From Ulvibacterium marinum (GTDB lineage: Bacteria > Bacteroidota > Bacteroidia > Flavobacteriales > Flavobacteriaceae): 64,000 nucleotides of DNA. Of this stretch, positions 1-64,000 are shown in pieces. A program made the translations under genes and the position numbers. The DNA is taken from contig NZ_RBCJ01000003.1 of the NCBI RefSeq assembly GCF_003626755.1, positions 1,245,859 to 1,309,858 of the forward strand, read 5' to 3'. Positions within the stretch are counted from its first letter, which is position 1, and the number at the start of each line of letters is the position of its first letter. Below the pieces are notes generated by a model, which searched no databases, was not told the origin of the DNA, and saw nothing but the letters and a program-made list of their open reading frames with translations.

Positions 1-455
1 GTCTCATATTCATTGCTTAAACCTGATGTATGAACAAGCATATCATGAATGGAAATGTTCCCGAAATGCGTTGGACAATTTTCATCGAGCATGGATAGCG
101 AATCGGATGTTTTGAAGATTCCTTTTTGTTGGGCCACTAGGGTCAATACGCCAGTAATACCTTTGGTAGTGGAAGCCAAATAAAACTGGGTCGAGGGCTT
201 TACGTTGTGGCTCTTTAAAGAGTCGATCCAACCATAACCCTTCTGAAGAATAACAGTATCATTTACAGAAACCACAACGGATCCTGAAAATCCGACAGCG
301 ATTTCTCGCAACAGTAGCGAATCAACACGTTTTCCCAACCCGTCGCGAACAATGGTATGGTCGTTTGAGTACGGGCGATATGAATTTACATGAGGTTTTT
401 GCTTACATGAACTTAGTATGACAATGAACAGTGCTACTATTAGATTTTCTTTCAT
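1..455 (-). CDS. Serine hydrolase, class C beta-lactamase family lipoprotein (C-terminus cut by window edge)
   Basis: The reverse strand reads from ATG at 455 to the window edge (151 codons). It starts with a hydrophobic stretch ending in a lipobox (ILSSC), so this is probably a lipoprotein facing the periplasm. Around residues 90-95 it has the S-x-x-K motif as STTK. Further on is DMLVHTSGLSNEYE, which matches the conserved HTSGL segment of the class C beta-lactamase/D-alanyl-D-alanine carboxypeptidase/esterase fold. The later Y-x-N and K/H-x-G motifs would lie beyond the edge. The family spans peptidases, esterases and lactamases, so the substrate cannot be given. It is divergent from the GntR operon at 614. 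Confidence 0.85.
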   Translation of the reverse strand, partial: MKENLIVALFIVILSSCKQKPHVNSYRPYSNDHTIVRDGLGKRVDSLLLREIAVGFSGSVVVSVNDTVILQKGYGWIDSLKSHNVKPSTQFYLASTTKGITGVLTLVAQQKGIFKTSDSLSMLDENCPTHFGNISIHDMLVHTSGLSNEYE

Positions 456-571
456 CGTTTTTTTGGGCTCTGCTTCAATTTACAAATTAAATGACCATCT
501 TAATCTCCCGTGTATTTGATAATTTTTTGTAAGGTAGCCTTATCGAATAAGAGCATTTAAAAAATTTATTG

Positions 572-611
572 TATGTTTGTAATATATGTATAGTACAATA
601 TTATTATAGTA
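572..611 (+). promoter_or_regulatory. Putative promoter and operator of the GntR-SPFH operon
   Basis: TATGTTTG at 572-579 fits the Bacteroidota -7 consensus TAnnTTTG. Directly downstream, TATAGTA occurs twice (589-595 and 605-611), 16 bp apart, in a very AT-rich and partly palindromic stretch that runs up to the start codon at 614. A repressor bound here would block initiation, so autoregulation by the encoded GntR protein is plausible. No good -33 TTTG is visible at standard spacing. Confidence 0.4.
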
Positions 612-613
612 TA

Positions 614-982
614 ATGATCAAATTTAAATTGGACCCTAAGACCGGAATCCCCTTTTACAGGCAAATCATTGATCAAATTAAGTTTGGTATTGCCTCCGGA
701 AACTTAAAAACAGGTGAACAACTTCCTACGGTTAGGTCTTTGGCCGTGGATTTGAAGGTTAATTTAAATACGATAGCAAAGGCTTATAAGGAACTTGAAA
801 TCCAAAATGTACTGGAGACGCATCAGGGTACGGGTACTTTTATCAACGAGAACAAAATCAAGATATCGGCAAAGGAAAGGGCGCAAAAACTTGGTGAAAT
901 ATGCAACGAGTTTTCTTCCATCGCCTACAGCTATGGATTTACCATAGACGAGATAATCGATCAACTACAAAATCAAAAATAA
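614..982 (+). CDS. GntR family transcriptional regulator, YtrA-like
   Basis: A 122-residue protein. The N-terminal ~75 residues form a GntR winged helix: GIPFYRQIIDQIKFGIASG, then GEQLPTVRSLA, then NLNTIAKAYKELE. The short helical tail of about 45 residues has no ligand-binding FadR/HutC domain, which is the layout of the YtrA subfamily. YtrA proteins usually repress the transporter or membrane genes next to them. I chose the ATG at 614 because family homology begins there (IKFKLDPKTGIPFY). An in-frame ATG at 569 would add 15 unrelated residues and include the promoter-like element. The next gene starts 2 bp after the stop, so the two are almost certainly co-transcribed. Confidence 0.85.
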   Translation: MIKFKLDPKTGIPFYRQIIDQIKFGIASGNLKTGEQLPTVRSLAVDLKVNLNTIAKAYKELEIQNVLETHQGTGTFINENKIKISAKERAQKLGEICNEFSSIAYSYGFTIDEIIDQLQNQK

Positions 983-983
983 T

Positions 984-1877
984 ATGAAAGCGATCACCAA
1001 AAAATTTTGGAACCCCATTTCCGCGACCGTAATGATAACCACATCAAGTATTTGCGTTGCGCTTTACTACTTTGATGTGGTCAACTCCCAACTACTGGCT
1101 TTACTATTGTTGGCTTGTCTGTTGTTATCAAGATCCATCCACATAGCCGATCAGTGGGAAAAAGCCGTCGTATTAAGGATGGGCAAATTCCAAGGCCTAA
1201 GGGGTCCAGGTATATTTTTCATTATTCCCATTATCGATCAAATAGACAAATACATTGATCAGCGTGTAAGGGTCACGGATTTTAAGGCGGAACAGACCTT
1301 GACAAAAGATACGGTTCCGGTAAATGTGGATGCAGTGGTATATTGGACGGTTTGGGATGTTGAAAAGGCAGCTCTGGAGGTACAGGAATATGAAAGGGCC
1401 ATTTTCTATATAGCGCAGACCGGATTACGGGATATCATTGGGAAACATGAGTTGGCGGACATTCTTCAGGAAAGGGAAAAAATTGCAGAGGATTTACAAA
1501 AGGTTTTGGACCACAATACGAATCCCTGGGGGATTACTTGCCAAACGGTTGGGATAAAGGATATAATCATTCCGCAAGTTCTGGCCGATGCCATGAGTAA
1601 GGAGGCCCAGGCGGAACGTGAGCGTAGGGCACGGGTAATCCTTGGAACGGCCGAAACGGAAATTGCCCATAAATTTTCAGAAGCCAGTGAACGCTATAAA
1701 AAGAATCCCGTTGCCTTGCACCTTAGGGGAATGAACATGTTATTTGAAGGTTTAAAAGAAAAGGGGTCCATGGTTATTGTACCCAGTTCGGCATTGGATT
1801 CCATGAATCTTGGGGCCGTAGGCGGATTGGTATCCCTGGCAAAAGCTAATGAGGAAGAATTTCCGGGTATGGACTAA
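984..1877 (+). CDS. SPFH/Band 7 (slipin/stomatin-like) membrane protein
   Basis: A 297-residue protein. Two hydrophobic segments at about residues 14-32 and 34-50 are followed by the prohibitin homology domain from about residue 55: QWEKAVVLRMGKFQGLRGPG, a turn at IPIIDQIDKYIDQR, and DTVPVNVDAVVYWTV. A helical region with KEAQAERERRARVI follows, the usual SPFH coiled-coil start. Slipins oligomerise on the cytoplasmic face of membranes and organise microdomains, often with an NfeD partner or a protease. No NfeD gene is adjacent here. It lies 2 bp behind a YtrA-type regulator, so repression by that regulator is the simplest inference. Confidence 0.88.
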   Translation: MKAITKKFWNPISATVMITTSSICVALYYFDVVNSQLLALLLLACLLLSRSIHIADQWEKAVVLRMGKFQGLRGPGIFFIIPIIDQIDKYIDQRVRVTDFKAEQTLTKDTVPVNVDAVVYWTVWDVEKAALEVQEYERAIFYIAQTGLRDIIGKHELADILQEREKIAEDLQKVLDHNTNPWGITCQTVGIKDIIIPQVLADAMSKEAQAERERRARVILGTAETEIAHKFSEASERYKKNPVALHLRGMNMLFEGLKEKGSMVIVPSSALDSMNLGAVGGLVSLAKANEEEFPGMD

Positions 1878-1952
1878 ATATTTGATTATTGATAAATTAA
1901 ATATTGGAAGGCCGGACCGGGGCTCTTCATAAGACCCAATGTTGCCTATTTT

Positions 1953-2366
1953 TTATTTGGCCTTCATTTTGTTTCCCCGTTTGTTATGTGTCACTTCGGC
2001 AAGTCCCAGAGCCTCCATAAGTGGTGGAATATACATGCCGAACCGACCCTTAAATCCTTTTCTCAGGCCATACCAACCGCCAACAGGGTTTTCAGGAGAC
2101 CGACCCCAATGTTCAACAGTATCGGGTTTTGTTTCCACTTTCTCATCTTTGCTGCCAAGTTCTATCCAATCTCCACGTTTTTTGAGCATTTGATGCAAGT
2201 CCTCAATGCAGCGTATATCATAGTGCAGCACGGTTGATTTTACAGTGCATACCAGTATTTCCCTGCCATCTTTTTCGTCTACATGCATGGTGTATTCCGA
2301 TGATTGCGGAGGTGTCTTAAGCACCATTGGATTTTCTTTTGTTCCGATTTTTTCTCTGTAGTTCAT
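1953..2366 (-). CDS. Conserved hypothetical protein next to SRPBCC protein
   Basis: Read from ATG at 2366 (137 residues, MNYREKIGTKENP), 7 bp after the stop of the SRPBCC gene. An upstream in-frame ATG at 2444 would overlap that gene and is less likely. There is no signal peptide or membrane segment. Visible conserved-looking stretches are WIELGSKDE, VEHWGRSPENPVGGWYGLRKG and RGRFGMYIPPLMEALGLAEV-like sequence near the C-terminus. I do not recognise the family with confidence. The context (ECF sigma factor, SRPBCC protein, this gene) suggests one transcription unit and a cytoplasmic role tied to the SRPBCC protein. Confidence 0.7.
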   Translation of the reverse strand: MNYREKIGTKENPMVLKTPPQSSEYTMHVDEKDGREILVCTVKSTVLHYDIRCIEDLHQMLKKRGDWIELGSKDEKVETKPDTVEHWGRSPENPVGGWYGLRKGFKGRFGMYIPPLMEALGLAEVTHNKRGNKMKAK

Positions 2367-2373
2367 TTCGTTG

Positions 2374-2841
2374 TTATTTTGAGTTTTGGATGAATTCGGC
2401 TTCTTTCTTAAGGTCCTTGGCGAATTTTTCAAAGGATTGGTCAAAGGGTGGTATCATTCTGGCGAACAAAGGAAACATAGGGCCGCCTATTTTCTCTGTC
2501 ATCATAAAGTTGGTAAGTTCGTCACCGACTGTTTTTAAGGTGTACGTACGTTTGCCCATGGCATCGCCCCAGACCAAGCGGTTCTCAGCCTCAAATTCCT
2601 TTACTTTTAGCTTAAAGGTCCTTTTGGGGTCAAGTACTGATTTGAGTTTAATTTTTTCGCCTTTGGTTATATCGCCTTCAATGGATAGTATAGTGCTATT
2701 CCAACGGCTAAAATCCTCTGCATTGGTCAATAATGCCCAAATAATACTCTTGTTGGCTTGGATGTCGATACGTACTGCGGTTTCTCTACTAAAGACTTTT
2801 TTACGGGTTACGGCTTTGCCGTCTGATGCCATGTTTGTCAT
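2374..2841 (-). CDS. SRPBCC (START/Bet v1-like) domain protein
   Basis: A 155-residue cytoplasmic protein. The pattern is typical of the polyketide cyclase/AHSA1-like SRPBCC fold: FSRETAVRIDIQANKSIIWA at the start, LLTNAEDFSRWNSTILSIEG, GEKIKLKSVL, NRLVWGDAMGKRTYTL, and a long C-terminal helix with FEKFAKDLKKEAEF. These proteins enclose a hydrophobic ligand, and the ligand cannot be predicted here. Met at 2841 and Met at 2832 are both possible starts. The gene lies between an ECF sigma factor upstream and a hypothetical gene 7 bp downstream, and is probably co-transcribed with the latter. Confidence 0.8.
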   Translation of the reverse strand: MTNMASDGKAVTRKKVFSRETAVRIDIQANKSIIWALLTNAEDFSRWNSTILSIEGDITKGEKIKLKSVLDPKRTFKLKVKEFEAENRLVWGDAMGKRTYTLKTVGDELTNFMMTEKIGGPMFPLFARMIPPFDQSFEKFAKDLKKEAEFIQNSK

Positions 2842-2909
2842 TTTCTGTTCTTTTTCGTTTTATTTATATTCTTTTGACGTTTGAACAGGATATAACGATA
2901 GGCAATTTG

Positions 2910-3707
2910 TTATTTTTTTTTGGTAACATCGTCCATCACCTTTCTATTATGCTCTAAATGATGTAATTGAAGGTCTGAGCCATTGGAATTAAAGGGATCG
3001 ATGTTCTTAACGATTTCAAGTCGTAAATCCAGCAAGTGCTCTCTGTTGGGATCATTCGCTTTTTTTGCAAATTCTATTTTATTCTTCTCCTCCTCAAAAT
3101 TCTGTTTCGGATTAAAAATACCGTTGAGTTCCGAACATTGATGACAGGTTCCCTTCTTGTTGATCAAGGCACATCTCCCTTCAAAAATTTTGACCATTTT
3201 GGCACGTGCCGTATGCAAATAATATTTGACCATTGCCTCGGTGATATCCAAAATTTTGCTGATTTCCAATACCTTGAATTCATGGACTTCTTTTAGCAGG
3301 AGGCAGATTTGTTGTTCAAGCGGTAATGATTTTGAAATACAGGTAAGACAAAAATTTATATGCTCCTTGATCTCAAATTTTGCTTGCTGCGATGTTTGTT
3401 GGATTTGCATTATTTCCGGAAAATAGTTGGGATTGGACAATGCTTTCTCGCGGCAAATGTCCGTAACATTTTCGGTCCAACGTTTTTTTGCGCGTAGATT
3501 GTCCTTTGCAAGGTTTGAAGCAATGGTAAAGATCCATGTCCTCACAGAACTTTCGCCACGGAACGTATCAATTTTCTCCGAGGCCTTGATAAAAGTATCC
3601 TGAACAATATCCTCCGAGTCTTGAACACTCGCTGTAATTCTTAGTATATAGGCCTTAAGTTGTGGTCTTGCCTGTTCAAATTCATTGGTGAATTGTGCGT
3701 TGGTCAT
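2910..3707 (-). CDS. ECF sigma factor with cysteine-rich C-terminal extension
   Basis: A 265-residue sigma-70 family protein. Region 2 is at about residues 10-75 (SEDIVQDTFIKASEKIDTFR, then VRTWIFTIASNLAKDNLRAK). Region 4 is at about 125-175 (SLPLEQQICLLLKEVHEFKV, then ISKILDITEAMVKYYLHTAR). It is longer than the usual ~190 residues because of a ~90-residue tail. Six cysteines stand out: C120-x2-C123 in the linker, C135, C179, and C188-x2-C191 just after region 4. No anti-sigma factor gene is adjacent, so the tail may control activity in cis. It heads a likely unit with the SRPBCC gene and the hypothetical gene downstream. Confidence 0.87.
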   Translation of the reverse strand: MTNAQFTNEFEQARPQLKAYILRITASVQDSEDIVQDTFIKASEKIDTFRGESSVRTWIFTIASNLAKDNLRAKKRWTENVTDICREKALSNPNYFPEIMQIQQTSQQAKFEIKEHINFCLTCISKSLPLEQQICLLLKEVHEFKVLEISKILDITEAMVKYYLHTARAKMVKIFEGRCALINKKGTCHQCSELNGIFNPKQNFEEEKNKIEFAKKANDPNREHLLDLRLEIVKNIDPFNSNGSDLQLHHLEHNRKVMDDVTKKK

Positions 3708-3867
3708 TTTTTCTTTTAGCTTTAAATCCGGGATATTACTTTGAATACCTGTCTGATGGAGGAGTTATATACCCCCATAGGAAATTTTGTTGGGAATCCT
3801 TGATTTGAACTTTGGCAAAACTTACGTATTGGGGCTTTTCTTGACGTTTGCCTTACCATGTCCCGCT

Positions 3868-4674
3868 CTATTTTACTTCAAAGGTCAGCGTGGCCCAATT
3901 GGATTCATAATCAAATTCCTCCTCTTTACTTTCCTGCATGTGAATAGTCGCAATATACCATTGGCCTAAGTTAGCGATGGTAAAGCTGACCTCCCCTTTT
4001 TCGTTGGTTTTTAAGGAAGTTTCCTCCTTGTCCTGCTCTTCCAAGTTTATACGTGAGCTTACGTGAACGGTTTGATTGCCAAGTGGCTCACCCTCATATA
4101 CAAGTTTGAATGATGCTTCATCACCAACCGATAGTTCATACGGATTTTTCAAAGGGATGAATTCAATGGGGTAATCCAGTTGGGTTGAAAAGTTGTCCGT
4201 TCTTGTATCGTCCACTTGAAAGAGGGCCTTAACGTGCTTGGAATATTTTTCATTGGCGGTGCGGTTGGAGATTCCTTTGTTTTTTCTATCCGAAATTACC
4301 CCGGTCAATCCTTCGTGTTCCAGATAGGCCATAAAATCCTTCCCACTGAGTTCAATAGCCCTGGGGAGGGTAGATATTCCTGCCACATAAGTACCGGCTT
4401 TGCCGGTTTTGAATTTTAAATAGGTGATGTCATCGGTATCATAAAAATCATCGGAGGTGGGTATAAAATTGTAATCAGGACCGAGTATTTTTGGATTAAC
4501 GATTCGGTCTCTGGTAATCACATTTTCACTTTTATCAAATGTTCCATTAAAAAGGTAAAGTTCCTCCTGGCTATTTTCTTCAAAAAAATAACGGTCGGAC
4601 TTCAGGAACAGTTCGTGGGATGATAAAAGTAAGTACAGGATTACTAGAATAAAGGCGGTATATGTTCTTCTCAT
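3868..4674 (-). CDS. DUF4198 domain protein, exported
   Basis: A 268-residue protein with an N-terminal hydrophobic segment (AFILVILYLLLSSHELFLKS). The HELFLKSDRYF motif right after it is characteristic of DUF4198, a family of periplasmic proteins sometimes annotated as NikK-like metal uptake components. The C-terminal half reads like an Ig-type beta-sandwich (SVGDEASFKLVYEGEPLGN, TNEKGEVSFTIANLGQWYI), also typical of the family. No metal transporter or TonB receptor gene is adjacent, so the nickel or cobalt link is only family background. It lies downstream of the sigma factor gene on the same strand but with a separate promoter region. Confidence 0.78.
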   Translation of the reverse strand: MRRTYTAFILVILYLLLSSHELFLKSDRYFFEENSQEELYLFNGTFDKSENVITRDRIVNPKILGPDYNFIPTSDDFYDTDDITYLKFKTGKAGTYVAGISTLPRAIELSGKDFMAYLEHEGLTGVISDRKNKGISNRTANEKYSKHVKALFQVDDTRTDNFSTQLDYPIEFIPLKNPYELSVGDEASFKLVYEGEPLGNQTVHVSSRINLEEQDKEETSLKTNEKGEVSFTIANLGQWYIATIHMQESKEEEFDYESNWATLTFEVK

Positions 4675-4806
4675 TTCAACACAACTATTTTTTTGCGTGT
4701 AACAAAGTTATGGCAACGAAAGATACAATTACGATATTCCAAATAGAATTGATGAGATAAATCCAACCTTATCCATAATTTCACATATGGGATTTAAGCC
4801 GAAAAC

Positions 4807-5169
4807 TTATAGGGCCTTATATATCTTGAGGTGGAATTGTTTCGTGCTATCCACTTCAAAAACCCTCATTTTATAATTACCCTTTGGTTCGTATACCGTC
4901 ATTTCTGGTAGGTTTGAGGTTGATAATTTATCGGTATGTGGATATTGGCCCATGGAATTGCCAATGGCCTCGGAGAGATGCCTTTGTGGCCCAATAGTGT
5001 TCTCAGATTTTCTTTTCAATAGGGTAGAGGGTTCTGTACTTGTATCGCTCCGGTGTTTCTCAACCTTGGTATTATCCCGATTTGTATCTTCGGATTTTTG
5101 CATATCCTGGGCATGCATAGGATAAACACCCAACCATGCCATTGCGGTGAGATAAAAGAACTTTTGCAT
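4807..5169 (-). CDS. Small secreted hypothetical protein
   Basis: A 120-residue protein with a signal peptide (MQKFFYLTAMAWLGVYPMHA, cleavage probably after HA-Q). The mature part is polar and low in hydrophobics. It is rich in Lys, Ser, Thr and Glu (KSEDTNRDNTKVEKHRSDTS) and ends with a beta-like stretch (YKMRVFEVDSTKQFHLKIYK). I do not recognise a domain. It stands alone between DUF4198 and DUF427 genes on the same strand, with gaps of about 130 and 80 bp. Confidence 0.55.
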   Translation of the reverse strand: MQKFFYLTAMAWLGVYPMHAQDMQKSEDTNRDNTKVEKHRSDTSTEPSTLLKRKSENTIGPQRHLSEAIGNSMGQYPHTDKLSTSNLPEMTVYEPKGNYKMRVFEVDSTKQFHLKIYKAL

Positions 5170-5249
5170 ATCAAAATAGTTTCAGTATCTAAATTTAGTG
5201 AATTACAATCCCGTATCTAAATTTTTAAAGGTGGATCTTTAGAAAGGGC

Positions 5250-5819
5250 TTACCAATGTTCGGTTCCTGGATTCCCTTTAAAAGGTCCAACTAGGTCGGG
5301 TGTTATCCATCCCGCATAAAATCTACCGGGTTGGGGCAGGACCTTTATCCCATCCACTTTGCAATCCAGATACTGTGGGTAGAAGGCCAAATGACCTTTT
5401 AGTCCCTCAAACTCACTAAAAGGTTTGGGATATGACCAGGCTACCGGTAGGTCCGTCATATCTTTCAGTGCCCAATAGACGGCACTGCCCTTCCATTCGC
5501 ATAATGAGGTTTTTCTGGGCATGCTACTAAGCATACTCATGTCGATATCCTGCTCTGGGATATAGTATGTTGGCGGACTGGCGGTCTCCAGCACGGCCAG
5601 GGCATCTTGGGAATTGGCAATACGTGTGCCCTTATGGTGGATCGTTACCGGTTTGGTGACTTTTTCGATAATAGGTGGGCGGGCAAAGTCCCAAACGGAT
5701 CGTTGTCCTTTTTGGGGTTCAATGGCGAAAGGCGGTCTCTTTTCACCTTTGTGGCTCCAGCCCTCGCGGGCCTTCTGCAACCAGTTTACCTGGGTTTTGC
5801 TTCGCGCATTGGACTTCAT
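5250..5819 (-). CDS. DUF427 domain protein
   Basis: A 189-residue soluble protein. The DUF427 core is visible: KPVTIHHKGTRIANSQDALA at about residue 55, TYYIPEQDIDMSML, then the family hallmark CEWKGSAVYWALKD, and AFYPQYLDCKVDG near the C-terminus, followed by a C-terminal tail (PGRFYAGWITPDLVGPFKGN). DUF427 proteins have a small beta-barrel fold and no established biochemical role. The length with the C-terminal glycine/proline tail is normal for the family. No operon partner is evident. Confidence 0.85.
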   Translation of the reverse strand: MKSNARSKTQVNWLQKAREGWSHKGEKRPPFAIEPQKGQRSVWDFARPPIIEKVTKPVTIHHKGTRIANSQDALAVLETASPPTYYIPEQDIDMSMLSSMPRKTSLCEWKGSAVYWALKDMTDLPVAWSYPKPFSEFEGLKGHLAFYPQYLDCKVDGIKVLPQPGRFYAGWITPDLVGPFKGNPGTEHW

Positions 5820-5899
5820 GGGATTGTTCTAAATTTTTAGAGTTTCACCTAAATGTACGCTATCGTATTTGAACGGAGCGTTGGGCTTTTATCATTTAA

Positions 5900-6397
5900 T
5901 TACCCTTTTAGGGTTAGCGATGCCGTTAACCCGACGCAAAAATTCCGAGGTAAACGTTCCACACCAAGTATAGATCTGCTATGAAGTCCCGCATCTCTCA
6001 ATACCTTTACGAATAGATTTGACGCTCCGTCCACAACTAGGGGTGAATCGTCCCAATCTTCTCCGGACTGAAAATAGGCGTCGACACGATTTAACCCCAG
6101 TATGTTTTCAAAACCTATTTTATCGTTTATTTGCGCCAATACATGTAGTGCGCAAAGTTCCATGGCTTGGATACCCTCTTGGGTTGTTAAATCATTGCCC
6201 AAACGGCCCAGATAGAAATATTCACCGTTCAAGATCGGGAACTGTATGGCAACATAGGCGATACTTCCTCGAATAGTAACGGAAAGATAGTTCCCTCCCG
6301 GTGTTGAGACCTCAGGTAGTTGTAGCCCCAGACCTCTTAATTTTTGTGTACTAGGCTTCCGGTCATCCAATCGTTTTTTTGCATTTTCACTTAACAC
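5900..6397 (-). CDS. RidA/YjgF family protein
   Basis: A 165-residue protein. It has the Rid fold pattern of the YjgH/"chorismate mutase-like" branch: GNYLSVTIRGSIAYVAIQFP, LGNDLTTQEGIQAMELCALH, VLAQINDKIGFENILGLNRV, and a C-terminal SRSILGVERLPRNFCVGLTA. RidA proteins are trimeric and hydrolyse reactive enamines/imines. In this branch the arginine that binds the substrate carboxylate in true RidA is not clearly present (the C-terminal segment reads SRSILGVERLP), so imine deaminase activity is uncertain. It ends 27 bp upstream of the stop of the next minus-strand gene region and has no obvious metabolic partner. Confidence 0.78.
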   Translation of the reverse strand: MLSENAKKRLDDRKPSTQKLRGLGLQLPEVSTPGGNYLSVTIRGSIAYVAIQFPILNGEYFYLGRLGNDLTTQEGIQAMELCALHVLAQINDKIGFENILGLNRVDAYFQSGEDWDDSPLVVDGASNLFVKVLRDAGLHSRSILGVERLPRNFCVGLTASLTLKG

Positions 6398-6423
6398 ATT
6401 TGTTGGTACTAACGTTTCTGAAC

Positions 6424-8451
6424 CTACAGGTTTTTTATCTTTACGAGAATACGTTTGTTCTTGGTTTCTTGTAACAATTGATTTATTTTTTTCAAGTGTG
6501 CGTATTCATCTTTAGGGATCATTTCCCTATTGATTTCGTAGTTTGATTGAAGTGTGACCTGATTTTTTCCAACCAACTCCAATTTAAAAAAGTACTCTCC
6601 AAAATCATTTTTAAAATCGATGTTGTACCCATCAATATCCAATATTTCAATATTATTTTGAAATTTAAATATTGCCATTAGATAATCTGAATACCCATAA
6701 TCGAGATAATAATTAAGATCGGCAGTGTCGTGTTCAGTTTCAATCTGATTATGTTGAACCAACTTATCAAGAGAAATACTCACCATATTATCAGTTAAAA
6801 AAGACATGGCACCTTTAAGAGTTCCCTCGGCTTCCATTCTAAAACTAAAAGGTTTAGCGTTCTTTAGGATGGTTTTGGTAACTGTATCAATCTCTATTAA
6901 GTCTTCATCACCCTCAAATTCTTCCAATGCATTGTAAAAATCATATACTTCTTCGTCTTGTGCCAATAGCTCAAAAAACGCCTTCAACTCCGTATATAAT
7001 CCCCCGGACACAGAAAATCTATATTTGATTGGTGTTTCTTTTTTTTCCAAATTCACATTACTGTAAAAAACTTGTTTTACATAATTATGATGTGAGCTTG
7101 TTCCGGGTAGTTTGACCGTGTTTACCGTAACTGAATCCGCAACTGCCAATTCAAGGTCATAACCAATGAATCTGTCTTTTTTCTTAATTTTTTTTGTCAA
7201 ATAGGGCTTAGCGATAACAGCATCGGTATTATAAATTGAAGTCGGGATTTCGTTAATTTGATACTTGTAGTAAGCTTCGTGAGGATAAAGCAGGTTCATA
7301 ACGCCTTTATCATCGTTGTAAGCAAAAAATATATGATCATATTCTCCTTTTCTGATGTAATGAGGGTCTATTTTCCCAGCTCGCTTACTTCTGGCGAATA
7401 CGGCCCAATATTCAATCCCCAAATCCTCTAACAATTGCCTATACAACCTACGGATGCCAAGTGGGTTAAATCGTTTTTCCTTTAGAAAATAACCGTTGGA
7501 TTTCAACAATTCGTCTTTTTTAGGCGGTTCCATTTGGATGTTGTTCAGAACATCCTGGTGCAAAAGAGTGAATTTATGGTATTTACTACTGTCTTTGGCT
7601 TCACCAATAACACTCCTTTTCCATCTATTATAATAAGATGAGTTTTTATTGTCCAACGAAACGGGCTGCGTTATAAGATTGAATTCCTGATTATATACAT
7701 CTTTCCATTTTCTAAATTCGCTATCCCGTTTTTCCATTGAATAATACATGTATGGTAACTCACAGGGTATACAGGAGTTGTTGTTTTCCTCTAGGCCCTT
7801 GATTTTTTCCATTTTAAACAAGCAATAAATCAATGTATCGTTTGATATTATTTGAGGTTCGGGAAACTTATTGTATACCTTATATCGTACAAGGAGTTCC
7901 GGGTCCGATTTAATTGAGTATTCCGTGTTCAAGCTTGGTACTTCCGAATATAAATTCACGAAATCCGTCATCTCCGGCACTTTAACGTAGTCTCTATAGG
8001 TATAGGAGGTTTCAATAGTATCTCCAGGTTCTACGCCTGGAATGGGATAGTTTATTGGGCCTAATTTCCTGTCACCGGACCTGGTTTGAAACACTTTACT
8101 AGAGTCCAGCTCTATAACTGTGCCATCGGCTTTTAAGGTCTTAACCTCAATCTCATCTAAGTTATTACTTATGTACTCATTCAAGTTTAAGTATGCAAAC
8201 CTATTAACCCCAGCTCTGCTGTTAACAACCAATTTGTTGTTTATCGAAACATATCTTCTGTAGCTTCCCCATGCTTTGGCGTAGGCAACATCTGTGTAAG
8301 AATACTTTAGATAAGCATCAGATTTTTTGCAATATTCAAGAAAGTTGGAATTAGGAATGCTATCATTTGCTAAAATGCCTGTTGGTAGCAAAATCAGCAC
8401 ACAGAAAGCAATATGCTTTTCAACCTTTTTTCTTAAGAATGATAGGGTCAT
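6424..8451 (-). CDS. DUF3857 protein with degenerate transglutaminase-like domain (second gene of pair)
   Basis: A 675-residue exported protein with a signal peptide (HIAFCVLILLPTGILAND). The N-terminal third is DUF3857-like (AYLNLNEYISNNLDEIEVKT, VEPGDTIETSYTYRDYVKVP). In the position where the partner gene has a transglutaminase core, this one reads NPLGIRRLYRQLLEDLGI followed by DPHYIRKGEYDHIFFAY, so the GDCKD catalytic cysteine motif is missing. It starts inside the 3' end of the upstream gene (32-bp overlap). This points to translational coupling and a fixed active/inactive pairing. Role unknown; probably periplasmic or surface. The same pairing recurs at 21840-25678 on the other strand. 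Confidence 0.75.
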   Translation of the reverse strand: MTLSFLRKKVEKHIAFCVLILLPTGILANDSIPNSNFLEYCKKSDAYLKYSYTDVAYAKAWGSYRRYVSINNKLVVNSRAGVNRFAYLNLNEYISNNLDEIEVKTLKADGTVIELDSSKVFQTRSGDRKLGPINYPIPGVEPGDTIETSYTYRDYVKVPEMTDFVNLYSEVPSLNTEYSIKSDPELLVRYKVYNKFPEPQIISNDTLIYCLFKMEKIKGLEENNNSCIPCELPYMYYSMEKRDSEFRKWKDVYNQEFNLITQPVSLDNKNSSYYNRWKRSVIGEAKDSSKYHKFTLLHQDVLNNIQMEPPKKDELLKSNGYFLKEKRFNPLGIRRLYRQLLEDLGIEYWAVFARSKRAGKIDPHYIRKGEYDHIFFAYNDDKGVMNLLYPHEAYYKYQINEIPTSIYNTDAVIAKPYLTKKIKKKDRFIGYDLELAVADSVTVNTVKLPGTSSHHNYVKQVFYSNVNLEKKETPIKYRFSVSGGLYTELKAFFELLAQDEEVYDFYNALEEFEGDEDLIEIDTVTKTILKNAKPFSFRMEAEGTLKGAMSFLTDNMVSISLDKLVQHNQIETEHDTADLNYYLDYGYSDYLMAIFKFQNNIEILDIDGYNIDFKNDFGEYFFKLELVGKNQVTLQSNYEINREMIPKDEYAHLKKINQLLQETKNKRILVKIKNL

Positions 8452-10258
8452 TTATAACATTTTTGAAGGATGTCAAAATCTTGTTTATAGCTTTAGAATT
8501 TTCCTTGTTGACTAAATTGTAATCACATTCAAATTCATATTCAACCCATATAATGAAATCGCTTGGATTGGTGATTTTTAGTTTTAGAGAAACTCTTTCG
8601 TCGGAAAATATGTGTTCAATTGGTTTAAAAGCCTCAAATACCTTGTTCATTTCAATTTTTAAATGCACTCTCTTACTTAAATTGCTTCCCAAGTGGGTTC
8701 CCTCCAGCAGTTCTCCCCTTTCCTGTGTTTCCAAGGGTATGGGTAAAAAATCAAGGAATAGAACTCGGCTTCCCGAATCATTGAATATTTTTCCATTAAT
8801 TGATAGCTTTCCTTTTGCGTCGACCATATTGGTTTGAGGAGATATACTGAAATCTTCAATGGACTGATTGCCAAAAACCGATGTGAAATGTTTTTCTATT
8901 GAAGCATTTGTTTTTTTCTCATCCAAGTGAATGAACCCACGCCTTAAAAAATTACCTGAAATTCCATTATAGCTTACTTGAAACCCACCTACCAAAATTT
9001 TATCCGAACCTTCCTTTAATTCTATGTTATAGTCTATTAAATTCTGTCGGGGGGTAAACCCCTGTGCTTTGTGCCACTCTCCACCACTTGGATTAACAAT
9101 CAGTATTGACCGATTTTGTATGCTTTGAACAGGTGTTTTGGGAGAGTGAATTGGGTCCGTCGGATCCAAAATAATTGGGATATCATTTAAGTATGCCATG
9201 CATACCACATGGTTTGCAGAACTCAATGAAGGAAAATCACAATCGCTGATATGATCATAGGTGGCAGCAAGAGCAATATGACTATTTATCCCTTTGTAGT
9301 TTAATGCTTCCGAAAGAAAGTTTGATAAATCCTTGCAATCACCCTCCTTTTGTGAAAAAACCTCATTGGCGTGAGTAGGGATAAAAGCGCCCATTCCTAT
9401 TTCAATGGCTACATATTTAAAATTATTCTTCACATAATTATATAGAATGTCAAGTATGTCCGAAGGTTCTGATTTTCCTTTGGTTAGTTCGTTAATCTTA
9501 TGTATCACTTTTGGGCTAAGTCCTCTTTTCGCTTGTACTTTTTGCAGATACCAATCATTCAGATATTTCGTCGCATTGTCTTTGTATGAAGCTGGTACCA
9601 CGATGGTCCTCATCAAAGGAGATTTCTTGTTTCGATAAATTCCAAAAAACGCCAAGGGGTCGGGTTCTATCCTTTCTGGAACAACTTCAATGTTCCATTT
9701 GGTCGTACTATCCATACTGATGGAATCCATGCTGACATATTCGAGCGATTCCTCATATATTGCATTATGAACGAACTGGAAGGTGTCAGGGACTTGTAGC
9801 TTATATTTTAGGGTATCTACTTTGTTGTATGAAAAAAATCGAAGATCTGAAAAATACATCAGCTCGTCGCAGTCAACAGTGTATGAGATTTTTGACTTGG
9901 ACCCCGGAGGGATAATGATTGTCTTTACTTTTTTGCTTGCAATATATTCAAGTTCCACATCATCTTCTATGATGACTTTATCTTTTACAGGCTTAAAGCG
10001 TTTTCCCTTTTTGGAATAGACTTGTATATCAGATATTTTTTCAAGTTCGTTATCATAAAAAATTGGATACAAAACTTCTTGCTCACTCTCTTTTATCACT
10101 ACACTCACATGTTTCACAAAAGAAGTGTCCTTTTTTATTATGATATCCTCTACTCTATTTTCTATAGATATGTTCTGAGCGATTCCCTGAACTGAGGTGA
10201 CAAATAGGGAAAGTAAAAAAAATGACTTTATAGAGGAACTTCTCATGAACTTAGTCAT
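8420..10258 (-). CDS. DUF3857/transglutaminase-like protein (first gene of pair)
   Basis: A 612-residue protein with a signal peptide (SFFLLSLFVTSVQGIAQ). DUF3857 occupies about residues 40-220 and a transglutaminase core about 265-370. The catalytic triad candidates are Cys308 in EGDCKDLSNFL, His350 in SSANHVVCMAY and Asp365 in IILDPTD, spaced as in transglutaminase/papain-like enzymes. A beta-rich C-terminal part follows. Enzymes of this fold in bacteria act as peptidases, amidases or cross-linkers; the substrate here is unknown. The downstream gene overlaps it by 32 bp and carries a related but inactive core, so both products may act together in the envelope. Confidence 0.82.
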   Translation of the reverse strand: MTKFMRSSSIKSFFLLSLFVTSVQGIAQNISIENRVEDIIIKKDTSFVKHVSVVIKESEQEVLYPIFYDNELEKISDIQVYSKKGKRFKPVKDKVIIEDDVELEYIASKKVKTIIIPPGSKSKISYTVDCDELMYFSDLRFFSYNKVDTLKYKLQVPDTFQFVHNAIYEESLEYVSMDSISMDSTTKWNIEVVPERIEPDPLAFFGIYRNKKSPLMRTIVVPASYKDNATKYLNDWYLQKVQAKRGLSPKVIHKINELTKGKSEPSDILDILYNYVKNNFKYVAIEIGMGAFIPTHANEVFSQKEGDCKDLSNFLSEALNYKGINSHIALAATYDHISDCDFPSLSSANHVVCMAYLNDIPIILDPTDPIHSPKTPVQSIQNRSILIVNPSGGEWHKAQGFTPRQNLIDYNIELKEGSDKILVGGFQVSYNGISGNFLRRGFIHLDEKKTNASIEKHFTSVFGNQSIEDFSISPQTNMVDAKGKLSINGKIFNDSGSRVLFLDFLPIPLETQERGELLEGTHLGSNLSKRVHLKIEMNKVFEAFKPIEHIFSDERVSLKLKITNPSDFIIWVEYEFECDYNLVNKENSKAINKILTSFKNVINDPIILKKKG

Positions 10259-10429
10259 TCTGATATTTAATTATTCATAGTAAAATTACAAGAACAAATA
10301 CAATTTTTTGACATGGGCAACTATGTTTTCTTGGTAAATAGTGAAAGAAAAAATGTGTCTGTAATGTATTTTTAAAATCATGGTCTTGGCATATTTCGAA
10401 TCAATCCTCTATTTTAACTTTAATTGTAA

Positions 10430-11509
10430 TTATTTTCCATGATTGTTTTGCCACACGGAAAAAGCAGCCCTTTCCATTCCATTTTCATCCAGAAGACCGG
10501 TATCTCTCCATAGCTGTCCAAGATCCTTAACTTCTGCGGGAAAAGTTTCCCAAAGGGCATCATAATCCCGGTGCACCCACCAAATAATGAATTCGTAAGT
10601 TTGGGTGTCGGCATGCTCCAACAAAGTTTCGAGATAAACGTTTTGTTCGTTTTCATTGCCGTCAATGGATACATTTAGATTTGGAATCACTAAGTTTTCT
10701 GCAATATGGGCGGTTTCTACAAAGGCAATCGGAGGGACGGCTTGGCTGTGTAAAAAGTCCAGCGCCTCCTGGAACTCGGTTTTTGAGCTTAGATTTTTCA
10801 AAAAAGGGTAGAAGCTGATCGCGACAAAGTCATTTTGATTTACATGATCCATGATGTCCCCAATATAGGTTTGCGGATCTGAAACTTCGGGTTCGTACAA
10901 ATTATGTAATGAAATTGATTCTGAAATCTTTAAATCAGGGTAGGACTGCTTAATTCTTGTCTTAACATCAAAAATCAAGTTGGTATAGGAGTCCCATTTT
11001 TCTGGAGACCTAAGCCGAAGCTCATTGACTTCAATAGCGATAACCAGATAATCCGGTGCAAATGCATCCAATAAGTAGCTGATATGCTTAAAATACGCCT
11101 CCCTGATATGAGTATCATCAAGGTTATCGTAGGCAGGTATCGTATTGTCAAAATCCGAGGCCAGTTCATCCCTGTTCGAATTCAATAAGCTGACGGAAAG
11201 CAATAAGGATTTTTCGGAAATTTTTCTGTTGGCGCGCCCAATCATTTCGTTGGTGAATTCCGATGGTAATGCCAGGTCGTTGATCCATGCATTCCAAGGA
11301 ATGTTGTTATCTATATGTTCAGCGTATATATCGGCATTACCTCCAATAAATGAATAGGTGTCATTTACATCCTGCAGATTGGGCCCATAACTCCATGTGG
11401 TAAATCCCATCTTAAAGTCCCTGTCCGATGCTATTTCAACACCCGGCTCATCCTTGGAGCAGTGGGTGAGAAGGCATATAATTAAAGTCGCAACTATGGT
11501 ATTCTTCAT
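10430..11509 (-). CDS. Glycoside-hydrolase-like (clan GH-A type TIM barrel) lipoprotein
   Basis: A 359-residue lipoprotein with lipobox LLTHC. The sequence alternates strands and helices as in a TIM barrel: GFTTWSYGP start, YLVIAIEVNELRLRSPEKWD, DFVAISFYPFL, PPIAFVETAH, FIIWWVHRDYD. The Asn-Glu of VNEL and the Glu of FVET sit where clan GH-A enzymes carry the acid/base and the nucleophile, about 100 residues apart. It resembles GH53-type or other GH-A members, but I cannot assign a family. No SusC/SusD genes are nearby, so this is not a typical polysaccharide utilisation locus. The ~170 bp upstream contains the start of an AT-rich repeat-like spacer. Confidence 0.6.
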   Translation of the reverse strand: MKNTIVATLIICLLTHCSKDEPGVEIASDRDFKMGFTTWSYGPNLQDVNDTYSFIGGNADIYAEHIDNNIPWNAWINDLALPSEFTNEMIGRANRKISEKSLLLSVSLLNSNRDELASDFDNTIPAYDNLDDTHIREAYFKHISYLLDAFAPDYLVIAIEVNELRLRSPEKWDSYTNLIFDVKTRIKQSYPDLKISESISLHNLYEPEVSDPQTYIGDIMDHVNQNDFVAISFYPFLKNLSSKTEFQEALDFLHSQAVPPIAFVETAHIAENLVIPNLNVSIDGNENEQNVYLETLLEHADTQTYEFIIWWVHRDYDALWETFPAEVKDLGQLWRDTGLLDENGMERAAFSVWQNNHGK

Positions 11510-11678
11510 TCGTATAGTATTGTTACTAACAATAGTATAACTAACGGTTTTGTGTATGATTAGTTGCGCATTACCAATAACAATTTTTTCAGGCTTGTAG
11601 TATCCTTTTACCTATGTTTTGGTTTAGTCAATTAAACCGCCGTTGCCTAAATACAAGTTTGACGGTCGTTTTTTGCAT

Positions 11679-13115
11679 TCATTCGGTCTCGGGGTAATCA
11701 AAAAAAACTATGCTATCGTTCTCATCAAGATAAACCGTAGTAAATAGGGTTTTAATACTGTTCAATCTATAGTATTTTAAAGTGTGGATTTTTTCATTAA
11801 AAAAAATTACTTCTTCTTTTTGAATGTTTTTTTCTCCTAAATAGACAATTGACTTGGTTTTGGAAATCGATTCTTTTACTTTTTTGGAGTGGTAAGAAAA
11901 AGGAAATGACTTACTAACATTTTCATTCTCTTGATTCGAGTTTATGTTTTGAAAGAAATTCAAATGAATATTTGTCAATTTCGTTTCTTCATCCGTAACA
12001 GGTGTTTTATTTGATAATTGTTGCAATTGTGGATAGTATACAGATGCGATTTCCTGTGCTAGCGAAAAATTAGCTCCACCGTATAAATTGCTTAAGACGA
12101 TAACTACGAATCTGTGCTTTGGTATAACAATGACTTGACTACTAAATCCGGTTCTGAAACCACCACTGTGTTCGGATATGGCAATGCCACCCAAAGGCCA
12201 GTTCATTAAACCGGCGCCAGTTGGAACAAATTCTCCATTGTTAAGCGTAGATGGTTCGAAAATAATTTTTTTTGATGGTTCGCTAATAAGCTCATTGTAA
12301 AGTAGGGCATTGTAAAATTTCATTGCGTCCATTGTTGTTGTACGAATACCAACATCCGCTCGTCCGTATGCATTTGGGGCAATTAATAGGCCATTGCCTA
12401 AGCCAGAGACTCCACTATTTAACGTATTGGAATCATAATTGAAATATCCCGAAACCCGGTTTGGTATTATCTTGTATGGATTGTCTACATAGGTTTCTGT
12501 CAGATTTAGGGGAACAAAAATGTTTTCCTTTAGAAATTGTCCATAGTGCTCTCCTGTTACTCTTTCGATAATAAGTCCCAGCACAAACGGGCCACAGGAG
12601 TAAGAGTAGCTTGAACCAGGTTTGAAAAGTAATTCCTGGGCAAACAAATGCTTCAGGAATAGGCCACCGGTTTGCGTTTGAAGGAACAATTGATTTGATT
12701 TATTCCAGTCATAAAGTGCCCAATCATCCACCAAACCAGAGGTATGGGTTAGAAGATGTTTAATGGTTATTAAACCCCAAGAGTCGGGTGCTTCGGGTAT
12801 GTACTTCGTGATAGTATCATTTAAATCTACTAATCCTTTTTCCGCCATTAACAGGATCGCGACTGCAGTATATGTTTTGCTCATAGAGGCTATGGCAAAA
12901 ACTGATTCATTGGTTACATCCGTATCTGTTTCTAGATTTGCCTTACCATAATACCCCTGTTCAATTACTTTTCCTTCTTTTGCGATCAGAAAGGCCATTC
13001 CCGGAATTTTTTTGGACGTTATTCTTTCCTTGATTATTTGATGCACCATACCTTGGGCATGAACAGTGGAATATTGAAGTGATATTGTAAGGAGTATGAA
13101 TACTATTCGTTTCAT
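11679..13115 (-). CDS. Serine hydrolase, class C beta-lactamase family
   Basis: A 478-residue exported protein with a signal peptide (IVFILLTISLQYSTVHAQG). It has S-x-x-K as SMSKTYTA at about residue 78, a HTSGL segment (IKHLLTHTSGLVDDWALYD), the Tyr motif as YSYSCGPFVLG, and the third motif as HSGG (ISEHSGGFRTGFS). In the second motif the usual Asn of Y-x-N is replaced by Cys. The C-terminal ~110 residues form an extra beta-like domain. Members are esterases, D-aminopeptidases or D,D-peptidases. It is not evidence of antibiotic resistance by itself. It is flanked on both sides by repeat-like spacers. Confidence 0.88.
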   Translation of the reverse strand: MKRIVFILLTISLQYSTVHAQGMVHQIIKERITSKKIPGMAFLIAKEGKVIEQGYYGKANLETDTDVTNESVFAIASMSKTYTAVAILLMAEKGLVDLNDTITKYIPEAPDSWGLITIKHLLTHTSGLVDDWALYDWNKSNQLFLQTQTGGLFLKHLFAQELLFKPGSSYSYSCGPFVLGLIIERVTGEHYGQFLKENIFVPLNLTETYVDNPYKIIPNRVSGYFNYDSNTLNSGVSGLGNGLLIAPNAYGRADVGIRTTTMDAMKFYNALLYNELISEPSKKIIFEPSTLNNGEFVPTGAGLMNWPLGGIAISEHSGGFRTGFSSQVIVIPKHRFVVIVLSNLYGGANFSLAQEIASVYYPQLQQLSNKTPVTDEETKLTNIHLNFFQNINSNQENENVSKSFPFSYHSKKVKESISKTKSIVYLGEKNIQKEEVIFFNEKIHTLKYYRLNSIKTLFTTVYLDENDSIVFFDYPETE

Positions 13116-13259
13116 TTTTACAATGCTGCAAATGGTTTTGTATATGAGCCGTAGTGAATTTTAAGGACTACTTTTCAGATTATAATATACTTTAATTTGA
13201 TCAAAAGCGGTTCGAGTAAGCATTCAAACTGCTATTGCCTACAACATTGTTGCATGTAG

Positions 13260-13763
13260 TTATTTTTTTATATCCACCAACTCCAATGCTTTATGATAGG
13301 CTTCAATTCTTGCGTGTGCAGTTCCGTCAACTAATAGGATAACTATCAACATAGCAATTGTTATAATGCTAATTGCTCTCCAAGTTGGAGTATGAATAAA
13401 TAAAATTAGTAATGTGGCTATGATAATTAAAACTGGAATTATCTTAAATACAACTGTGTACTCTTTCATTGTGCTTTCAGAACGTTCAATTTCGGACTGA
13501 AAAAAGGCTGATGCATCTGCCTTAAACGCATTTTCAAATTGGGTAATCCTTGATTTATTTGTGAAAAACAAACCAAGTCCTATTGTCATAAGCAATAAAC
13601 CTGCTACCAAGGTTGGAATGATATATGCCTTTGCCAAATCCGTTTTTCCCAACTGCCAAAATCCGATACTGGCGATTAAAAATAAAATTGCAAAAAAGAT
13701 GAAGAAACGTGTTGAGAAGACTTCGGCCTTCGCCCATTCTGTAGCTAGCTTTAATAGTTCCAT
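13260..13763 (-). CDS. Small membrane protein of unknown function
   Basis: A 167-residue protein with four predicted membrane segments in two pairs (FFIFFAILFLIASIGFWQL, AYIIPTLVAGLLLMTIGLGL, VVFKIIPVLIIIATLLILFI, ISIITIAMLIVILLVDG) and a short acidic loop between pairs (KADASAFFQSEIERSESTM). I do not recognise the family. It ends the SDR-AraC-membrane protein minus-strand cluster, only 3 bp from the stop codon of the AraC gene, so it is likely co-transcribed with it. Confidence 0.7.
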   Translation of the reverse strand: MELLKLATEWAKAEVFSTRFFIFFAILFLIASIGFWQLGKTDLAKAYIIPTLVAGLLLMTIGLGLFFTNKSRITQFENAFKADASAFFQSEIERSESTMKEYTVVFKIIPVLIIIATLLILFIHTPTWRAISIITIAMLIVILLVDGTAHARIEAYHKALELVDIKK

Positions 13764-13766
13764 GGT

Positions 13767-14678
13767 CTAATTTAATTTGTATTTTCCTCTATATTCCGTT
13801 GGACTTATACCTTCTTTCTTTTTGAATAACCTAGAAAAATAAGGTGGATATTCAAATCCCAATTCATACGCCACTTCTGAAATACTCTTATTTGGCTGTA
13901 ATAATATATTCTTTGCTTCATCGATTAAATGCAAGTGTAAATGTTCCATTGTGGTTTTACCTGTTTCTTTTTTCAGAGTATCGCTTAAGTAACGTTGTGA
14001 AATAGACATTTTATCAGCGATTTGTTCTATACTTGGAATACCTTTTTCTTGCAGTTGTCCTGATTCAAAATATTCGGATAAATACTGATTAAATTGCTCT
14101 AACAAATCGTTGGATAATTCTTTTCTGTTTAAAAACTGTCTTTCATAGAATCGATCGGCATATTTCAATAACGTGTCTAAGTGAGAGATGATGATTTCTT
14201 TACTGAAGGCATCTTGATTGTTTTGATATTCAATTTCAATATTGTTTACTATTGATTCTATTTGCTTTTCTTCTTTGGGTGAAAGGTGTAATGCCTCATT
14301 TATTGAATAAGAAAAGAACCCATATTTTTTTATTTGTTGCGCTAGTTCAGTTCCTTTCAGAAAATCTTCATGAAAGTTTATTGAAAAGCCTTTTTGCTCA
14401 AAAACCACACTGTTGTCCCATTGTAAAACTTGTCTTGGTGCAATGAAAATCATAGCACCATTAGTGAAATCGTATTTTGTACGTCCGTAATTTAAATTTC
14501 CTTTCACATATTTTTTTAAACTAATGGAATAACAATCATTCATTATTGGTGGTGAACTTTCTCTTGGGCAAGGCAAGTTACCATCACCTTTTGAGTTAAA
14601 TACACTCAACATAGGATGTTCTGGTCGAGGTAGTTCTAAATAATTTAGATATGATACTAAAGTTTTAAAATGTTGCAT
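13767..14678 (-). CDS. AraC family transcriptional regulator
   Basis: A 303-residue protein when read from ATG at 14678 (MQHFKTLVSYLNYLELP), 8 bp after the SDR stop. The in-frame ATG at 14732 would overlap the SDR gene by 46 bp. The N-terminal ~190 residues are a cupin-like sensor region (YGRTKYDFTNGAMIFIAPRQ). The C-terminal ~100 residues are the double helix-turn-helix: IEQIADKMSISQRYLSDTLK, then SISEVAYELGFEYPPYFSRL and the signature FKKKEGISPTEYR. This pairing of an AraC regulator with a dehydrogenase is common in Bacteroidota, and the regulator probably controls the SDR gene upstream. Confidence 0.88.
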   Translation of the reverse strand: MQHFKTLVSYLNYLELPRPEHPMLSVFNSKGDGNLPCPRESSPPIMNDCYSISLKKYVKGNLNYGRTKYDFTNGAMIFIAPRQVLQWDNSVVFEQKGFSINFHEDFLKGTELAQQIKKYGFFSYSINEALHLSPKEEKQIESIVNNIEIEYQNNQDAFSKEIIISHLDTLLKYADRFYERQFLNRKELSNDLLEQFNQYLSEYFESGQLQEKGIPSIEQIADKMSISQRYLSDTLKKETGKTTMEHLHLHLIDEAKNILLQPNKSISEVAYELGFEYPPYFSRLFKKKEGISPTEYRGKYKLN

Positions 14679-14686
14679 ACCAAAAT

Positions 14687-15637
14687 TTAGATATTCCACC
14701 TTGCACCCGTTTCTTTTTCGGAAAGATTCCAAAGTCTTTTGGCAATGGCTTTATCTTTTGCGTGTGGCTCTAATTTATGTTCTCCAACTGGACCTGTCCA
14801 ATTGTTCCTTCCTGTTGGACCGTAAAAACTACTTTGATCTAAATTTGATTCTGTTGCACACATCAATTGAGGGTAAGCACCTTTTTCAGCCGATTGTACA
14901 AACGGTGACAATTTTATAAGTTGCCAAACAAATCGAGTCAATATACTACCGCTTGTTCTAATCAATGATGTTCGGGAAGCTCCTGGATGACAGGCATACA
15001 CTTTTACATCGGATTTTCCGACTTCTTTTAAGCGATCCTGTAATTCGTAAACACACATAATTTGTGCTAATTTACTTTGGCTATAAACAGCATTGGGATT
15101 ATAATTCTTATTCCAATTCATATCGTCAAACTGTATGGTTTTAATCCCTAAATTATAACCCATACTACCTACCACAACTATTCGTCCTTTTGATGCTTCA
15201 ATTCGTGGGTAAAGCAGGGCCTGTAACAAGAAATTACTATAGTGGTTTACACCAAGCTGACTTTCAAAGCCATCAACAGTAAGCGTTTGTTTTGGTACTT
15301 GGGCAATTGCAGCATTGCAAATTAGAGCATCAATTTTAGGTGCATTTTTAATAACTTCTTCGGCCGCTTTTTTTACGGAAGCTTGTTCTGCTAAATCCAT
15401 TTTAATTGCTAAAACTTCTATAGGGTTTCCAAGTTCTAGTTTTAATGTTTTAATGCTTTCTTCAACTTTCTTTGGGTTTCTATTAAGCATTACCACCTTT
15501 GCTCCTTTTGACAGCAATATCTTTGTTGCTTCAAATCCCGTTCCACTTGTAGTGCCTGTTATCACGTATGTTTTTCCATGCAAATTTCCAATTCTATCCG
15601 GTGTCCAACCTTTTTTACCAAACTGATTTGTATTCAT
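14687..15637 (-). CDS. Short-chain dehydrogenase/reductase
   Basis: A 316-residue NAD(P)-dependent oxidoreductase. The cofactor motif is TGTTSGTG at about residues 28-35 (T-G-x3-G-x-G). NAAIA at about 110 is the NNAG-equivalent and YSQSK at about 185 is the catalytic Y-x3-K. A C-terminal extension beyond 260 residues resembles the retinol dehydrogenase/protochlorophyllide reductase-like group (KGAYPQLMCATE, FYGPTGRNNWTGP). The substrate is unknown. It is the first gene of a minus-strand set with the AraC regulator (8 bp) and a small membrane protein. Confidence 0.88.
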   Translation of the reverse strand: MNTNQFGKKGWTPDRIGNLHGKTYVITGTTSGTGFEATKILLSKGAKVVMLNRNPKKVEESIKTLKLELGNPIEVLAIKMDLAEQASVKKAAEEVIKNAPKIDALICNAAIAQVPKQTLTVDGFESQLGVNHYSNFLLQALLYPRIEASKGRIVVVGSMGYNLGIKTIQFDDMNWNKNYNPNAVYSQSKLAQIMCVYELQDRLKEVGKSDVKVYACHPGASRTSLIRTSGSILTRFVWQLIKLSPFVQSAEKGAYPQLMCATESNLDQSSFYGPTGRNNWTGPVGEHKLEPHAKDKAIAKRLWNLSEKETGARWNI

Positions 15638-15746
15638 TTTGTTCCTCTTTTAAAGATTAAAAGAATAGGACAAAGGTCGGTTATAGGCAGTCTTGTTTCC
15701 TTATACGGATTTTCGAATGTTGTATACTTTTTGGTTTGTCATAATT

Positions 15747-15898
15747 ACACACAGCGATCTCGGCTATGGTTAGTTCCTTGTTTTAGGGATTAATTTTACA
15801 AGCCCGCCTGCCGCAGGCAGGTATACACAAAGCTGAAAATCCGTGAGGATTTTCGGAAGTGGGCGAGAACTAGCAATTACTTATAGCCATTATTGTGT
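15747..15898. repeat. Long imperfect inverted repeat spacer with two internal hairpins
   Basis: The outer arms 15747-15776 (contains CTCGGCTATGGTTAGTTC) and 15867-15898 (contains GAACTAGCAATTACTTATAG) are imperfect reverse complements. Inside lie CCTGCC-GCA-GGCAGG at 15807-15821 and GAAAATCC-GTGA-GGATTTTC at 15835-15854. The element sits between the SDR gene and the DUF4265 gene. Related spacers occur at 16827-17020 and 17803-17999. Confidence 0.6.
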
Positions 15899-16375
15899 CT
15901 AGTTGTTTTTTAAATCCGTTTGATGCTTTTCCGAAAGACACGGTTCGGCATATTCTAAAACTCCATCATTCTCATATTCTATCAATATTTTTTTGATTTC
16001 AGAATAGTTTACATCTTTTAAAATCTCCATTGAAAAATAAGAGTCGTTCATTCCTTCGGATGTACAATTCAATTCCTTAAATCGGTTTCGTATAATTTCT
16101 TTGTCAAATCCGTTTTTAGTTATTATGACTAAAACAATTGAGTTTCCAGAGTGTTTTATTGTCTTTTGGTAAGTCAGCATTTGTTCCGATTCGTCAAATT
16201 CCGCATAAAATTCATCATCAGTCGCAATTAGTGGTCCATAAAACGGAATGTTGTCCAGTTTGTAGATTCCATTTTCTTTGTCAATTTCCTCTGCCCACAT
16301 TGTTTCCACAGTCAACTCGTCCAAAACATTGCTATGGTATTTGAATAAAACTTTCTTTTGTTTGACTTCTTCCAT
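15899..16375 (-). CDS. DUF4265 domain protein
   Basis: A 158-residue soluble protein. The sequence KVLFKYHSNVLDELTVETMW, then YKLDNIPFYGPLIATDDEFY and a C-terminal FRELNCTSEG-like half matches the DUF4265 pattern. The N-terminal part is a small beta-barrel-like region rich in V and L; the C-terminal part (ITKNGFDKEIIRNRFKELNC) is ferredoxin-like. The biochemical role is unknown. DUF4265 genes are often found in accessory regions of soil and marine bacteria, and this one stands 9 bp downstream-facing from the 16384 gene within a repeat-bounded block. That spacing suggests the two are transcribed together. Confidence 0.72.
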   Translation of the reverse strand: MEEVKQKKVLFKYHSNVLDELTVETMWAEEIDKENGIYKLDNIPFYGPLIATDDEFYAEFDESEQMLTYQKTIKHSGNSIVLVIITKNGFDKEIIRNRFKELNCTSEGMNDSYFSMEILKDVNYSEIKKILIEYENDGVLEYAEPCLSEKHQTDLKNN

Positions 16376-16383
16376 TAATGCTT

Positions 16384-16815
16384 CTATTTCTTGAATTTAA
16401 ATTTCACTTTTTGTCCATCCTTCAAGTTTTCCGTTTGTTTTCCTAAACTTCCAGAAAATAAAATTAATTCCTTGAATGGGACTTTTCCATAATTCGATTT
16501 TTCATATTGTCCGCTTACTAGAGTTGGCATTTTAAGACAGTATTTTTCATCTGATTGTAATTCGCCTACTACTGATTTTGCTGATTCAATAATATTTGCC
16601 ATCTCCCAATCTTCAATAAATTCTGAATCAGCCAATAAATGCTCAAAATCGGATTGATTTTCCGCTATTTTTAAACAAGTCACTTCTTCAGGGCAGATTC
16701 TCCAATATTCGTTCTTATCTGTTTTGAAAATTACATTTCCGAAATCATTTGTACGAATAAGTTCAATGGCATTAAATCCTTTCCAATTCCAGGCTTTATT
16801 TATATCAGCAATCAT
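16384..16815 (-). CDS. DUF1851/Tdi1-like domain protein
   Basis: A 143-residue soluble protein read from ATG at 16815 (MIADINKAWNWKGF); ATG at 16833 is possible but lies within the upstream repeat. The central part (NDFGNVIFKTDKNEYWRICP, then EEVTCLKIAENQSDF) resembles the DUF1851/T6SS immunity Tdi1-type fold, a SUKH-like small cytoplasmic domain that includes immunity proteins. The assignment is by motif feel only. The next gene downstream on the strand is DUF4265 (9 bp). No toxin gene is visible beside it. Confidence 0.55.
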   Translation of the reverse strand: MIADINKAWNWKGFNAIELIRTNDFGNVIFKTDKNEYWRICPEEVTCLKIAENQSDFEHLLADSEFIEDWEMANIIESAKSVVGELQSDEKYCLKMPTLVSGQYEKSNYGKVPFKELILFSGSLGKQTENLKDGQKVKFKFKK

Positions 16816-16826
16816 TTTTTCAATTA

Positions 16827-17020
16827 GGCACAACGCTAAAGCTATGGCCCGTTTTAATGGGTTATGGCAATTGTTGGGTCGCAGTTTTTATTTTTCCCCT
16901 TACAACATAGTTAAAAACGTAGTCTGGCCGGCTTTTCCCCCTACCGTGGCGGATTAAATGGTTATTAGTTTTAAAATTAGTAAGAATCTAGCAATGAATT
17001 ATACACCGTGTTGGCAACAG
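16827..17020. repeat. Imperfect inverted repeat spacer
   Basis: The left arm at 16827-16850 carries GGCACAACGCTAAAGCTATG and the right arm at 16988-17020 carries TATACACCGTGTTGGCAAC. The right arm's reverse complement (GTTGCCAACACGGTGTATA) pairs partly with the left arm. It separates the carboxypeptidase-regulatory-like gene from the DUF1851-like gene, both on the minus strand. No open reading frame of interest is inside. Confidence 0.45.
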
Positions 17021-17023
17021 TAT

Positions 17024-17782
17024 TTATTCGGTTACTATTTTGAAATATTTCATATTGTGTGTAATAGATTCTCCAATTTCTACTTTTTTTCCATTGTATG
17101 TAGCTTGTCCATTTTCGCAAAGGCTATTACTCACTTTTAAAATCAAATTGTAACCACGCTTTTTCTTATTTTTTCCAATTATCGTTCCTGTAACAAGACA
17201 ACCAAAGGCGGTACTATCTGTATATGCTGACCAAGACTCTGACGGCACTTTTACAGTATCTCCGATTTCAAGTTCTTTAAATTTTGCTTTAATCTGTTTC
17301 TTGGTCAATTTATGTTGTCGACGAATTTCGTCAAGTTCTGGAAAGTCAGGTTCAAACCTTCGGCTAACACAAGTTTTTTCGGTTTTGAAAAGTCCTTTCT
17401 GGAAGGCTTGAGAGTGTAACTCGGGTAATTTATCAAATTCTTTTTTACGAAGCCTATCAACCTTTCTAGGTGACATGAAATCATAGGTGGCAGCCAAAAA
17501 CAAGATTATTTCTAGTGTTTCACATTCCTTTGGAACTGTAATTGTTGCCCATTCATAGCCAAGTCCTGCGAAAATAAGTTTATCCGTTTCTTTTGGTAGT
17601 TCAATTTGGAAATAACCATTAAGGTCAGTCTTTTCAATTTCAATTGTGTCTTTGTTAAATACCGTTATTCCAATTGCAGTTTCCAAAAATTGGTCGACAG
17701 TCCTACCACTTAAAGTCTGTTGTCCAGATGCGGAAAAAATGCAAAAAAAGAATAAGAAGTAATAAGTTATTCTAAATCTCAA
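17024..17782 (-). CDS. Exported protein with CarboxypepD_reg-like beta-sandwich
   Basis: A 252-residue protein that starts at TTG 17782 and has a signal peptide (YYFLFFFCIFSASGQQ). Residues about 22-95 look like a carboxypeptidase regulatory-like domain: LSGRTVDQFLETAIGITVFN, IEKTDLNGYFQIELPKETD, LIFAGLGYEWATITVP. A basic helical linker follows (LRKKEFDKLP, LTKKQIKAKFKELEIGDTV), then a beta-rich C-terminal domain. It is not a TonB receptor because no plug or barrel follows. The role is unknown. Repeat spacers flank it on both sides. Confidence 0.65.
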   Translation of the reverse strand: MRFRITYYFLFFFCIFSASGQQTLSGRTVDQFLETAIGITVFNKDTIEIEKTDLNGYFQIELPKETDKLIFAGLGYEWATITVPKECETLEIILFLAATYDFMSPRKVDRLRKKEFDKLPELHSQAFQKGLFKTEKTCVSRRFEPDFPELDEIRRQHKLTKKQIKAKFKELEIGDTVKVPSESWSAYTDSTAFGCLVTGTIIGKNKKKRGYNLILKVSNSLCENGQATYNGKKVEIGESITHNMKYFKIVTE

Positions 17783-17802
17783 TTTCGTCTTTCAATATTG
17801 TT

Positions 17803-17999
17803 GCCAACGGTTCGGCTATGGCAAGTAGGGCAGGCAAGGGAACTTTTCCTTTCTGTCTGTGCACTTAGCCAGAGCTTTTTGTTTTGTAATTATTTTTATC
17901 TTTTAATTGCCAAATCCAAAAGATTTTGCGGACTCAGCAAACGCACCCAAGCCTTTAGATTCAGACATTTTTGCCCTATTTGCTATTAGTATTGTTAGC
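17803..17999. repeat. Imperfect inverted repeat spacer, attC-reminiscent arms
   Basis: The left arm 17803-17832 (GCCAACGGTTCGGCTATGGC, then AAGTAGGGCA) and the right arm 17972-17999 (TGCCCTATTTGCTATTAG, then TATTGTTAGC) are imperfect reverse complements with the same order of conserved blocks: GC[C/T]AAC, TA..GCAA, TAGGGCA. The ~140 bp between the arms has no supported gene. The GCCAAC/GTTAGC ends recall integron recombination cores, but they do not fit the strict GTTRRRY rule. Confidence 0.6.
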
Positions 18000-18015
18000 T
18001 ACTGGCTTTTTCTTT

Positions 18016-18492
18016 CTATCCAATGATAACATCGTAATCCTTAATTAATGCCCTCATTAATTTTTGTCCATTTTTTCCAAGGTCCTTATTTTTAAGTCCA
18101 AGGTCTTTCCTCATTTCTACCATAATTTTGGTCATCAACAAAAGGTGCTGTTTTGAGTCCGTTTTCTCATCTTCATTTTGCTGATACATAAATTGAAAAT
18201 AATCTGAAAATGCAATTATAACTTTTGGAGATGCATAAAGCACATATTTTTTATAAAACTCGTACAGGTCTGTCAACATTTTATTCGGGTTATTCCTTTT
18301 ATTTTCTTTTGTATTGGCAAAAATTCCGATTATTAAATTAACATATTACTGATAAATTTCACGTCTCTCTTTTGTTATTTCATTTGTAAGCTCTTTTTTC
18401 TTTTCAATATTACTCTTGATTAGATAGCCAATTCCTGCTCCAATTAAAGGAAGAGTTATTGATAAAACGGTTATTATTGTCCGAGAAGTCAT
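18016..18492 (-). pseudogene. Small membrane-anchored hypothetical gene broken by in-frame TAA
   Basis: A 158-codon frame runs from ATG 18492 to the stop at 18016, interrupted at codon 49 by TAA (plus-strand 18346-18348). The N-terminal part encodes a membrane segment (TVLSITLPLIGAGIGYLIKS) and a charged helix (EKKKELTNEITKERREIY). After the stop the same frame continues sensibly (VNLIIGIFANTKENKRNPNK, then LTDLYEFYKKYVLYASPKV). Both halves belong together by composition and by phase, so a nonsense change in one gene is the simplest reading. Re-initiation at ATG 18279 could still give an 87-residue soluble fragment. It lies 8 bp from the 33-residue membrane peptide gene upstream. Confidence 0.7.
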
Positions 18493-18500
18493 AGTCTATT

Positions 18501-18602
18501 TTAAAAGAAATAACGATAAATTCCAGCTATACCAATTATAAAGAATATTACCAAACTTCCAATTATTTCGATACTATAAGATTTCAGCCACCAATTATCC
18601 AT
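18501..18602 (-). CDS. 33-residue single-span membrane peptide
   Basis: A short frame from ATG 18602 to TAA 18501-18503. It begins MDNWWLKSYSIEIIGS and continues with one hydrophobic span (LVIFFIIGIAGIY) ending in RYFF. It is followed 8 bp later by the disrupted membrane-anchored gene at 18492, an arrangement that suggests a two-gene unit. The Trp-rich start and the clean span make coding plausible. I cannot assign a function. Confidence 0.5.
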   Translation of the reverse strand: MDNWWLKSYSIEIIGSLVIFFIIGIAGIYRYFF

Positions 18603-18619
18603 TTTTTTAGCTTGTTGCT

Positions 18620-18655
18620 AACTTGTTTATATAGCTATAAAATACATCTTTATAC
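18620..18655. repeat. 36-bp element shared with 39099-39134
   Basis: AACTTGTTTATA, then 7 variable bases, then AAAATACATC, 2 variable bases and TATAC. The same arrangement occurs at 39099-39134. Here the middle contains the palindrome TATAGCTATA (18630-18639). It lies just upstream of the small minus-strand genes starting at 18602, so it may be promoter-linked. The remaining stretch to 18904 (about 250 bp) holds no gene I can support. Confidence 0.5.
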
Positions 18656-18904
18656 ACCATTCCTCTACAGATGTACGTACCTCCGTTCGTAAAATACACC
18701 TTTCAAAATACAGCTTTTTGTAGATTTTTCTTATCCATTCATTTTGGAGGTTTCCAAAACTTTTCCACAAAGGGCAGGTAAATGCCAAACCCGCTCTGGT
18801 TCTCTCAACATTTATAGCTTTTTTAGATAGACCTACAACCAATATAACTTTTGCTTGGCTCTATTTAATTTCATTTATTTGAGATTCAACTTTTATTATG
18901 GATT

Positions 18905-21547
18905 ATGGACGAAGACTATCTTAAAGGAATAGGCAAAATATGGACTAAAAAAGATGTACCAGCTAACATGGTGGATAGTGAAGCTATTAGTGATGCAGTA
19001 GATTCCATTTATGCCTACCTAACTAATTCCAGTCCAAAGTCTATCCTAGTATCTGGAGATAAGGGCGTGGGCAAGTCTGCCCTTATAAATCTAGTGTCCA
19101 AAAAACTGAAAGCCCATGGTTGGTTTATTTTCACGGCAACGGCTGGTAACATTATGGCTGGTCAAAGATACATTGGGGATTTGGAACAAAGTATCCAAAA
19201 TGTACTTTCCGAACTGACGGATGGCAAAAAGAATTTATGGATTGTTCCTCGATTTCAGGAATTATACTATGGGGGTAGACACGAATACTCCCCCGTAAGT
19301 ATATTAGATCAAATTCTACCCTTTGTAGAAAGTGGGGAATTAAAAATTATCGGTGAAGTAGACACAAACAGTTTAGAAAAGGTCATTCAATTTCGGCCAC
19401 AGATACTAAGTTGTTTTGAAATTGTACGGATAAGCCCATTATCCAAGGAAAATACACTCGCTTTGGCCAGTGAATGGATTAAAAAGGATGACAAGAATGG
19501 ACTATGGGATAGTTTCTCTGCAAAGGACTTGGATGAAGTATTCTTTTTATCCAATCAGTATCTTTCCTTTAAGGAAAATCCTGGATGTCTATTCGATCTC
19601 CTGAAGCAAACCAAAAAGCTTATTCAATTAGGAAGTGAAGAAGGCAAAAGGATTCAATTGGCCCACTTTTTAGACGCCCTTTCAAACATCACCGGATTAC
19701 CCAAAAAGATTCTGGACGATACCGAGAAATTGGACCTTGAACATCTTAAAAACCACTTTTCACAAAAGGTAATTGGTCAAGAGGACGCGGTGAATACCAT
19801 AATAGAAAGAATAGCCATGATAAAGGCCGGATTGACCGATCCAAGTAGACCGGCAGGAGTTTTTCTGTTCGTGGGGCCTACCGGAACAGGAAAGACAGAA
19901 GTGGCCAAAGCATTGGCGGAATATCTGTTCGGTTCGGAGAACAAGCTTATACGTCTTGACATGAGCGAATTTCAAACCCAGGAATCTATGTATAAAATTT
20001 TGGGAGATGCTTCGGATACTGCAGAGAATACGGCTTTGGTAAATACGATACGAAGAAAACCTTTTTCGGTCATTCTACTTGATGAATTTGAAAAGGCACA
20101 CCCAAACATTTGGGATCTTTTCCTTCAAGTCTTTGATGACGGAAGGCTAACGGACCAAAGGGGATCCATCGCAGATTTTAGGTACTCGATTATCATTCTT
20201 ACGTCTAACATTGGCGCCAGTCTGCCCGTGACCAATAGAGTAGGATTCAATACCTCTGAGGATGAACGGATCGATGGCAATATGCTCAAGGCGATCAACC
20301 AAACATTTCGGCCGGAGTTTGTCAATAGAATCGATAAGATTATCATGTTCAATCCTTTGACCAAAGCGATCGCAAAACAAATCCTTAAAAATGAACTGGG
20401 AAAAGTTTTGGCAAGAAGGGGACTTCGGCGAAGGGCTTGGGAATTGGATTTTGAAGATTCGGCCTTGGAGTTTTTATTGGAAAAGGGTTTTTCGAGTTCT
20501 TTGGGGGCAAGGCCTTTGAAGAGAGCAATAGAAAAATTCCTTTTGGCTCCTTTGGCGGTAACCATAGTCAATCACGATTATCCAAAAGGGAATCAATTCT
20601 TGTTGGTTAGTCCGGCTAAGCAAAAACTCAAAGTGGAGTTCATCGACCCTGATGAGCCTGATTTTACGTGGAATCAGAAAAAACAGATACTTGAGAAGCA
20701 AGAGGCCCAATCCAAAGTACTTAATTTAAAAGAAATAGTAGCCAATCCCAAAGGAGTATTGTCCGAGTTTAAGCTGATTGAAAGAAGATTGATAGAATTA
20801 CAAAAGGTTATTTCCAAAGAGCATTTGTTACAAGTTAAAGAGGATTATCTAGGAGAGATGGGCTCAACCGAATTTTGGTCCAAACCGGAACGATATGAAA
20901 TACTATCAGAAATAGAATTTATAGATCGATTTGAGAGTGCTTATGAAACCACGACCAGTTTATTGGAAAGATTGAAGGGACGCAACAAAGAAAGACTTTC
21001 CTATGATTCCAAATTAATCAGGAAACTAGCGCAGCGCCTATATTTACTAAATCAGGCCGTGAATTCCTATGTAAATAAAGAGCCTCAGGATGCTTTGATA
21101 AGAATTAAGTACAAAAAGTCTGATAGGGAGCATGGAAAGAAAATTGAGAATATGTACAGTTCTTGGTCAAAGCATAGAGGTATGAAAATGGAATTGATAA
21201 AAGAATCATCTGAGTCAGGAGAATGCATTTTTATTTTTTCGATCGTCGGTTTTGGAGCATATTCGCTTTTAAAATCAGAATCTGGCTATCACGTTTTTGA
21301 AAACCGAGGTTCCAAGGAAAAGGACATGATCAAGACAAGGATTAATGTAAGTGTAATAACCATGACCAATGAAGATCATAGGTCAATTAATACTACGGGA
21401 ATTTTGACCAGATTTTCAAAATCCGGTATTTCAAAAGTTGTAAGACGCTATAGAATGGACAAATCACCAGTGATCAAAGATTTGAAAAACCGTTGGCAAA
21501 CCGGTAAAGTGGAATATGTGTTAAATGGAAATTTCGACTTGTTTTAA
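18905..21547 (+). CDS. ClpB-like double AAA+ ATPase fused to a release-factor (PCRF)-like region
   Basis: An 880-residue protein with no ClpB N-domain and no long M-domain. NBD1 (about residues 1-260) has Walker A SGDKGVGKS (50-58) and a pore-loop-like RYIG (89-91 region). At the Walker B position it reads LWIVPRFQE (111-119) rather than a DE-containing strand, so NBD1 is probably hydrolysis-deficient. NBD2 (285-580) has Walker A VGPTGTGKT (323-331), Walker B ILLDEFEKAHP (390-400), sensor 1 LTSN, Arg finger FVNR (R475) and sensor 2 GARPLKR, but lacks the usual GYVG pore loop. Residues about 650-820 resemble RF2: EFWSKPERYEILSEIEFID, then a segment like the PCRF domain (WSKHRGMKMELIKESSESG, then AYSLLKSESGYHVF). 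The SPF tripeptide and the GGQ domain are absent. Known AAA_2/ClpB_D2-small/PCRF architectures exist; the function is not established to my knowledge. It may act on ribosomes. Confidence 0.85.
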   Translation: MDEDYLKGIGKIWTKKDVPANMVDSEAISDAVDSIYAYLTNSSPKSILVSGDKGVGKSALINLVSKKLKAHGWFIFTATAGNIMAGQRYIGDLEQSIQNVLSELTDGKKNLWIVPRFQELYYGGRHEYSPVSILDQILPFVESGELKIIGEVDTNSLEKVIQFRPQILSCFEIVRISPLSKENTLALASEWIKKDDKNGLWDSFSAKDLDEVFFLSNQYLSFKENPGCLFDLLKQTKKLIQLGSEEGKRIQLAHFLDALSNITGLPKKILDDTEKLDLEHLKNHFSQKVIGQEDAVNTIIERIAMIKAGLTDPSRPAGVFLFVGPTGTGKTEVAKALAEYLFGSENKLIRLDMSEFQTQESMYKILGDASDTAENTALVNTIRRKPFSVILLDEFEKAHPNIWDLFLQVFDDGRLTDQRGSIADFRYSIIILTSNIGASLPVTNRVGFNTSEDERIDGNMLKAINQTFRPEFVNRIDKIIMFNPLTKAIAKQILKNELGKVLARRGLRRRAWELDFEDSALEFLLEKGFSSSLGARPLKRAIEKFLLAPLAVTIVNHDYPKGNQFLLVSPAKQKLKVEFIDPDEPDFTWNQKKQILEKQEAQSKVLNLKEIVANPKGVLSEFKLIERRLIELQKVISKEHLLQVKEDYLGEMGSTEFWSKPERYEILSEIEFIDRFESAYETTTSLLERLKGRNKERLSYDSKLIRKLAQRLYLLNQAVNSYVNKEPQDALIRIKYKKSDREHGKKIENMYSSWSKHRGMKMELIKESSESGECIFIFSIVGFGAYSLLKSESGYHVFENRGSKEKDMIKTRINVSVITMTNEDHRSINTTGILTRFSKSGISKVVRRYRMDKSPVIKDLKNRWQTGKVEYVLNGNFDLF

Positions 21548-21839
21548 TTTCCTTCTAGACCAACGCATTATTAATTAGCGCAGGATTGCTGTCCGATTTT
21601 TGTAGCGTTCCGGAAGATAGGTTCCTAGCAAAAACAGTTTGGGAACAATCACATGGGCCGATTCCTAAATGTGGGAGGAGATCAAAGAAAACAATCATGA
21701 TAAAGAATAATATCTAAAGCTATATTATAAATTTTTGAATGAAATAGAGTTGTAAGTTTAGATCCAGATGTTTATGCTTCCCGGTCCATCTAGTTTTACT
21801 GAAGCAAAATATTTCTTATTTTCTCACGTTATTCGGATT

Positions 21840-23756
21840 ATGAACTCAATGAAATTCCCCCTTCTGGTTCTATTCTTTTTAACGGTATGTGCGGGCTTTG
21901 CACAAGCGACTAACTATGACGAAAGTTATCCGGGCGAAGATGTTATTACATTGGAGCTAGAGAAAGGAATTCAGATTAGAGAATCAAGAGGAAAACTGAT
22001 AATTACCCAAAACGTCCGTAAAAAAAATCTTTTCCTTTCCACAAACACACTAAAATTTACTGAGGATGAGATTAGTTACAACACGTTCAATCAGATTACG
22101 GCCATAAGCGCAAATACCCAAAATTTAGAGAATGGAAAGATAAAATACTATCCGGTTACTAACTTTTTAGACAAGGATGTATTGCTAAACAATGTTTTCT
22201 TTAATGATCAAAAAGAAAAGAAGGTTATCTATTCGAATGTAACCAAAAATTCGATAACTGATTTAAGCTATAGAATGAGAATCAAAGATCCTCATTTTAT
22301 TCCACCCTTTATTTTTTGGAGCAAAACCCCAATCGTAGAAGCGAGGGTTTCCGTGAGTTTTCCCAACCATGTCAAAGTCGCTTTTCATGAACTGAATTTA
22401 AACACTATCGATGTAAACTTCAAAGAAGAAAGTGAAGATGGGATTACAACCTACTCATGGATTTTGAATGAAGTTCCCGAGGTTGACCGATATTATGATT
22501 TTTCTCCACTGTATTATATTCCTCAGGTTATTATTTATGTTCACTCCTATAAACATCGGGGAGAGACCATTTCAATTTTAAAGAATACAAAGGATTTGTA
22601 TCAATGGTACAGATCCTTGATTTCCAGGATAAACGAGGATGAACAGGAGGAACTCCGAAGTATTACTAATGCTTTGGTGCAAAACTCTAATACACAAGAA
22701 GAAAAAATAAAAAAAATCTATTATTTCGTCCAGGACAGAATTAACTACATAGCATTCGAAGATGGGCTAAACGGATTTATTCCAAGAGATGCGATTCAAA
22801 TATATAGAAATAAGTATGGTGACTGTAAGGATATGGCCAACATCCTTAACGAAATGTTGCGGTATGCAGGAATTGATTCATATTTGACCTGGATAGGTAC
22901 TAGGGCCAAACCGTATTCTTATGAAGAAGTTCCTACCCCCTTTACGGACAACCATATGATTACCACGGTAGTAACACCAAATAAGGACACGGTTTACCTA
23001 GATGCAACGGCCAAGTATTTGGCCTATGGCTATCCTTCACCTTTTATTCAAGGAAAGGAGGCACTAATTGGGATATCGCCTTTTACCTACTCTATAAAAA
23101 AAGTTCCAGAAGTTGCTGCAACCAACAACGGTATCCGTGTTTCCAGCGTACTACATATACAGGATGAAAAACTTAGTGGACGGCATTCAGCTAAACTATG
23201 GGGATATGAGAAGTTAGAAATTATGCACAAAATTGAAAACAAAAGTGAGGAAGATCTTGATTTCATATATCAGAACCTTCGAATAGGAACGAAGCAGACA
23301 TCATTTAAAGATATCAACTACGAAAATTTGGAGAGAGAACGGGATAGCCTTTCAATTTCTTTTGATTCTGAAACTCGGGGGTATATAAAAAGGATTAATA
23401 ATAAGTTGTATATAAAACCGAATTTAGACCGTTATTTAATAAATAGTCTGGTAAAGGACGAACGTAGGATTTATGACAAAAAGATTGATTACAAATACCA
23501 TAAAACCTTTCACACGGTCATACATATTCCAGATGGATATGTTTTAGGCTCATTACCGGATGATGACAACTTTGAAAGTGACGATTTTGAATTCAATATC
23601 ACTTATAAAAAACAACACGATCAGATTATTATTCGGAAGGAAATTCTAGTGAATACTTTAAAAGTAACTTCCGAAGCCATTCCAAACTGGAATACATTTA
23701 TAAAATCCCTACTCAGGGCAAACAAAAAAAACATTATCCTTCATCCCAAAACCTAG
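21840..23756 (+). CDS. DUF3857/transglutaminase-like protein (first gene of second pair)
   Basis: A 638-residue protein from ATG 21840; a far-upstream ATG at 21768 would hide the signal peptide (FPLLVLFFLTVCAGFAQA). DUF3857-like sequence covers about residues 35-235. A transglutaminase core follows, with Cys329 in NKYGDCKDMANIL, His372 in TDNHMITTVV and Asp388 in VYLDATAKY. The C-terminal part is beta-rich. It is paired with 23762, five bases downstream, which lacks the cysteine. The layout mirrors the pair at 6424-10258 on the opposite strand. The product is presumably exported; the substrate is unknown. Confidence 0.82.
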   Translation: MNSMKFPLLVLFFLTVCAGFAQATNYDESYPGEDVITLELEKGIQIRESRGKLIITQNVRKKNLFLSTNTLKFTEDEISYNTFNQITAISANTQNLENGKIKYYPVTNFLDKDVLLNNVFFNDQKEKKVIYSNVTKNSITDLSYRMRIKDPHFIPPFIFWSKTPIVEARVSVSFPNHVKVAFHELNLNTIDVNFKEESEDGITTYSWILNEVPEVDRYYDFSPLYYIPQVIIYVHSYKHRGETISILKNTKDLYQWYRSLISRINEDEQEELRSITNALVQNSNTQEEKIKKIYYFVQDRINYIAFEDGLNGFIPRDAIQIYRNKYGDCKDMANILNEMLRYAGIDSYLTWIGTRAKPYSYEEVPTPFTDNHMITTVVTPNKDTVYLDATAKYLAYGYPSPFIQGKEALIGISPFTYSIKKVPEVAATNNGIRVSSVLHIQDEKLSGRHSAKLWGYEKLEIMHKIENKSEEDLDFIYQNLRIGTKQTSFKDINYENLERERDSLSISFDSETRGYIKRINNKLYIKPNLDRYLINSLVKDERRIYDKKIDYKYHKTFHTVIHIPDGYVLGSLPDDDNFESDDFEFNITYKKQHDQIIIRKEILVNTLKVTSEAIPNWNTFIKSLLRANKKNIILHPKT

Positions 23757-23761
23757 GGCTT

Positions 23762-25678
23762 ATGTTAGACAATTTCAAGCTTTTCATTCTATTTGTTCTT
23801 TTTTCCAGCAATTTGTATACCCAGCTTTACAAAAGTCATGATTGGGAGGTTAATCCTGTATATCATGAAATTGACTCCGAAGATGAAACCTTGTCTTCTG
23901 TGGCAATCAAAGAAAAATATCTAATTCAGTACTACAAGCCAGTTCTGGGAAATGCTTATAAATTATTTGAAACCAAACATAGTATTATACGCGTGAATAC
24001 GGAAAAAGGAGTGAAAAGGCATAATCGGGTTTATATTCCTATACGGAATATACGCAGAGTAGTAGATATCAAAGCAAGGGTACTAACTAAGGATGGGAAG
24101 GTTAAATTACTCAATAAAACGAATATTAAAGAACTCAAGAATGTGAAAAACTATGGGAATTTTAAAATTTTTGCAATGGAAGGAGTTACTAAAAATTCTC
24201 AATTGGAATTCATTTATACTTTGGAAAGGCAAATTAGTTCCGTAGGTAGCGTCGTTGTCCAAAAAGATTACAAGGTAAAGAAGGCGGAAGTTATTTTGAG
24301 GAGACCGACTTCACTTATCTCGGAGATTAAGCCCTATAATGGCTTCCCAGAGTTTACCAGAAAAGTTGTAGAAGGTAATAAAAAGGCTTATACGGCAACG
24401 GTCAATAATATCCCTGCGATGATAGACGAGGAGTCTGCTACCCCGGATGCCAACAGGATGAAAGTATCCTACGTGGTAAGAGGCACCAATGGCAATGGGA
24501 TGTGGGAAAACTTGAAAAACGTATTACAGCGTAATTATATAAAGATAAAGTCTAGAAAAATAAAAACCTTGGTTGCGGATTTTGAAAAGTACAAAGCTGA
24601 CGATGACAATGGTATTATCAATACGATCTCGAACTATGTGCACAATAGATACCATATTGTAAGAGGTAATACTCCCGAATATGATGATCTCAGTACAATC
24701 ATAGCCAAAAAACAAGCCACGGAACAAGGCATAGTTAAAGTATATACTGCCTTATTCAATCATTACGGTATTTCTTATGAATTGGTTTTAACTTCTAATC
24801 GTTATCATCATAAATTTGATGAGTCGTTCTATTCAAGTTTTAACCTTCAGGAATTATTGATTTATTTTCCGGAGAATGAAAAATACATTGTGCCAAGCCA
24901 TGTAAATTCCAGATTGGATTATGCACCTCTAGAGTATATATCCAATACAGGATTTTTTGTAACTGATCATAATTATCGTTTTGAAGAGATAGCCATACCA
25001 CCGGTCGAGCACACACAAACAATTCGGAATTTTACATTGGCAATTAATGAACACAAAGTGGGATGGGTACAGTGTCAGCAAAAGCTTTCGGGTTATAAAG
25101 CCTCTAATATGCGCGGTGCTCACAAATACTTTAGCAAAGAAGATTACAATGAGTTCAAGAATATCACCGCTACGTCGGGCATTGAAGATGCTGAAATTAT
25201 AAAGTTTGATGTTGCAAATGAAAATCTAGAACTAATTACAGATAATACCACATTTGAAATCAATTGGACCTATACTGCAGAAAGTTTGGTAGAGGAAATT
25301 GGAGATGATGATTTGTTGTTTAACATTGGAAGGGTTATTGGGACTCAAATTGAGTTCTATCAAGAAGTGGATAGGGTAAATCCTGTGGAGATACGATTTC
25401 CAAATACCTATAACTATCATTTTGAAATTACGATTCCCAAAGGGTACAGACCTAGTGGAATGGAAAGCTTAGAGATTAATGAAAAAGTGATGATTGATGG
25501 TATAGAGGCCTGTTCTTTTATTTCTTCTTATGAGGTTCAGCATGATAAAATCATTATAGAAGCAAGTGAAGCTTATCGCTTATTGAAAATGAACTTGGGG
25601 CATTACGAGGCCTATAAGAAAGTGGTTAATTCAGCTTTTGATTTTAGTAAAAAAAGCATTCTGTTTGAAAAAATATAA
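23762..25678 (+). CDS. DUF3857 protein with degenerate transglutaminase-like domain (second gene of second pair)
   Basis: A 638-residue exported protein (signal segment LFILFVLFSSNLYTQ). The DUF3857-type N-terminal region includes RVYIPIRNIRRVVDIKARVL and AMEGVTKNSQLEFIYTLE. At the transglutaminase position it reads ATEQGIVKVYTALFNHYGI, then YELVLTSNRYHHKFDESF, so the GDC cysteine motif is replaced by EQG and catalysis is unlikely. Start at ATG 23762, 5 bp after the stop of the active partner, indicates an operon. The partner order (active first, inactive second) is the same as in the minus-strand pair. Confidence 0.8.
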   Translation: MLDNFKLFILFVLFSSNLYTQLYKSHDWEVNPVYHEIDSEDETLSSVAIKEKYLIQYYKPVLGNAYKLFETKHSIIRVNTEKGVKRHNRVYIPIRNIRRVVDIKARVLTKDGKVKLLNKTNIKELKNVKNYGNFKIFAMEGVTKNSQLEFIYTLERQISSVGSVVVQKDYKVKKAEVILRRPTSLISEIKPYNGFPEFTRKVVEGNKKAYTATVNNIPAMIDEESATPDANRMKVSYVVRGTNGNGMWENLKNVLQRNYIKIKSRKIKTLVADFEKYKADDDNGIINTISNYVHNRYHIVRGNTPEYDDLSTIIAKKQATEQGIVKVYTALFNHYGISYELVLTSNRYHHKFDESFYSSFNLQELLIYFPENEKYIVPSHVNSRLDYAPLEYISNTGFFVTDHNYRFEEIAIPPVEHTQTIRNFTLAINEHKVGWVQCQQKLSGYKASNMRGAHKYFSKEDYNEFKNITATSGIEDAEIIKFDVANENLELITDNTTFEINWTYTAESLVEEIGDDDLLFNIGRVIGTQIEFYQEVDRVNPVEIRFPNTYNYHFEITIPKGYRPSGMESLEINEKVMIDGIEACSFISSYEVQHDKIIIEASEAYRLLKMNLGHYEAYKKVVNSAFDFSKKSILFEKI

Positions 25679-25715
25679 CTCGTTTCTCTTGAATAAAGTG
25701 AGCGAATCACACAAC

Positions 25716-25904
25716 TTAAAAAGTAAGGGTACCTATACAGTTTGCTGTATCGTTACATGAACCGTAATCAAAATTCAACGAATTGCCGTTTCCGTTCAAG
25801 GTAACTTCAACGGTTTCCGTCCAAATATCGGTTGAAAGTTCTAGCTCCTCCACGGTAATAGTCCAATCCTGCCTAGACAAAATGATTTTTTCATATCGAA
25901 ACAT
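25716..25904 (-). pseudogene. 3' remnant of an exported beta-rich protein gene
   Basis: A 62-codon frame whose sequence (SRQDWTITVEELELSTD, then VEVTLNGNGNSLNFDYGS) looks like the C-terminal end of a larger secreted or lipid-anchored beta-sandwich protein. In the same phase the reading continues upstream for ~11 codons (TTVVYQLTLPK) to a TAA. No signal peptide or proper start is present. It sits between the DUF3857 pair and the LytTR operon. It could be a true small gene, but a truncated relic is more likely. Confidence 0.35.
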
Positions 25905-25973
25905 TTTTGGTAAGGTAAGTTGATAAACAACAGTCGTTTAAGTAAACTTCATAGTATGGATAGACCTCAACTA

Positions 25974-26684
25974 TCACTTCCCACCCAATAAATGATGGAT
26001 TTTACTCTTATAGGTCTGACCGATGGGAATCTTATAGTCCTGCAGATAGATTAAGTTTCCTTGTATGCGCTTAATTTTATCGGTGGCGACCACAAAGGAT
26101 TTATGGATACGTAAAAAGCTTTCTTTGGGTAGTAAATTCTCCAAAGTGGATATTTTTTCATGACTAACTATCATTTCCTCGGTTAAAAAGACCTTTGTAT
26201 AATTGCCGTAGGCCTCAATAAATAGAATATCATCAGTGTGAATTTGATGGTATTTTTTATCCCCTTTCAGGAAGAAGCGACCGTTCTCCAAGTTAGGGTT
26301 GCCAGGAGATTTCGCCGGACTTACTTGCTCCGATGCATTCACTTTATTTACTGCCTTTAAGAAACGCGGAAAAGAAAAAGGCTTGAGCAGATAGTCCAGT
26401 ACATCCAATTCGTACCCTTCTAAAGCATATTCTTTATGTGCCGTAGTCACGATGATCTGTGGAGGCTTTGGTAAAGTTTTTAGCCACTCGAAGCCGGTCA
26501 TTTTGGGCATATTAAGATCCAAAAAAATTAAATCTACTTTTTGCCGGGTAACGATTACAGAAGCTTCAATGGGATTATAGGCGTTACCGATTTTTTGTAA
26601 GTGGAGCAACTCCTTGCAATAGCCTTCTATGATGCGATGTGCTATGGGTTCGTCGTCAATAATGCAATAGGTTATCATTCGCAC
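25974..26684 (-). CDS. LytTR family response regulator
   Basis: A 236-residue protein. The receiver domain is at about residues 4-120, with acidic pair IIDDEP, phospho-acceptor Asp56 in IFLDLNMPKMTG, and the Lys of DYLLKPF. The LytTR DNA-binding domain is at about 140-234 (GRFFLKGDKKYHQIHTDDIL, IEAYGNYTKVFLTEE, FLRIHKSFVVATDKIKRIQG). It is 2 bp downstream of its kinase gene, so it forms a standard LytS/LytR-type pair. The target is unknown; a transporter or surface genes nearby would be usual targets. A second pair of this kind lies at 47640-49522. Confidence 0.93.
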   Translation of the reverse strand: MRMITYCIIDDEPIAHRIIEGYCKELLHLQKIGNAYNPIEASVIVTRQKVDLIFLDLNMPKMTGFEWLKTLPKPPQIIVTTAHKEYALEGYELDVLDYLLKPFSFPRFLKAVNKVNASEQVSPAKSPGNPNLENGRFFLKGDKKYHQIHTDDILFIEAYGNYTKVFLTEEMIVSHEKISTLENLLPKESFLRIHKSFVVATDKIKRIQGNLIYLQDYKIPIGQTYKSKIHHLLGGK

Positions 26685-26686
26685 GC

Positions 26687-27637
26687 TTATGGGTTTGGGA
26701 ATAGGTTTAAGTGAGCTGTATACGTGGCATCCATTTTTTCAATCTTCAATTCATGCCGATTCGGATAGATATGCGCCAGGCGTTTCTTCAGATTATCGAG
26801 CCCGATACCTGCATTTTCGTGGGGAGCATTGGGGTCGTAATTATTGGCAATGGTAAAAAATATCTGATTGCCCGGCGTTTTCAGATCTAAATGGATATAG
26901 GCGTTTTCCGTTAATGGTTCAACACCATGCTTCAACGCATTTTCCAATAAAATAATAAAGAGCAATGGGGCAACCTTTACACCTTCCCGAATAGTATGAT
27001 TAAACCGAATTTCAACTTTTTTTTGATAGCGGATTTTATGTAGTTCGATGTAGTTTTCCAGATAACCGATTTCATCCTTCAATAACACTAAATCCTCTTT
27101 TCCCTGATAGATGGTATACCTCATCATATCGGACAGTTTTAAAACGACTTCCGGGGCTTTTTCGGATTTTTCTACCACTAAACCATAAAGATTATTCAAC
27201 GTATTGAAAAAGAAATGGGGATTGATTTGACTTGTAAGCAAAGCCAATTCCGCCCTTGCCTTATCTGCCTTTAGCATTTTTAACCAACGCCATTGTTCAT
27301 ATCCCCACAAAGCAGCAAAAACTGGAATCGGAAGGAGCATAAAATTTACCAAATTCAGACGATAATCCTGTACGTGATCGGGTGTGGTAGTAAAAAAGAA
27401 AAAATTATAAGCGATAACCAACCCGTATACGGAAAGAATGGCGATCCGATATTTTTTGAAAAATTCGGGCAAAATGAGGTAAGCAACCCCTAACCAAAAT
27501 AGAATCAACAGCGGAACAGTAAGGGAACTATCCCAAATACCGGTATAATGGGGTATAACAAACAGTACAGCCAGGAAAATAACAGTGATTCCCCCTTTGA
27601 TAAAAGCTTTGTAATTTTTTTGAACAAAACCATCCAT
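26687..27637 (-). CDS. LytS-type sensor histidine kinase (His_kinase PF06580 class)
   Basis: A 316-residue protein with four membrane segments in the first ~115 residues (ITVIFLAVLFVIPHYTGIW, VPLLILFWLGVAYLILP, IAILSVYGLVIAYNFFFF, VNFMLLPIPVFAALWGYE) and no extracellular sensor domain. The phospho-acceptor His is H141 in SQINPHFFFNTLNNLYGLV. The ATPase domain has LLFIILLENALKHGV and GIGLDNLKKRLAHIY. It signals to the LytTR regulator 2 bp downstream. The short membrane region suggests that it senses something in the membrane or interacts with a membrane partner. Confidence 0.92.
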   Translation of the reverse strand: MDGFVQKNYKAFIKGGITVIFLAVLFVIPHYTGIWDSSLTVPLLILFWLGVAYLILPEFFKKYRIAILSVYGLVIAYNFFFFTTTPDHVQDYRLNLVNFMLLPIPVFAALWGYEQWRWLKMLKADKARAELALLTSQINPHFFFNTLNNLYGLVVEKSEKAPEVVLKLSDMMRYTIYQGKEDLVLLKDEIGYLENYIELHKIRYQKKVEIRFNHTIREGVKVAPLLFIILLENALKHGVEPLTENAYIHLDLKTPGNQIFFTIANNYDPNAPHENAGIGLDNLKKRLAHIYPNRHELKIEKMDATYTAHLNLFPNP

Positions 27638-27847
27638 AATGCAAACTTAGCATTATTGATACGCGTCTTATAATCTCTTTGACCAACACTGTACATTTTG
27701 TGTCGAACACCATGTTTTTTTGATCGAATCCTATTAGCCCACGATTTAGCTATAAGTATATCCTCTTTTAGCGTGTTCATCAAAATAATTTCAAGAGACT
27801 TTTCAATGATTTTAGGTTTGAATCGCATAATCAAACTGTAAATCATT

Positions 27848-28852
27848 ATGAGAATTATTTGGAAAATCTTTAAGTGGATCGGCATATTTATTGGATCATT
27901 GTTGTTGCTCATTATTTTAACTGGCCTATGTCTGCGTCTGTTCAGTTCCAAACCGCAACCCCCCGGGGAACTGGTTGATATTGGAGGTTTTAAACTACAT
28001 ATCAATAGTACTGGAGCAAAAAACAATAAACCTACTTTGGTCATTGAGGCAGGGGCAGGTGGGCATAGCGAATACTATTATTGGTTGAGTGAAGGACTTA
28101 AGGATAGTCTACGCGTAGTTCGATATGATAGGGCCGGTATCGGTTATAGCGAACTTAGTGATGGTCCGCGAGACCCGGAAACCATTGCGCGCGAACTGCA
28201 TACCTTATTGAAAGAAGTGGGAGAATCACCACCCTATATTATGGCCGGTCATTCCTATGGAGGGCACTACATTCGCGTGTTTACTCAACTCTACCCCACC
28301 GAAGTGGCCGCGATGGTTTTTTTGGACGCCCCACATCCAGATATAGATGAGAGACACAACTTGCCACCACCACCTAGTTACATGGGCGCGATATACTATA
28401 CAGGAGCCGTTTTAGGAGATTTGGGTGTCTTGGATTTATATACCAGAATAGTCGAACGATCCATACTTTGGGCTCCCGGGCTACCCGAAGAAGTTACCGA
28501 CCGTTATCAGGATTACACTTTAAATGGAAAGTACCTTTGGGGTTATTTGGAAGAAGAGAAATGGTATAGGGATTTGGTGGAGATGTCTAGAAATGCAAGC
28601 GAATTCGATTCTTTGCCGATTCGGGTGTTCTCAGGAACACATTTAAATGAAAAGGCAGTTAGAAGCATGGGTCTTAATCCAGAAAAGATGAGAGCTGAAC
28701 GGGTAGAGATGCAGGAAGAAATGGCAAATCTTTCAACAAATGGTAAAGTCTTTTTCCTTGACGGAGGTCATGTTACCATTTTTACCGAAAAGAAAAATGC
28801 CGATATTATTTGTAAAGAGATAATTCAACTTTCGGAAGAATTAAAAAACTGA
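27848..28852 (+). CDS. Alpha/beta hydrolase, membrane-anchored
   Basis: A 334-residue protein with one N-terminal hydrophobic span (FIGSLLLLIILTGLCLRLF). The hydrolase fold shows LVIEAGAGGHSEYYYW (oxyanion strand), VVRYDRAGIGYSE, nucleophile elbow GHSYGGHYIR (Ser in GHSYG), catalytic Asp probably in VFSGTHLNEK or DAPHPDID, and the catalytic His in FLDGGHVTIFTE. Similar proteins are annotated as prolyl-aminopeptidase-like or haloalkane dehalogenase-like hydrolases; the substrate is not predictable. It is divergent from the LytS kinase gene (210 bp apart), which may share a regulatory region with it. Confidence 0.88.
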   Translation: MRIIWKIFKWIGIFIGSLLLLIILTGLCLRLFSSKPQPPGELVDIGGFKLHINSTGAKNNKPTLVIEAGAGGHSEYYYWLSEGLKDSLRVVRYDRAGIGYSELSDGPRDPETIARELHTLLKEVGESPPYIMAGHSYGGHYIRVFTQLYPTEVAAMVFLDAPHPDIDERHNLPPPPSYMGAIYYTGAVLGDLGVLDLYTRIVERSILWAPGLPEEVTDRYQDYTLNGKYLWGYLEEEKWYRDLVEMSRNASEFDSLPIRVFSGTHLNEKAVRSMGLNPEKMRAERVEMQEEMANLSTNGKVFFLDGGHVTIFTEKKNADIICKEIIQLSEELKN

Positions 28853-28988
28853 AAAGGGTACCGTTATGGTGTTTCTCCATCTAAAAGTCTGAACAAACTG
28901 AATTAAGATGGGTGAAAGAATTGTATTGGAATGCAGTTAAGAGATGCATAGGAACACCATCCTTTTTGGGTCTATGGACGTACATTTC

Positions 28989-29762
28989 TTAATCACAGCT
29001 TTTCTTGGCACTAAAGTCGTCCGCCTGGGATAATGCTTCATTCTGGGAAATGTCCTCTTTATGCAGCAATAGCCGATCTATGGCATGAAAGTCCGAACGG
29101 GCCGAGATTTCCATAAGATAAACACCAGGTTCTTCAAAGGTTACATAAACATCATGGGCATCATGGTCCGAAGTCCGGGCCTGCCATTTAAAACTGTTGT
29201 CATTACCGCTTCGGTACACCTTAAACCAACCCTCCTTGGAAGCCCCATTTGGGTTGGGCTCTTTTCCGGAACCACCCGGATAGACTTTGCTGCCGTCGTT
29301 TTTCATTCCAAAGAAGTCTTGGCCATCGGGAAAACGCAACCAGGAATCATTGTGTTCCGTGCCGTTATCTCCTTTTCGATACGATGATTTCCACGTGAAT
29401 CGATAGGTGCCGGTATCGGTTATCCTAACGGGAAAGGTAATCATACCATTACCTGGATTGCCCATACTGGCATCACCCTCCCATTGCATGTAACCCTGGC
29501 CGGAAACACCATCAATGGCATCTTTCAATACCCAACCTTCCGGGAAATCGTTGTCCTCAAATTCAATGGATAGGATGCCGTCTTTTTCCTCGAAAACGAA
29601 ACCAACGGAACCAGGGCAATCATTTTCGGGTTCTTTAAGCTCTTGCACATCTTCCTGTTCCGTACCATCTTCCGTTAACTGTTCCTCCAAGGAAGCCTCC
29701 TCATTGCTACAGGAAGGGAAGGCGAATATGACAATCAAGGATAGGATAAGTAGGGTTCTCAT
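28989..29762 (-). CDS. Lipoprotein with carbohydrate-binding-like beta-sandwich
   Basis: A 257-residue lipoprotein read from ATG 29762 (MRTLLILSLIVIFAFPSC, lipobox FPSC). An acidic linker follows (EEASLEEQLTEDGTEQEDVQ). The main domain (about residues 50-240) looks like a CBM6/CBM35-type beta-sandwich: FPEGWVLKDAIDGVSGQGYM, TFPVRITDTGTYRFTWKSSY, NDSWLRFPDGQDFFGMKNDG and GVYLMEISARSDFHAIDRLL, where the last segment is typical of such modules. Carbohydrate binding is inferred, not shown. An upstream in-frame ATG at 29816 would place unrelated residues before the signal. It lies near two other lipoprotein genes. Confidence 0.65.
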   Translation of the reverse strand: MRTLLILSLIVIFAFPSCSNEEASLEEQLTEDGTEQEDVQELKEPENDCPGSVGFVFEEKDGILSIEFEDNDFPEGWVLKDAIDGVSGQGYMQWEGDASMGNPGNGMITFPVRITDTGTYRFTWKSSYRKGDNGTEHNDSWLRFPDGQDFFGMKNDGSKVYPGGSGKEPNPNGASKEGWFKVYRSGNDNSFKWQARTSDHDAHDVYVTFEEPGVYLMEISARSDFHAIDRLLLHKEDISQNEALSQADDFSAKKSCD

Positions 29763-30009
29763 AACTTGGGTTTTGACTGGACAACGCCAAAAGCGAAATC
29801 CATATTGTCCGAGCATGGAAACATTCGATGAAATTCAGTCTAAAAGGCAGAGGGTTATAAGACTTTTCGACAAAACGAAGCGGACAATGCCGTGTCATTT
29901 AAATTCCTGCAGTCTATTGAACTCCTTTTTTAAGTCATGGAAAAGGAAATTTTTGAAGCAACCCATAAGCCTTGGAAGTATCTATTGAAAAAGGAATAAT
30001 TGCTTTTTT

Positions 30010-30444
30010 ATGCGAATTTTTTTTCTATTACTTTTTATCCTTGTTTCATGTGAAAAGGAATCTTCAAACGAGAATTCTTTCGGAACGTGTGATGCGGACG
30101 GAACTTTCACTGATGTTGAACGTACCACTGCCAGATTGATAGGAAATTGGAAATGGACTAAAAGCGATTGCGGACTTTGTGCCAATCCGGGGATACGTGA
30201 AGCCGACAAAAATATCATGGCTAGTTTTGCCGCTGACGGAACATTTTCGGTAAAGGAAGATTCGGAGACCATAGAAGAAGGGACTTGGGAGTTTTTGGAA
30301 TCCTATGGAGGGTTCTTTATATCGATTGAACCAAAAAATGCAGCGTATTTAAATGGCTCGATCCGTGTTTGTGATACGGAACTAATTTCGGACGCACGAC
30401 CCTGGGACGGGGCTGGTTTTTTGTTCGTTAAGGTGGATTCATAA
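30010..30444 (+). CDS. Lipocalin-like lipoprotein
   Basis: A 144-residue lipoprotein (MRIFFLLLFILVSCEKE, lipobox LVSC). The mature part starts with ARLIGNWKWTKSDCGLC, the small "G-x-W" lipocalin-like start, and continues SFAADGTFSVKED and EEGTWEFLESYGGFFIS, a repeating beta-strand pattern of a small barrel. Three cysteines (GTC, DCGLC, VCDTE) may form disulfides. Flavobacterial genomes carry many such lipocalin-like lipoproteins of unknown ligand. It is convergent with the LamG lipoprotein gene. Confidence 0.6.
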   Translation: MRIFFLLLFILVSCEKESSNENSFGTCDADGTFTDVERTTARLIGNWKWTKSDCGLCANPGIREADKNIMASFAADGTFSVKEDSETIEEGTWEFLESYGGFFISIEPKNAAYLNGSIRVCDTELISDARPWDGAGFLFVKVDS

Positions 30445-30514
30445 ATTACAATCTTACTAGTTGGCCGATTAACGAAAAGAAATTAAGGAGAAAGCAAAGT
30501 TTCAAAAAACGTTT

Positions 30515-31417
30515 TTAATCCAAAATCGTCTTAACCCCATTTTCCGTGGAATAAAGTGCCTTGATTTCGTTTTCCGTCAGCGCTCTATTGTAAATGGACA
30601 AATCGTCCATAAATCCAATATAGCTTAGTCCCAAATAGATGTTGGACCGATTCAATTCCCAGGTAAAAGAATCCGAAATATCCGGTCTGGTCCCTTTTAA
30701 TTCCCCGTTGATGTATAGGGAGGCTTGGCCTTTTTCGGTATTCAATCCGGAAAAATTAATGAGTATATGTGTCCATTCCCCTTTGCCAAAAGGCGGGTTG
30801 ACCACAGGTACGAGTTGCGGTAGAAAAAGATCGTTCTCGTCTTCCAATCCCTCGGGATTCCAGATATTTCGATCTCCGATGACCCCTAATCTGAAATCCC
30901 TAGGGTTATTTTCGGTAAAATCTACCCAAATGGCGGCATCGTTATAACTAACGTCCGTAATTTGAATGGGGTCGCAGAAGCCTTGTTCCAGATCGGTAGC
31001 GGGATCAAGACTTAACCAAAAAGAAATGGCCCCTTGCCAATTTTCCTTACTATACGCTATGTTCCCTGCACTGGCATAATAGATGTATCCTTCACTACGT
31101 TGGGTAAATTGAAGCCCATAGCCATATTTGCCTTTTCCTTCCTGGCGCGTAATATCTGGTTTGTGAAGGCCTACTCTGGAAGAATCGAGGGCTTTCCTAT
31201 TGGAAACGGTATAGAGTAGGGAATCCCCACTTGCAAAATCAGCGTTGACCCCGGTGTCAAAAGAGGCATAAAAAGTAAGTGCCTTTCTCAAGTCGGCGGC
31301 CAAGGTATCTTCTTTAGCCTCCGCCTTTTTAACTTTTTTCTCTTTACAGGAAGTCAATCCGATAGTACATAGTAGGAGCGTCAGCCCCCAGTATTTTACG
31401 ATAGCTCTTTTAGTCAT
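30515..31417 (-). CDS. LamG/concanavalin A-like domain lipoprotein
   Basis: A 300-residue lipoprotein (LTLLLCTIGLTSCKEKK, lipobox LTSC). A lysine-rich linker is followed by a laminin-G/ConA-type jelly roll at about residues 50-290: ALTFYASFDTGVNADFASGD, GYGLQFTQRSEGYIYYASAG, GAISFWLSLDP, GEWTHILINFSGLN and YINGELKGTRPDI, ending with the standard signature MDDLSIYNRALTENEIKALY. Such proteins bind carbohydrates or act as accessory modules of surface enzymes; no catalytic domain is present here. It is divergent from the Crp/Fnr gene, separated by a 323-bp region. Confidence 0.85.
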   Translation of the reverse strand: MTKRAIVKYWGLTLLLCTIGLTSCKEKKVKKAEAKEDTLAADLRKALTFYASFDTGVNADFASGDSLLYTVSNRKALDSSRVGLHKPDITRQEGKGKYGYGLQFTQRSEGYIYYASAGNIAYSKENWQGAISFWLSLDPATDLEQGFCDPIQITDVSYNDAAIWVDFTENNPRDFRLGVIGDRNIWNPEGLEDENDLFLPQLVPVVNPPFGKGEWTHILINFSGLNTEKGQASLYINGELKGTRPDISDSFTWELNRSNIYLGLSYIGFMDDLSIYNRALTENEIKALYSTENGVKTILD

Positions 31418-31654
31418 GGGTTTTCATGTTGAAAATGGTACAACTCCTAAAATACATAATTAATACATAAGGTTGTGAGAATAGGCGATAATTGAACCTG
31501 ACTTTGTCCGTACAAGGCCAAAAACTTCTCTTAACTACCATTGAGAGTCCATTTGATGCGCAAAAGGAAGTAGGTAGGGCTTCAAAGTAAAATAAGAACA
31601 CCCTTTTTATTGAAAATGCCACAAAGTAGCATGACTTGGCGAATTATGTTCTTT

Positions 31655-31662
31655 TATATTTG
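31655..31662 (+). promoter_or_regulatory. Putative -7 element of the Crp/Fnr gene in a 323-bp divergent region
   Basis: TATATTTG exactly fits the Bacteroidota TAnnTTTG -7 consensus and lies ~80 bp upstream of the Crp/Fnr start at 31741. A TTGG at 31636-31639 is closer than the ideal -33 spacing. The rest of 31418-31740 is AT-rich and holds no gene I can support. Confidence 0.4.
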
Positions 31663-31740
31663 TATAACCCAAAGGCACGAACCTTGGAATATGCCGATGC
31701 ATGGCCATTGTGCATATGACAGAAACTCCACTGGTGAATA

Positions 31741-32313
31741 ATGGCTTACGATTTATTAAGACAACAGATTAAAAAAAACATCCAAATCTCAAACCTTGAC
31801 TTGGATACGATCTGTAGTTATTTTAATCCAAGTTTTATTGAGAAGAAAGATTTCGTACTAAGACAGGGCAGTATTTTCAAATTCGAGGGTTTCGTTTTGG
31901 AAGGTTGCTTTAGAATTTTTACGATCGATACCAAAGGAAATGAAAATACCTTATATTTTGCGGCCAAGGATTGGTGGTTGATGGATATTGATAGTTTCAT
32001 GAATCAAACCCCTTCCAATTTGAACATTCAAGCTTTGGAAGATAGCCAGGTGCTGTTGATCAATAGAACCGACAAACTTTCACTTTACGAATCGGTTCCG
32101 ATGGTAGAAAAACTGTTTAGGGTGATGTCCCAAAAAGCATTGATCTCATGGCAACGTCGCCTAATTAGAAACCATTGCCAGACCGCAAAGGAACGCTATC
32201 ATTATTTTACGAATACCTACCCCAACATTGTATCAAAACTTACGGACAAACAGATTGCCAGCTATCTCGGCATAACCCATGAGTTTTTAAGCAAAATAAA
32301 AAAACGGTCTTAA
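31741..32313 (+). CDS. Crp/Fnr family transcriptional regulator
   Basis: A 190-residue protein. The cyclic-nucleotide-binding-like beta-roll is at about residues 25-115 (FIEKKDFVLRQGSIFKFEGF, GCFRIFTIDTKGNENTLYF, DWWLMDIDSFMNQTPSNL). There is no cysteine cluster, so it is not an Fe-S Fnr. The C-terminal helix-turn-helix reads LTDKQIASYLGITHEFLSKI. The recognition helix has E-F-L-S-K, comparable with the E-x2-S-R of Fnr that reads TTGAT. A TTGAA-n4-TTCAA palindrome lies just downstream at 32337. It probably controls the downstream genes 32403-35173, which begin 90 bp after its stop. Confidence 0.9.
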   Translation: MAYDLLRQQIKKNIQISNLDLDTICSYFNPSFIEKKDFVLRQGSIFKFEGFVLEGCFRIFTIDTKGNENTLYFAAKDWWLMDIDSFMNQTPSNLNIQALEDSQVLLINRTDKLSLYESVPMVEKLFRVMSQKALISWQRRLIRNHCQTAKERYHYFTNTYPNIVSKLTDKQIASYLGITHEFLSKIKKRS

Positions 32314-32336
32314 TTTATAGTCTCAAAAGGGGCCAG

Positions 32337-32350
32337 TTGAACTTGTTCAA
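32337..32350. promoter_or_regulatory. Fnr/Crp-like 14-bp palindromic operator
   Basis: TTGAACTTGTTCAA is a perfect inverted repeat (TTGAA-CTTG-TTCAA) with the half-site length and spacing of Fnr/Crp boxes. An AT-rich -7-like stretch with TTTG ending at 32380 lies downstream, which would put the box centre near -42 if transcription starts about 6 bp after it. That is the classical class II activation position. The link to the adjacent regulator is inference. Confidence 0.45.
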
Positions 32351-32402
32351 TTTTTTTCTCAAAACAGTTTATAATTTTTGTACTCTAACTAAAAAAGGAA
32401 TT

Positions 32403-32891
32403 ATGAACTTATTTGAGAGACCAAAAATTTGCATTATTGTGTTGGGCCTAATTTTGGGATTCAACGTCGGGCAAGCACAGATAGCCCATGACATTACGCA
32501 TGACGATGCTTTTAAAGCACTCCTGGCCGCAAAGCAAAAGGCCGAAGATTCCAATGTTTTGGTAAACATTGCGGTAGTTGATGCCGGTGCCAACCTAAAG
32601 GCATTTATACGGATGGACGAATCGTTCCTAGGGAGTATTGATGTAGCCATTAAGAAGGCAAAAACAGCAAGATATTTTGACATAGATACTGGAAAATTGG
32701 GGGAATTAACGCAGCCGGGAGGTGCCATATACAATATAGAACTCTCCAATGAGGGTTTAATTACCTTTCCTGGCGGATTACCTATAAAGAACAAAAACGG
32801 TAAAATTGTCGGGGCTATCGGTGTAAGCGGCGGCACCATAGAGCAAGACAGGGATATTGCCAAGGCGGGGGTTCAATCAATTCTAAAATAG
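32403..32891 (+). CDS. Secreted HbpS/GlcG-like protein
   Basis: A 162-residue protein from ATG 32403; an earlier TTG at 32337 would overlap the operator. A signal peptide (ICIIVLGLILGFNVGQAQ) precedes the GlcG/HbpS domain (PF03928): ALLAAKQKAEDSNVLVNIAV, VDAGANLKAFIRMDESFLGS, KKAKTARYFDIDTG, and the glycine-rich GGLPIKNKNGKIVGAIGVSG. HbpS of Streptomyces binds heme and senses redox outside the cell, and GlcG-type genes occur beside diverse oxidoreductases. Heme binding is not proven here. The product starts a likely operon with the propeller-Dabb and SDR genes. Confidence 0.85.
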   Translation: MNLFERPKICIIVLGLILGFNVGQAQIAHDITHDDAFKALLAAKQKAEDSNVLVNIAVVDAGANLKAFIRMDESFLGSIDVAIKKAKTARYFDIDTGKLGELTQPGGAIYNIELSNEGLITFPGGLPIKNKNGKIVGAIGVSGGTIEQDRDIAKAGVQSILK

Positions 32892-32918
32892 TTCAGTACA
32901 TCTGAAAAAGTGAAGGTT

Positions 32919-34442
32919 ATGAATAAAACAAAAAGTTTCATACTAAGTATCACATTGTTCATGTCGCAAATTTGTTTAGCGCAAGTTTCGGATGGACCAA
33001 TGCTATACAGACAGGACTTCAAGAAAATTTCGGCCAACAATACCGTTACAATAACCAGCTACAAAAAAAATGGTGGAGATTACGTATTTGTTGGTGGTTT
33101 TGGCAACATTGATGTTTTCAGCCTAAATAAAGAAGGTTTACTAACACCAATAAGTAACCATGAACTTTACAAGCAAAAGGGACCTGCAAGAGGAATGGTC
33201 GCCGATCACATCAACGGTACCGATTTTCTATTCGTGGCCAACAAATATGGAAACGTTATCGAGACGTTTAAAATTTTGGATAACGGATCTTTGGATCGGG
33301 TCGCCCTGGTAGAAGATACCGATGAAACTCACCTTGGTGTGGCCATTACACTTCAAGTTGTCCACATGAAAAAATCATCCTATCTATTTATAGGAGGCTT
33401 GGAAGAAACTCCCGGATTAAGCTGTTTTAAAATACTGAACGATGGCAAACTAGAACATGTACAGTCCATGAAAGATGATGAAACCATTTTTACCGATGGT
33501 ATAATCGGAATGTACACTCATAAAATTAACGGAAAAACTTTTTTATACACAGGGGGATTTCAGGATAATGGAGTGAGTAGTTTTAGGGTCTATGAAAATG
33601 GGAAATTCAAAAATATCAACAACATAGGTGATAACAAAACTGATAGGTTTTTAACCGGTGCTTACCCTGTAACCGGTGTGCAATTGGGAGGCAATTATTA
33701 TGTAATTGTAGGTCACAGACATCATAAATATTATGAAAGAAACGGGTTTATCAAAAACACCGACTTTTTTTACCACGGTGATGGGGTGAGTGTTTTCAAA
33801 ATAAATACAAAAGGGGCTTTGGTGCCTCACTTCGTTTTAAAGGATGACGAACACACCAAGTTACAGGGGCAGACTAGGATTGAAGTGGTTTCGGTAACCG
33901 AGGATGAAGCCATTTTAGCGGTTGGTACCAGAGACGATGCCAGTATTCAACTTTGTAGACTTAATAAAGAAGGTGTTTTAAGCCCCCTGAATTATTTGGA
34001 AACAGGCTTTTCGATTTACTATGGTCTAAGGTCCCATAACATAGATAGCACTGATTTTCTTATTGCCGGTTCGAATAGATTCGATTTGCATAAGGTGGCC
34101 AGTTACAAAGTGGCCCCTAAAATTGATACGGAAGGAAAAGTACTGCGGCATGTCGTAAACCTAAAATATAAGGCAGAGGCTAGTGAAGCACAGATAGAGG
34201 AAGCCATCAAAACCTTTATAGATATCAAAAATGATATTCCTGAAATCGCCAGTATTGAATGGGGGATAAACAACAGCACAGAGGGGGCCAGTAAAGGCTT
34301 TACCCATAGCTTTACCCTAACCTTTAACGATGAACATGCCAGGGAAATTTACCTGTTCCATAAAGCGCATTTGGATTTGGTAAGCAAAGTAGGCCCCATA
34401 ATAGAAGATGTTTTTGTGATGGATTATTGGACGGAAAAATAA
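32919..34442 (+). CDS. Secreted beta-propeller protein with C-terminal Dabb domain
   Basis: A 507-residue protein read from ATG 32919 (a GTG at 32910 is also in frame). The signal peptide ends at SQICLAQ. Residues about 30-395 form a lactonase-like propeller with repeated blades (YVFVGGFGNIDVFSLNKEG, DFLFVANKYGNVIETFKI, YLFIGGLEETPGLSCFKI, FLYTGGFQDNGVSSFRVYE). Residues about 405-507 form a stress-responsive A/B barrel (Dabb) domain: LRHVVNLKYKAEASEAQIEE, SIEWGINNSTEGASKGFTHS, YLFHKAHLDLVSKVGPIIED. Dabb domains usually stand alone as dimers, so a secreted fusion to a propeller is uncommon. It lies between the HbpS-like and SDR genes (27-bp and 11-bp gaps). Confidence 0.75.
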   Translation: MNKTKSFILSITLFMSQICLAQVSDGPMLYRQDFKKISANNTVTITSYKKNGGDYVFVGGFGNIDVFSLNKEGLLTPISNHELYKQKGPARGMVADHINGTDFLFVANKYGNVIETFKILDNGSLDRVALVEDTDETHLGVAITLQVVHMKKSSYLFIGGLEETPGLSCFKILNDGKLEHVQSMKDDETIFTDGIIGMYTHKINGKTFLYTGGFQDNGVSSFRVYENGKFKNINNIGDNKTDRFLTGAYPVTGVQLGGNYYVIVGHRHHKYYERNGFIKNTDFFYHGDGVSVFKINTKGALVPHFVLKDDEHTKLQGQTRIEVVSVTEDEAILAVGTRDDASIQLCRLNKEGVLSPLNYLETGFSIYYGLRSHNIDSTDFLIAGSNRFDLHKVASYKVAPKIDTEGKVLRHVVNLKYKAEASEAQIEEAIKTFIDIKNDIPEIASIEWGINNSTEGASKGFTHSFTLTFNDEHAREIYLFHKAHLDLVSKVGPIIEDVFVMDYWTEK

Positions 34443-34453
34443 ACACTAAGGAA

Positions 34454-35173
34454 ATGAGCGATTTAAAATATAAAAAGGCCATTATAACCGGAGGTAGCAG
34501 AGGGTTGGGAAAGGCTACTGCCATAGCTTTCGCAAAAGAAGGCATTGACGTTGCCATAACGGGTAGAAACGAAGATAAACTAAAGGAAACCGTAGCCGAA
34601 TTAAAAACTTTTGGAATAAAAGCAATGTATTCGATATTTGATGTTGGCAACTACGAAGATGTCAAAAGCAACATCAAAAACATCGTGAAAACCTTGGGAA
34701 CGGTCGATATTTTGGTAAATAACGCTGGTATTGCGGCCATAGGGTCTTTTAATGATATGAAAATTGAACAGTGGAGTCAAATTATTCAAACCAATGTTAT
34801 GGGCATGTATTATGTAACCAAGGAAGTTTTGCCTTATTTGCTGGATAAAAATGAAGGCGATATTATTAATGTGTCTTCCACTGCAGGTTTAAACGGAAAT
34901 GCCAATATATCTGCTTATTCAGCTTCAAAATTTGCGGTTATAGGCATGTCGGAATCCTTAATGAAGGAGGTTCGAAAAAATAATATTCGAGTAAATACCT
35001 TAACACCCAGTACCATTGAATCCGATATGACCATTGAGTTGGGTATTGCGACCAAAGGTTCTGAAAGCAGTATACTCCAGCCAGAAGACTTTGCTGAATT
35101 GATACTCACAGGTTTGAAACTTCCAAGACGGGCAATGCTGAAAAGTGCCGCGTTATGGTCTACAAATCCATAA
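34454..35173 (+). CDS. Short-chain dehydrogenase, FabG-like
   Basis: A 239-residue classical SDR read from ATG 34454 (MSDLKYKKAIITGGS), 11 bp after the propeller gene stop; an ATG at 34427 would overlap that gene. Cofactor motif is TGGSRGLG, followed by NNAGIA, catalytic Ser in INVSSTAG and YSASK (Y-x3-K). The product is typical of 3-oxoacyl-ACP reductase-type SDRs, but isolated copies act on many alcohols and ketones. It is the last gene of the Crp/Fnr-linked set. The island attachment region begins about 420 bp downstream. Confidence 0.9.
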   Translation: MSDLKYKKAIITGGSRGLGKATAIAFAKEGIDVAITGRNEDKLKETVAELKTFGIKAMYSIFDVGNYEDVKSNIKNIVKTLGTVDILVNNAGIAAIGSFNDMKIEQWSQIIQTNVMGMYYVTKEVLPYLLDKNEGDIINVSSTAGLNGNANISAYSASKFAVIGMSESLMKEVRKNNIRVNTLTPSTIESDMTIELGIATKGSESSILQPEDFAELILTGLKLPRRAMLKSAALWSTNP

Positions 35174-35598
35174 AGACGACTTACTATAGACCATTCCAAA
35201 TACCCCCTAAACAGAAAGTTTTTTGGAACCAACAAACTCTTGTTTTCACAGTTTTGTTTGAGTCCTAGATTTTATTCAAAAAACTTTTCACATGTTTTCT
35301 GACCAGTTTTTGTAGAGCTCCCATAGAAAAGCGTAAAGCAAAAATCTGATAGAACATATTTCTATGTTTCCGACCATCTCAGGAAAGCTCGGATTTTCTC
35401 TGAAACAAAGAACCTTTATTAAATAGGGTGGCTTACTCTGGGGATTTGGTTGTGGTTAATTTCGCTATGCTCGTTTGACCCGGCGCTCCAAAGCTCAAAA
35501 CCCATTCGGGCTTGCTGTGCTCAACAAACGCGTTAGCTTACAAAAAAAGTGAGCTCCTGTATTGCTCGCTTTGAATTTGTTTTCCGTTGGGCTTACTG

Positions 35599-35616
35599 GT
35601 GACCTGGCCGGGGCTC
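35599..35616 (-). other. Second relic of tRNA 3' end
   Basis: The 18 bases GTGACCTGGCCGGGGCTC are identical to the start of the relic at 35706-35728, 107 bp away, but then diverge at CCCTTCG. This suggests a repeated or nested insertion at a tRNA 3' end, or a duplicated attachment remnant. Confidence 0.45.
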
Positions 35617-35663
35617 CCTTCGTCTTGGCTCAGGACAGGCTTCTCACCCCGATTTTACACCAT

Positions 35664-35693
35664 AAAAAAACCCTGATCATAAATGTCAGGGTT
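35664..35693 (-). terminator. Rho-independent terminator beside tRNA relic
   Basis: AACCCTGA (35669-35676) pairs with TCAGGGTT (35686-35693) around a 9-base loop. On the minus strand the hairpin is followed by seven Ts (plus-strand As 35664-35670). It lies just beyond the tRNA 3'-end relic, as if it once terminated that tRNA transcript. Confidence 0.65.
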
Positions 35694-35706
35694 CCATGTC
35701 ACCTTG

Positions 35707-35728
35707 TGACCTGGCCGGGGCTCGAACC
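35707..35728 (-). other. Putative attachment site (left), tRNA-Lys 3'-end copy
   Basis: This 22-bp stretch matches the intact tRNA-Lys 3' end at 61943-61964 at 21 of 22 positions (T-loop and acceptor 3' strand); sequence diverges right after GGTTC on the tRNA sense strand. It is the expected left duplication of an element integrated at the 3' end of tRNA-Lys. Confidence 0.6.
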
Positions 35729-35778
35729 TCAGTTGTAATAATTTGATATTCAAAAAGTTAAAATTAATACTTTCAAAG

Positions 35779-35800
35779 TGCGCACCGAATAGCGCACCGG
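35779..35800. repeat. GTGCGCACCG-type repeats near left attachment site
   Basis: GTGCGCACCG at 35779-35788 is followed by AGCGCACCGG at 35791-35800. The same decamer occurs three times beside the integrase gene at 61793-61840. They are candidates for recombinase arm-type sites. Confidence 0.5.
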
Positions 35801-36009
35801 AACGTACTTGTATTTTAAAAGAACTTGTTTGTATTCAAATGTCGGTAAATTCTAATCGATTGTCAAGAATTGTTTCCTGCTTGACACTATTTACAATAAA
35901 TTCTGAACGAGGGTAAAAAATAAGAAAAATTACTCTTGTTTGAATATTGAGGGTAAAAATCACCCATGTCGATTTTCCAAAATGTATCCTTTATTTGAAT
36001 TTTAACAGT

Positions 36010-36510
36010 TTACATGAATAAGCTTTCACATTTAAGCTTTAATTGTTCAACAGCGTCTACAATATCATTTAAGTCTAGAATTTCTCCATGAATCACAAGA
36101 GTATTATTATAAGAGTTATACCCTCTGTGACAAGATTCTCCAATTGATGAACTTAAAGATGGATTCATTGCTAAATCAGTATAAGAGTAAATATCCTTGT
36201 CCTTAAAAAAATCATCTAATAATTCATCATAGTGTTCAAATTTATTCCTGAATTTTCTACTTTTTAAAACACTATTAGAATCAATTTTCAGAAGTTCCCT
36301 AAGATGTTCTCCCCTTTCTTTATATTTTGATGTTGGCCATAGAATTTTAGAAATGTTACCTGATGATATTAAAATGGATTGAATACTTAACCAAACAGCA
36401 ATTTTATCAAAGTCATCAACAGATTCTTTCAATCGCTTGCGAGAATATGACACAAGTTCAGCTTGGAAAATTAATTCCGTTATAAAAGCACCCTCTCGAA
36501 TTAGGTTCAT
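36010..36510 (-). CDS. Hypothetical protein with HEPN-like R-x4-H motif
   Basis: A 166-residue all-alpha-looking soluble protein read from ATG 36510, where a conserved leader (see 36511-36528) ends in ACGATG; the in-frame ATG at 36537 lies in that leader. The segment SRKFRNKFEHYDELLDDFF contains RNKFEH, an R-x4-H motif like the one in HEPN-domain RNases, followed by the common YDE. Helical runs such as DDFDKIAVWLSIQSILISSG support the fold. HEPN proteins act in many toxin and defence systems, but no nucleotidyltransferase antitoxin gene is adjacent. It is the first gene inside the putative island. Confidence 0.55.
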   Translation of the reverse strand: MNLIREGAFITELIFQAELVSYSRKRLKESVDDFDKIAVWLSIQSILISSGNISKILWPTSKYKERGEHLRELLKIDSNSVLKSRKFRNKFEHYDELLDDFFKDKDIYSYTDLAMNPSLSSSIGESCHRGYNSYNNTLVIHGEILDLNDIVDAVEQLKLKCESLFM

Positions 36511-36528
36511 CGTTTTTTTGAACTTTGG
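36511..36528 (-). promoter_or_regulatory. Conserved leader copy 1
   Basis: The minus strand reads CCAAAGTTCAAAAAAACG directly before the ATG at 36510. The same motif precedes the starts of the genes at 37858 and 39575 and lies 10 bp from the start at 39873. Confidence 0.5.
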
Positions 36529-36571
36529 TCTGGTCATTTCTTCGCCGGTCAGTTTTCAATTAAAATCTTGT

Positions 36572-36598
36572 TGCAACAATTCCAGTTGTATTGTTGCA
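36572..36598. repeat. Intergenic hairpin
   Basis: TGCAACAAT (36572-36580) and ATTGTTGCA (36590-36598) form a perfect 9-bp stem with a 9-base loop. It sits between the HEPN-like gene and the lipoprotein gene at 36781, both on the minus strand, with no T-tract, so it is more likely a structure or repeat than a terminator. Confidence 0.45.
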
Positions 36599-36780
36599 GG
36601 AACAATTTTCTGCGGCCCTCGCGTTAAATCCCCTTCTTCAATTCTAAAAGAGATTCTATCAGATAACGCAATATTGTAAAAAAGTACTTAGGAACGTCAA
36701 ATACAATTTTAAGTAGTTCACCAAAGCTATTCACAGGAAGTTTTTGGGCCGTAGTTTTTTCAATATAAGCGTCTAGCGTT

Positions 36781-37299
36781 CTAATTGGTTAAAAAATACT
36801 CCACGGTTACCAACTCAATGGAATTGATCCTGCCTAGGTCGAGTGAGCTCTCCTGGTCAAATGTCAATATACAGTTTGAATTTGCATCAATTGTATTACA
36901 AGGAATTGAGGCAGTATTGGAATAGTTGTTTTTTGTTTCCAATCCATTTACATTGACAGTGAGTATGGGTACTCCCACAACATCATAGTCATTGGGATTG
37001 TTTAATTCAATTTCAAATTGAAAACGCGATGTATTGGTTTCACTATTCTCGGTATAACTAAAATTTAAAACTTCAAAAGAGAAGTTTTCCAGTATAGGAG
37101 GGTCAATTTGGATGGGGTCTTCAGATTCTGGGAAGTCACATGGGACTTCTTGAATCCTATTATAACTGTAGGTTTGATTTCCTAAAACATAAGTTTGTAG
37201 TAAGGTTATGGTTTTTGTACAATCCTCTTCATCGGAAGAGCAGTTCCAAAATAAAGTAGTCAAGATTAATAGGAATTTGAACTTAACGAACCGTTGCAT
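36781..37299 (-). CDS. Hypothetical lipoprotein
   Basis: A 172-residue lipoprotein (VKFKFLLILTTLFWNCSSDE, lipobox LFWNC). The mature part is rich in Asn, Glu, Ser and Thr, and looks beta-rich (LENFSFEVLNFSYTENSETN, RFQFEIELNNPNDYDVVGVP, ILTVNVNGLETKNNYSN). Six cysteines occur, some possibly paired. I recognise no family. It lies inside the putative island and is followed by the HEPN-like gene on the same strand. Confidence 0.65.
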   Translation of the reverse strand: MQRFVKFKFLLILTTLFWNCSSDEEDCTKTITLLQTYVLGNQTYSYNRIQEVPCDFPESEDPIQIDPPILENFSFEVLNFSYTENSETNTSRFQFEIELNNPNDYDVVGVPILTVNVNGLETKNNYSNTASIPCNTIDANSNCILTFDQESSLDLGRINSIELVTVEYFLTN

Positions 37300-37411
37300 A
37301 TCAATTTTGAGATTAGGGTTAGTATGCTTACTTTAAACGAAAGAATTCTATTCCTATTATTTATATCTTTTCCAACAGTAACTCTTTTGTCGTCTATGCC
37401 AATGATATCGT

Positions 37412-37858
37412 TTATTTAAACTTTATGACTTTGCCTGTTTTCACAAATTTGAAATCCTCCGCAACGCATTCAAATGTATTGTCTCTAAAGAAGAAAACAT
37501 AATGTTTAAAATTATCCTTTTTGCCAATAGGATTTTTGGAGATAATTTTTTCATCAATAGGAAAATCTTTTTTCCAATCGGATCTTTTTATTTGATAAAA
37601 CCCATAATTATCTATTCCCTCATCATAATATCGATAGTCCTTAAAATTATCTGAACCAGGTCCACCAAGTCTATATTTTATAGCATTGTAGAAAAGTAAC
37701 TCAGCCTGTTCATCATCTTCTACATTATCCCAAAGAAATGGATTCAGTAAAAACTTCAAATTCAGAGTAGAATCATTTATTGAAATTTCAGGACTTGGAG
37801 CATTAGGTTCTGCATCATATTCCAAATTCAATTTGATATATATTGGTTTCTCAATCAT
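37412..37858 (-). CDS. Hypothetical soluble protein
   Basis: A 148-residue protein with no signal or membrane segment. It is rich in aromatic and charged residues (FKDYRYYDEGIDNYGFYQIK, YVFFFRDNTFECVAEDFKFV). The start at ATG 37858 is fixed by the conserved leader that ends right before it (37859-37876). No family is recognised. Upstream lies a non-coding stretch (37859-38090) with CG-rich hairpins around 37935-37965 (CGGCTTCTGCCG). Confidence 0.6.
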   Translation of the reverse strand: MIEKPIYIKLNLEYDAEPNAPSPEISINDSTLNLKFLLNPFLWDNVEDDEQAELLFYNAIKYRLGGPGSDNFKDYRYYDEGIDNYGFYQIKRSDWKKDFPIDEKIISKNPIGKKDNFKHYVFFFRDNTFECVAEDFKFVKTGKVIKFK

Positions 37859-37876
37859 CGTTTAGTTAAACTATGG
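37859..37876 (-). promoter_or_regulatory. Conserved leader copy 2
   Basis: The minus strand reads CCATAGTTTAACTAAACG immediately before the ATG at 37858, 18 bp with the same spacing as the copies at 36511 and 39576. Confidence 0.5.
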
Positions 37877-38090
37877 AAACACGTTCTTGTATTGTTCGCT
37901 GCGGTTTCAGCTTTGAGAGTTAAGTACGGCTTCTGCCGAATCAGCCGTCAGGCAGGCAGAAATCGTATTGGAAAAGGAGTAAGGCTAGCCCTACTATTCT
38001 CAATTAGCTAAAGATATTAATATTATCAGAATTTTTATTTTGAAATCATTGCGAAGAAGTGAATTATACAAGTCATTCTACCCAGTATGA

Positions 38091-39071
38091 TTAAATTGAT
38101 TTTCTTAGATTTTCAGGTGGATCCATGAAATCGTAAAATTCATATATATCAAAGCTTGATATTGTCCAATCATTCTCAATGCAACCTGGTTTTTCTTTTC
38201 TAAGTCGCTTCCACTCATTGTTTTCAAAAAAGTACCAAGAGTAAATTAGTTTAAAATGAAATTCATCAGGATTTTCAGAATTCTTGTCGAAATCTGGTCT
38301 GCAATCTATATCCAAAATTTCGCTTTTACCATTCCTATTATTTATTAACCATATGGATTTAAGGGAAATCATAAACCCTTTTTTATCTAAAATATAATTT
38401 ATTCCATTTTCATTGATCTCTAGGAAGTAGGAAATAGGGCCATTATATGAGCCCCAACCAACAGAATAATCTACGGTAACTAAAAATACAGGCTTATTTT
38501 TTTTTGCATAAGGAAAAATTCTATCAATTCGTGCAGATTCTCTACCTAATTCTTCAAAATATAAGATTTTTAATCTATCGTTGACTAAAACAATAATTGC
38601 TTGTTTATATCTCTCCTCACTTAAAGGATCAACATCTTTTGTTTCAAAAGTAGGGAAGAAAGTATTGGTATGGCCATAAAACTCTAAATCTCCTGAAATA
38701 CCTTCTAATCTTTCATCTGTTAGCAGTAGTAAAGCTCCATTTAAACCGTTTGAGAAATCATTGAGTTTTATAGCCTGATTTATTTTATAACCTGATAGAT
38801 TTAATTCGTCACTATTGAGAACTTTATCAAAATTCGATTCATCTTCAGAGAAATCTTCTTTTTCGTTTAAGACATTTGTTTCGTTTATAATCTTATTGCC
38901 ATTTATAACATCACCTTCAGCGGTTTCAATGTTCTGTTCTCCTGAATTTCCATTTGATGAAGAATTATCCGAATTAAAAGACACATCAAAAACAAAAACT
39001 AATAGCGTTGTAAAAATTGTTGTACCTGCTCCAATCCAAGCTGCTCTAATTGTCACAGATTTTCTTTTCAT
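38091..39071 (-). CDS. Hypothetical membrane-anchored protein
   Basis: A 326-residue protein with one N-terminal membrane segment (AAWIGAGTTIFTTLLVFVFD) and a short basic cytoplasmic N-terminus. After the membrane it has a low-complexity linker (NSDNSSSNGNSGEQN) and a Gly/Asn segment GDVINGNKIINETNV, of a kind often seen between a membrane anchor and an effector domain. The C-terminal ~220 residues form an unrecognised beta/alpha domain (LSGYKINQAIKLNDFSNGLN, DLEFYGHTNTFFPTFETKDV). It has no leader copy but has the shared 36-bp element upstream at 39099. Confidence 0.6.
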   Translation of the reverse strand: MKRKSVTIRAAWIGAGTTIFTTLLVFVFDVSFNSDNSSSNGNSGEQNIETAEGDVINGNKIINETNVLNEKEDFSEDESNFDKVLNSDELNLSGYKINQAIKLNDFSNGLNGALLLLTDERLEGISGDLEFYGHTNTFFPTFETKDVDPLSEERYKQAIIVLVNDRLKILYFEELGRESARIDRIFPYAKKNKPVFLVTVDYSVGWGSYNGPISYFLEINENGINYILDKKGFMISLKSIWLINNRNGKSEILDIDCRPDFDKNSENPDEFHFKLIYSWYFFENNEWKRLRKEKPGCIENDWTISSFDIYEFYDFMDPPENLRKSI

Positions 39072-39098
39072 TATTGAGTGATTTTTTTAATTATGTAA

Positions 39099-39134
39099 AA
39101 CTTGTTTATAGCGATGCAAAATACATCGCTATAC
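39099..39134. repeat. 36-bp element shared with 18620-18655, with hairpin
   Basis: AACTTGTTTATA, 7 variable bases, AAAATACATC, 2 variable bases, TATAC, as at 18620. Here TATAGCGATG (39107-39116) and CATCGCTATA (39124-39133) form a perfect 10-bp stem. It precedes the minus-strand gene starting at 39071 and may be a promoter or operator. Confidence 0.5.
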
Positions 39135-39221
39135 TCCCAAATTGTAATAAAATCGATGTATTTGAGCATAGTATATTCGAATCGTTTAATTATACTTTAA
39201 GAAATGTTCTAACACTATCGT

Positions 39222-39575
39222 TCATTTGGGCTTTTGAAAATCAAACATTCCATCTAACTGTGAATTAAAATCAGAATTGTCTTGATTTGTCTTTTTCTTT
39301 CTTGTCTCTGACATGTATTTAAACTTATAAACGTTGTTATATTTTCCATCATGAACAACGGCTTCAAAAGTATCTCCTGGAATCATACTCTTAAACAACC
39401 TCATATCTTCTTCGCCAAATACCATTAATGTACAATCTTCACAACGAATTTTTATCAGAGTGGGATTGACTTTATCCCATCCTGTATACCTATCAATGAC
39501 ATCATTGCCATAAATAATCTCACGAATTTTCAGCTTTACCTTATGGACACCCGGATTAATTGTTTCTAGAATCAT
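39222..39575 (-). CDS. Hypothetical small soluble protein
   Basis: A 117-residue protein from ATG 39575, fixed by the conserved leader (39576-39593) and 7 bp after the stop of the 39583 gene. An ATG at 39602 would overlap that gene. It is beta-rich (VHKVKLKIREIIYGNDVIDR, VNPTLIKIRCEDCTLMVFGE) and ends in a polar tail (SETRKKKTNQDNSDFNSQ). No family is recognised. It probably forms one unit with the gene at 39583-39873. Confidence 0.6.
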   Translation of the reverse strand: MILETINPGVHKVKLKIREIIYGNDVIDRYTGWDKVNPTLIKIRCEDCTLMVFGEEDMRLFKSMIPGDTFEAVVHDGKYNNVYKFKYMSETRKKKTNQDNSDFNSQLDGMFDFQKPK

Positions 39576-39593
39576 CGTTTTATTAAACTTTGG
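39576..39593 (-). promoter_or_regulatory. Conserved leader copy 3
   Basis: The minus strand reads CCAAAGTTTAATAAAACG directly before ATG 39575. It partly overlaps the end of the upstream gene at 39583. Confidence 0.5.
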
Positions 39594-39873
39594 TGATTTC
39601 ACTCTTTATGTGCTCTGATACATTAATCCAGTTTGTATCGTCTGTTAAATAAAGTTCACAAAAACATTCTTCTTTGACAACTTTAAGTATATGATTGTAC
39701 CAATCCACATAAGTCCAATCTGTGGGTTTTGGTGAATAGACAGTTTGTTTTTCTTGATTCCAATGTACTTGTTTTGCAGTACGATATACAAGTGTGAACT
39801 TTTTCATATTCGGGCTAATATGTAAGCATCCGAGGCTATCGATTTCGACTTTTATTATTCTATCTCTATCCAA
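39583..39873 (-). CDS. Hypothetical small soluble protein (TTG start)
   Basis: A 96-residue protein read from TTG 39873. It is rich in charged and aromatic residues (KKFTLVYRTAKQVHWNQEKQ, WTYVDWYNHILKVVKEECFC, ELYLTDDTNWINVSEHIKSE). No family is recognised. The leader copy upstream (39883-39900) ends in ACGATT instead of ACGATG, so this gene may have lost its usual start and now uses TTG. Confidence 0.45.
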   Translation of the reverse strand: MDRDRIIKVEIDSLGCLHISPNMKKFTLVYRTAKQVHWNQEKQTVYSPKPTDWTYVDWYNHILKVVKEECFCELYLTDDTNWINVSEHIKSEITKV

Positions 39874-39882
39874 CTATTGAAT

Positions 39883-39900
39883 CGTTTTTTTGAACTTTGA
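39883..39900 (-). promoter_or_regulatory. Conserved leader copy 4
   Basis: The minus strand reads TCAAAGTTCAAAAAAACG followed by ATT and CAATAG before the TTG at 39873. It is 17 of 18 identical to copy 1. Confidence 0.45.
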
Positions 39901-40030
39901 TAACAGCCTCGGCTATGACACGACGCTTCAGCGCGCAGGCCCCAGCGAACCTTATTTATTAGAAACTAAGATAGGCAATTGACGCAAGCCTAAGGGAACG
40001 ATGTGTTAGAGGCGTTGTTGGCCAACGTTG

Positions 40031-40597
40031 TTAATATTCAACGTATCGTACTGATTGTTTCAAAACCCACTTGTCTTCCTTTTCAAAGAAATCAAATTCT
40101 TCCCAGCCACCTCTATGTCCTCCACGGTCTTCATATAAATATGCTCTACTCACCAGTAAGACAGCTCCCTGTCTATCCCTACTGATGTAAGCATTCGATA
40201 CACCAATTATTATTTTGTCATTAACCTCTTTTTTATCTAAAACTTTGATTGCCGACCGACTTAATAGTTCTTTGGAAAAGTTGATAGTATCAGATTTATC
40301 AATAGACTTCCATATCAAACTCTTCTGTGAGTCATTAAGTGATTTTAACGGGAGGCTATCTCTTAGTAGTCTTTCAAGGACCAGACTGTGGCTAGTTGAA
40401 GTTTTAAAATAAACATTGTTTTCCTCTGCCTCGAATCCAACTACTCTTTTTATTAGAGTATCAATCATTTGATGATATGCGGAGTCCTTGGAGGCTACAC
40501 TCATTGTAGACTGGTCAGCTATTGGATGTTTTAATTCTTTAGCTTCCTTACAGCTGCCAGAGAGAATTAATAGTACAAATAATGAGATATGTTTCAA
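40031..40597 (-). CDS. Hypothetical lipoprotein
   Basis: A 188-residue lipoprotein (MKHISLFVLLILSGSCKEAK, lipobox LSGSC). A helical middle part (LKSLNDSQKSLIWKSIDKSD, TINFSKELLSRSAIKVLDKK) is followed by a beta stretch (IIGVSNAYISRDRQGAVLLV, SRAYLYEDRGGHRGGWEEFD). I recognise no family with confidence. Its upstream neighbour on the same strand is the FtsX-type permease at 40680, about 80 bp away, so it could lie in that unit. Confidence 0.65.
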   Translation of the reverse strand: MKHISLFVLLILSGSCKEAKELKHPIADQSTMSVASKDSAYHQMIDTLIKRVVGFEAEENNVYFKTSTSHSLVLERLLRDSLPLKSLNDSQKSLIWKSIDKSDTINFSKELLSRSAIKVLDKKEVNDKIIIGVSNAYISRDRQGAVLLVSRAYLYEDRGGHRGGWEEFDFFEKEDKWVLKQSVRYVEY

Positions 40598-40679
40598 ATG
40601 TGAAAGGTATCTAGGCTAACGTAAATACATGGTCATTGATCATATATTAATTATATATTTAATCGTTCGTTTTGCGAGG

Positions 40680-43094
40680 CTACTCCGTTTTCAAATTCTT
40701 TACGGGGTTGGCCATTGAGGCCTTTACCACTTGGGAGCCAACCGTAAAAAATGCTATGCAAATAACAAAGAGCCCGCCAATGAGAAACAACTGCCAACCT
40801 ATATCGATACGGTATGTAAAATCCTGCAACCAAGTATTGCCCAGAAAATATGATAAGGGGCTGGCAATCAGCAATGCGATTAGGACAAGTTTTAGAAAGT
40901 TCTTAAGGTGCAATATCGTAATACTCAAAACCGATGCTCCCAATACCCGTCTTATCCCGACCTCTTTTTTTCTTTGTTCGGTCGTGTAAGAGGCCAGTCC
41001 ATACAGTCCGATACAGGCGATGAATATTGCGATAAGCGTAAAACCTATGGTAACGGTCGAAGTCCGCTTTTCCTTTTCGTAATTTTTTTGGAAATCGTCG
41101 TCCAAAAATGAATATTCAAAGGGAATGCCCTTGTTCACATTGCTCCAAACGTTTTCTACTTTTGAGATCACTTCATCCAGATCACCTTGCCTCACATTGG
41201 CGATAAAATAAGCAGGTTGGGCCTGGTTCAATCCGACCAGTCCATAAGGTGTAATGGTCTTGTGCAAACTCTCATGGTTGAAATCCCTTACCACACCCAC
41301 TATCTCATAGGACCTCCTTTCACCGGAACTCACATAGTAGATATTTTGACCTACGGCATTGGCGGGAGCATATCCCAGACGCTTCACGGCAGTTTCATTA
41401 AGGACTATGGCATTATCACGATTTACATCGTTCCTTGATAAGGTTCTTCCATATAACCGTTCGTACCCCAAGGTTTCAACATAATCATCACTTATCTGGG
41501 CCAAACGCACGTCTACCTGTTCGTTCTTGGTCTTTCCCTCTGCGAAGAACATATTGGACTGTACCAATTCAAATCCCGGATATGTCGATCCGGCCGATGC
41601 CGATACCACATTCGGGATTTGAAGAATTTCGCTCTTCAGACCGGAATAGTTCCCTGCCGTTGATGCGTTGCGAAAAGGAATGACAATCTGACCGTCCTTT
41701 TTGAACCCAAGATCGCGACCATCGATAAAACTCATTTGTTGCCAAAAAAGAATGGAAACCAAAATCAAGCAGGCGGAAATACAAAATTGAAATATCACCA
41801 ACCCCTTTCTTATGGTCGCCGCGGTGTTTGTGCCACCACCTTTTCCTCTCAGGGCCATGACAGGCTTGAACGATGAGAGGTACAGGGCCGGATAGCTTCC
41901 CGAAAGTAATCCGGTAAAGATTGCAAGGCCAACGATCCACAAAAGTATTTCAGGATTCCCGGTAACGGTCAGGCTTTTCTGTGCCAATGTGTTGAAGGCC
42001 GGAAGACAGGCTACTACGATAAGAAGTGCAAGCAACAATGATAGCAGGCACATGAACATCGACTCTCCCAAAAATTGGTTGATCAGGGATGTCTTGGTGG
42101 CACCGACTGCTTTCCGAACCCCTATCTCGCTTGCCCGTTTCTCCGATTTAGCGGTGGATAGGTTCATGAAATTGACACATGCGATCAGTAATATGAAAGC
42201 GGCTATGGAACTGAATATATAGATATAGAGCATGCTACCATTATTTGATATTTCATGGCCTATGGATGATTTCAGGTAAATATCCTTGACGGGCTGTAAA
42301 AAAAGGCTTTTCTTCAGTCCTGCCTCCCTAAAATCGTTACTCGCATTCTTTTCAAGGAATGCCGGCAATTTGTTCTCGAACGCAACGGGATCGCTCCTTT
42401 GTCTCAATTTGATATAGGTATGGAATATACTGTTTGTCGCCCAATTGGTCTGACTATTGACCCACTGCCCGATATCCCCGTTCTGCATCGATAAAAGCAG
42501 ATTAGGGTCAACATGTGATTTGTTATTTGAATTATCGAAGACCCCTTTCACGGTATAGTCGATTTTGCCATAAGGAATTTCGATACTTACAATTTGGTCG
42601 ATGGGATTCTCCTCTCCAAATAGCTTCTCCGAGATTTCTTCGGAAATCACCACCGTATTCGGACTATTCAAAGCATTTTCAATATTCCCGTATTTGAAGT
42701 TGTATGTGAAAATTTCAAAAAAAGTTGAATCTACATAATAACCTTTTTGCTCGTAAATCTGAATATTACGTTCTTCATTTTTCAACAACATATTTCCCGT
42801 ATTGGGGAAATTCAATACACGGGTCACCTGTTCGACTTCCGGAAAGTCGTTTTTTAATCCCTTGGACATAACGCCCGGGGTGCCCGCCCATTTTTCACTT
42901 TCGGTGTTCAAAGCCACCCTATATAAACGTTCAGCGGCATCATGATGTTTGTCGTAGCTCAACTCATCGGTAATGTACAGCACCAAGAGAAAGCACGCGG
43001 AAAGACCGATGGAAAGACCAAAAATATTGACAAAGGAGAACACTTTATTTTTGAGAAGGTTTCTCCAAGCTATTTTAAAATAATTGATAAGCAT
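40680..43094 (-). CDS. ABC transporter permease, FtsX/MacB type (double module)
   Basis: An 804-residue protein with the Bacteroidota double layout. The first membrane helix is at about residues 20-42 (FSFVNIFGLSIGLSACFLLV). A periplasmic MacB_PCD domain comes next, then FtsX helices at about 285-400 (IFSSIAAFILLIACVNFMNL). A second unit starts near 425 (KGLVIFQFCISACLILVSIL) and ends with FtsX helices up to NPVKNLKTE. There is no ATPase domain. Such permeases work with a MacB-like ATPase and act on envelope substrates, antimicrobial peptides or lipoprotein-like cargo. No ATPase gene is adjacent. It is paired with a second permease 341 bp upstream (43436). Confidence 0.93.
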   Translation of the reverse strand: MLINYFKIAWRNLLKNKVFSFVNIFGLSIGLSACFLLVLYITDELSYDKHHDAAERLYRVALNTESEKWAGTPGVMSKGLKNDFPEVEQVTRVLNFPNTGNMLLKNEERNIQIYEQKGYYVDSTFFEIFTYNFKYGNIENALNSPNTVVISEEISEKLFGEENPIDQIVSIEIPYGKIDYTVKGVFDNSNNKSHVDPNLLLSMQNGDIGQWVNSQTNWATNSIFHTYIKLRQRSDPVAFENKLPAFLEKNASNDFREAGLKKSLFLQPVKDIYLKSSIGHEISNNGSMLYIYIFSSIAAFILLIACVNFMNLSTAKSEKRASEIGVRKAVGATKTSLINQFLGESMFMCLLSLLLALLIVVACLPAFNTLAQKSLTVTGNPEILLWIVGLAIFTGLLSGSYPALYLSSFKPVMALRGKGGGTNTAATIRKGLVIFQFCISACLILVSILFWQQMSFIDGRDLGFKKDGQIVIPFRNASTAGNYSGLKSEILQIPNVVSASAGSTYPGFELVQSNMFFAEGKTKNEQVDVRLAQISDDYVETLGYERLYGRTLSRNDVNRDNAIVLNETAVKRLGYAPANAVGQNIYYVSSGERRSYEIVGVVRDFNHESLHKTITPYGLVGLNQAQPAYFIANVRQGDLDEVISKVENVWSNVNKGIPFEYSFLDDDFQKNYEKEKRTSTVTIGFTLIAIFIACIGLYGLASYTTEQRKKEVGIRRVLGASVLSITILHLKNFLKLVLIALLIASPLSYFLGNTWLQDFTYRIDIGWQLFLIGGLFVICIAFFTVGSQVVKASMANPVKNLKTE

Positions 43095-43435
43095 ATTATG
43101 GTAATTGGACGATATAATCTTTGATGAATCTTTTTAGAGCTTAAAAAAGAATCTATTATCTTAAAATTGTACCAATTCCATGCCAATGTACATATCTATT
43201 TGTTATTCAGATAAATATATCTAGATTAAGTACTTATTCATATACGAGGGTGTAAATTTTATTGACAGGTCCTGTCCAATAAATGTACACCCCAACGATT
43301 TGATCGCGCTTCAAAAATTGATTTGTCCATGGAGCACAAAACCTTCCTGTAAGCCAAGGGCCTGGGCCGTATCGATCCTGTTCAATGTTCTTTTACCGGT
43401 TTTTATAAAGGTTTTCCGGGATTGTCCATTTTTAA

Positions 43436-45814
43436 CTATTCCTCCTTCAAGGCCTCTACCGGATTTTTGTTCGCTGCACAAAAGGCCTGGCTGCCAACGG
43501 TCAACAGGGCAATGGACAGGGCGGCCAGGGCGGCCCAAAAAAAGTATCCCGGATGTAAGGGAATCCGATACGCAAAGCCGGAGAGCCAATCGTTGGCCAA
43601 CAGGTAGGCGATCGGGAATGCGATTAAAATGGATACCAGTACCAGTTTGGCAAAGTCGCCGGAGAGCATAGCCACGACCTGTACTGCACTCTGCCCCAGC
43701 ACCTTTCGGATGCCTATCTCCTTTCTCCGACGCTCGGTGGTATACACGGCCAACCCGAAAAGTCCGAGACAGGAAATCAATATAGCAAGCCCCGCAAAGT
43801 ATTTGGACAATACCGCGACCCTGGTCTCAGCGGCATACAATGCTTCGTAATCCTGATCCATAAACCTAAAATCAAATGGGAGCCCCTGGGTATATTCATC
43901 GTAAAGGTTCCCGATACGCCGGATCGCTGGTCGTTCCATACCGGGTCTGATCTTTACCAAAATATCGATGCCTATAGGATAGCACTGAATAATGCAGGGC
44001 TTTATGGGCTCATATAGGGATTCCAGATGAAAGTCCCTGGCCACGCCTATGATCTGTCGGTCTCGGCCCCAGAGCTGTATGGTCTTGCCTACCGGATCTT
44101 GGAGCCCCATGGCCGCAATGGCCTTTTCGTTAAAGATGACCTTTAGGGTGTCTGATGCAAATTCCCTGGAGAACGCACGTCCTTGTGCCATCTCCACCCC
44201 CAAAAGTTGCATGAGGTCGTAACTGCCTTCGAGATTTTTGAACTCGATACGTTCCTCGGGATCTTTTCCATCCCATTGGATCGCCCCGGTACCTCCATGG
44301 AGGCCGAAGAGATTATGCCAAAAGCTGGAAACAATCACGACTTCGGGCATACTCCGCAATTCGTCCATAAAAGGCCCATAATTCTTTTCCAGGTTTCCCT
44401 CCCTTTTAAAGACGATGATGTTCTCCTTATCGTATCCCAGGTTCTTGGACTGGATAAATTCAGTCTGGCCCCGGACGATCAGGACAGATACGATTAATAT
44501 GATGGAGACGGTGAACTGAAAGACCACCAGTCCTTTGCGCGTCCATAGCTCGCCCGAAGATGTTTTCAAAGTGCCCTTTAAAATGGCCACCGGCCTAAAA
44601 CCGGAAAGATAGAGTGCGGGATAGCTCCCGGAAACAAGTCCCGTAATCAACGTAATGGCCAGAGCGGGCCAGACAAAGTCCAGTACCGATACAAGTCCCA
44701 ATTGCTTTCCGGCAGTGGCGTTGAAACTGGGAAGCAGCAAAAAAACGAACAACAGGGCCAGGACAAGTGAAAAAAAGGCGGTCAGAATCGATTCGCCCAA
44801 AAACTGGAATATCAATGTTCCGCGGTTTGCCCCAACAGCTTTTTTTATACCGATCTCCTTTATCCTACGGGAGGCACGGGCGATGGAAAGGTTCATAAAA
44901 TTGATACAGGCAATGAGCAACAGGAACAGGGCCACGCCCGAAAACAGATATACGTAATCTATCCGCCCCCCCGTGAGCTTGCCATTTTCGTAACGGCCAT
45001 ACAGGTGTTTATCGGAATAGTTCCGAAGGAACAATGTGGAGCTGGAACCCTCGTGTTTGGTACCTATAAAACTTGCGATTTTTTTGTTGAACGCCCATGC
45101 ATCCGTTCCGGGCTTTAACGTAAGATAGGTCCTAGGGGTACTGTTGCCCCAGTTTTCCAAGTTCATTCGCTCCAAATTGATTTGAAAGTACAGTTCATAG
45201 GGGAGCAGGACATCAAATTTCTCGGTGGTATTCTGGGGAAGTTTTTCAAACACCCCGGCGATATGATATACCCCGCTGTAGTCCTCATATTCCCATTCAA
45301 TGGTCTTCCCAAGGATGTTTTCCGTATCCGGGAACAGTTTGCCCGCAAGCTCGTCCGAAATGACGATACCGTACTTATCGGTCAGTACGTTCTCTTTGTT
45401 CCCCTTTAACAACTTCCAGGAAAACATGTTGAAATAGTCCTTTCCAACAAATTGCGCATCCGCCTTGTACCGTGAATCGATGTGTGCAATGATGCCCTGA
45501 CCGGTGTACCAAAATGGGGGAACCACGGCCACAGCATGTTCCACCTCGGGCATTTCTTCCTTTAATGCCCCGGCCAATAATGCCGGGTTCCCTTCCTGGG
45601 TTACGATCTCGTCGCCCACGGGATGGTTGCGCAAGACCTGATAGAGCCGATCGTCATTTTCATGGAACCGGTCCATGCCCAGTTCATCGTTGACCCATAG
45701 GAAGATCAACAGTACACTGGTCAGGCCCGTTGACAGTCCGATAATGTTGATCAAGAAAGAGCTTTTGTACTTTTTGATGTTTCTAAAGGCCAGTAGAAGG
45801 TTGTGTTTCAGCAT
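43436..45814 (-). CDS. ABC transporter permease, FtsX/MacB type (double module)
   Basis: A 792-residue paralogue of the 40680 permease with the same order: helix near residue 20 (FLINIIGLSTGLTSVLLIFL), MacB_PCD, FtsX (YLFSGVALFLLLIACINFMN), second half (KGLVVFQFTVSIILIVSVLI) and C-terminal helices, ending NPVEALKEE. It is GC-richer than the small accessory genes on its left. The 341 bp between the two permeases hold an AT-rich stretch around 43150-43260 and no gene I can support. The ATPase partner would have to be encoded elsewhere. Confidence 0.93.
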   Translation of the reverse strand: MLKHNLLLAFRNIKKYKSSFLINIIGLSTGLTSVLLIFLWVNDELGMDRFHENDDRLYQVLRNHPVGDEIVTQEGNPALLAGALKEEMPEVEHAVAVVPPFWYTGQGIIAHIDSRYKADAQFVGKDYFNMFSWKLLKGNKENVLTDKYGIVISDELAGKLFPDTENILGKTIEWEYEDYSGVYHIAGVFEKLPQNTTEKFDVLLPYELYFQINLERMNLENWGNSTPRTYLTLKPGTDAWAFNKKIASFIGTKHEGSSSTLFLRNYSDKHLYGRYENGKLTGGRIDYVYLFSGVALFLLLIACINFMNLSIARASRRIKEIGIKKAVGANRGTLIFQFLGESILTAFFSLVLALLFVFLLLPSFNATAGKQLGLVSVLDFVWPALAITLITGLVSGSYPALYLSGFRPVAILKGTLKTSSGELWTRKGLVVFQFTVSIILIVSVLIVRGQTEFIQSKNLGYDKENIIVFKREGNLEKNYGPFMDELRSMPEVVIVSSFWHNLFGLHGGTGAIQWDGKDPEERIEFKNLEGSYDLMQLLGVEMAQGRAFSREFASDTLKVIFNEKAIAAMGLQDPVGKTIQLWGRDRQIIGVARDFHLESLYEPIKPCIIQCYPIGIDILVKIRPGMERPAIRRIGNLYDEYTQGLPFDFRFMDQDYEALYAAETRVAVLSKYFAGLAILISCLGLFGLAVYTTERRRKEIGIRKVLGQSAVQVVAMLSGDFAKLVLVSILIAFPIAYLLANDWLSGFAYRIPLHPGYFFWAALAALSIALLTVGSQAFCAANKNPVEALKEE

Positions 45815-46123
45815 AGTGTTCCATATTTGGAGTCATGTCATAGCTATGGCAGAGCGTTTGTTTTCGGTGTCGTTGATCGGAACCATTAGTATTCCTTCCC
45901 CTTACCTTTAAAGAGTTGGGAATATCCAAAATGTTACATCGGAAAGGGAAATTTAGTATCTGTTCCTTAAATCGAACGTTTCTCGGAACTTCATAAATTT
46001 TCTCCATTCCGTTCTTTCAATCGGCGAGTTTATAAGACAAATTGGAAAAGAAGAAGTATTCCCTAAAAATGTTCACTTTATGACACTGTCAATAAACATA
46101 CGACAGACCTCCCTTGTGAGTTA

Positions 46124-46304
46124 CTAACTACCAGATGGAAACATTTTCAGGGCAAATTGCAGAATGGCGTCACGGCCGTTCAGAATATCATGGGTGAGCT
46201 TGATACGCTTGGGAAAAGAACTTGAACGTTCGTTCCCCCTTGATTATCCGTGCCCGATAGTTTTCAACCAGTTTTGAAAATACTTCTACAAGGTTCGATT
46301 CCAT
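46124..46304 (-). pseudogene. Frameshifted remnant of a small gene
   Basis: From ATG 46304 the frame encodes LVEVFSKLVENYRARIIKGE and then hits a stop after HP. In another frame the same DNA continues as RIKLTHDILNGRDAILQFAL and ends at 46124. One frame change thus restores about 60 residues. The family is not recognised. The ATG is preceded by CAAAAAAAACAACG, loosely like the leader found at 36511-39900. Confidence 0.3.
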
Positions 46305-46381
46305 CGTTGTTTTTTTTGATTCATCACATATCTCCTTGGGGGTATGCAGACCAATATTAAAGGTTCCAATGAAACGTTTGA

Positions 46382-47179
46382 AAGCGGTGTAATGGACTGG
46401 GCGGACTGAGCTATCTTTGATTGAACATTGGCTATAGCGTAATCGAAAACCTACCGCTGGAGATAGATCTCTCCGTACTCTTTGGTAAAATAGAAGAAGA
46501 TGAAGCTTTTGTGATGGACAACAGCAGCTTTCAACTGATGCAAACCACTAAGTATAGCAGTGTGCGCTTGGGCCTTGGCATACAATACGACCTCACCCAT
46601 AGGTTCACCATTTGTAGTGCGGTCCGGTTTCCAACAAGTTTGAACGGCAACCTGGAACGCTCCGTGCTCAAAACGTTGGATGGTTGCGAGGTAACGGTAG
46701 ATAATACGGAAACCGACACGGCGGTAGATTTAAAAATACCTTTTGAGTTGGGTTTTGGTATAAGCGGTACCTTTTTGAACTCCCAGACCTTCAATGCCGA
46801 CTACAAGAAAAACTACTGATCCGATACAGGACAGCAAGAGTCCATAGGGAAATACGCGCACCAGAATATCTATGCCTTTGGACTGGAGTACGTCAAAAAT
46901 CCATCCGGCTATAAATATTTCGACAGAATATGATACAGGGCGTGTTTTAATTATGACAATGGCTACTTGGCCCTAAACGACACAAAAATAGACGGATATG
47001 CGATTACCGTAGGAATTAGTTTGCTCATGGGCAATAGAAGCAGTTCCATGTTGAACCTATCGTACGGTTACGGCTTCAAAGGTAAGGTCCAGAACATACT
47101 AGTCAAAGAAAACTATCACCTGCTCACTCTCAATGTAAGCTTAGAAAATCTCTGGTTCAGAAAATGGAAAATAGATTAG
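46382..47179 (+). pseudogene. Outer-membrane beta-barrel (FadL-like) protein, decayed
   Basis: One continuous frame of about 265 codons with three in-frame TGA codons (46418, 46817, 46931) and no frameshift. The translated pieces read as a barrel: NIGYSVIENLPLEIDLSVLF, RLGLGIQYDLTHRFTICSAV, KIPFELGFGISGTFLNSQ, AHQNIYAFGLEYVKN and YAITVGISLLMGNR. The C-terminal strands resemble FadL/OMPP1-type outer-membrane transport proteins. Another two TGA codons and a TAA precede 46382, so the N-terminal half is missing. It lies in the right half of the putative island between permease and kinase genes. It is not likely functional. Confidence 0.6.
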
Positions 47180-47241
47180 TGATGGTTAATTTTAGCTGTA
47201 ACAATGGTCGAAAGAACGTTGGTAGCGGTCCTATTAAAATG

Positions 47242-47364
47242 TTATGGGCTTTTTATTCTCTCCGCCATACATTTTAGATTTGCTCGCAAATAGAGAAAAT
47301 GATCTAATTCGTTGATAAACTCACATAGCTCATTGATTCCTTCTCTCGAAAGCATTAAAGGCAT
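47242..47364 (-). pseudogene. Short remnant ORF in 460-bp gap
   Basis: A 40-codon frame (MPLMLSREGINELCEFINEL, then DHFLYLRANLKCMAERIK) that can be extended upstream in frame to a stop without a start codon (FRFNYRLNSKGN). This looks like a fragment of a larger protein. The remaining 47180-47639 holds nothing else I can support apart from the possible longer start of the kinase at 47550. Confidence 0.3.
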
Positions 47365-47639
47365 GTTTCCTTTGCTATTTAAACGATAATTGAATCTTCA
47401 AAAATGTATGTGCAATCCCATCAAAAGTATAGTCGGATATATCTCATGTTAGCGGAGAGCTGCTGCGGATGTTATTACTTGAACTGCCCAGATCTGGTCA
47501 ATGAAGGCCGGTAGGTTTTAATCAATATCCATAAGGAGATGATGGCATTTTGCAGTTTAAAAAAAGTTTGGGCATGGACCAAACAATGGAGCTATGGAAT
47601 GGGGATAAACGGTATCAAGATCCTTATCTTGCCACATAT

Positions 47640-48809
47640 ATGTATCCTCTCAAAGAAAATCTTATAACAAAAACAATAAAGTTGACCGACCGTAACGAGA
47701 ACAACAGCCTTTTCCAAAAAGGGATTATTTTTTTTGAGCCCTTTATTATTATTGCCTTTTGGGTGCTTTTGTTTGCTTCACCTCTGTTATTCAGTCAATT
47801 TCAGGATGGCGTGTTAGATTGGAACCATATCCTTAATATTTGGAAAAGCCATCTGTCACTACTCATAGTGTTTTTGTCACATCGGTTGGTATTAATGCCC
47901 TTACTCTTTTTTAAGGGTAAAAGAACCATATACTTTGCCAGTGTTTTAGCGATGCTATCAGTTACAACATTTTTGGTTTACTCCTTCGATGACAGAATGG
48001 GACGACCTCAGTTACCACCAAATGAACAGACGAAGAGACCCTTGGAAAATCTCTCCAAGGAAGTTTTAGGGCAAAAACCACCACCTGATGTTCGGCCGAG
48101 ACGAAACAACCGAAGACCAATTCCATTTTATGCCAATTTTTTGATATTGGCCATCTTATTGATAGGTTTTGACGCTGGCCTCAATATATCAATACGCTGG
48201 ATGGGTATGGAACAAGAGAAATTCAGGCTTCAAAAAGAAAGTGTCGAAAACCAATTGGCATTTTTAAGAAACCAGGTAAGTCCACATTTTTTTATGAACA
48301 CGCTCAACAATATACATGCCTTGGTCGACATTGATTCGGAACAAGCCAAACAGTCCATTGTAAAACTTTCCAATTTGATGCGGCATTTGTTGTACGACTC
48401 CGAAGAAAGACAAAACCCCATTAAAAAAGAAGTGGAATTTATACTAAGTTATATCGAACTGATGCAGCTTCGATTTACCGATAAGGTAGAAATAGAAACG
48501 GACATCCCCAGCAAAATACCGGATAATACCATACCACCCTTGTTGTTCACTTCATTGTTGGAGAATGCTTTTAAGCATGGTATAAGTTACAACAACCCTT
48601 CTTTTATAAGAATTGTAATGTCATTTGCTGAAAGTCGGTTGAATTTTTATGTGGAAAACAGTAATCATTCCAAAAATACAAAAGCCCCCTCGGGAATAGG
48701 TATTGAAAACACACGAAAACGTTTGGATTTACTTTATAAAAAGGAGTATGACCTGACCATTACAGAACATGGGGATAAATATGCCGTAAATTTAAGTATT
48801 CCGATATGA
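47640..48809 (+). CDS. LytS-type sensor histidine kinase
   Basis: A protein of about 389 residues from ATG 47640 (an earlier ATG at 47550 adds 30 residues of uncertain value). Four membrane segments are seen, the last after a proline-rich linker (MGRPQLPPNEQTKRPLEN) that may sense or interact outside the membrane. The phospho-acceptor region is NQVSPHFFMNTLNNIHALVD, with the N box PLLFTSLLENAFKHGI and the G box GIGIENTRKRLDLLYK. The LytTR regulator gene overlaps its end by 4 bp (ATGA), so both are translated together. Its likely target genes are those immediately downstream (EF-hand, YHYH, MORN, LptD-like). Confidence 0.9.
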   Translation: MYPLKENLITKTIKLTDRNENNSLFQKGIIFFEPFIIIAFWVLLFASPLLFSQFQDGVLDWNHILNIWKSHLSLLIVFLSHRLVLMPLLFFKGKRTIYFASVLAMLSVTTFLVYSFDDRMGRPQLPPNEQTKRPLENLSKEVLGQKPPPDVRPRRNNRRPIPFYANFLILAILLIGFDAGLNISIRWMGMEQEKFRLQKESVENQLAFLRNQVSPHFFMNTLNNIHALVDIDSEQAKQSIVKLSNLMRHLLYDSEERQNPIKKEVEFILSYIELMQLRFTDKVEIETDIPSKIPDNTIPPLLFTSLLENAFKHGISYNNPSFIRIVMSFAESRLNFYVENSNHSKNTKAPSGIGIENTRKRLDLLYKKEYDLTITEHGDKYAVNLSIPI

Positions 48810-49522
48810 TACGAAGTATTGCCATAGACGATGAGCCCTTTGCATTAAAGCAGATGGTAGACTATATTGACAAAACCCCCTTTTTAGAATTGAGTGGACA
48901 ATTTGAAAGTGCCTTACAGGCGATTTCCTTTTTGCAGAAAAATGAGGTGGATCTAATGTTTGTGGATATAAATATGCCCGACCTTAGCGGAATGGATTTT
49001 GTCAAATCGTTGAACAATCCGCCCAAAGTAATCTTTACCACGGCTTATAGTGAATATGCATTGGAAGGATTTCGGGTCAATGCCATCGATTATCTTTTAA
49101 AGCCCATTGATTACCCCCTATTTTTAAAAGCCGCCGGGAAAGCTAGGTACAGAATACGGCCCAATGAATCCGAGGGTACTGAGGTGCATGGTGATGGTAA
49201 ATTTCTGTTCATAAAATCGGAATACAAGATTTTGCGCATCAATTTGTCAGAAATAAAATATATTGAGGGTATGCGTGAATATGTTCGGATTCATTTACAG
49301 ACAGAGAAGCCCATAATGACCTTGATGAGCATGAAAAAAATGGAAGGATATCTTCCAGAGGAACAATTTATGAGGGTGCACAGGTCATTTATCGTGAGTT
49401 TGGACAAAATCACTATAATTGAGCGTAACCGCATCGTTTTCGATGAGAAGGTCTATATACCCGTAAGCGAACAATACAAACCAAAGTTTCAAAAATACCT
49501 CGATGACAACTTTTTGGTTTGA
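48806..49522 (+). CDS. LytTR family response regulator
   Basis: A 238-residue protein. The receiver domain has IAIDDEP, Asp54 in MFVDINMPDLSGMD, and Lys in DYLLKPI. The LytTR domain is at about 135-235 (GKFLFIKSEYKILRINLSEI, KYIEGMREYVRIHLQTEK, MRVHRSFIVSLDKITIIERN). The start overlaps the kinase stop by 4 bp. It is paralogous to the pair at 25974-27637. The 231 bp to the next gene, 49754, are likely where it or other regulators bind. Confidence 0.93.
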   Translation: MIRSIAIDDEPFALKQMVDYIDKTPFLELSGQFESALQAISFLQKNEVDLMFVDINMPDLSGMDFVKSLNNPPKVIFTTAYSEYALEGFRVNAIDYLLKPIDYPLFLKAAGKARYRIRPNESEGTEVHGDGKFLFIKSEYKILRINLSEIKYIEGMREYVRIHLQTEKPIMTLMSMKKMEGYLPEEQFMRVHRSFIVSLDKITIIERNRIVFDEKVYIPVSEQYKPKFQKYLDDNFLV

Positions 49523-49753
49523 TACTGATATTCTTTCCTCTCTATAAATCGCAAAGACAACTAGTTTCGGCTATTGACCAAGCCCAAAATCAAGGCTCGC
49601 CTACTGTTGCAGGAGTTTATTGGACCAATCGTTCAAAACCTTTGTTGATAAAACTTTCCTCGTTGTAGACAATTACCCTTGTCCCATTGATTTGCTTTTT
49701 CTGAAATGTTAGTCTGAGATAATTTCATCTTGAATTAAAAAAATGGAATCAGG

Positions 49754-50032
49754 ATGAATACAAAATCAATTGTACTCGGTCTAACCGCTATCGCGTTAGT
49801 TACTGTTTCGTGCAAAGCACAGTCAAATGATCGCCAAAGAAGACAAGGACCGCCATCTGTGGATGAAATATTTGAGCAAATGGACGAGGACGAGGATGGG
49901 CTGCTATCAGAAGAAGAAGTCAAAGGGCCTTTGAAAGATAAGTTCACGGATATCGATACCGATGAAGATGGCTTTTTGTCTAAAGAAGAAGTGGAAAAGG
50001 CACCAAAACCGAAGCGTCGCGGGCCGCGCTAG
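49754..50032 (+). CDS. EF-hand calcium-binding lipoprotein
   Basis: A 92-residue lipoprotein (IVLGLTAIALVTVSCKAQS, lipobox VTVSC). Two canonical EF-hand loops follow: DEDEDGLLSEEE and DTDEDGFLSKEE, both with D-x-D-x-D-G and a final Glu, separated by 24 residues, so they form one EF-hand pair. A basic Arg/Lys/Pro tail ends the protein (APKPKRRGPR). Calcium binding outside the cytoplasm is well supported by the loops. It lies downstream of the LytTR pair and upstream of the YHYH lipoprotein gene. Confidence 0.88.
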   Translation: MNTKSIVLGLTAIALVTVSCKAQSNDRQRRQGPPSVDEIFEQMDEDEDGLLSEEEVKGPLKDKFTDIDTDEDGFLSKEEVEKAPKPKRRGPR

Positions 50033-50324
50033 GAGAGATAGTTTTTTGGTTGATGATTGGTTGGGTTGTTTAATGGAAAGCTCCATAAGCAATTGTGGGG
50101 CTTTTTCCAGATGAAACCGTTCGATAATAAAAAGTAAAATTTCGACAATGATATTGTTCAGAAAGGTCCGAAGAAAATTTTTGGTTCCAGGAAAAAACAA
50201 AAAGACCTCGTTATAAGGGGTCTTTATAACGGACTGAGCAAAAGTCAACCAACTGATTTCTGACATTAAAACACTTAAAGATGAATAAGTGTAATTAAAT
50301 CTTTTTAATCTAAAAATTATAAAA

Positions 50325-51116
50325 ATGAAGTGTTTAAAATTTATGTTTTTTTCTCTTTTAGGGACAATTGCCTTTACGATTTCCTGTAGTAACGATTCAG
50401 AAAACACAGAGAATACCGATGACACCGATGGCGGATCTGATGGTGTCAACACACCACTTTCCGCATTTGATGAGTTTAATCTTGATGCGGTAACCATTTC
50501 ATTTGACGGGGATGAAATTACAATCGATACGAATGGTTTGCCCAACCATACTTCCCCTTATTGGGAAGAGACACATCCTTTATATATCGAACCTGTTGTA
50601 GCCGTTGCCCAAACCCCAGGTCGTATCGGCGGTGACCGTAGTCTAACCCTTACCGTTTCCGCAGCGCCTGAAATTGCGGCATCGAGTACGGCGACCGGTC
50701 TGGGACCGATAGGTATATCCGTTACCGGTGTGCCCATATTCAATGATACGGAAGGGCCTAACAGGCCGTTGGAAGAAGAAATCGCCGAAACCTTTGATTA
50801 TGCAGGGGCCCACAACGGTCCTTCAGGGTATCACTATCACGTAGAATCTGCCGATGTTCCCGAAAACACAGTGCTTTCCTTTGATGATGAAAAGTTAGTA
50901 GGCATTATGGCCGATGGTTTTTTGTTATATGGAAGAAGGGAAATGGATGGTTCTTATCCAACAGATCTGGACGAATCGGGTGGGCATTATGGAGTGACAC
51001 AACACAGTAATGGGGAGGAATTTTATCACTACCATATTGTCAATGAATTTTATTTAGGGAACATTATCGCTCTTTTTGCCGTTGACTTGCAGGGTACTCC
51101 CAATAGCATTTTATAG
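50325..51116 (+). CDS. YHYH domain lipoprotein
   Basis: A 263-residue lipoprotein (LLGTIAFTISCSNDSE, lipobox FTISC) with an acidic linker. The YHYH domain (PF14240) covers about residues 100-240. It has two copies of the tetrapeptide: GPSGYHYHVESAD (169-172) and EEFYHYHIVNEFY (234-237), with intervening VGIMADGFLLYGRREMDGSY and GGHYGVTQHS. The His/Tyr clusters suggest metal binding, but the function of YHYH proteins is not established. The preceding 290 bp contain a hairpin (AAAGACC/GGTCTTT, 50201-50225) and an AT-rich promoter-like region. Confidence 0.85.
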   Translation: MKCLKFMFFSLLGTIAFTISCSNDSENTENTDDTDGGSDGVNTPLSAFDEFNLDAVTISFDGDEITIDTNGLPNHTSPYWEETHPLYIEPVVAVAQTPGRIGGDRSLTLTVSAAPEIAASSTATGLGPIGISVTGVPIFNDTEGPNRPLEEEIAETFDYAGAHNGPSGYHYHVESADVPENTVLSFDDEKLVGIMADGFLLYGRREMDGSYPTDLDESGGHYGVTQHSNGEEFYHYHIVNEFYLGNIIALFAVDLQGTPNSIL

Positions 51117-51217
51117 CAAAGCTTTGGTTTAGAGTTGGTAAAGAAACCATCACTCGAACTTTCTTCTGATTCGAAGTAGTTTCTTTTTAAGATCAACTAC
51201 CAGTAAAAATTGATAAC

Positions 51218-51841
51218 ATGAAAACCCAATTTGGATCGCTTTTCATTGTATACCTACTTATAATGGGTTGTTCGCAACGAAAACACAACCCAGTTCAAGG
51301 CAATACTACCGTAAATGCACTTGAAGTGCCGGAAACCATAGTTTTAAAATCGGCATTACAATACAGGCACAACATATCGCTATGGACGTTGAACAATCGA
51401 CCCTTTTCCGGTTTTGCCGTCAGCTATTATCCAGATGGTACCCTGAAGGAAAAGTTTGGAATATTGCAAGGTAGAAAACAGAACGAAGCTCTTCAGTGGT
51501 ACCCTGACGGACATTTGAAAATTGTCACAAACTATTATAAAGGGAAATTACACGGAGATAAAAAGATATGGTGTGCAGATTCGGAACATGTACTCATTGC
51601 CCATTTTAATTACGTTGAGGGAAAGGCCCATGGGGAACAGAAAAAATGGTATACAAGTGGTGAACTCTATAAAAAATTGCACTTAAACCAGGGGAAAGAA
51701 GAAGGCCTTCAACAGGCATTTAGAAAAAACGGCGTTTTGTATGCCAATTACGAAGCTAGGAAAGGTAGAATTTTTGGGATGAAAAAAGCCGCACTTTGTT
51801 ATGGACTCGAAGATGAAAAGGTTAAACAGAAGGAGCGATAG
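51218..51841 (+). CDS. MORN/YwqK-like repeat lipoprotein
   Basis: A 207-residue lipoprotein (LFIVYLLIMGCSQRKHN, lipobox IMGC). The mature part has four to five repeats of the MORN-variant type: GFAVSYYPDGTLKEKFGILQ, ALQWYPDGHLKIVTNYYKGK, HGEQKKWYTSGELYKKLHLN, GLQQAFRKNGVLYANYEARK. Proteins with these repeats (YwqK family) are often found near toxins or membrane systems. Here it follows the YHYH gene by 100 bp and precedes the LptD-like gene by 70 bp, so it probably belongs to the same envelope module. Confidence 0.8.
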   Translation: MKTQFGSLFIVYLLIMGCSQRKHNPVQGNTTVNALEVPETIVLKSALQYRHNISLWTLNNRPFSGFAVSYYPDGTLKEKFGILQGRKQNEALQWYPDGHLKIVTNYYKGKLHGDKKIWCADSEHVLIAHFNYVEGKAHGEQKKWYTSGELYKKLHLNQGKEEGLQQAFRKNGVLYANYEARKGRIFGMKKAALCYGLEDEKVKQKER

Positions 51842-51911
51842 TCCACTGTTTCTGTATAAGGGTTTAGGGTTCATTAGACGTCAAATGGGACACTAACGAC
51901 GAATGTAAAAC

Positions 51912-54617
51912 TTGGAAAGTCCATGCAACAAATACTACATATTTCTTTTGGTAACTTTGCTTTTTCGCATCCTCTCGGTATGTGGTCAAGAAGACCGAAT
52001 CGTTCCCTTGCCCATCAAATCAGAAAGGGATACTATAATCGCCCCCTTGCTACTTGATAGTTTAGGAGCCCATCGTGTTATGGCCGATTCTACGCGTAAC
52101 GATTCCATTGTCAACAAACCGTCGATTCTGGGTGAAACCCTAGAATATAAGGCAAAGGATTATGTGAAGCTCAGCCAAAGAGACCGCAAGATATACCTCT
52201 ACAATGAAGCGGAACTTTATTATCAAAATATTGAATTGAAGGCCGGAATCATTGTCATGGACTATGTTAAAAATGAAGTATATGCAGAGGGTATCAAAGA
52301 CTCCTTGGGGAATTACGAACAACTCCCGTTTTTTAAACAAGGAGAGAACGAGGTCATTCCCGATTCGATACGATTCAATTTTGATACACGGAAGACTTTG
52401 ATATACAACGCACGTACGGAGCAGCAGGCCGGTCTGGGGCAGTTGGGCAGCGATGTGATGCGGGTGAACGCCCAGATTGTCAAAAAGGAAAACGATTCGG
52501 TCTATTTTTTGAGCGAGGCCAAATTGACCACTTCCAAAGATACCATTGACCCTGATTATTTCATTCGGGTAAGAAAGGCAAAGCTTATTCCGGATAAAAA
52601 GGTGGTCGCTGGGTTAAGTAATCTTTATATCGCGGATGTTCCGACCCCCATAGCTGTGCCCTTTGCATATTTCCCATTATCCACAGAGCCGACTGCTGGC
52701 TTGTTGATGCCCACTTTTGGCAATGATCCCGATAGCGGCTACTTTCTGCAGAATCTGGGATACTATTTACCCATTGATGATTATACCGACTTGACGTTGA
52801 TCAGTGATCTGTATACAAATGGCAGTTACGGTCTGCAAATTCAGTCGGTTTATGCAAAACGTTATCGCTATAGCGGTAATATCAATTTCAGGTACGAAAA
52901 TTTGGTGACCAGCCAAAGAGGTTTCAGCGATTATGCAAGAAGCACAATCTATAATTTACAGGTATCGCACTCACAGGATGCAAAGGCCAACCCGAATTCG
53001 CTGTTTTCGGCCTCGGTCAATTTAGGAAGTAGTACGTACTATCAAAGTTCCTTATTGCAGCAGAATTTACCGAATGTCCTGAACAACACATTGAGTTCTT
53101 CGGTCTCCTATTCCAAGACCTTTCCAGAATATCCATCCGTAAATATGAGTTTGACGGCGACACATAGCCAAAATACCAATACGGAATTGATTAGCATTAC
53201 ACTTCCCACATTTCAGGCCAGCGTAGAACGTATCTTTCCATTTGCAAAAGAGGATGGTGTCAAAAAGGGAATCATCCAAAACATGAATATTCAATACAAT
53301 TTCAATGCCCAGAACAAGCTGTCCACCAACGATGATGACTTTTTGACCAGCAGGATGTTCGACAGTGCCCAAGTGGGTGCCAAGCACAGTATCCCCCTTA
53401 GTACCAATTTTAAGGTTGCCAAGTTTTTCAGTGTTACCGTTGGAGGCAACTACGAAGATGTTTGGTCCCTGGAAACCTATAGGCAGCGATTCGATAGCGA
53501 TGAAAATACGGTGGTGACCGATACCCTAAGCGGTTTCTCCCGTTACAACACATACAACTTGAGTGCCAGTATCGGCACAACGCTTTATGGAACTTTCAAT
53601 TTTGGGGAAAACAAAAAAATACAGGCCATTAGGCATATTATAACACCTTCGTTAAGCTATGGCTACGCACCCTCTTTTGAACAGTTTTATGACGAATACA
53701 TCGATGGCGATGGAGAGCTTGTTCAGTACAGTAAATTCGAGGGCACCCTTAACGGGGCCCCGAGTTTGGGACAATCGAATAGTTTGAGCCTATCCCTGGC
53801 CAATACCCTTGAGGCCAAGGTAAAGAGCAAAGACTCTATCAACGCCGAACCAAAGAAAGTGCCCATTTTAAGTAATTTCAATATCTCGACGGACTATAGT
53901 TTCGAGGCAGATTCCTTAAAATTTAGTCCGTTGAGCATCAATGGTGGCACCAGTATCGTGGACAATAAAATGTCGATCAACTTCTCTGCCGGCCTTGACC
54001 CTTATGCCATAGATAATAACGGCACGCGCATCAACACCTTCAATATCGACAACGGGGGCAGCCTATTTCGGCTGACCAATGCCAATGTGAATGTTGGTTA
54101 TTCGATCAGCAATGAAACCTTTGGAAAAAAAAGTGGGGAAAAACAGGATGAAGGAGCAGAAAAGGATGGCTATGTCGCACAAAGCGGTGGAAGAACAGAT
54201 GATCTGTTCGGAAAGGCCAATGATTTTAATGGCTTGCGAAATAGCAACCAAGAAAAGGGCAAAGGTGAAAAAGTTACTGAAAATCCTGTCTATGGAACCA
54301 AAGTACCTTGGGACTTTCAACTGGCTTACTCTGCCACGTATTCTAACACTGTGCGACAAAATGAATTCAGTAGCCATTCGCTGATGTTTTCGGGAGATGT
54401 ATCGTTGACTCCTATGTGGAAGGTCGGAGTGTCATCTGGTTATGATTTTAAAAATAAGGGTTTCACCCTCACCCAACTTCGTTTTGAACGGGATTTGAAA
54501 AGTTTTGACCTTCGCTTTAATTGGACGCCCTTTGGAACTTACGAACGTTGGTATTTTTTTATCGGTATAAAAAGCTCCATCCTTAGTGATCTAAAATGGG
54601 AGAACAGAAGCGAATGA
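51912..54617 (+). CDS. lptD: LptD-like outer-membrane LPS assembly barrel
   Basis: A 901-residue protein, start TTG at 51912, with a signal segment (LLVTLLFRILSVCGQED). An N-terminal OstA-like jelly-roll region (about 70-290; YKAKDYVKLSQRDRKIYLYN, VMRVNAQIVKKENDSVYFLS) precedes a long barrel with alternating strands ending FGTYERWYFFIGIKSSI. The segment VPFAYFPLSTEPTAGLLMPT is a family hallmark of Bacteroidota LptD. The usual chromosomal lptD lies near other genes, so a copy on an integrated element would be a second one; that part is inference. It ends the EF-hand/YHYH/MORN gene set. Confidence 0.82.
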   Translation: MESPCNKYYIFLLVTLLFRILSVCGQEDRIVPLPIKSERDTIIAPLLLDSLGAHRVMADSTRNDSIVNKPSILGETLEYKAKDYVKLSQRDRKIYLYNEAELYYQNIELKAGIIVMDYVKNEVYAEGIKDSLGNYEQLPFFKQGENEVIPDSIRFNFDTRKTLIYNARTEQQAGLGQLGSDVMRVNAQIVKKENDSVYFLSEAKLTTSKDTIDPDYFIRVRKAKLIPDKKVVAGLSNLYIADVPTPIAVPFAYFPLSTEPTAGLLMPTFGNDPDSGYFLQNLGYYLPIDDYTDLTLISDLYTNGSYGLQIQSVYAKRYRYSGNINFRYENLVTSQRGFSDYARSTIYNLQVSHSQDAKANPNSLFSASVNLGSSTYYQSSLLQQNLPNVLNNTLSSSVSYSKTFPEYPSVNMSLTATHSQNTNTELISITLPTFQASVERIFPFAKEDGVKKGIIQNMNIQYNFNAQNKLSTNDDDFLTSRMFDSAQVGAKHSIPLSTNFKVAKFFSVTVGGNYEDVWSLETYRQRFDSDENTVVTDTLSGFSRYNTYNLSASIGTTLYGTFNFGENKKIQAIRHIITPSLSYGYAPSFEQFYDEYIDGDGELVQYSKFEGTLNGAPSLGQSNSLSLSLANTLEAKVKSKDSINAEPKKVPILSNFNISTDYSFEADSLKFSPLSINGGTSIVDNKMSINFSAGLDPYAIDNNGTRINTFNIDNGGSLFRLTNANVNVGYSISNETFGKKSGEKQDEGAEKDGYVAQSGGRTDDLFGKANDFNGLRNSNQEKGKGEKVTENPVYGTKVPWDFQLAYSATYSNTVRQNEFSSHSLMFSGDVSLTPMWKVGVSSGYDFKNKGFTLTQLRFERDLKSFDLRFNWTPFGTYERWYFFIGIKSSILSDLKWENRSE

Positions 54618-54728
54618 ATCGTTTTTGTTCTTTACTTAATTGAATACAATCAATACGATACCGATCAAGGTGAATATGAGTGTTCGTTTCAGGAAAAGAA
54701 AAGTGTCCATAAAATAGAGGCAGTTCAA

Positions 54729-54914
54729 TTAGAAAATGATTTCATAAGGGACTAGCGGCATCCAAAAATGGACCAGTGTTCGGTAAAGGATTTGATCTTG
54801 GTACTGCCCCAGCGATAAAAAGTAAGGCATGCCAATCAATAGGAACCGCGTCAGGACGTGAAGTAGCGGGACTACACGTTTTTTCTTTTCAATTGCATCA
54901 ACTTTTTTACTCAT
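54729..54914 (-). CDS. Small membrane protein coupled to the MacB-type permease
   Basis: A 61-residue protein with one hydrophobic span (VLTRFLLIGMPYFLSLGQYQ) after a basic N-terminus (MSKKVDAIEKKKR). The start at 54914 overlaps the permease stop (ATGA junction, 54907-54914), which favours coupled translation. No family is recognised. It could be an accessory subunit of the export system, or a decayed remnant. Confidence 0.5.
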   Translation of the reverse strand: MSKKVDAIEKKKRVVPLLHVLTRFLLIGMPYFLSLGQYQDQILYRTLVHFWMPLVPYEIIF

Positions 54915-56127
54915 ACCGCAAGGCCGTTATCGGATCCAAAGCCGACGCTTTTCTTGCGGGATACCATCCAAAGAAAATACCCGTTATGGCACAGACAGCA
55001 AAGGATATGGCAATCGAATAGCTGGTCACACTTGTTGGCCACCTCAAGATTTCCTCGATAACGTAAGTTGCGCTTAGCCCTAAAATTACGCCAATTATTC
55101 CTCCTGTTATACTTATAAGGATGGCTTCGATCAAGAATTGGGTCAATATATCCAATCCTTTGGCACCTATGGCCAAACGCAACCCTATTTCCCGAGTGCG
55201 TTCCTTTACCGAGACATACATAATGTTCATAATTCCGATACCCCCGATCAACAGGGAAATGCTGGCAATGGCAACCAGCAAAATGGTCATCATGTCACTC
55301 GTTGAGCTAAAAGTAGAAATAAGCTCGTCCATCGAGCGCACCTCAAAATCTTCAGTAGCGTTTGCGCTAAGCTGATGTGCATCACGCATAATTTCGGTAA
55401 CATTAGCTACGGCCGCCTCGGCTTCTTCTTCGCTTACGGCCGATGCGACTATGGAATGTAGGTAATCTATGGCCAAGATTCTTTTTTGGACAGTTGTATA
55501 TGGTGCCAATACCACGTCGTCTTGATCTTGCCCGAACGTATTCTCGCCCTTTTCTGCCAAAACCCCGATGACCTTAAAAGGTATATTATTAAAACGGATC
55601 ATCTGTCCAACGGGATCTTCACCATTGGTAAACAGGTTTTCTACTACGGTTTGCCCGATCACCGCCACCTTTGATGCCGCCTTGACCTCGGCATCGGTAA
55701 ACATACTGCCATCGGTTACCTCCCAGACTCTTATGGAAAGAAAATCAGGATCAACCCCGTAAATACTGGAGGGCCAGTTTTCGGAACCGCTGATAACCTG
55801 CCCGCTGCCGTTGACCTGGGGCGAAATATAGCTCAGTAAGCTGGTTTTTCCTTCCAGTTGCCCAAAATCGTCCATGGTCAACGACTGCATGTCGTTTCGG
55901 TTCAACCGAACACCACCCTGTCTTTCAGCATAGGGCCGAATGGTAATCATATTAGATCCCATACTTGAAATCTGGGCACGGATACTCTCCTTGGAACCCT
56001 CGCCAATGGCTAACATCGCTATGACCGAAGCTACTCCGATGATTACACCTAGCATGGTAAGCAAGGCCCTGACCTTATTGAGGGATATGGCCTTCAATGC
56101 AATCTTGAGTAGATTTAAGATTCTCAT
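54907..56127 (-). CDS. MacB-type ABC transporter permease
   Basis: A 406-residue permease. The first helix is at about residues 20-42 (VRALLTMLGVIIGVASVIAM). A periplasmic MacB_PCD domain follows (SMGSNMITIRPYAERQGG, VIGQTVVENLFTNGEDPVGQ). Three C-terminal FtsX helices end in ALDPITALRYE. Unlike 40680 and 43436 it is a single-module MacB-like half. It lies 1 bp downstream of its ATPase gene and in order TolC-MacA-ATPase-permease, so the transport system is complete. The substrate may be a drug, peptide or lipid-like molecule. Confidence 0.92.
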   Translation of the reverse strand: MRILNLLKIALKAISLNKVRALLTMLGVIIGVASVIAMLAIGEGSKESIRAQISSMGSNMITIRPYAERQGGVRLNRNDMQSLTMDDFGQLEGKTSLLSYISPQVNGSGQVISGSENWPSSIYGVDPDFLSIRVWEVTDGSMFTDAEVKAASKVAVIGQTVVENLFTNGEDPVGQMIRFNNIPFKVIGVLAEKGENTFGQDQDDVVLAPYTTVQKRILAIDYLHSIVASAVSEEEAEAAVANVTEIMRDAHQLSANATEDFEVRSMDELISTFSSTSDMMTILLVAIASISLLIGGIGIMNIMYVSVKERTREIGLRLAIGAKGLDILTQFLIEAILISITGGIIGVILGLSATYVIEEILRWPTSVTSYSIAISFAVCAITGIFFGWYPARKASALDPITALRYE

Positions 56128-56128
56128 A

Positions 56129-56869
56129 TCAGTCTTCTACGGGCATCGCCAGTAGCATGTCGGCAGCCTGGTTTACCTTATTATTGTTTTCGTCCCTAAG
56201 GATTTTGCCATCCTTTAGTACGATCGTTCGCTTACTGAAACCGGCGATATCGGGTTCATGGGTTACAAAAACGATAGTCTTTCGTTGGGCGTTCAATTCC
56301 TGAAAAAGAGACATAATTTCGTACGACGTACGCGTATCCAAATTTCCGGTGGCCTCATCGGCCAATATGACCACTGGGTCGTTGACCAACGAACGGGCTA
56401 TCGCGACACGCTGTTGTTGCCCCCCCGACAATTCCGAAGGGGTATGTTGAATCCTATCGGCAAGTCCCACTCTTTCCAAGGCTTCCAAAGCCCTTTTCTT
56501 TCGTTCTTGGGTGCTTACTTGACTATTATAGAGTAAGGGCAGTTCCACATTTTCCAAAGCGGTCGTCCTTGGCAACAGATTGTAGGATTGAAAGATAAAG
56601 CCGATTTTTTCATTCCGTATTGTCGCGAGCTCATTTTTGTTGAAGGAACTGACCGCCACCCCGTTGATGGCATAACTACCAGAGGTAGGTTGGTCCAAAC
56701 ATCCGACAATGTGCAATAACGTACTCTTGCCGGAACCACTTGAGCCCATAATGGTCACAAACTCCCCTTCTTCGATATCGAAAGAAACACCCTTAAGGGC
56801 ATGCACGGTCTCGTTGCCCATTACAAAGTTGCGTTTCAAGTCTTCTATGTGAATGATATTGTTCTTCAT
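56129..56869 (-). CDS. MacB-type ABC transporter ATPase
   Basis: A 246-residue ATPase of the LolD/MacB branch. Walker A is GSSGSGKST, the Q-loop is in IFQSYNLLPR, the signature is LSGGQQQRVAIARSL, Walker B is VILADEATGNLD and the H-loop is FVTHEPDIAGF. A C-terminal tail follows (DENNNKVNQAADM). It overlaps no gene but is 1 bp from the permease and 11 bp from the adaptor gene. It drives the tripartite pump with the HlyD-type adaptor. Confidence 0.95.
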   Translation of the reverse strand: MKNNIIHIEDLKRNFVMGNETVHALKGVSFDIEEGEFVTIMGSSGSGKSTLLHIVGCLDQPTSGSYAINGVAVSSFNKNELATIRNEKIGFIFQSYNLLPRTTALENVELPLLYNSQVSTQERKKRALEALERVGLADRIQHTPSELSGGQQQRVAIARSLVNDPVVILADEATGNLDTRTSYEIMSLFQELNAQRKTIVFVTHEPDIAGFSKRTIVLKDGKILRDENNNKVNQAADMLLAMPVED

Positions 56870-56880
56870 CGTAAATAGAT

Positions 56881-58113
56881 CTATCTCGGCCTACCCCCTC
56901 CTGGTGGTCGTGAGGGCATAAACGGACTTTCGCCTTCTTCTTCGGTTTGGGAAACTTTTTCACCTTCAGAGGCCTTGATCTGATAGGCCAAGCGATCACC
57001 TTCCTTGAGTCCGCTCATCACCTGCACGTTTACGCCATCACTGGTGCCCAATTCCACTTCAACAGGTCTTATCTTACCATTATCGTCCATCCATAACAAG
57101 GTGCTCTTCTTATCGTTGTTCGCTTGACTTCGGTCAGGCCGAGGTGGAGGGTTTTCGTCCGTATCCTCGGCATTGTAGGCCATCAAGAGTTGCCGGTTCG
57201 GTTTAAAATTTACAGCTTTGGCTTCAACGGTCAATACATCCTTTAGTTCTACGGTGTAGATGGCTATGGTTGCGGTCAGTCCTGGTTTGAGTTTCAGGTC
57301 AGGATTGTCAGCCTTGACCACTACCGTATAGGTAACCACGTTCGATGTCGTGGTAGGGTTCAAACGTACTTGGGTAACTTCCCCGTCAAATTCTTCCCCT
57401 TGATAGGCATCTACGGTAAAGGAAACTCGTTGCCCCTCTTTTACCTGCCCGATATCCGCCTCGTCGACATCGGCCTCGACCTGCATCTGCCTGAGGTCTT
57501 TCGCTATTGTAAAAAGGGTCGGGGTACTCAGGCTGGCGGCGACGGTCTGGCCCTCGTCAACATCTCTTGAGAGTACGACCCCATCAATGGGGGAATAGAT
57601 GTTCGCATAGCTCAGATTGGTCTTTGCCTTTTGCAAATCCGAAAGACGTTCGGCCGCGGTATTCTTGGCATTGTTGAGTTCGTAGACCGCATCGTCATAA
57701 TCGGATTTGCTGATGACTTGATTGTCGTAAAGGGTCTTTTGACGGTTATAGATATTCTGCTTGTAGTCCCTGTAATTGATGGCATTGTTATAGGCCGCTT
57801 GTTGTTGTGCCAGGGTAGCCCTTAGATTGGTCTTGTCCAATTCGGCGATCAATTGCCCCGCAGTGACTACGCCATTGTAATCGACATAGATTTTTTCGAC
57901 CACGCCAGAAACCTGTGTACCCACATCGACCTGTTCTACAGGCTGAATCGTACCTGTAGCCGTTACCATAGTCGTCACATCGCCTTTGTTTGCCATAACA
58001 AATTCAGCGGTCAACTGCTCCTTTGCCCCTGTTGACATCAGAAAGTAGCCAAGAGCAACGGCGACAAGTAAGGCCCCGATCCCTATTCCTATTTTGGTTT
58101 TCTTGCTCTGCAT
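56881..58113 (-). CDS. HlyD/MacA-type periplasmic adaptor
   Basis: A 410-residue protein with one membrane segment (IGALLVAVALGYFLMST). The biotinyl-lipoyl-like domain begins TATGTIQPVEQVDVGTQVSG and reappears after the hairpin (YSPIDGVVLSRDVDEGQTVA). A ~70-residue alpha-hairpin (YNNAINYRDYKQNIYNRQKT) joins them, then beta-barrel and membrane-proximal domains (QVEADVDEADIGQVKEGQRV). The tail is rich in Glu, Pro and Gly. It connects the MacB transporter with the TolC-type channel encoded 3 bp upstream. Confidence 0.93.
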   Translation of the reverse strand: MQSKKTKIGIGIGALLVAVALGYFLMSTGAKEQLTAEFVMANKGDVTTMVTATGTIQPVEQVDVGTQVSGVVEKIYVDYNGVVTAGQLIAELDKTNLRATLAQQQAAYNNAINYRDYKQNIYNRQKTLYDNQVISKSDYDDAVYELNNAKNTAAERLSDLQKAKTNLSYANIYSPIDGVVLSRDVDEGQTVAASLSTPTLFTIAKDLRQMQVEADVDEADIGQVKEGQRVSFTVDAYQGEEFDGEVTQVRLNPTTTSNVVTYTVVVKADNPDLKLKPGLTATIAIYTVELKDVLTVEAKAVNFKPNRQLLMAYNAEDTDENPPPRPDRSQANNDKKSTLLWMDDNGKIRPVEVELGTSDGVNVQVMSGLKEGDRLAYQIKASEGEKVSQTEEEGESPFMPSRPPGGGRPR

Positions 58114-58116
58114 GGC

Positions 58117-59439
58117 TTATATTTTGATTTCGTTTCCTTGATAAAATTGCAGCAACTGTGTGTACAACAGGCTTAAATATTTCGCCTGTAGGTAGTTTTG
58201 CTCGGTATTGGTATAGGTGTTTTGGCTGATGACAAGATCCGTAGTACTCAAGGCACCCAGTTCATATTGTTTTTGTGCCAGGCGGTACGATTCAATTGCC
58301 GCATTTCTGGCGACATCGGCGGCCTGCATCTGGGCTTGAGTCGCGGTGGCGTTTTGCCAGGCCGTTTCTATTTTCAGGTACAGATCTTTCTCTTCTTGTG
58401 CGAGGGCCAATTCAGCGATTTCGATATCTATTTTGGCGTTTTCGACTTCCGCTTTCGTTCTGTTTCTATTGAAAATTGGAACGCTCAATGAGAGTCCCGC
58501 CCTTTGGTTGAAGTTCAAATCCAATTGATCGGTAAAAGTAAATTCCCGTGTAGAGGTGTAGCCACTACCAATACTTCCTATTAGGGAAAGGGTGGGCAGA
58601 TATCCCCCTTTGGCTATATCGAGCTCTTTTTCTGCTACCGATACATTGACTTTACTTGCATTTATTTCAGGGAGCTGTTCCAAGGCTTTCTTGTATAGGT
58701 CATCCAAGTTCGGGATAAGTTTTAGGTCGATACCTTCGGAATCGTCAATTTCCAAGGGATGTTCGGGGGGCAATTCCAAAAGTTGTTTTAAGGTCAATAG
58801 CTGTTGGGCGTAATCGTTCTTTGCCGTTATCAGGGTGTATTTGTTCGTGGCAGTTTGCGATTGTGCATCGGTATAATCCTTGATCGCAATGGAACCCGCT
58901 TCAAAACGGGCCTTGGCCTGAAGCTCCTCTTTGTGTGAAGTAATTAGGTTGTTCTGGGCAATTACAATGTTCTCTTTACTGAACAGCAGTTGAATAAAGC
59001 TTTCGGTAATACGCAATGTGATATCGTTCTTGGCCTCTTTTTCATAAAACCCGAATTGATCGACCAAAAGTTTGCGCTGCTCAATCTGGTTGTTGATCTG
59101 GTTTCCCTGAAAAAGGGTAATCTGGGTATTGAGTCCCAAGCTAGTGGCATTGATTTGTTGCGATACAAAGTCGCTCGTAATAGGGTCGATGGAGTTACCA
59201 TTCGTGAAATTTTGGGATCCGCTAGCAGTCAAGTTGGGCAATCTTGATGACTTTTCGGCCATGTAGTCGACTTCGCTACTTTTTTTTTCCAGCTCGGCCT
59301 GTTTGATTGTAATATTGTTTTCCAGGGCATAGGAAATGCACTCCTCCAACGTCCAAACTTTTTGGGTGGAAACGGCGGGCTCCTGTCCACGAATGAAACC
59401 CGCTAGAAAAGCGAATGCCAAAACGATACCTTTTTTCAT
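58117..59439 (-). CDS. TolC family outer-membrane channel
   Basis: A 440-residue protein read from ATG 59439 (signal peptide VLAFAFLAGFIRGQEP); an upstream start at 59472 would add unrelated residues. Two OEP repeats each show the family pattern: TLEECISYALENNITIKQAE at the start, and NTQITLFQGNQINNQIEQRK as the strand region of repeat 1; FNQRAGLSLSVPIFNRNRTK and YRLAQKQYELGALSTTDLVI in repeat 2. It is the first gene of the MacAB-TolC operon, whose promoter is expected upstream of 59439. Confidence 0.93.
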   Translation of the reverse strand: MKKGIVLAFAFLAGFIRGQEPAVSTQKVWTLEECISYALENNITIKQAELEKKSSEVDYMAEKSSRLPNLTASGSQNFTNGNSIDPITSDFVSQQINATSLGLNTQITLFQGNQINNQIEQRKLLVDQFGFYEKEAKNDITLRITESFIQLLFSKENIVIAQNNLITSHKEELQAKARFEAGSIAIKDYTDAQSQTATNKYTLITAKNDYAQQLLTLKQLLELPPEHPLEIDDSEGIDLKLIPNLDDLYKKALEQLPEINASKVNVSVAEKELDIAKGGYLPTLSLIGSIGSGYTSTREFTFTDQLDLNFNQRAGLSLSVPIFNRNRTKAEVENAKIDIEIAELALAQEEKDLYLKIETAWQNATATQAQMQAADVARNAAIESYRLAQKQYELGALSTTDLVISQNTYTNTEQNYLQAKYLSLLYTQLLQFYQGNEIKI

Positions 59440-60493
59440 GGTCACAATCCTTTCTAAGGAAATCAAGATCAAATATCAGTCGGACATCGGCTGTGGCAAA
59501 ACGAAATAAACGACCAAGGAAATTGACTCTACCAATCCGCTATTTTTATCAATGGTTTTTTTTGCATATATTAAAACGAGAAGGATAGGATTAAGAGGAT
59601 TTTGATGATGGTGAAGGGAAATTTTAACTACTGGGAAATCCAAGTTAATTTCGAATATAGCAATTGCAATTGACAGGGCAAGTCTAGTTCTGTTGCAAAA
59701 GCCTCAATCCTTACAAAAAATACCCTTGATTTCAAGCGGTACGATAAAACCAACTTTTTTTGAGACTGTTCCTTAATGGAATCAAGGGCAAATAATTCCA
59801 CCTTTATTTAGACTTATAGCATTAAATGAAATTTAATTTCGTTTAATTCAAGATGTGTCATTGTCATGACAATCTTGCTTTTTCTCCCGAAGGTCGCAAA
59901 AAGATAGAACATTTATTTGACCAAGAACAGAGCGAACGAAACGAAGTGGAGTGCTGCAAGTCCCAAATCCTTACCTAACTAATCTGCTTGCGAGGTATTA
60001 AAGTACTTTTTTCAATAAACTTTTTCAATGTTTATAGGGTCTGAGATGTGTTTTTCAATAAAATTTCACAAAAACACTTCTTCAGTTCTTTCCTCTAGGT
60101 CACAAGAGTTTGAATAAATGACTATCAGATTTTTTATAATTTAACTATTGTTTTGTAGCAAAAAAATTTAACAAATACAGGCTGTTCAAGAGTTTTTGTA
60201 TCAAAAAAAGTTAAGTATTAAAAAAGCGATATAGTTAAAAAGTCTAAGTTTTATTGATGTTCGGGGCCAAAATCAAACCTCGTAACGTCGCTTTAGCGCG
60301 TTACCGTCTTGCTATTCAATCTTATTCGTTTCACTCCTAAGTTGTGAATACCCTAAAAAAGACATCAATTAAGCAAAAAAGCAGATTGAGCCCTATTGGA
60401 TTTTTGATTTACGCTTACCTATCGGGACGCTACAAAAACCCAACAGGAACCATGCGCAAAAGTTAGGGGTAAGAATTGGGACTTATTTTAATC
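59440..60493. other. 1-kb non-coding region between TolC and integrase genes
   Basis: No supported gene is present. The left ~150 bp form the upstream region of the TolC-MacAB operon. The rest is AT-rich with short runs such as TTTTTCAATAAA repeated around 60010-60070 and a more GC-rich stretch around 60260-60320 (CGTCGCTTTAGCGCG). It may contain terminators or an old gene too decayed to recognise. Confidence 0.5.
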
Positions 60494-61714
60494 TCAACTC
60501 AACTTATATTTATCTTTAATGGTATCCATATCCTGTTTTAATTTTTGATCAATGACCTTTGCATAAATCTGTGTGGTCTTTAACGATTGATGCCCCAACA
60601 TTTTACTGACCGATTCGATAGGAATTCCATTAGCAAGCGTTACCGTAGTCGCAAAGGTATGTCTGGCCAAGTGGAAGGTCAGATGTTTTTCTATGTCACA
60701 GCGTTCGGCAATCTCTTTTAAATAAGCATTTGTCCTTTGATTACTAATCACTGGTAGTAACAAGCCGTTTTGCAAAGTAATAGGATGGTCGGCATACTTT
60801 TTTATGATTTCTTCTGCAGCAGGGAGTAGGGGAATGGTACTTCGCGAATCTGTTTTAGAACGATTTATTTTTATCCATCGAGTTCCATTCATTTTCAAAA
60901 CGATATGGTCTTGAGATAATTTTTGGACATCCGTATATGCCAATCCAGTAAAACAACAGAAAACAAAAATATCCCGAACCTGTTCAAGCCTCTTCATTTT
61001 AAACTCCTTTTTCATCATAGTGCACAGTTCCAATTCGGTCAATACCTCTCGTTCTACTTTTTTCCATTTGGCTTTCCAATGAAAGAAAGGGTCTTTGTTA
61101 ACCCAGTTATTGGCAAAAGCAATTCGCATAATCTTTTTAAAGTTGACCACATATTTGGTTTTGGTATTTTGATTGCCAATCTTTTTTGTCACCAAATAGT
61201 GATGAAATCGATTGATGAATTTTAAATCGATTTCTTTTACAAAATAATCGTCTCGTTTGTATTCCTGTTTGACAAAGTCTTGAAGATGGTTTCTGGTTCT
61301 TATATGTCTTCTGTAGGCACCATACGAATAATCTAAACCTATAAGTTCTTCGATTTGTGAATTATGTTCATCATAAATGGTTAGTAAGGTCTTATAGCTT
61401 TCTTCTTTATTTAGAAGTTTGTTTTTAATCAATTCTGAAGTAAAGGGTTTCTTTTTCTTTACAAGTTTCGAATGGATAGCATATGCCTTAGACTCTAGTT
61501 CATCGATATAGTGATTTAGAACTTTTGCCATTTGACTGGTACCTCTCATTCTGCCTTTTATAGAATTCCAGTTTTCTGGTTTCACTTTTCGCTTAATACT
61601 GAACTCTGCTCGCTTCATATTCACTGTTATTCTGAGGAATAAAGAAGCTTTTCCTTTTTGATCTAATCTGCTATTTCTGATATAGCATAAAACTGAGAAC
61701 GAATTTGTTTCCAT
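60494..61714 (-). CDS. Tyrosine recombinase/integrase of Bacteroidota mobile elements
   Basis: A 406-residue tyrosine recombinase. The Arm-DNA-binding region is at about residues 5-95 (FSVLCYIRNSRLDQKGKASL). A SAM-like core-binding domain is at about 100-205. The catalytic domain follows. The second Arg is in HLARHTFATT, the His in MLGHQSLKTT and Tyr in QIYAKVI. At the position of the first catalytic Arg it reads FTGLAYTDV rather than FTGLR, as in CTnDOT-type integrases (IntDOT), which also lack that Arg. It lies ~230 bp from tRNA-Lys and most likely mediates integration of the putative 26-kb island there. Confidence 0.93.
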   Translation of the reverse strand: METNSFSVLCYIRNSRLDQKGKASLFLRITVNMKRAEFSIKRKVKPENWNSIKGRMRGTSQMAKVLNHYIDELESKAYAIHSKLVKKKKPFTSELIKNKLLNKEESYKTLLTIYDEHNSQIEELIGLDYSYGAYRRHIRTRNHLQDFVKQEYKRDDYFVKEIDLKFINRFHHYLVTKKIGNQNTKTKYVVNFKKIMRIAFANNWVNKDPFFHWKAKWKKVEREVLTELELCTMMKKEFKMKRLEQVRDIFVFCCFTGLAYTDVQKLSQDHIVLKMNGTRWIKINRSKTDSRSTIPLLPAAEEIIKKYADHPITLQNGLLLPVISNQRTNAYLKEIAERCDIEKHLTFHLARHTFATTVTLANGIPIESVSKMLGHQSLKTTQIYAKVIDQKLKQDMDTIKDKYKLS

Positions 61715-61792
61715 AATACTACTTTTTTCTATTATCTAAAATGTTAAAATTTATTTGTAAATAATTGACAATCAATTACTTTAACAGGCTCT

Positions 61793-61840
61793 CGGTGCGC
61801 ACTTTGCGAAATCCATAAGTGCGCACCGATGTGCGCACCG
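61793..61840. repeat. GTGCGCACCG repeats beside integrase
   Basis: CGGTGCGCAC at 61793-61802 is the reverse complement of GTGCGCACCG, which occurs at 61819-61828 and again at 61831-61840. The direct copies are 12 bp apart. They lie between the integrase start and the tRNA, and related copies occur at 35779-35800. They are candidates for recombinase or excisionase binding sites. Confidence 0.55.
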
Positions 61841-61883
61841 CGATAATTGCTTTTATTTGATATCAAATGAGATTAGAAAAAAT

Positions 61884-61919
61884 AAAAAAGTCTGTAAATC
61901 AACGATTTACAGACTTTTT
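61884..61919 (-). terminator. Bidirectional terminator after tRNA-Lys
   Basis: AAAAAGTCTGTAAATC (61885-61900) and GATTTACAGACTTTTT (61904-61919) form a perfect 16-bp stem with a 3-base loop. U-tracts follow on both strands. It ends the minus-strand tRNA-Lys transcript, and also would stop any plus-strand transcript from the left. Confidence 0.75.
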
Positions 61920-61942
61920 GAATAATTATGAAGGTCTTAAAG

Positions 61943-62015
61943 TGACCTGGCTGGGGCTCGAACCCAGGACCCTCTCCTTAAAAGGGAGATGCTCTACCAA
62001 CTGAGCTACCAGGTC
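61943..62015 (-). tRNA. tRNA-Lys(UUU)
   Basis: A 73-nt tRNA on the minus strand. The acceptor stem is GACCTGG paired with CCAGGTC, discriminator A, no CCA encoded. The D arm is AGCTCAGTTGGTAGAGC-like and the anticodon stem-loop is TCTCC-CTTTTAA-GGAGA with anticodon TTT (plus-strand 61980-61982). The T arm is CTGGG-TTCGAGC-CCCAG. The 3' part (61943-61964) is repeated at 35707-35728, as expected for an element integrated in the tRNA 3' end. The intact gene is next to the integrase. Confidence 0.96.
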
Positions 62016-62184
62016 ATAATTTGTAGGTTTGGCGGGCCTGCCCGCCGAAGCAATACCAACGGTATTGCGTAAGAGGGTGCAAATATAAGATCATTAATTT
62101 ATTTAACAAGTCGATTTTAGGAGAAATTTACCTTTTCTTTGCCTTCAAAAGCAAATAGAACATTTTTTAAAATAAACATTCCGG

Positions 62185-62700
62185 TTGAAAATAGTTTTAA
62201 TAGGTTATATGGGAAGTGGCAAGTCCACCATCGGTAAAATATTGGCAGACGAATTGGGATTGGACTTTTTGGATTTGGATGCGTATATAGAATATTCCGA
62301 AGGTTCTACCATTCCACGATTATTTGAAGAAAAGGGAGAAATCCATTTCCGTAAAAAAGAAAATGAACATCTTGATCGGCTACTAAAGGAAAAGCACAAT
62401 TTTGTACTTTCAACTGGAGGGGGTACCCCGTGTTATGGGAACAATATGGAAATTATACGGAAAGCAACAAAAAACGTATTCTACCTCAAGGTGTCCGTTG
62501 GGGAGCTGGTAAAAAGATTGTCCACCCAAAAATCGGAGCGACCTCTAATCAAGAATATTCCGGATTCCAATTTGCCCGAATTTATCGGCAAACATTTATT
62601 TGAAAGAGGATTTTTCTACGAACGGGCATGGCATAGTATACTTTGCGACGAGAAGGAAGCAGAAGAGATTGACAAGGAAATCCGTTCTTTTCTAATCTAA
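62185..62700 (+). CDS. aroK: Shikimate kinase
   Basis: A 171-residue protein that starts at TTG 62185. It phosphorylates shikimate to shikimate-3-phosphate in the aromatic amino acid pathway. Walker A is GYMGSGKST, the shikimate-binding Asp is in LDLDAYIE, Arg in IHFRKKE, the GGG loop is STGGGTPC, the lid arginine is in KSERPLIK, and the second substrate Arg is in YERAWHSI. Length is normal. It is convergent with the phosphoribosyltransferase gene, and the two ends overlap by 9 bp. Confidence 0.95.
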   Translation: MKIVLIGYMGSGKSTIGKILADELGLDFLDLDAYIEYSEGSTIPRLFEEKGEIHFRKKENEHLDRLLKEKHNFVLSTGGGTPCYGNNMEIIRKATKNVFYLKVSVGELVKRLSTQKSERPLIKNIPDSNLPEFIGKHLFERGFFYERAWHSILCDEKEAEEIDKEIRSFLI

Positions 62701-63189
62701 ATAAACCCGGTCATTCTGCTGTTCGAATTTTACATGAACATGCTCTTGTAAGGATGTTGAAAGTGAAATACCCTTATAATCGGCCTTTACAGGATATTTT
62801 TTATGGTTTCGGTTCACCAGGACCGCCGTTTTCAATTGTTTTAGCGGAGTCTTGAGAAAATGCTGTACCCCATAGATCAAAGTGGTACCGGAGTTCAATA
62901 CATCATCCACCAGAACAACGGATTTTTGTAAGTATTCCTTTTCCGGGATGGAAGTGATAACTCCGCTTTTTAAGGGATTACTTTTATCCATCTGTACCTT
63001 GCATAAAAGAATCTTGGCAGTAGTTATCTTTTTGAGGACCATCTGTATTTTTTTTGCAAAATCAAGCCCACCACCCTCTATGCCGGCAACAATGATTTCT
63101 TGCTCATCTACATTGGCTTCATAGATTTGGTAGGCGATTCGCCGTATTTTATGTTGTATTTGGAGATGGGATAAGATGTTATTTTGCAT
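62692..63189 (-). CDS. Phosphoribosyltransferase family protein (PyrR-like)
   Basis: A 165-residue type I phosphoribosyltransferase. The PRPP motif is VVLVDDVLNSGTTL, preceded by a hood region (IIVAGIEGGGLDFAKKIQMV) and followed by a KTAVLVNRNHKKYPVKADYK segment. The pattern is near PyrR and other uracil/hypoxanthine-type phosphoribosyltransferases in which the base site varies. The base specificity is not determined here. The gene ends 9 bp inside the convergent aroK gene. Confidence 0.85.
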   Translation of the reverse strand: MQNNILSHLQIQHKIRRIAYQIYEANVDEQEIIVAGIEGGGLDFAKKIQMVLKKITTAKILLCKVQMDKSNPLKSGVITSIPEKEYLQKSVVLVDDVLNSGTTLIYGVQHFLKTPLKQLKTAVLVNRNHKKYPVKADYKGISLSTSLQEHVHVKFEQQNDRVYLD

Positions 63190-63240
63190 AGAACAATAGC
63201 TTGTGTTTCAAATATAAAAAAACTGCCGGTACATTAAGTC

Positions 63241-63642
63241 TTAATTATCGCTTTCATCATCTTCAAGGAAAGGGGAGGGGGTATCCAAATAATCTTCGAT
63301 TTCCCTGCGATCTTTTTTTGTAGGTCGGCCCGTTCCTTTCTTTCGATAATAGTCCTTGGAATACTTCAATAATTCGTTGGTTTCAAAAGCCTCTTTTGGC
63401 GTAATGTCCTTTCTATAGATATCCACTAATTTCGCCCCTACCCTGGAAGGGGGGATTTCCAGGATTTGTAATTGATAATCGATTTGGTTTTTCCGGACTA
63501 TAATATCATCTGTCGGATATACTTCTTTAGAAGGTTTTGCGCTATGCCCATTAACCTTTACCTGGCCCTTTTTACAGGCATTGGACGCCAAGTTCCGTGT
63601 TTTGAAATAACGGGTACTCCAAAGGAACTTGTCAATGCGCAT
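63241..63642 (-). CDS. hslR: S4 domain RNA-binding protein, Hsp15-like
   Basis: A 133-residue protein. An N-terminal S4 domain (MRIDKFLWSTRYFKTRNLAS, then ACKKGQVKVNGHSAKPSKEV) is followed by VYPTDDIIVRKN and a charged C-terminal tail (YYRKKGTGRPTKKDRREIED). This is the Hsp15 pattern. In E. coli, Hsp15 binds the 50S subunit carrying a stalled nascent chain and rescues blocked ribosomes. It is a normal chromosomal gene outside the island. Confidence 0.88.
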   Translation of the reverse strand: MRIDKFLWSTRYFKTRNLASNACKKGQVKVNGHSAKPSKEVYPTDDIIVRKNQIDYQLQILEIPPSRVGAKLVDIYRKDITPKEAFETNELLKYSKDYYRKKGTGRPTKKDRREIEDYLDTPSPFLEDDESDN

Positions 63643-63720
63643 ATACCTTCAAAATTGTTTGTTAACGATTCCTGCAAAAATACGGGAAAATTGTATCTTG
63701 CCCCACTTAAAGATTGCCTA

Positions 63721-64000
63721 ATGAAAAGAATTCAACTTGCAGTACCGTTGTTGGTGCTGATTCTCTTGGGGTCATGTAAGAACGACGACAATGGACCGGA
63801 AGCGGAAATAGTGCCCCCTAGACTGTTGAGCGAAGTTGCCACTGAGGATGAAGAAGAATTGCAGGAATTTCTTAAGTCCCATTTTTACAACTACGAAGAT
63901 TTTGAGGAACCAATCGATCCTGGCTTTGATATGCTTGTTCGAATCGATACGATTGCAGGGGACAATGCCGATAAAAGACCACTTTGGGAAGACGTTCAAA
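63721..64000 (+). CDS. FKBP-type peptidyl-prolyl isomerase-like lipoprotein (N-terminal part)
   Basis: The visible 93 codons start at ATG 63721 with a lipobox (LLVLILLGSCKND). A segment follows that is typical of flavobacterial FKBP-like lipoproteins (EEELQEFLKSHFYNYEDFEE and LVRIDTIAGDNADKRPLWED). The FKBP domain would lie beyond the window end. The mature part is acidic. It is a surface or periplasmic folding helper by family; the isomerase domain itself is not visible. Confidence 0.7.
   Translation, partial: MKRIQLAVPLLVLILLGSCKNDDNGPEAEIVPPRLLSEVATEDEEELQEFLKSHFYNYEDFEEPIDPGFDMLVRIDTIAGDNADKRPLWEDVQ

Follow-up and report, generated by a model that had tools for sequence, protein, structure and literature searches.

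The 64,000-nucleotide stretch of Ulvibacterium marinum DNA analysed here (the window) carries a gene in which a deeply diverged two-ring Clp ATPase, apparently one of the ClpP partners (ClpA/ClpC-like), is joined, in one polypeptide, to the body of release factor RF2 without its GGQ domain and stop-codon readers. Sequence comparison and structure prediction together establish this architecture, the RF2 homology, the tripeptide of the ClpP-docking loop and the state of both rings. We tentatively propose that the protein is a ClpP-coupled unfoldase whose RF2-derived part serves as an adaptor to ribosomes or to an RF2 partner protein, the binding to ClpP and to ribosomes being predicted.

The ATG lies at position 18905 and the stop codon ends at 21547, exactly where a first-pass annotation had placed them, and translation gives 880 residues. 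All three peptides quoted in that annotation occur in the translation, EFWSKPER at residues 656-663 and SGYHVFE at 793-799. The features of the gene are as follows.

18905..21547, + strand: whole coding sequence, a single open reading frame of 880 aa with ring 1 (D1), ring 2 (D2), linker and RF2-derived module
18905..19654, + strand: ring D1, approximately residues 1-250, lacking a Clp N-domain
19055..19078, + strand: D1 Walker A GDKGVGKS, kept, starting at residue 51
19157..19177, + strand: D1 pore loop AGQRYIG, tyrosine kept
19238..19261, + strand: D1 Walker B position WIVPRFQE, with Pro-Arg in place of the catalytic Asp-Glu
19655..20599, + strand: D2 ring, about residues 251-565, AAA_2 and ClpB_D2-small
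19874..19897, + strand: D2 Walker A GPTGTGKT, kept
20003..20029, + strand: D2 pore loop GDASDTAEN, GYVG of ClpA/B/C deleted
20072..20095, + strand: D2 Walker B ILLDEFEK, kept
20240..20248, + strand: VGF tripeptide (residues 446-448) of the ClpP-docking loop, with sensor 1 (TSN) on one side and the arginine finger on the other
20306..20329, + strand: D2 arginine-finger motif FRPEFVNR
20504..20524, + strand: D2 sensor 2 GARPLKR
20693..21085, + strand: RF2 domain-1-like helical part, residues 597-727 (approximate boundaries), holding EFWSKPER
21086..21361, + strand: RF2 domain-2-like part, residues 728-819 (approximate boundaries), without GGxE, SPF and HTS
21362..21436, + strand: short linker at the place of the GGQ domain 3 of RF1/RF2, residues 820-844 (approximate boundaries)
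21437..21544, + strand: RF2 domain-4-like tail VVRRYR...VIKD...WQTGK...NGNFDLF, residues 845-880

The domain-4 tail, the VGF tripeptide, the lost D1 Walker B and the deleted D2 pore loop are additions to the first-pass annotation. A frameshift or assembly artefact is ruled out by the clean single open reading frame, the contig of 1.3 Mb, a genome given as 99.98% complete and a domain order that is the same in 16 loci, as far as the contigs reach.

Fusion loci of this kind number at least 16 and come from several phyla. This is a lower bound, as genome contigs were scanned with two short peptide patterns and viral sequences with two others; the records from the contig scan are nearly all metagenome-assembled, and two of the loci, L021 and L023, are almost identical although their organism labels differ. 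Since L016 and L019 are incomplete, counts for D1 refer to 14 members and those for D2 to 15; L013 is cut off ahead of D1. Module counts also refer to 15 members, L034, found later, being outside the module alignment. The fusion is rare and its occurrence patchy, with 1 case in 397 in the family sample and 4 in 114 in the order of G741; several of the genome samples searched, the family sample among them, overlap. No description of a Clp/RF2 fusion was found in the papers searched.

The similarity of the C-terminal part to class-I release factors, reported in the first-pass annotation, is upheld by sequence, profile and predicted fold alike and recurs in the 16 loci. Pfam PCRF scores 26.7 bits in the whole protein and 31.3 bits in the C-terminal part alone (gathering cut-off 24), and the prfB model TIGR00020 matches the latter with E=4.3e-10 and 39 bits, far under its equivalog-type cut-off of 370. 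RF2 chains in PDB match the same part (E=7.5e-6). A profile built from 15 relatives matches RF2 with E=1.1e-15 and, in a second and individually weak stretch, covers the C-terminal domain 4 of RF2; the similarity is therefore not a chance one. The AlphaFold2 model (pLDDT 90.7) takes the release-factor fold and aligns with RF2 structure 1GQE (Z 18.5, rmsd 4.2, 262 residues). Together, the prfB match, the family profile and this structural alignment rule out chance similarity, so that neither outcome named as refuting in the first-pass annotation, a model without the release-factor fold or a mere chance likeness, was obtained. By Foldseek, TM-scores to whole release factors stay low, at 0.54 for 1GQE and about 0.4 for most of the factors bound to ribosomes, which is expected if the domains are oriented differently, and a whole release-factor-like shape is not proved thereby.

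As in RF2 (prfB), domains 1, 2 and 4 follow one another in order, the RF2-type FW is kept and the tail is RF2-like; the fusion differs from RF2 in its position behind a Clp ATPase, in its low prfB score and in what has been lost. The first-pass annotation had noted that SPF and the GGQ domain are missing; both are absent, as are GGxE and HTS, in 15/15 modules. GGxE, SPF and HTS are the stop-codon readers of class-I release factors, and the lost parts of RF2 are those that touch the codon and the peptidyl-transferase centre. Substitution ratios between the window and L015 indicate that what is left of the release factor is constrained: dN/dS is about 0.12 in domain 1 and 0.24 in domain 2/4, with dS high there; these values cover the RF part only, dS not being computable for the rings.

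Such losses in every module would also be expected if the module had been divorced from ribosomes and reused as a protein-protein adaptor, that is, as a substrate receptor or oligomerization domain of a ClpP-partner unfoldase. Among 49 strongly conserved module columns, 24 are common to neither of two RF2s (that of the window genome being read in a frame that misses the N-terminal end), which suggests new surfaces, and most of the neighbouring genes scanned serve metabolism or transport. However, the remaining 25 columns are common to at least one of the two RF2s, and the retention of domains 1, 2 and 4 together goes beyond the needs of a random adaptor. We consider this explanation possible, if somewhat doubtful. 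The net charge of domain 2/4, positive in 10 of the 15 members, zero in 2 and negative in 3, is not decisive.

The double AAA+, Clp-type character of the protein, also part of the first-pass annotation, is confirmed by Pfam, where AAA_2 scores 157 bits and ClpB_D2-small 54.9, and by the ClpA model TIGR02639, which spans residues 48-558 with 318.9 bits, well below its curated cut-off of 993.15. Walker A and B, sensor 1, arginine finger and sensor 2 of D2 are found in 15/15 members, as in a two-ring Clp ATPase (in L019 the contig ends within Walker A, and the sensor 2 sequence is GSRPLKR). In D1, the Asp-Glu pair of Walker B is gone in all 14 members with this ring, the Asp being replaced by Pro in 13 and by Gly in L034 and the Glu by various residues (Asp in L014); the pore-loop tyrosine is retained in the same 14. 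The aromatic pore loop of D2 (GYVG), present in 16/16 reference Clps, is deleted in 15/15 members.

The window protein has no Clp N-domain, because a Walker A at residue 51 leaves no room for one. Other members carry N-terminal extensions, of which that of L009 has no Pfam match above the curated cut-off; its model is made of helices (pLDDT 82.3, pTM 0.72) and its best Foldseek match has E=0.14. The gap between the two rings runs from residue 245 to 256 in the window protein, versus 397 to 527 in ClpB (1qvr), and these approximately 10 residues, against approximately 129, indicate that the M-domain is absent. In a tree of D2, all 15 members whose D2 could be used fall into a single clade (support 100/100) separate from the reference Clps. 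Identity as a ClpB is rejected on the missing M-domain in the window protein and on a ClpP-docking tripeptide in 15/15 members, and the name 'ClpB-like disaggregase' given in the first-pass annotation is not supported. With ClpB/Hsp104 the fusion shares a related D2 ring; it differs in having neither M-domain nor N-domain, in carrying a ClpP loop and in lacking the aromatic pore loop of D2. For the last reason, the statement that ClpB D2 threads polypeptides, on which that annotation had drawn, is not simply transferable.

Mean pairwise identity is 0.61 in D2, the best conserved part, 0.36-0.38 in the RF parts and 0.35 in D1. This conservation of D2, whose core aligns to normal Clp ATPases, is what an ordinary chaperone of the ClpB/ClpA type would also present if its C-terminal extension were decaying or there by chance. 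Such an origin is hardly credible, since members from different phyla keep the module in an open frame, its fold is predicted with confidence and it bears the marks of constraint; as far as sequence can tell, it is already contradicted.

All 15 members with a usable D2 have [VIL]GF at the ClpP-docking loop, in the column of IGL in E. coli ClpA (LGF in L014). Among the reference rows, which were named ClpC-type or ClpB by loop and tree, the same column holds [VIM]GF in 6/6 ClpC-type rows and in none of the 7 ClpB rows; the 2 other Clp reference rows (L053 and L054) have no docking tripeptide either. According to the available part of PMC10149685, ClpC-ClpP binding is stabilized by LGF loops, which ClpB does not have, and the loop tells the two apart. 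The position of VGF in the window protein agrees with that of the IGF/L consensus, located between sensor I and box VII in the accessible text of PMC2829514. With ClpA and ClpC, then, the fusion shares this loop, complete D2 ATPase motifs and, in the window protein, two AAA+ rings without an M-domain. It differs from them in the deleted GYVG, the RF2-derived module, a D2 clade of its own and a low ClpA score and, on the side of the window protein, in the missing N-domain, the lost D1 Walker B and the loss of the RR of the D1 arginine-finger region.

The genome of the window has two strong ClpP genes. It also encodes ordinary RF1 and RF2, together with proteins of the ClpB and ClpC types, so the fusion adds to these and does not replace them. 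A second ClpP gene is present in 4 of 5 fusion genomes but also in 5 of 15 that lack the fusion, and thus does not track cleanly with it.

In the mechanism that we propose, a hexamer would dock on ClpP through VGF, and the RF2-derived module would act as a docking adaptor that needs no codon and delivers the ring to ribosomes (A site or factor-binding centre) or to an RF2 partner protein. ATP hydrolysis in ring 2 would drive the ring, while the loops of ring 1 would grip a weakly structured chain, for example an aberrant nascent chain, and this chain would be fed to ClpP. Ribosomes are probably what the module docks on; its placement in the A site is conjectural and cannot be assumed, because the codon-reading elements are gone from it. 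Ordinary threading into ClpP is made less likely by the absence of the aromatic pore loop from D2. In known Clps, the side of the D2 small domain faces ClpP, and the C-terminal module, attached at this domain, could crowd ClpP there.

Deletion of this loop in 15/15 members would also be consistent with a non-threading AAA+ switch of the torsin kind, in which ATP cycling in ring 2 reshapes the ring and remodels a partner bound to the module without any feeding of ClpP, VGF being a relic or binding something else. Torsins have a single AAA+ domain and no release-factor module. They are Clp/Hsp100 relatives that likewise lack aromatic pore loops and, unlike the D2 of the fusion, they have no arginine finger (available part of PMC7175109). 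The loss of the D1 Walker B in 14/14 members would suit such a switch as well, but the D1 pore-loop tyrosine (14/14) and the ClpP-loop tripeptide (15/15) would both be superfluous in it, and we find this explanation quite improbable.

In bacterial ribosome rescue, release factors and Clp proteases are known as separate parts. Our proposed ClpP-coupled unfoldase can be extended to a distinct class of ClpP-dependent machine, in which the gutted RF2 would be a built-in ribosome-recognition head that takes stalled or aberrant translation complexes in a codon-free manner and feeds the chain to ClpP, many members being membrane-tethered; in this full form the proposal is unlikely, although far from negligible. 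Such a machine, like the unfoldase proposed above, would be a single-polypeptide counterpart of the eukaryotic AAA+ protein Cdc48 and the release-factor-like Vms1, assembled from unrelated bacterial parts. The available portion of PMC6514570 describes that pairing of an AAA+ motor with a release-factor-like protein in eukaryotic ribosome quality control. Vms1, however, stands alone as a protein, has a hydrolase domain and is a member of an unrelated superfamily, aeRF-1, whereas the RF part of the fusion is a bacterial RF2 whose catalytic domain is gone. Another Clp class that came from bioinformatics is ClpI of Actinomycetota, for which the available part of PMC10149685 mentions no RF-like module. 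Joining of a Clp ATPase with the body only of RF2, held across phyla, may connect protein destruction with ribosomes and would offer a direct handle on a possible route of aberrant nascent chains to ClpP. The inverted motor, in which ring 1 would grip without a Walker B and ring 2 would be an ATPase without its loop, could serve as a natural test of the division of labour in two-ring Clps.

An all-against-all BLAST of 16 loci, with the non-member L022 among them and L034 left out and with the window trimmed to about 9-32 kb, revealed, beyond the fusion itself, a neighbourhood common to the close relatives L009 and L013. A pantoate-ligase group is found in these two and in the non-member L022; a histidine-kinase-like group occurs in L014, L015 and L020 and adjoins the fusion only in L014; two pairs complete the picture. 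The recurring gene context to which the first-pass annotation had looked was not found beyond close relatives in the loci compared, and neither a translation gene nor a defence gene recurs beside the fusion in them. Pfam searches on 9, then 10 and 9 neighbours either found no domain or pointed to genes for metabolism, transport, signalling and peptidases. A search of 4 relatives for the DUF3857 neighbour (E<=1e-30) came back empty and, with no positive beside it, shows nothing. A weak AbiN-like ORF (E=1.6e-5) lies near the fusion gene.

A role in defence, which the first-pass annotation had envisaged, is not favoured by these data, and the same holds for a mobile element. An ATPase that defends against phages or stress by attacking or silencing ribosomes could account for the patchy distribution and for the fact that 20.7 kb of L015, whose protein is 70% identical, have only the fusion gene in common with the window by nucleotide BLAST. 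PADLOC models of Clp-like defence ATPases also match (best DolB, 127 bits, residues 272-446; PDC-M37B, 103 bits), and the AbiN-like ORF is nearby. These matches, however, fall on the AAA rings, with none to the RF module; no defence neighbour recurs in the loci compared, and the three related copies L009, L013 and L034 lie in one conserved chromosomal neighbourhood. In addition, the viral scan (two peptide patterns) and the plasmid search found no relative, and phages gave a single weak RF-like match. We therefore regard a defence function as very improbable.

Peptidase genes are found near some of the copies: a matrixin-like peptidase upstream of L009 and an M1 peptidase near L020, neither of which recurs. 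A DegP-like gene lies downstream of L009, and L013 and L034 have homologues in the corresponding position; in all three it is on the opposite strand. It is the only recurring protease neighbour, and other neighbours are conserved too in these three loci.

The frame under study joins a Clp ATPase to a module derived from release factor RF2:
window 18905-21547, plus strand: fusion ORF, 880 residues encoded

A Pfam scan of the whole protein (best 25 of 49 families) placed AAA_2 at residues 315-479 and ClpB_D2-small at 485-564, and matched PCRF at 26.7 bits (cut-off 24), a score that rose to 31.3 bits with the C-terminal part scanned alone. In NCBIfam, residues 48-558 correspond to ClpA 210-723 at 319 bits, far below the cut-off of 993, and the C-terminal part matched prfB (E=4.3e-10; 39 bits, cut-off 370) and prfA (E=1.1e-4). 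A phmmer search of the PDB mapped this part to RF2 (best E=7.5e-6), with a further stretch on the RF2 C-terminal tail, alone not significant. The profile of 15 modules gave E=1.1e-15 for RF2 and 1.1e-13 for RF1, and an additional stretch once more fell on domain 4. The AlphaFold2 model from the same alignment (pLDDT 90.7, pTM 0.85) has RF2 as its top Foldseek match (E=1.4e-13), with TM-scores to whole release factors of 0.36-0.54 on the model's length. Its residues 14-297 align with 4-356 of RF2 structure 1GQE over 262 residues (VIA-align; Z 18.5, rmsd 4.2). PCRF, the profile and this structural alignment bear out the release-factor match that the first-pass annotation had claimed for the C-terminal region, and the model comparison with RF1/RF2 that it had proposed leads to RF2.

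Aligned to RF1/RF2, the modules carry domains 1, 2 and 4 in the same order, with a short linker where the GGQ domain stretch would stand; by eye, their domain-4 tail is closer to RF2 than to RF1. The stop codon is read by the GGxE, SPF and HTS elements. All three are absent from 15/15 modules in the alignment, as is GGQ, so that the lack of SPF and GGQ reported earlier for the window protein holds throughout. According to PMC6514570, the catalytic domain of bacterial release factors is an insertion within the stop-codon-recognition domain, which makes the loss of domain 3 with the rest kept structurally reasonable. Forty-nine module columns are conserved (kept in at least 13 of 15); of these, 25 also occur in one or both of two RF2s, the other 24 in neither. 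The main rival to the mechanism proposed below, in which ribosome contact has been lost and the RF2 body reused as an adaptor, is in our view only slightly less likely.

The motor was aligned with the window genome's own ClpB and ClpC, E. coli ClpA and ClpB, and Clps of other genomes. In ring 1, Walker A and the pore-loop tyrosine are kept in 14/14 members having this ring, and the Asp-Glu pair of Walker B is lost in all 14, Asp being replaced by Pro in 13 and by Gly in L034 (the G1117 locus); in L014 the Glu is itself replaced by Asp. Ring 2 retains both Walker motifs, sensors 1 and 2 and the Arg finger in 15/15, the Walker A of L019 being interrupted by a contig end, whereas its GYVG, present in 16/16 reference Clps, is deleted in 15/15. 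Every member with ring 2 (15/15) has V-, L- or I-G-F in the stretch that separates sensor 1 from the Arg finger, in the column of the E. coli ClpA IGL. The tripeptide is shared with 6/6 ClpC-type rows but absent from 7/7 ClpB rows and two further Clp rows. In PMC2829514 the consensus of this ClpP-docking loop is flanked by sensor I and box VII, and PMC10149685 tells ClpC from ClpB through the loop. The AAA part thus reads, from its motifs, as a ClpP partner and not as the ClpB-like disaggregase first annotated. By the ring-2 tree, in which the 15 members form one group (support 100/100; stem of 1.72 changes per column), the fusion has one origin; long branches are flagged for EcClpA, L053 and L054, and the tree does not place the group firmly within the Clps.

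The window genome has two strong ClpP genes and one weak match:
C8:430594-431121: strong ClpP gene
C9:94890-95420: strong ClpP gene

Two strong ClpP genes also occur in 4/5 genus and family relatives examined. A second ClpP gene is found in 4/5 fusion genomes versus 5/15 without the fusion, counts that are not independent of kinship. Besides the fusion, the window genome has ordinary copies of RF1 and RF2, with three PCRF matches overall, as well as ClpC- and ClpB-type genes.

The fusion architecture, its homology and its motif gains and losses are established. Beyond them, we would propose, in decreasing order of confidence, that ATP is hydrolysed in ring 2 only, that the fusion docks on ClpP, that the RF2 body acts in docking, that ribosomes are its target and that nascent chains are the substrate. 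Taken jointly, this mechanism is a tentative suggestion, somewhat short of probable. The Clp-RF2 fusion is real and undescribed in the literature searched, where titles and abstract starts among the matches listed, mostly open-access, yielded no description of it or its features.

The module is rare among the genomes sampled: in overlapping samples it was found in 1/397 genomes of the family (the window itself; E<=1e-8), 2/395 of the order (the window and one marginal match, E=8.6e-8, in a 362-residue frame with one stop noted), 3/395 of the phylum (E<=1e-6) and 4/114 of the order of G741. Three weak matches in 60 relatives (E 4e-5 to 6e-4; frames of 359-378 residues) were rejected as ordinary RF1-type proteins with GGQ. 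Of the 194 stretches matched in a species-genome scan, 14 code for relatives; 13 are fusions or fusion fragments, and L022 was set aside as a prfB-like protein of the ordinary kind, having both SPF and GGQ. With the window, L009 (G657) and L034 there are 16 distinct fusion loci, counting L010 with L005/L008 as one place and L013 with L030/L035 as another. The species-scan labels are Rhodothermales, Rhodothermaceae, Cyclobacteriaceae, Croceivirga, Hyphomicrobiales, Rhodospirillales, Alphaproteobacteria, Acidobacteriota (two), Krumholzibacteriota, Verrucomicrobiia, Akkermansia and one 'bacterium'. Identity to the window protein is 70% over the whole length for L015, 47% for L020 and 35-43% for the 11 other matched members. 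The L010, L015 and L016 records are IP29b bins 81, 83 and 128, with one sample prefix and three organism labels. L021 and L023, on contigs labelled Akkermansia muciniphila and Verrucomicrobiia, encode near-identical fusion proteins; one of the two may have been misbinned or misnamed. None of 20 viral-contig stretches matched by the scan was confirmed as a relative, and the plasmid search gave no match; among phages, one weak release-factor-like match lies in the unannotated Enterococcus phage OR846643.1 (7385-7861, E=8e-4).

An N-terminal extension is present in 10/15 other members (truncated in L013) and absent from L008, L015, L020 and the window; for L016 and L019 the sequence is too short to judge. 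Hydropathy indicates a hydrophobic N-terminal helix in 7/9 visibly uncut extensions (L009, the weakest at 1.76, L011, L012, L017, L021, L023 and L034) and none in L014 and L018. In many members a helical domain behind this membrane-helix-like segment precedes the AAA rings; only that of L009 was modelled and scanned, with no significant fold match.

Outside close relatives, the recurring context that the first-pass annotation had named as support did not emerge. Across the loci compared, neither defence nor translation genes were seen repeatedly next to the fusion. In a nucleotide BLAST comparison, L015 and the window matched at the fusion gene alone, and the first DUF3857 protein listed here was not found in four relatives at E<=1e-30. 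Further genes seen in the window are:
15899-16833, minus strand: DUF4265 protein and adjacent protein with T6SS Tdi1 immunity C-terminal domain
18016-18279, minus strand (opposite to the fusion), upstream: 87-residue ORF, weak AbiN match (abortive infection, E=1.6e-5)
21768-25678, plus strand, directly downstream: two tandem DUF3857/transglutaminase-like proteins

L009, L013 and L034 have a common chromosomal neighbourhood that includes a DegP-like protease, a fumarase-type lyase and a pantoate ligase, the protease of L009, with homologues in L013 and L034, being:
L009 10860-12413, minus strand (opposite to the fusion), downstream: DegP-like protease
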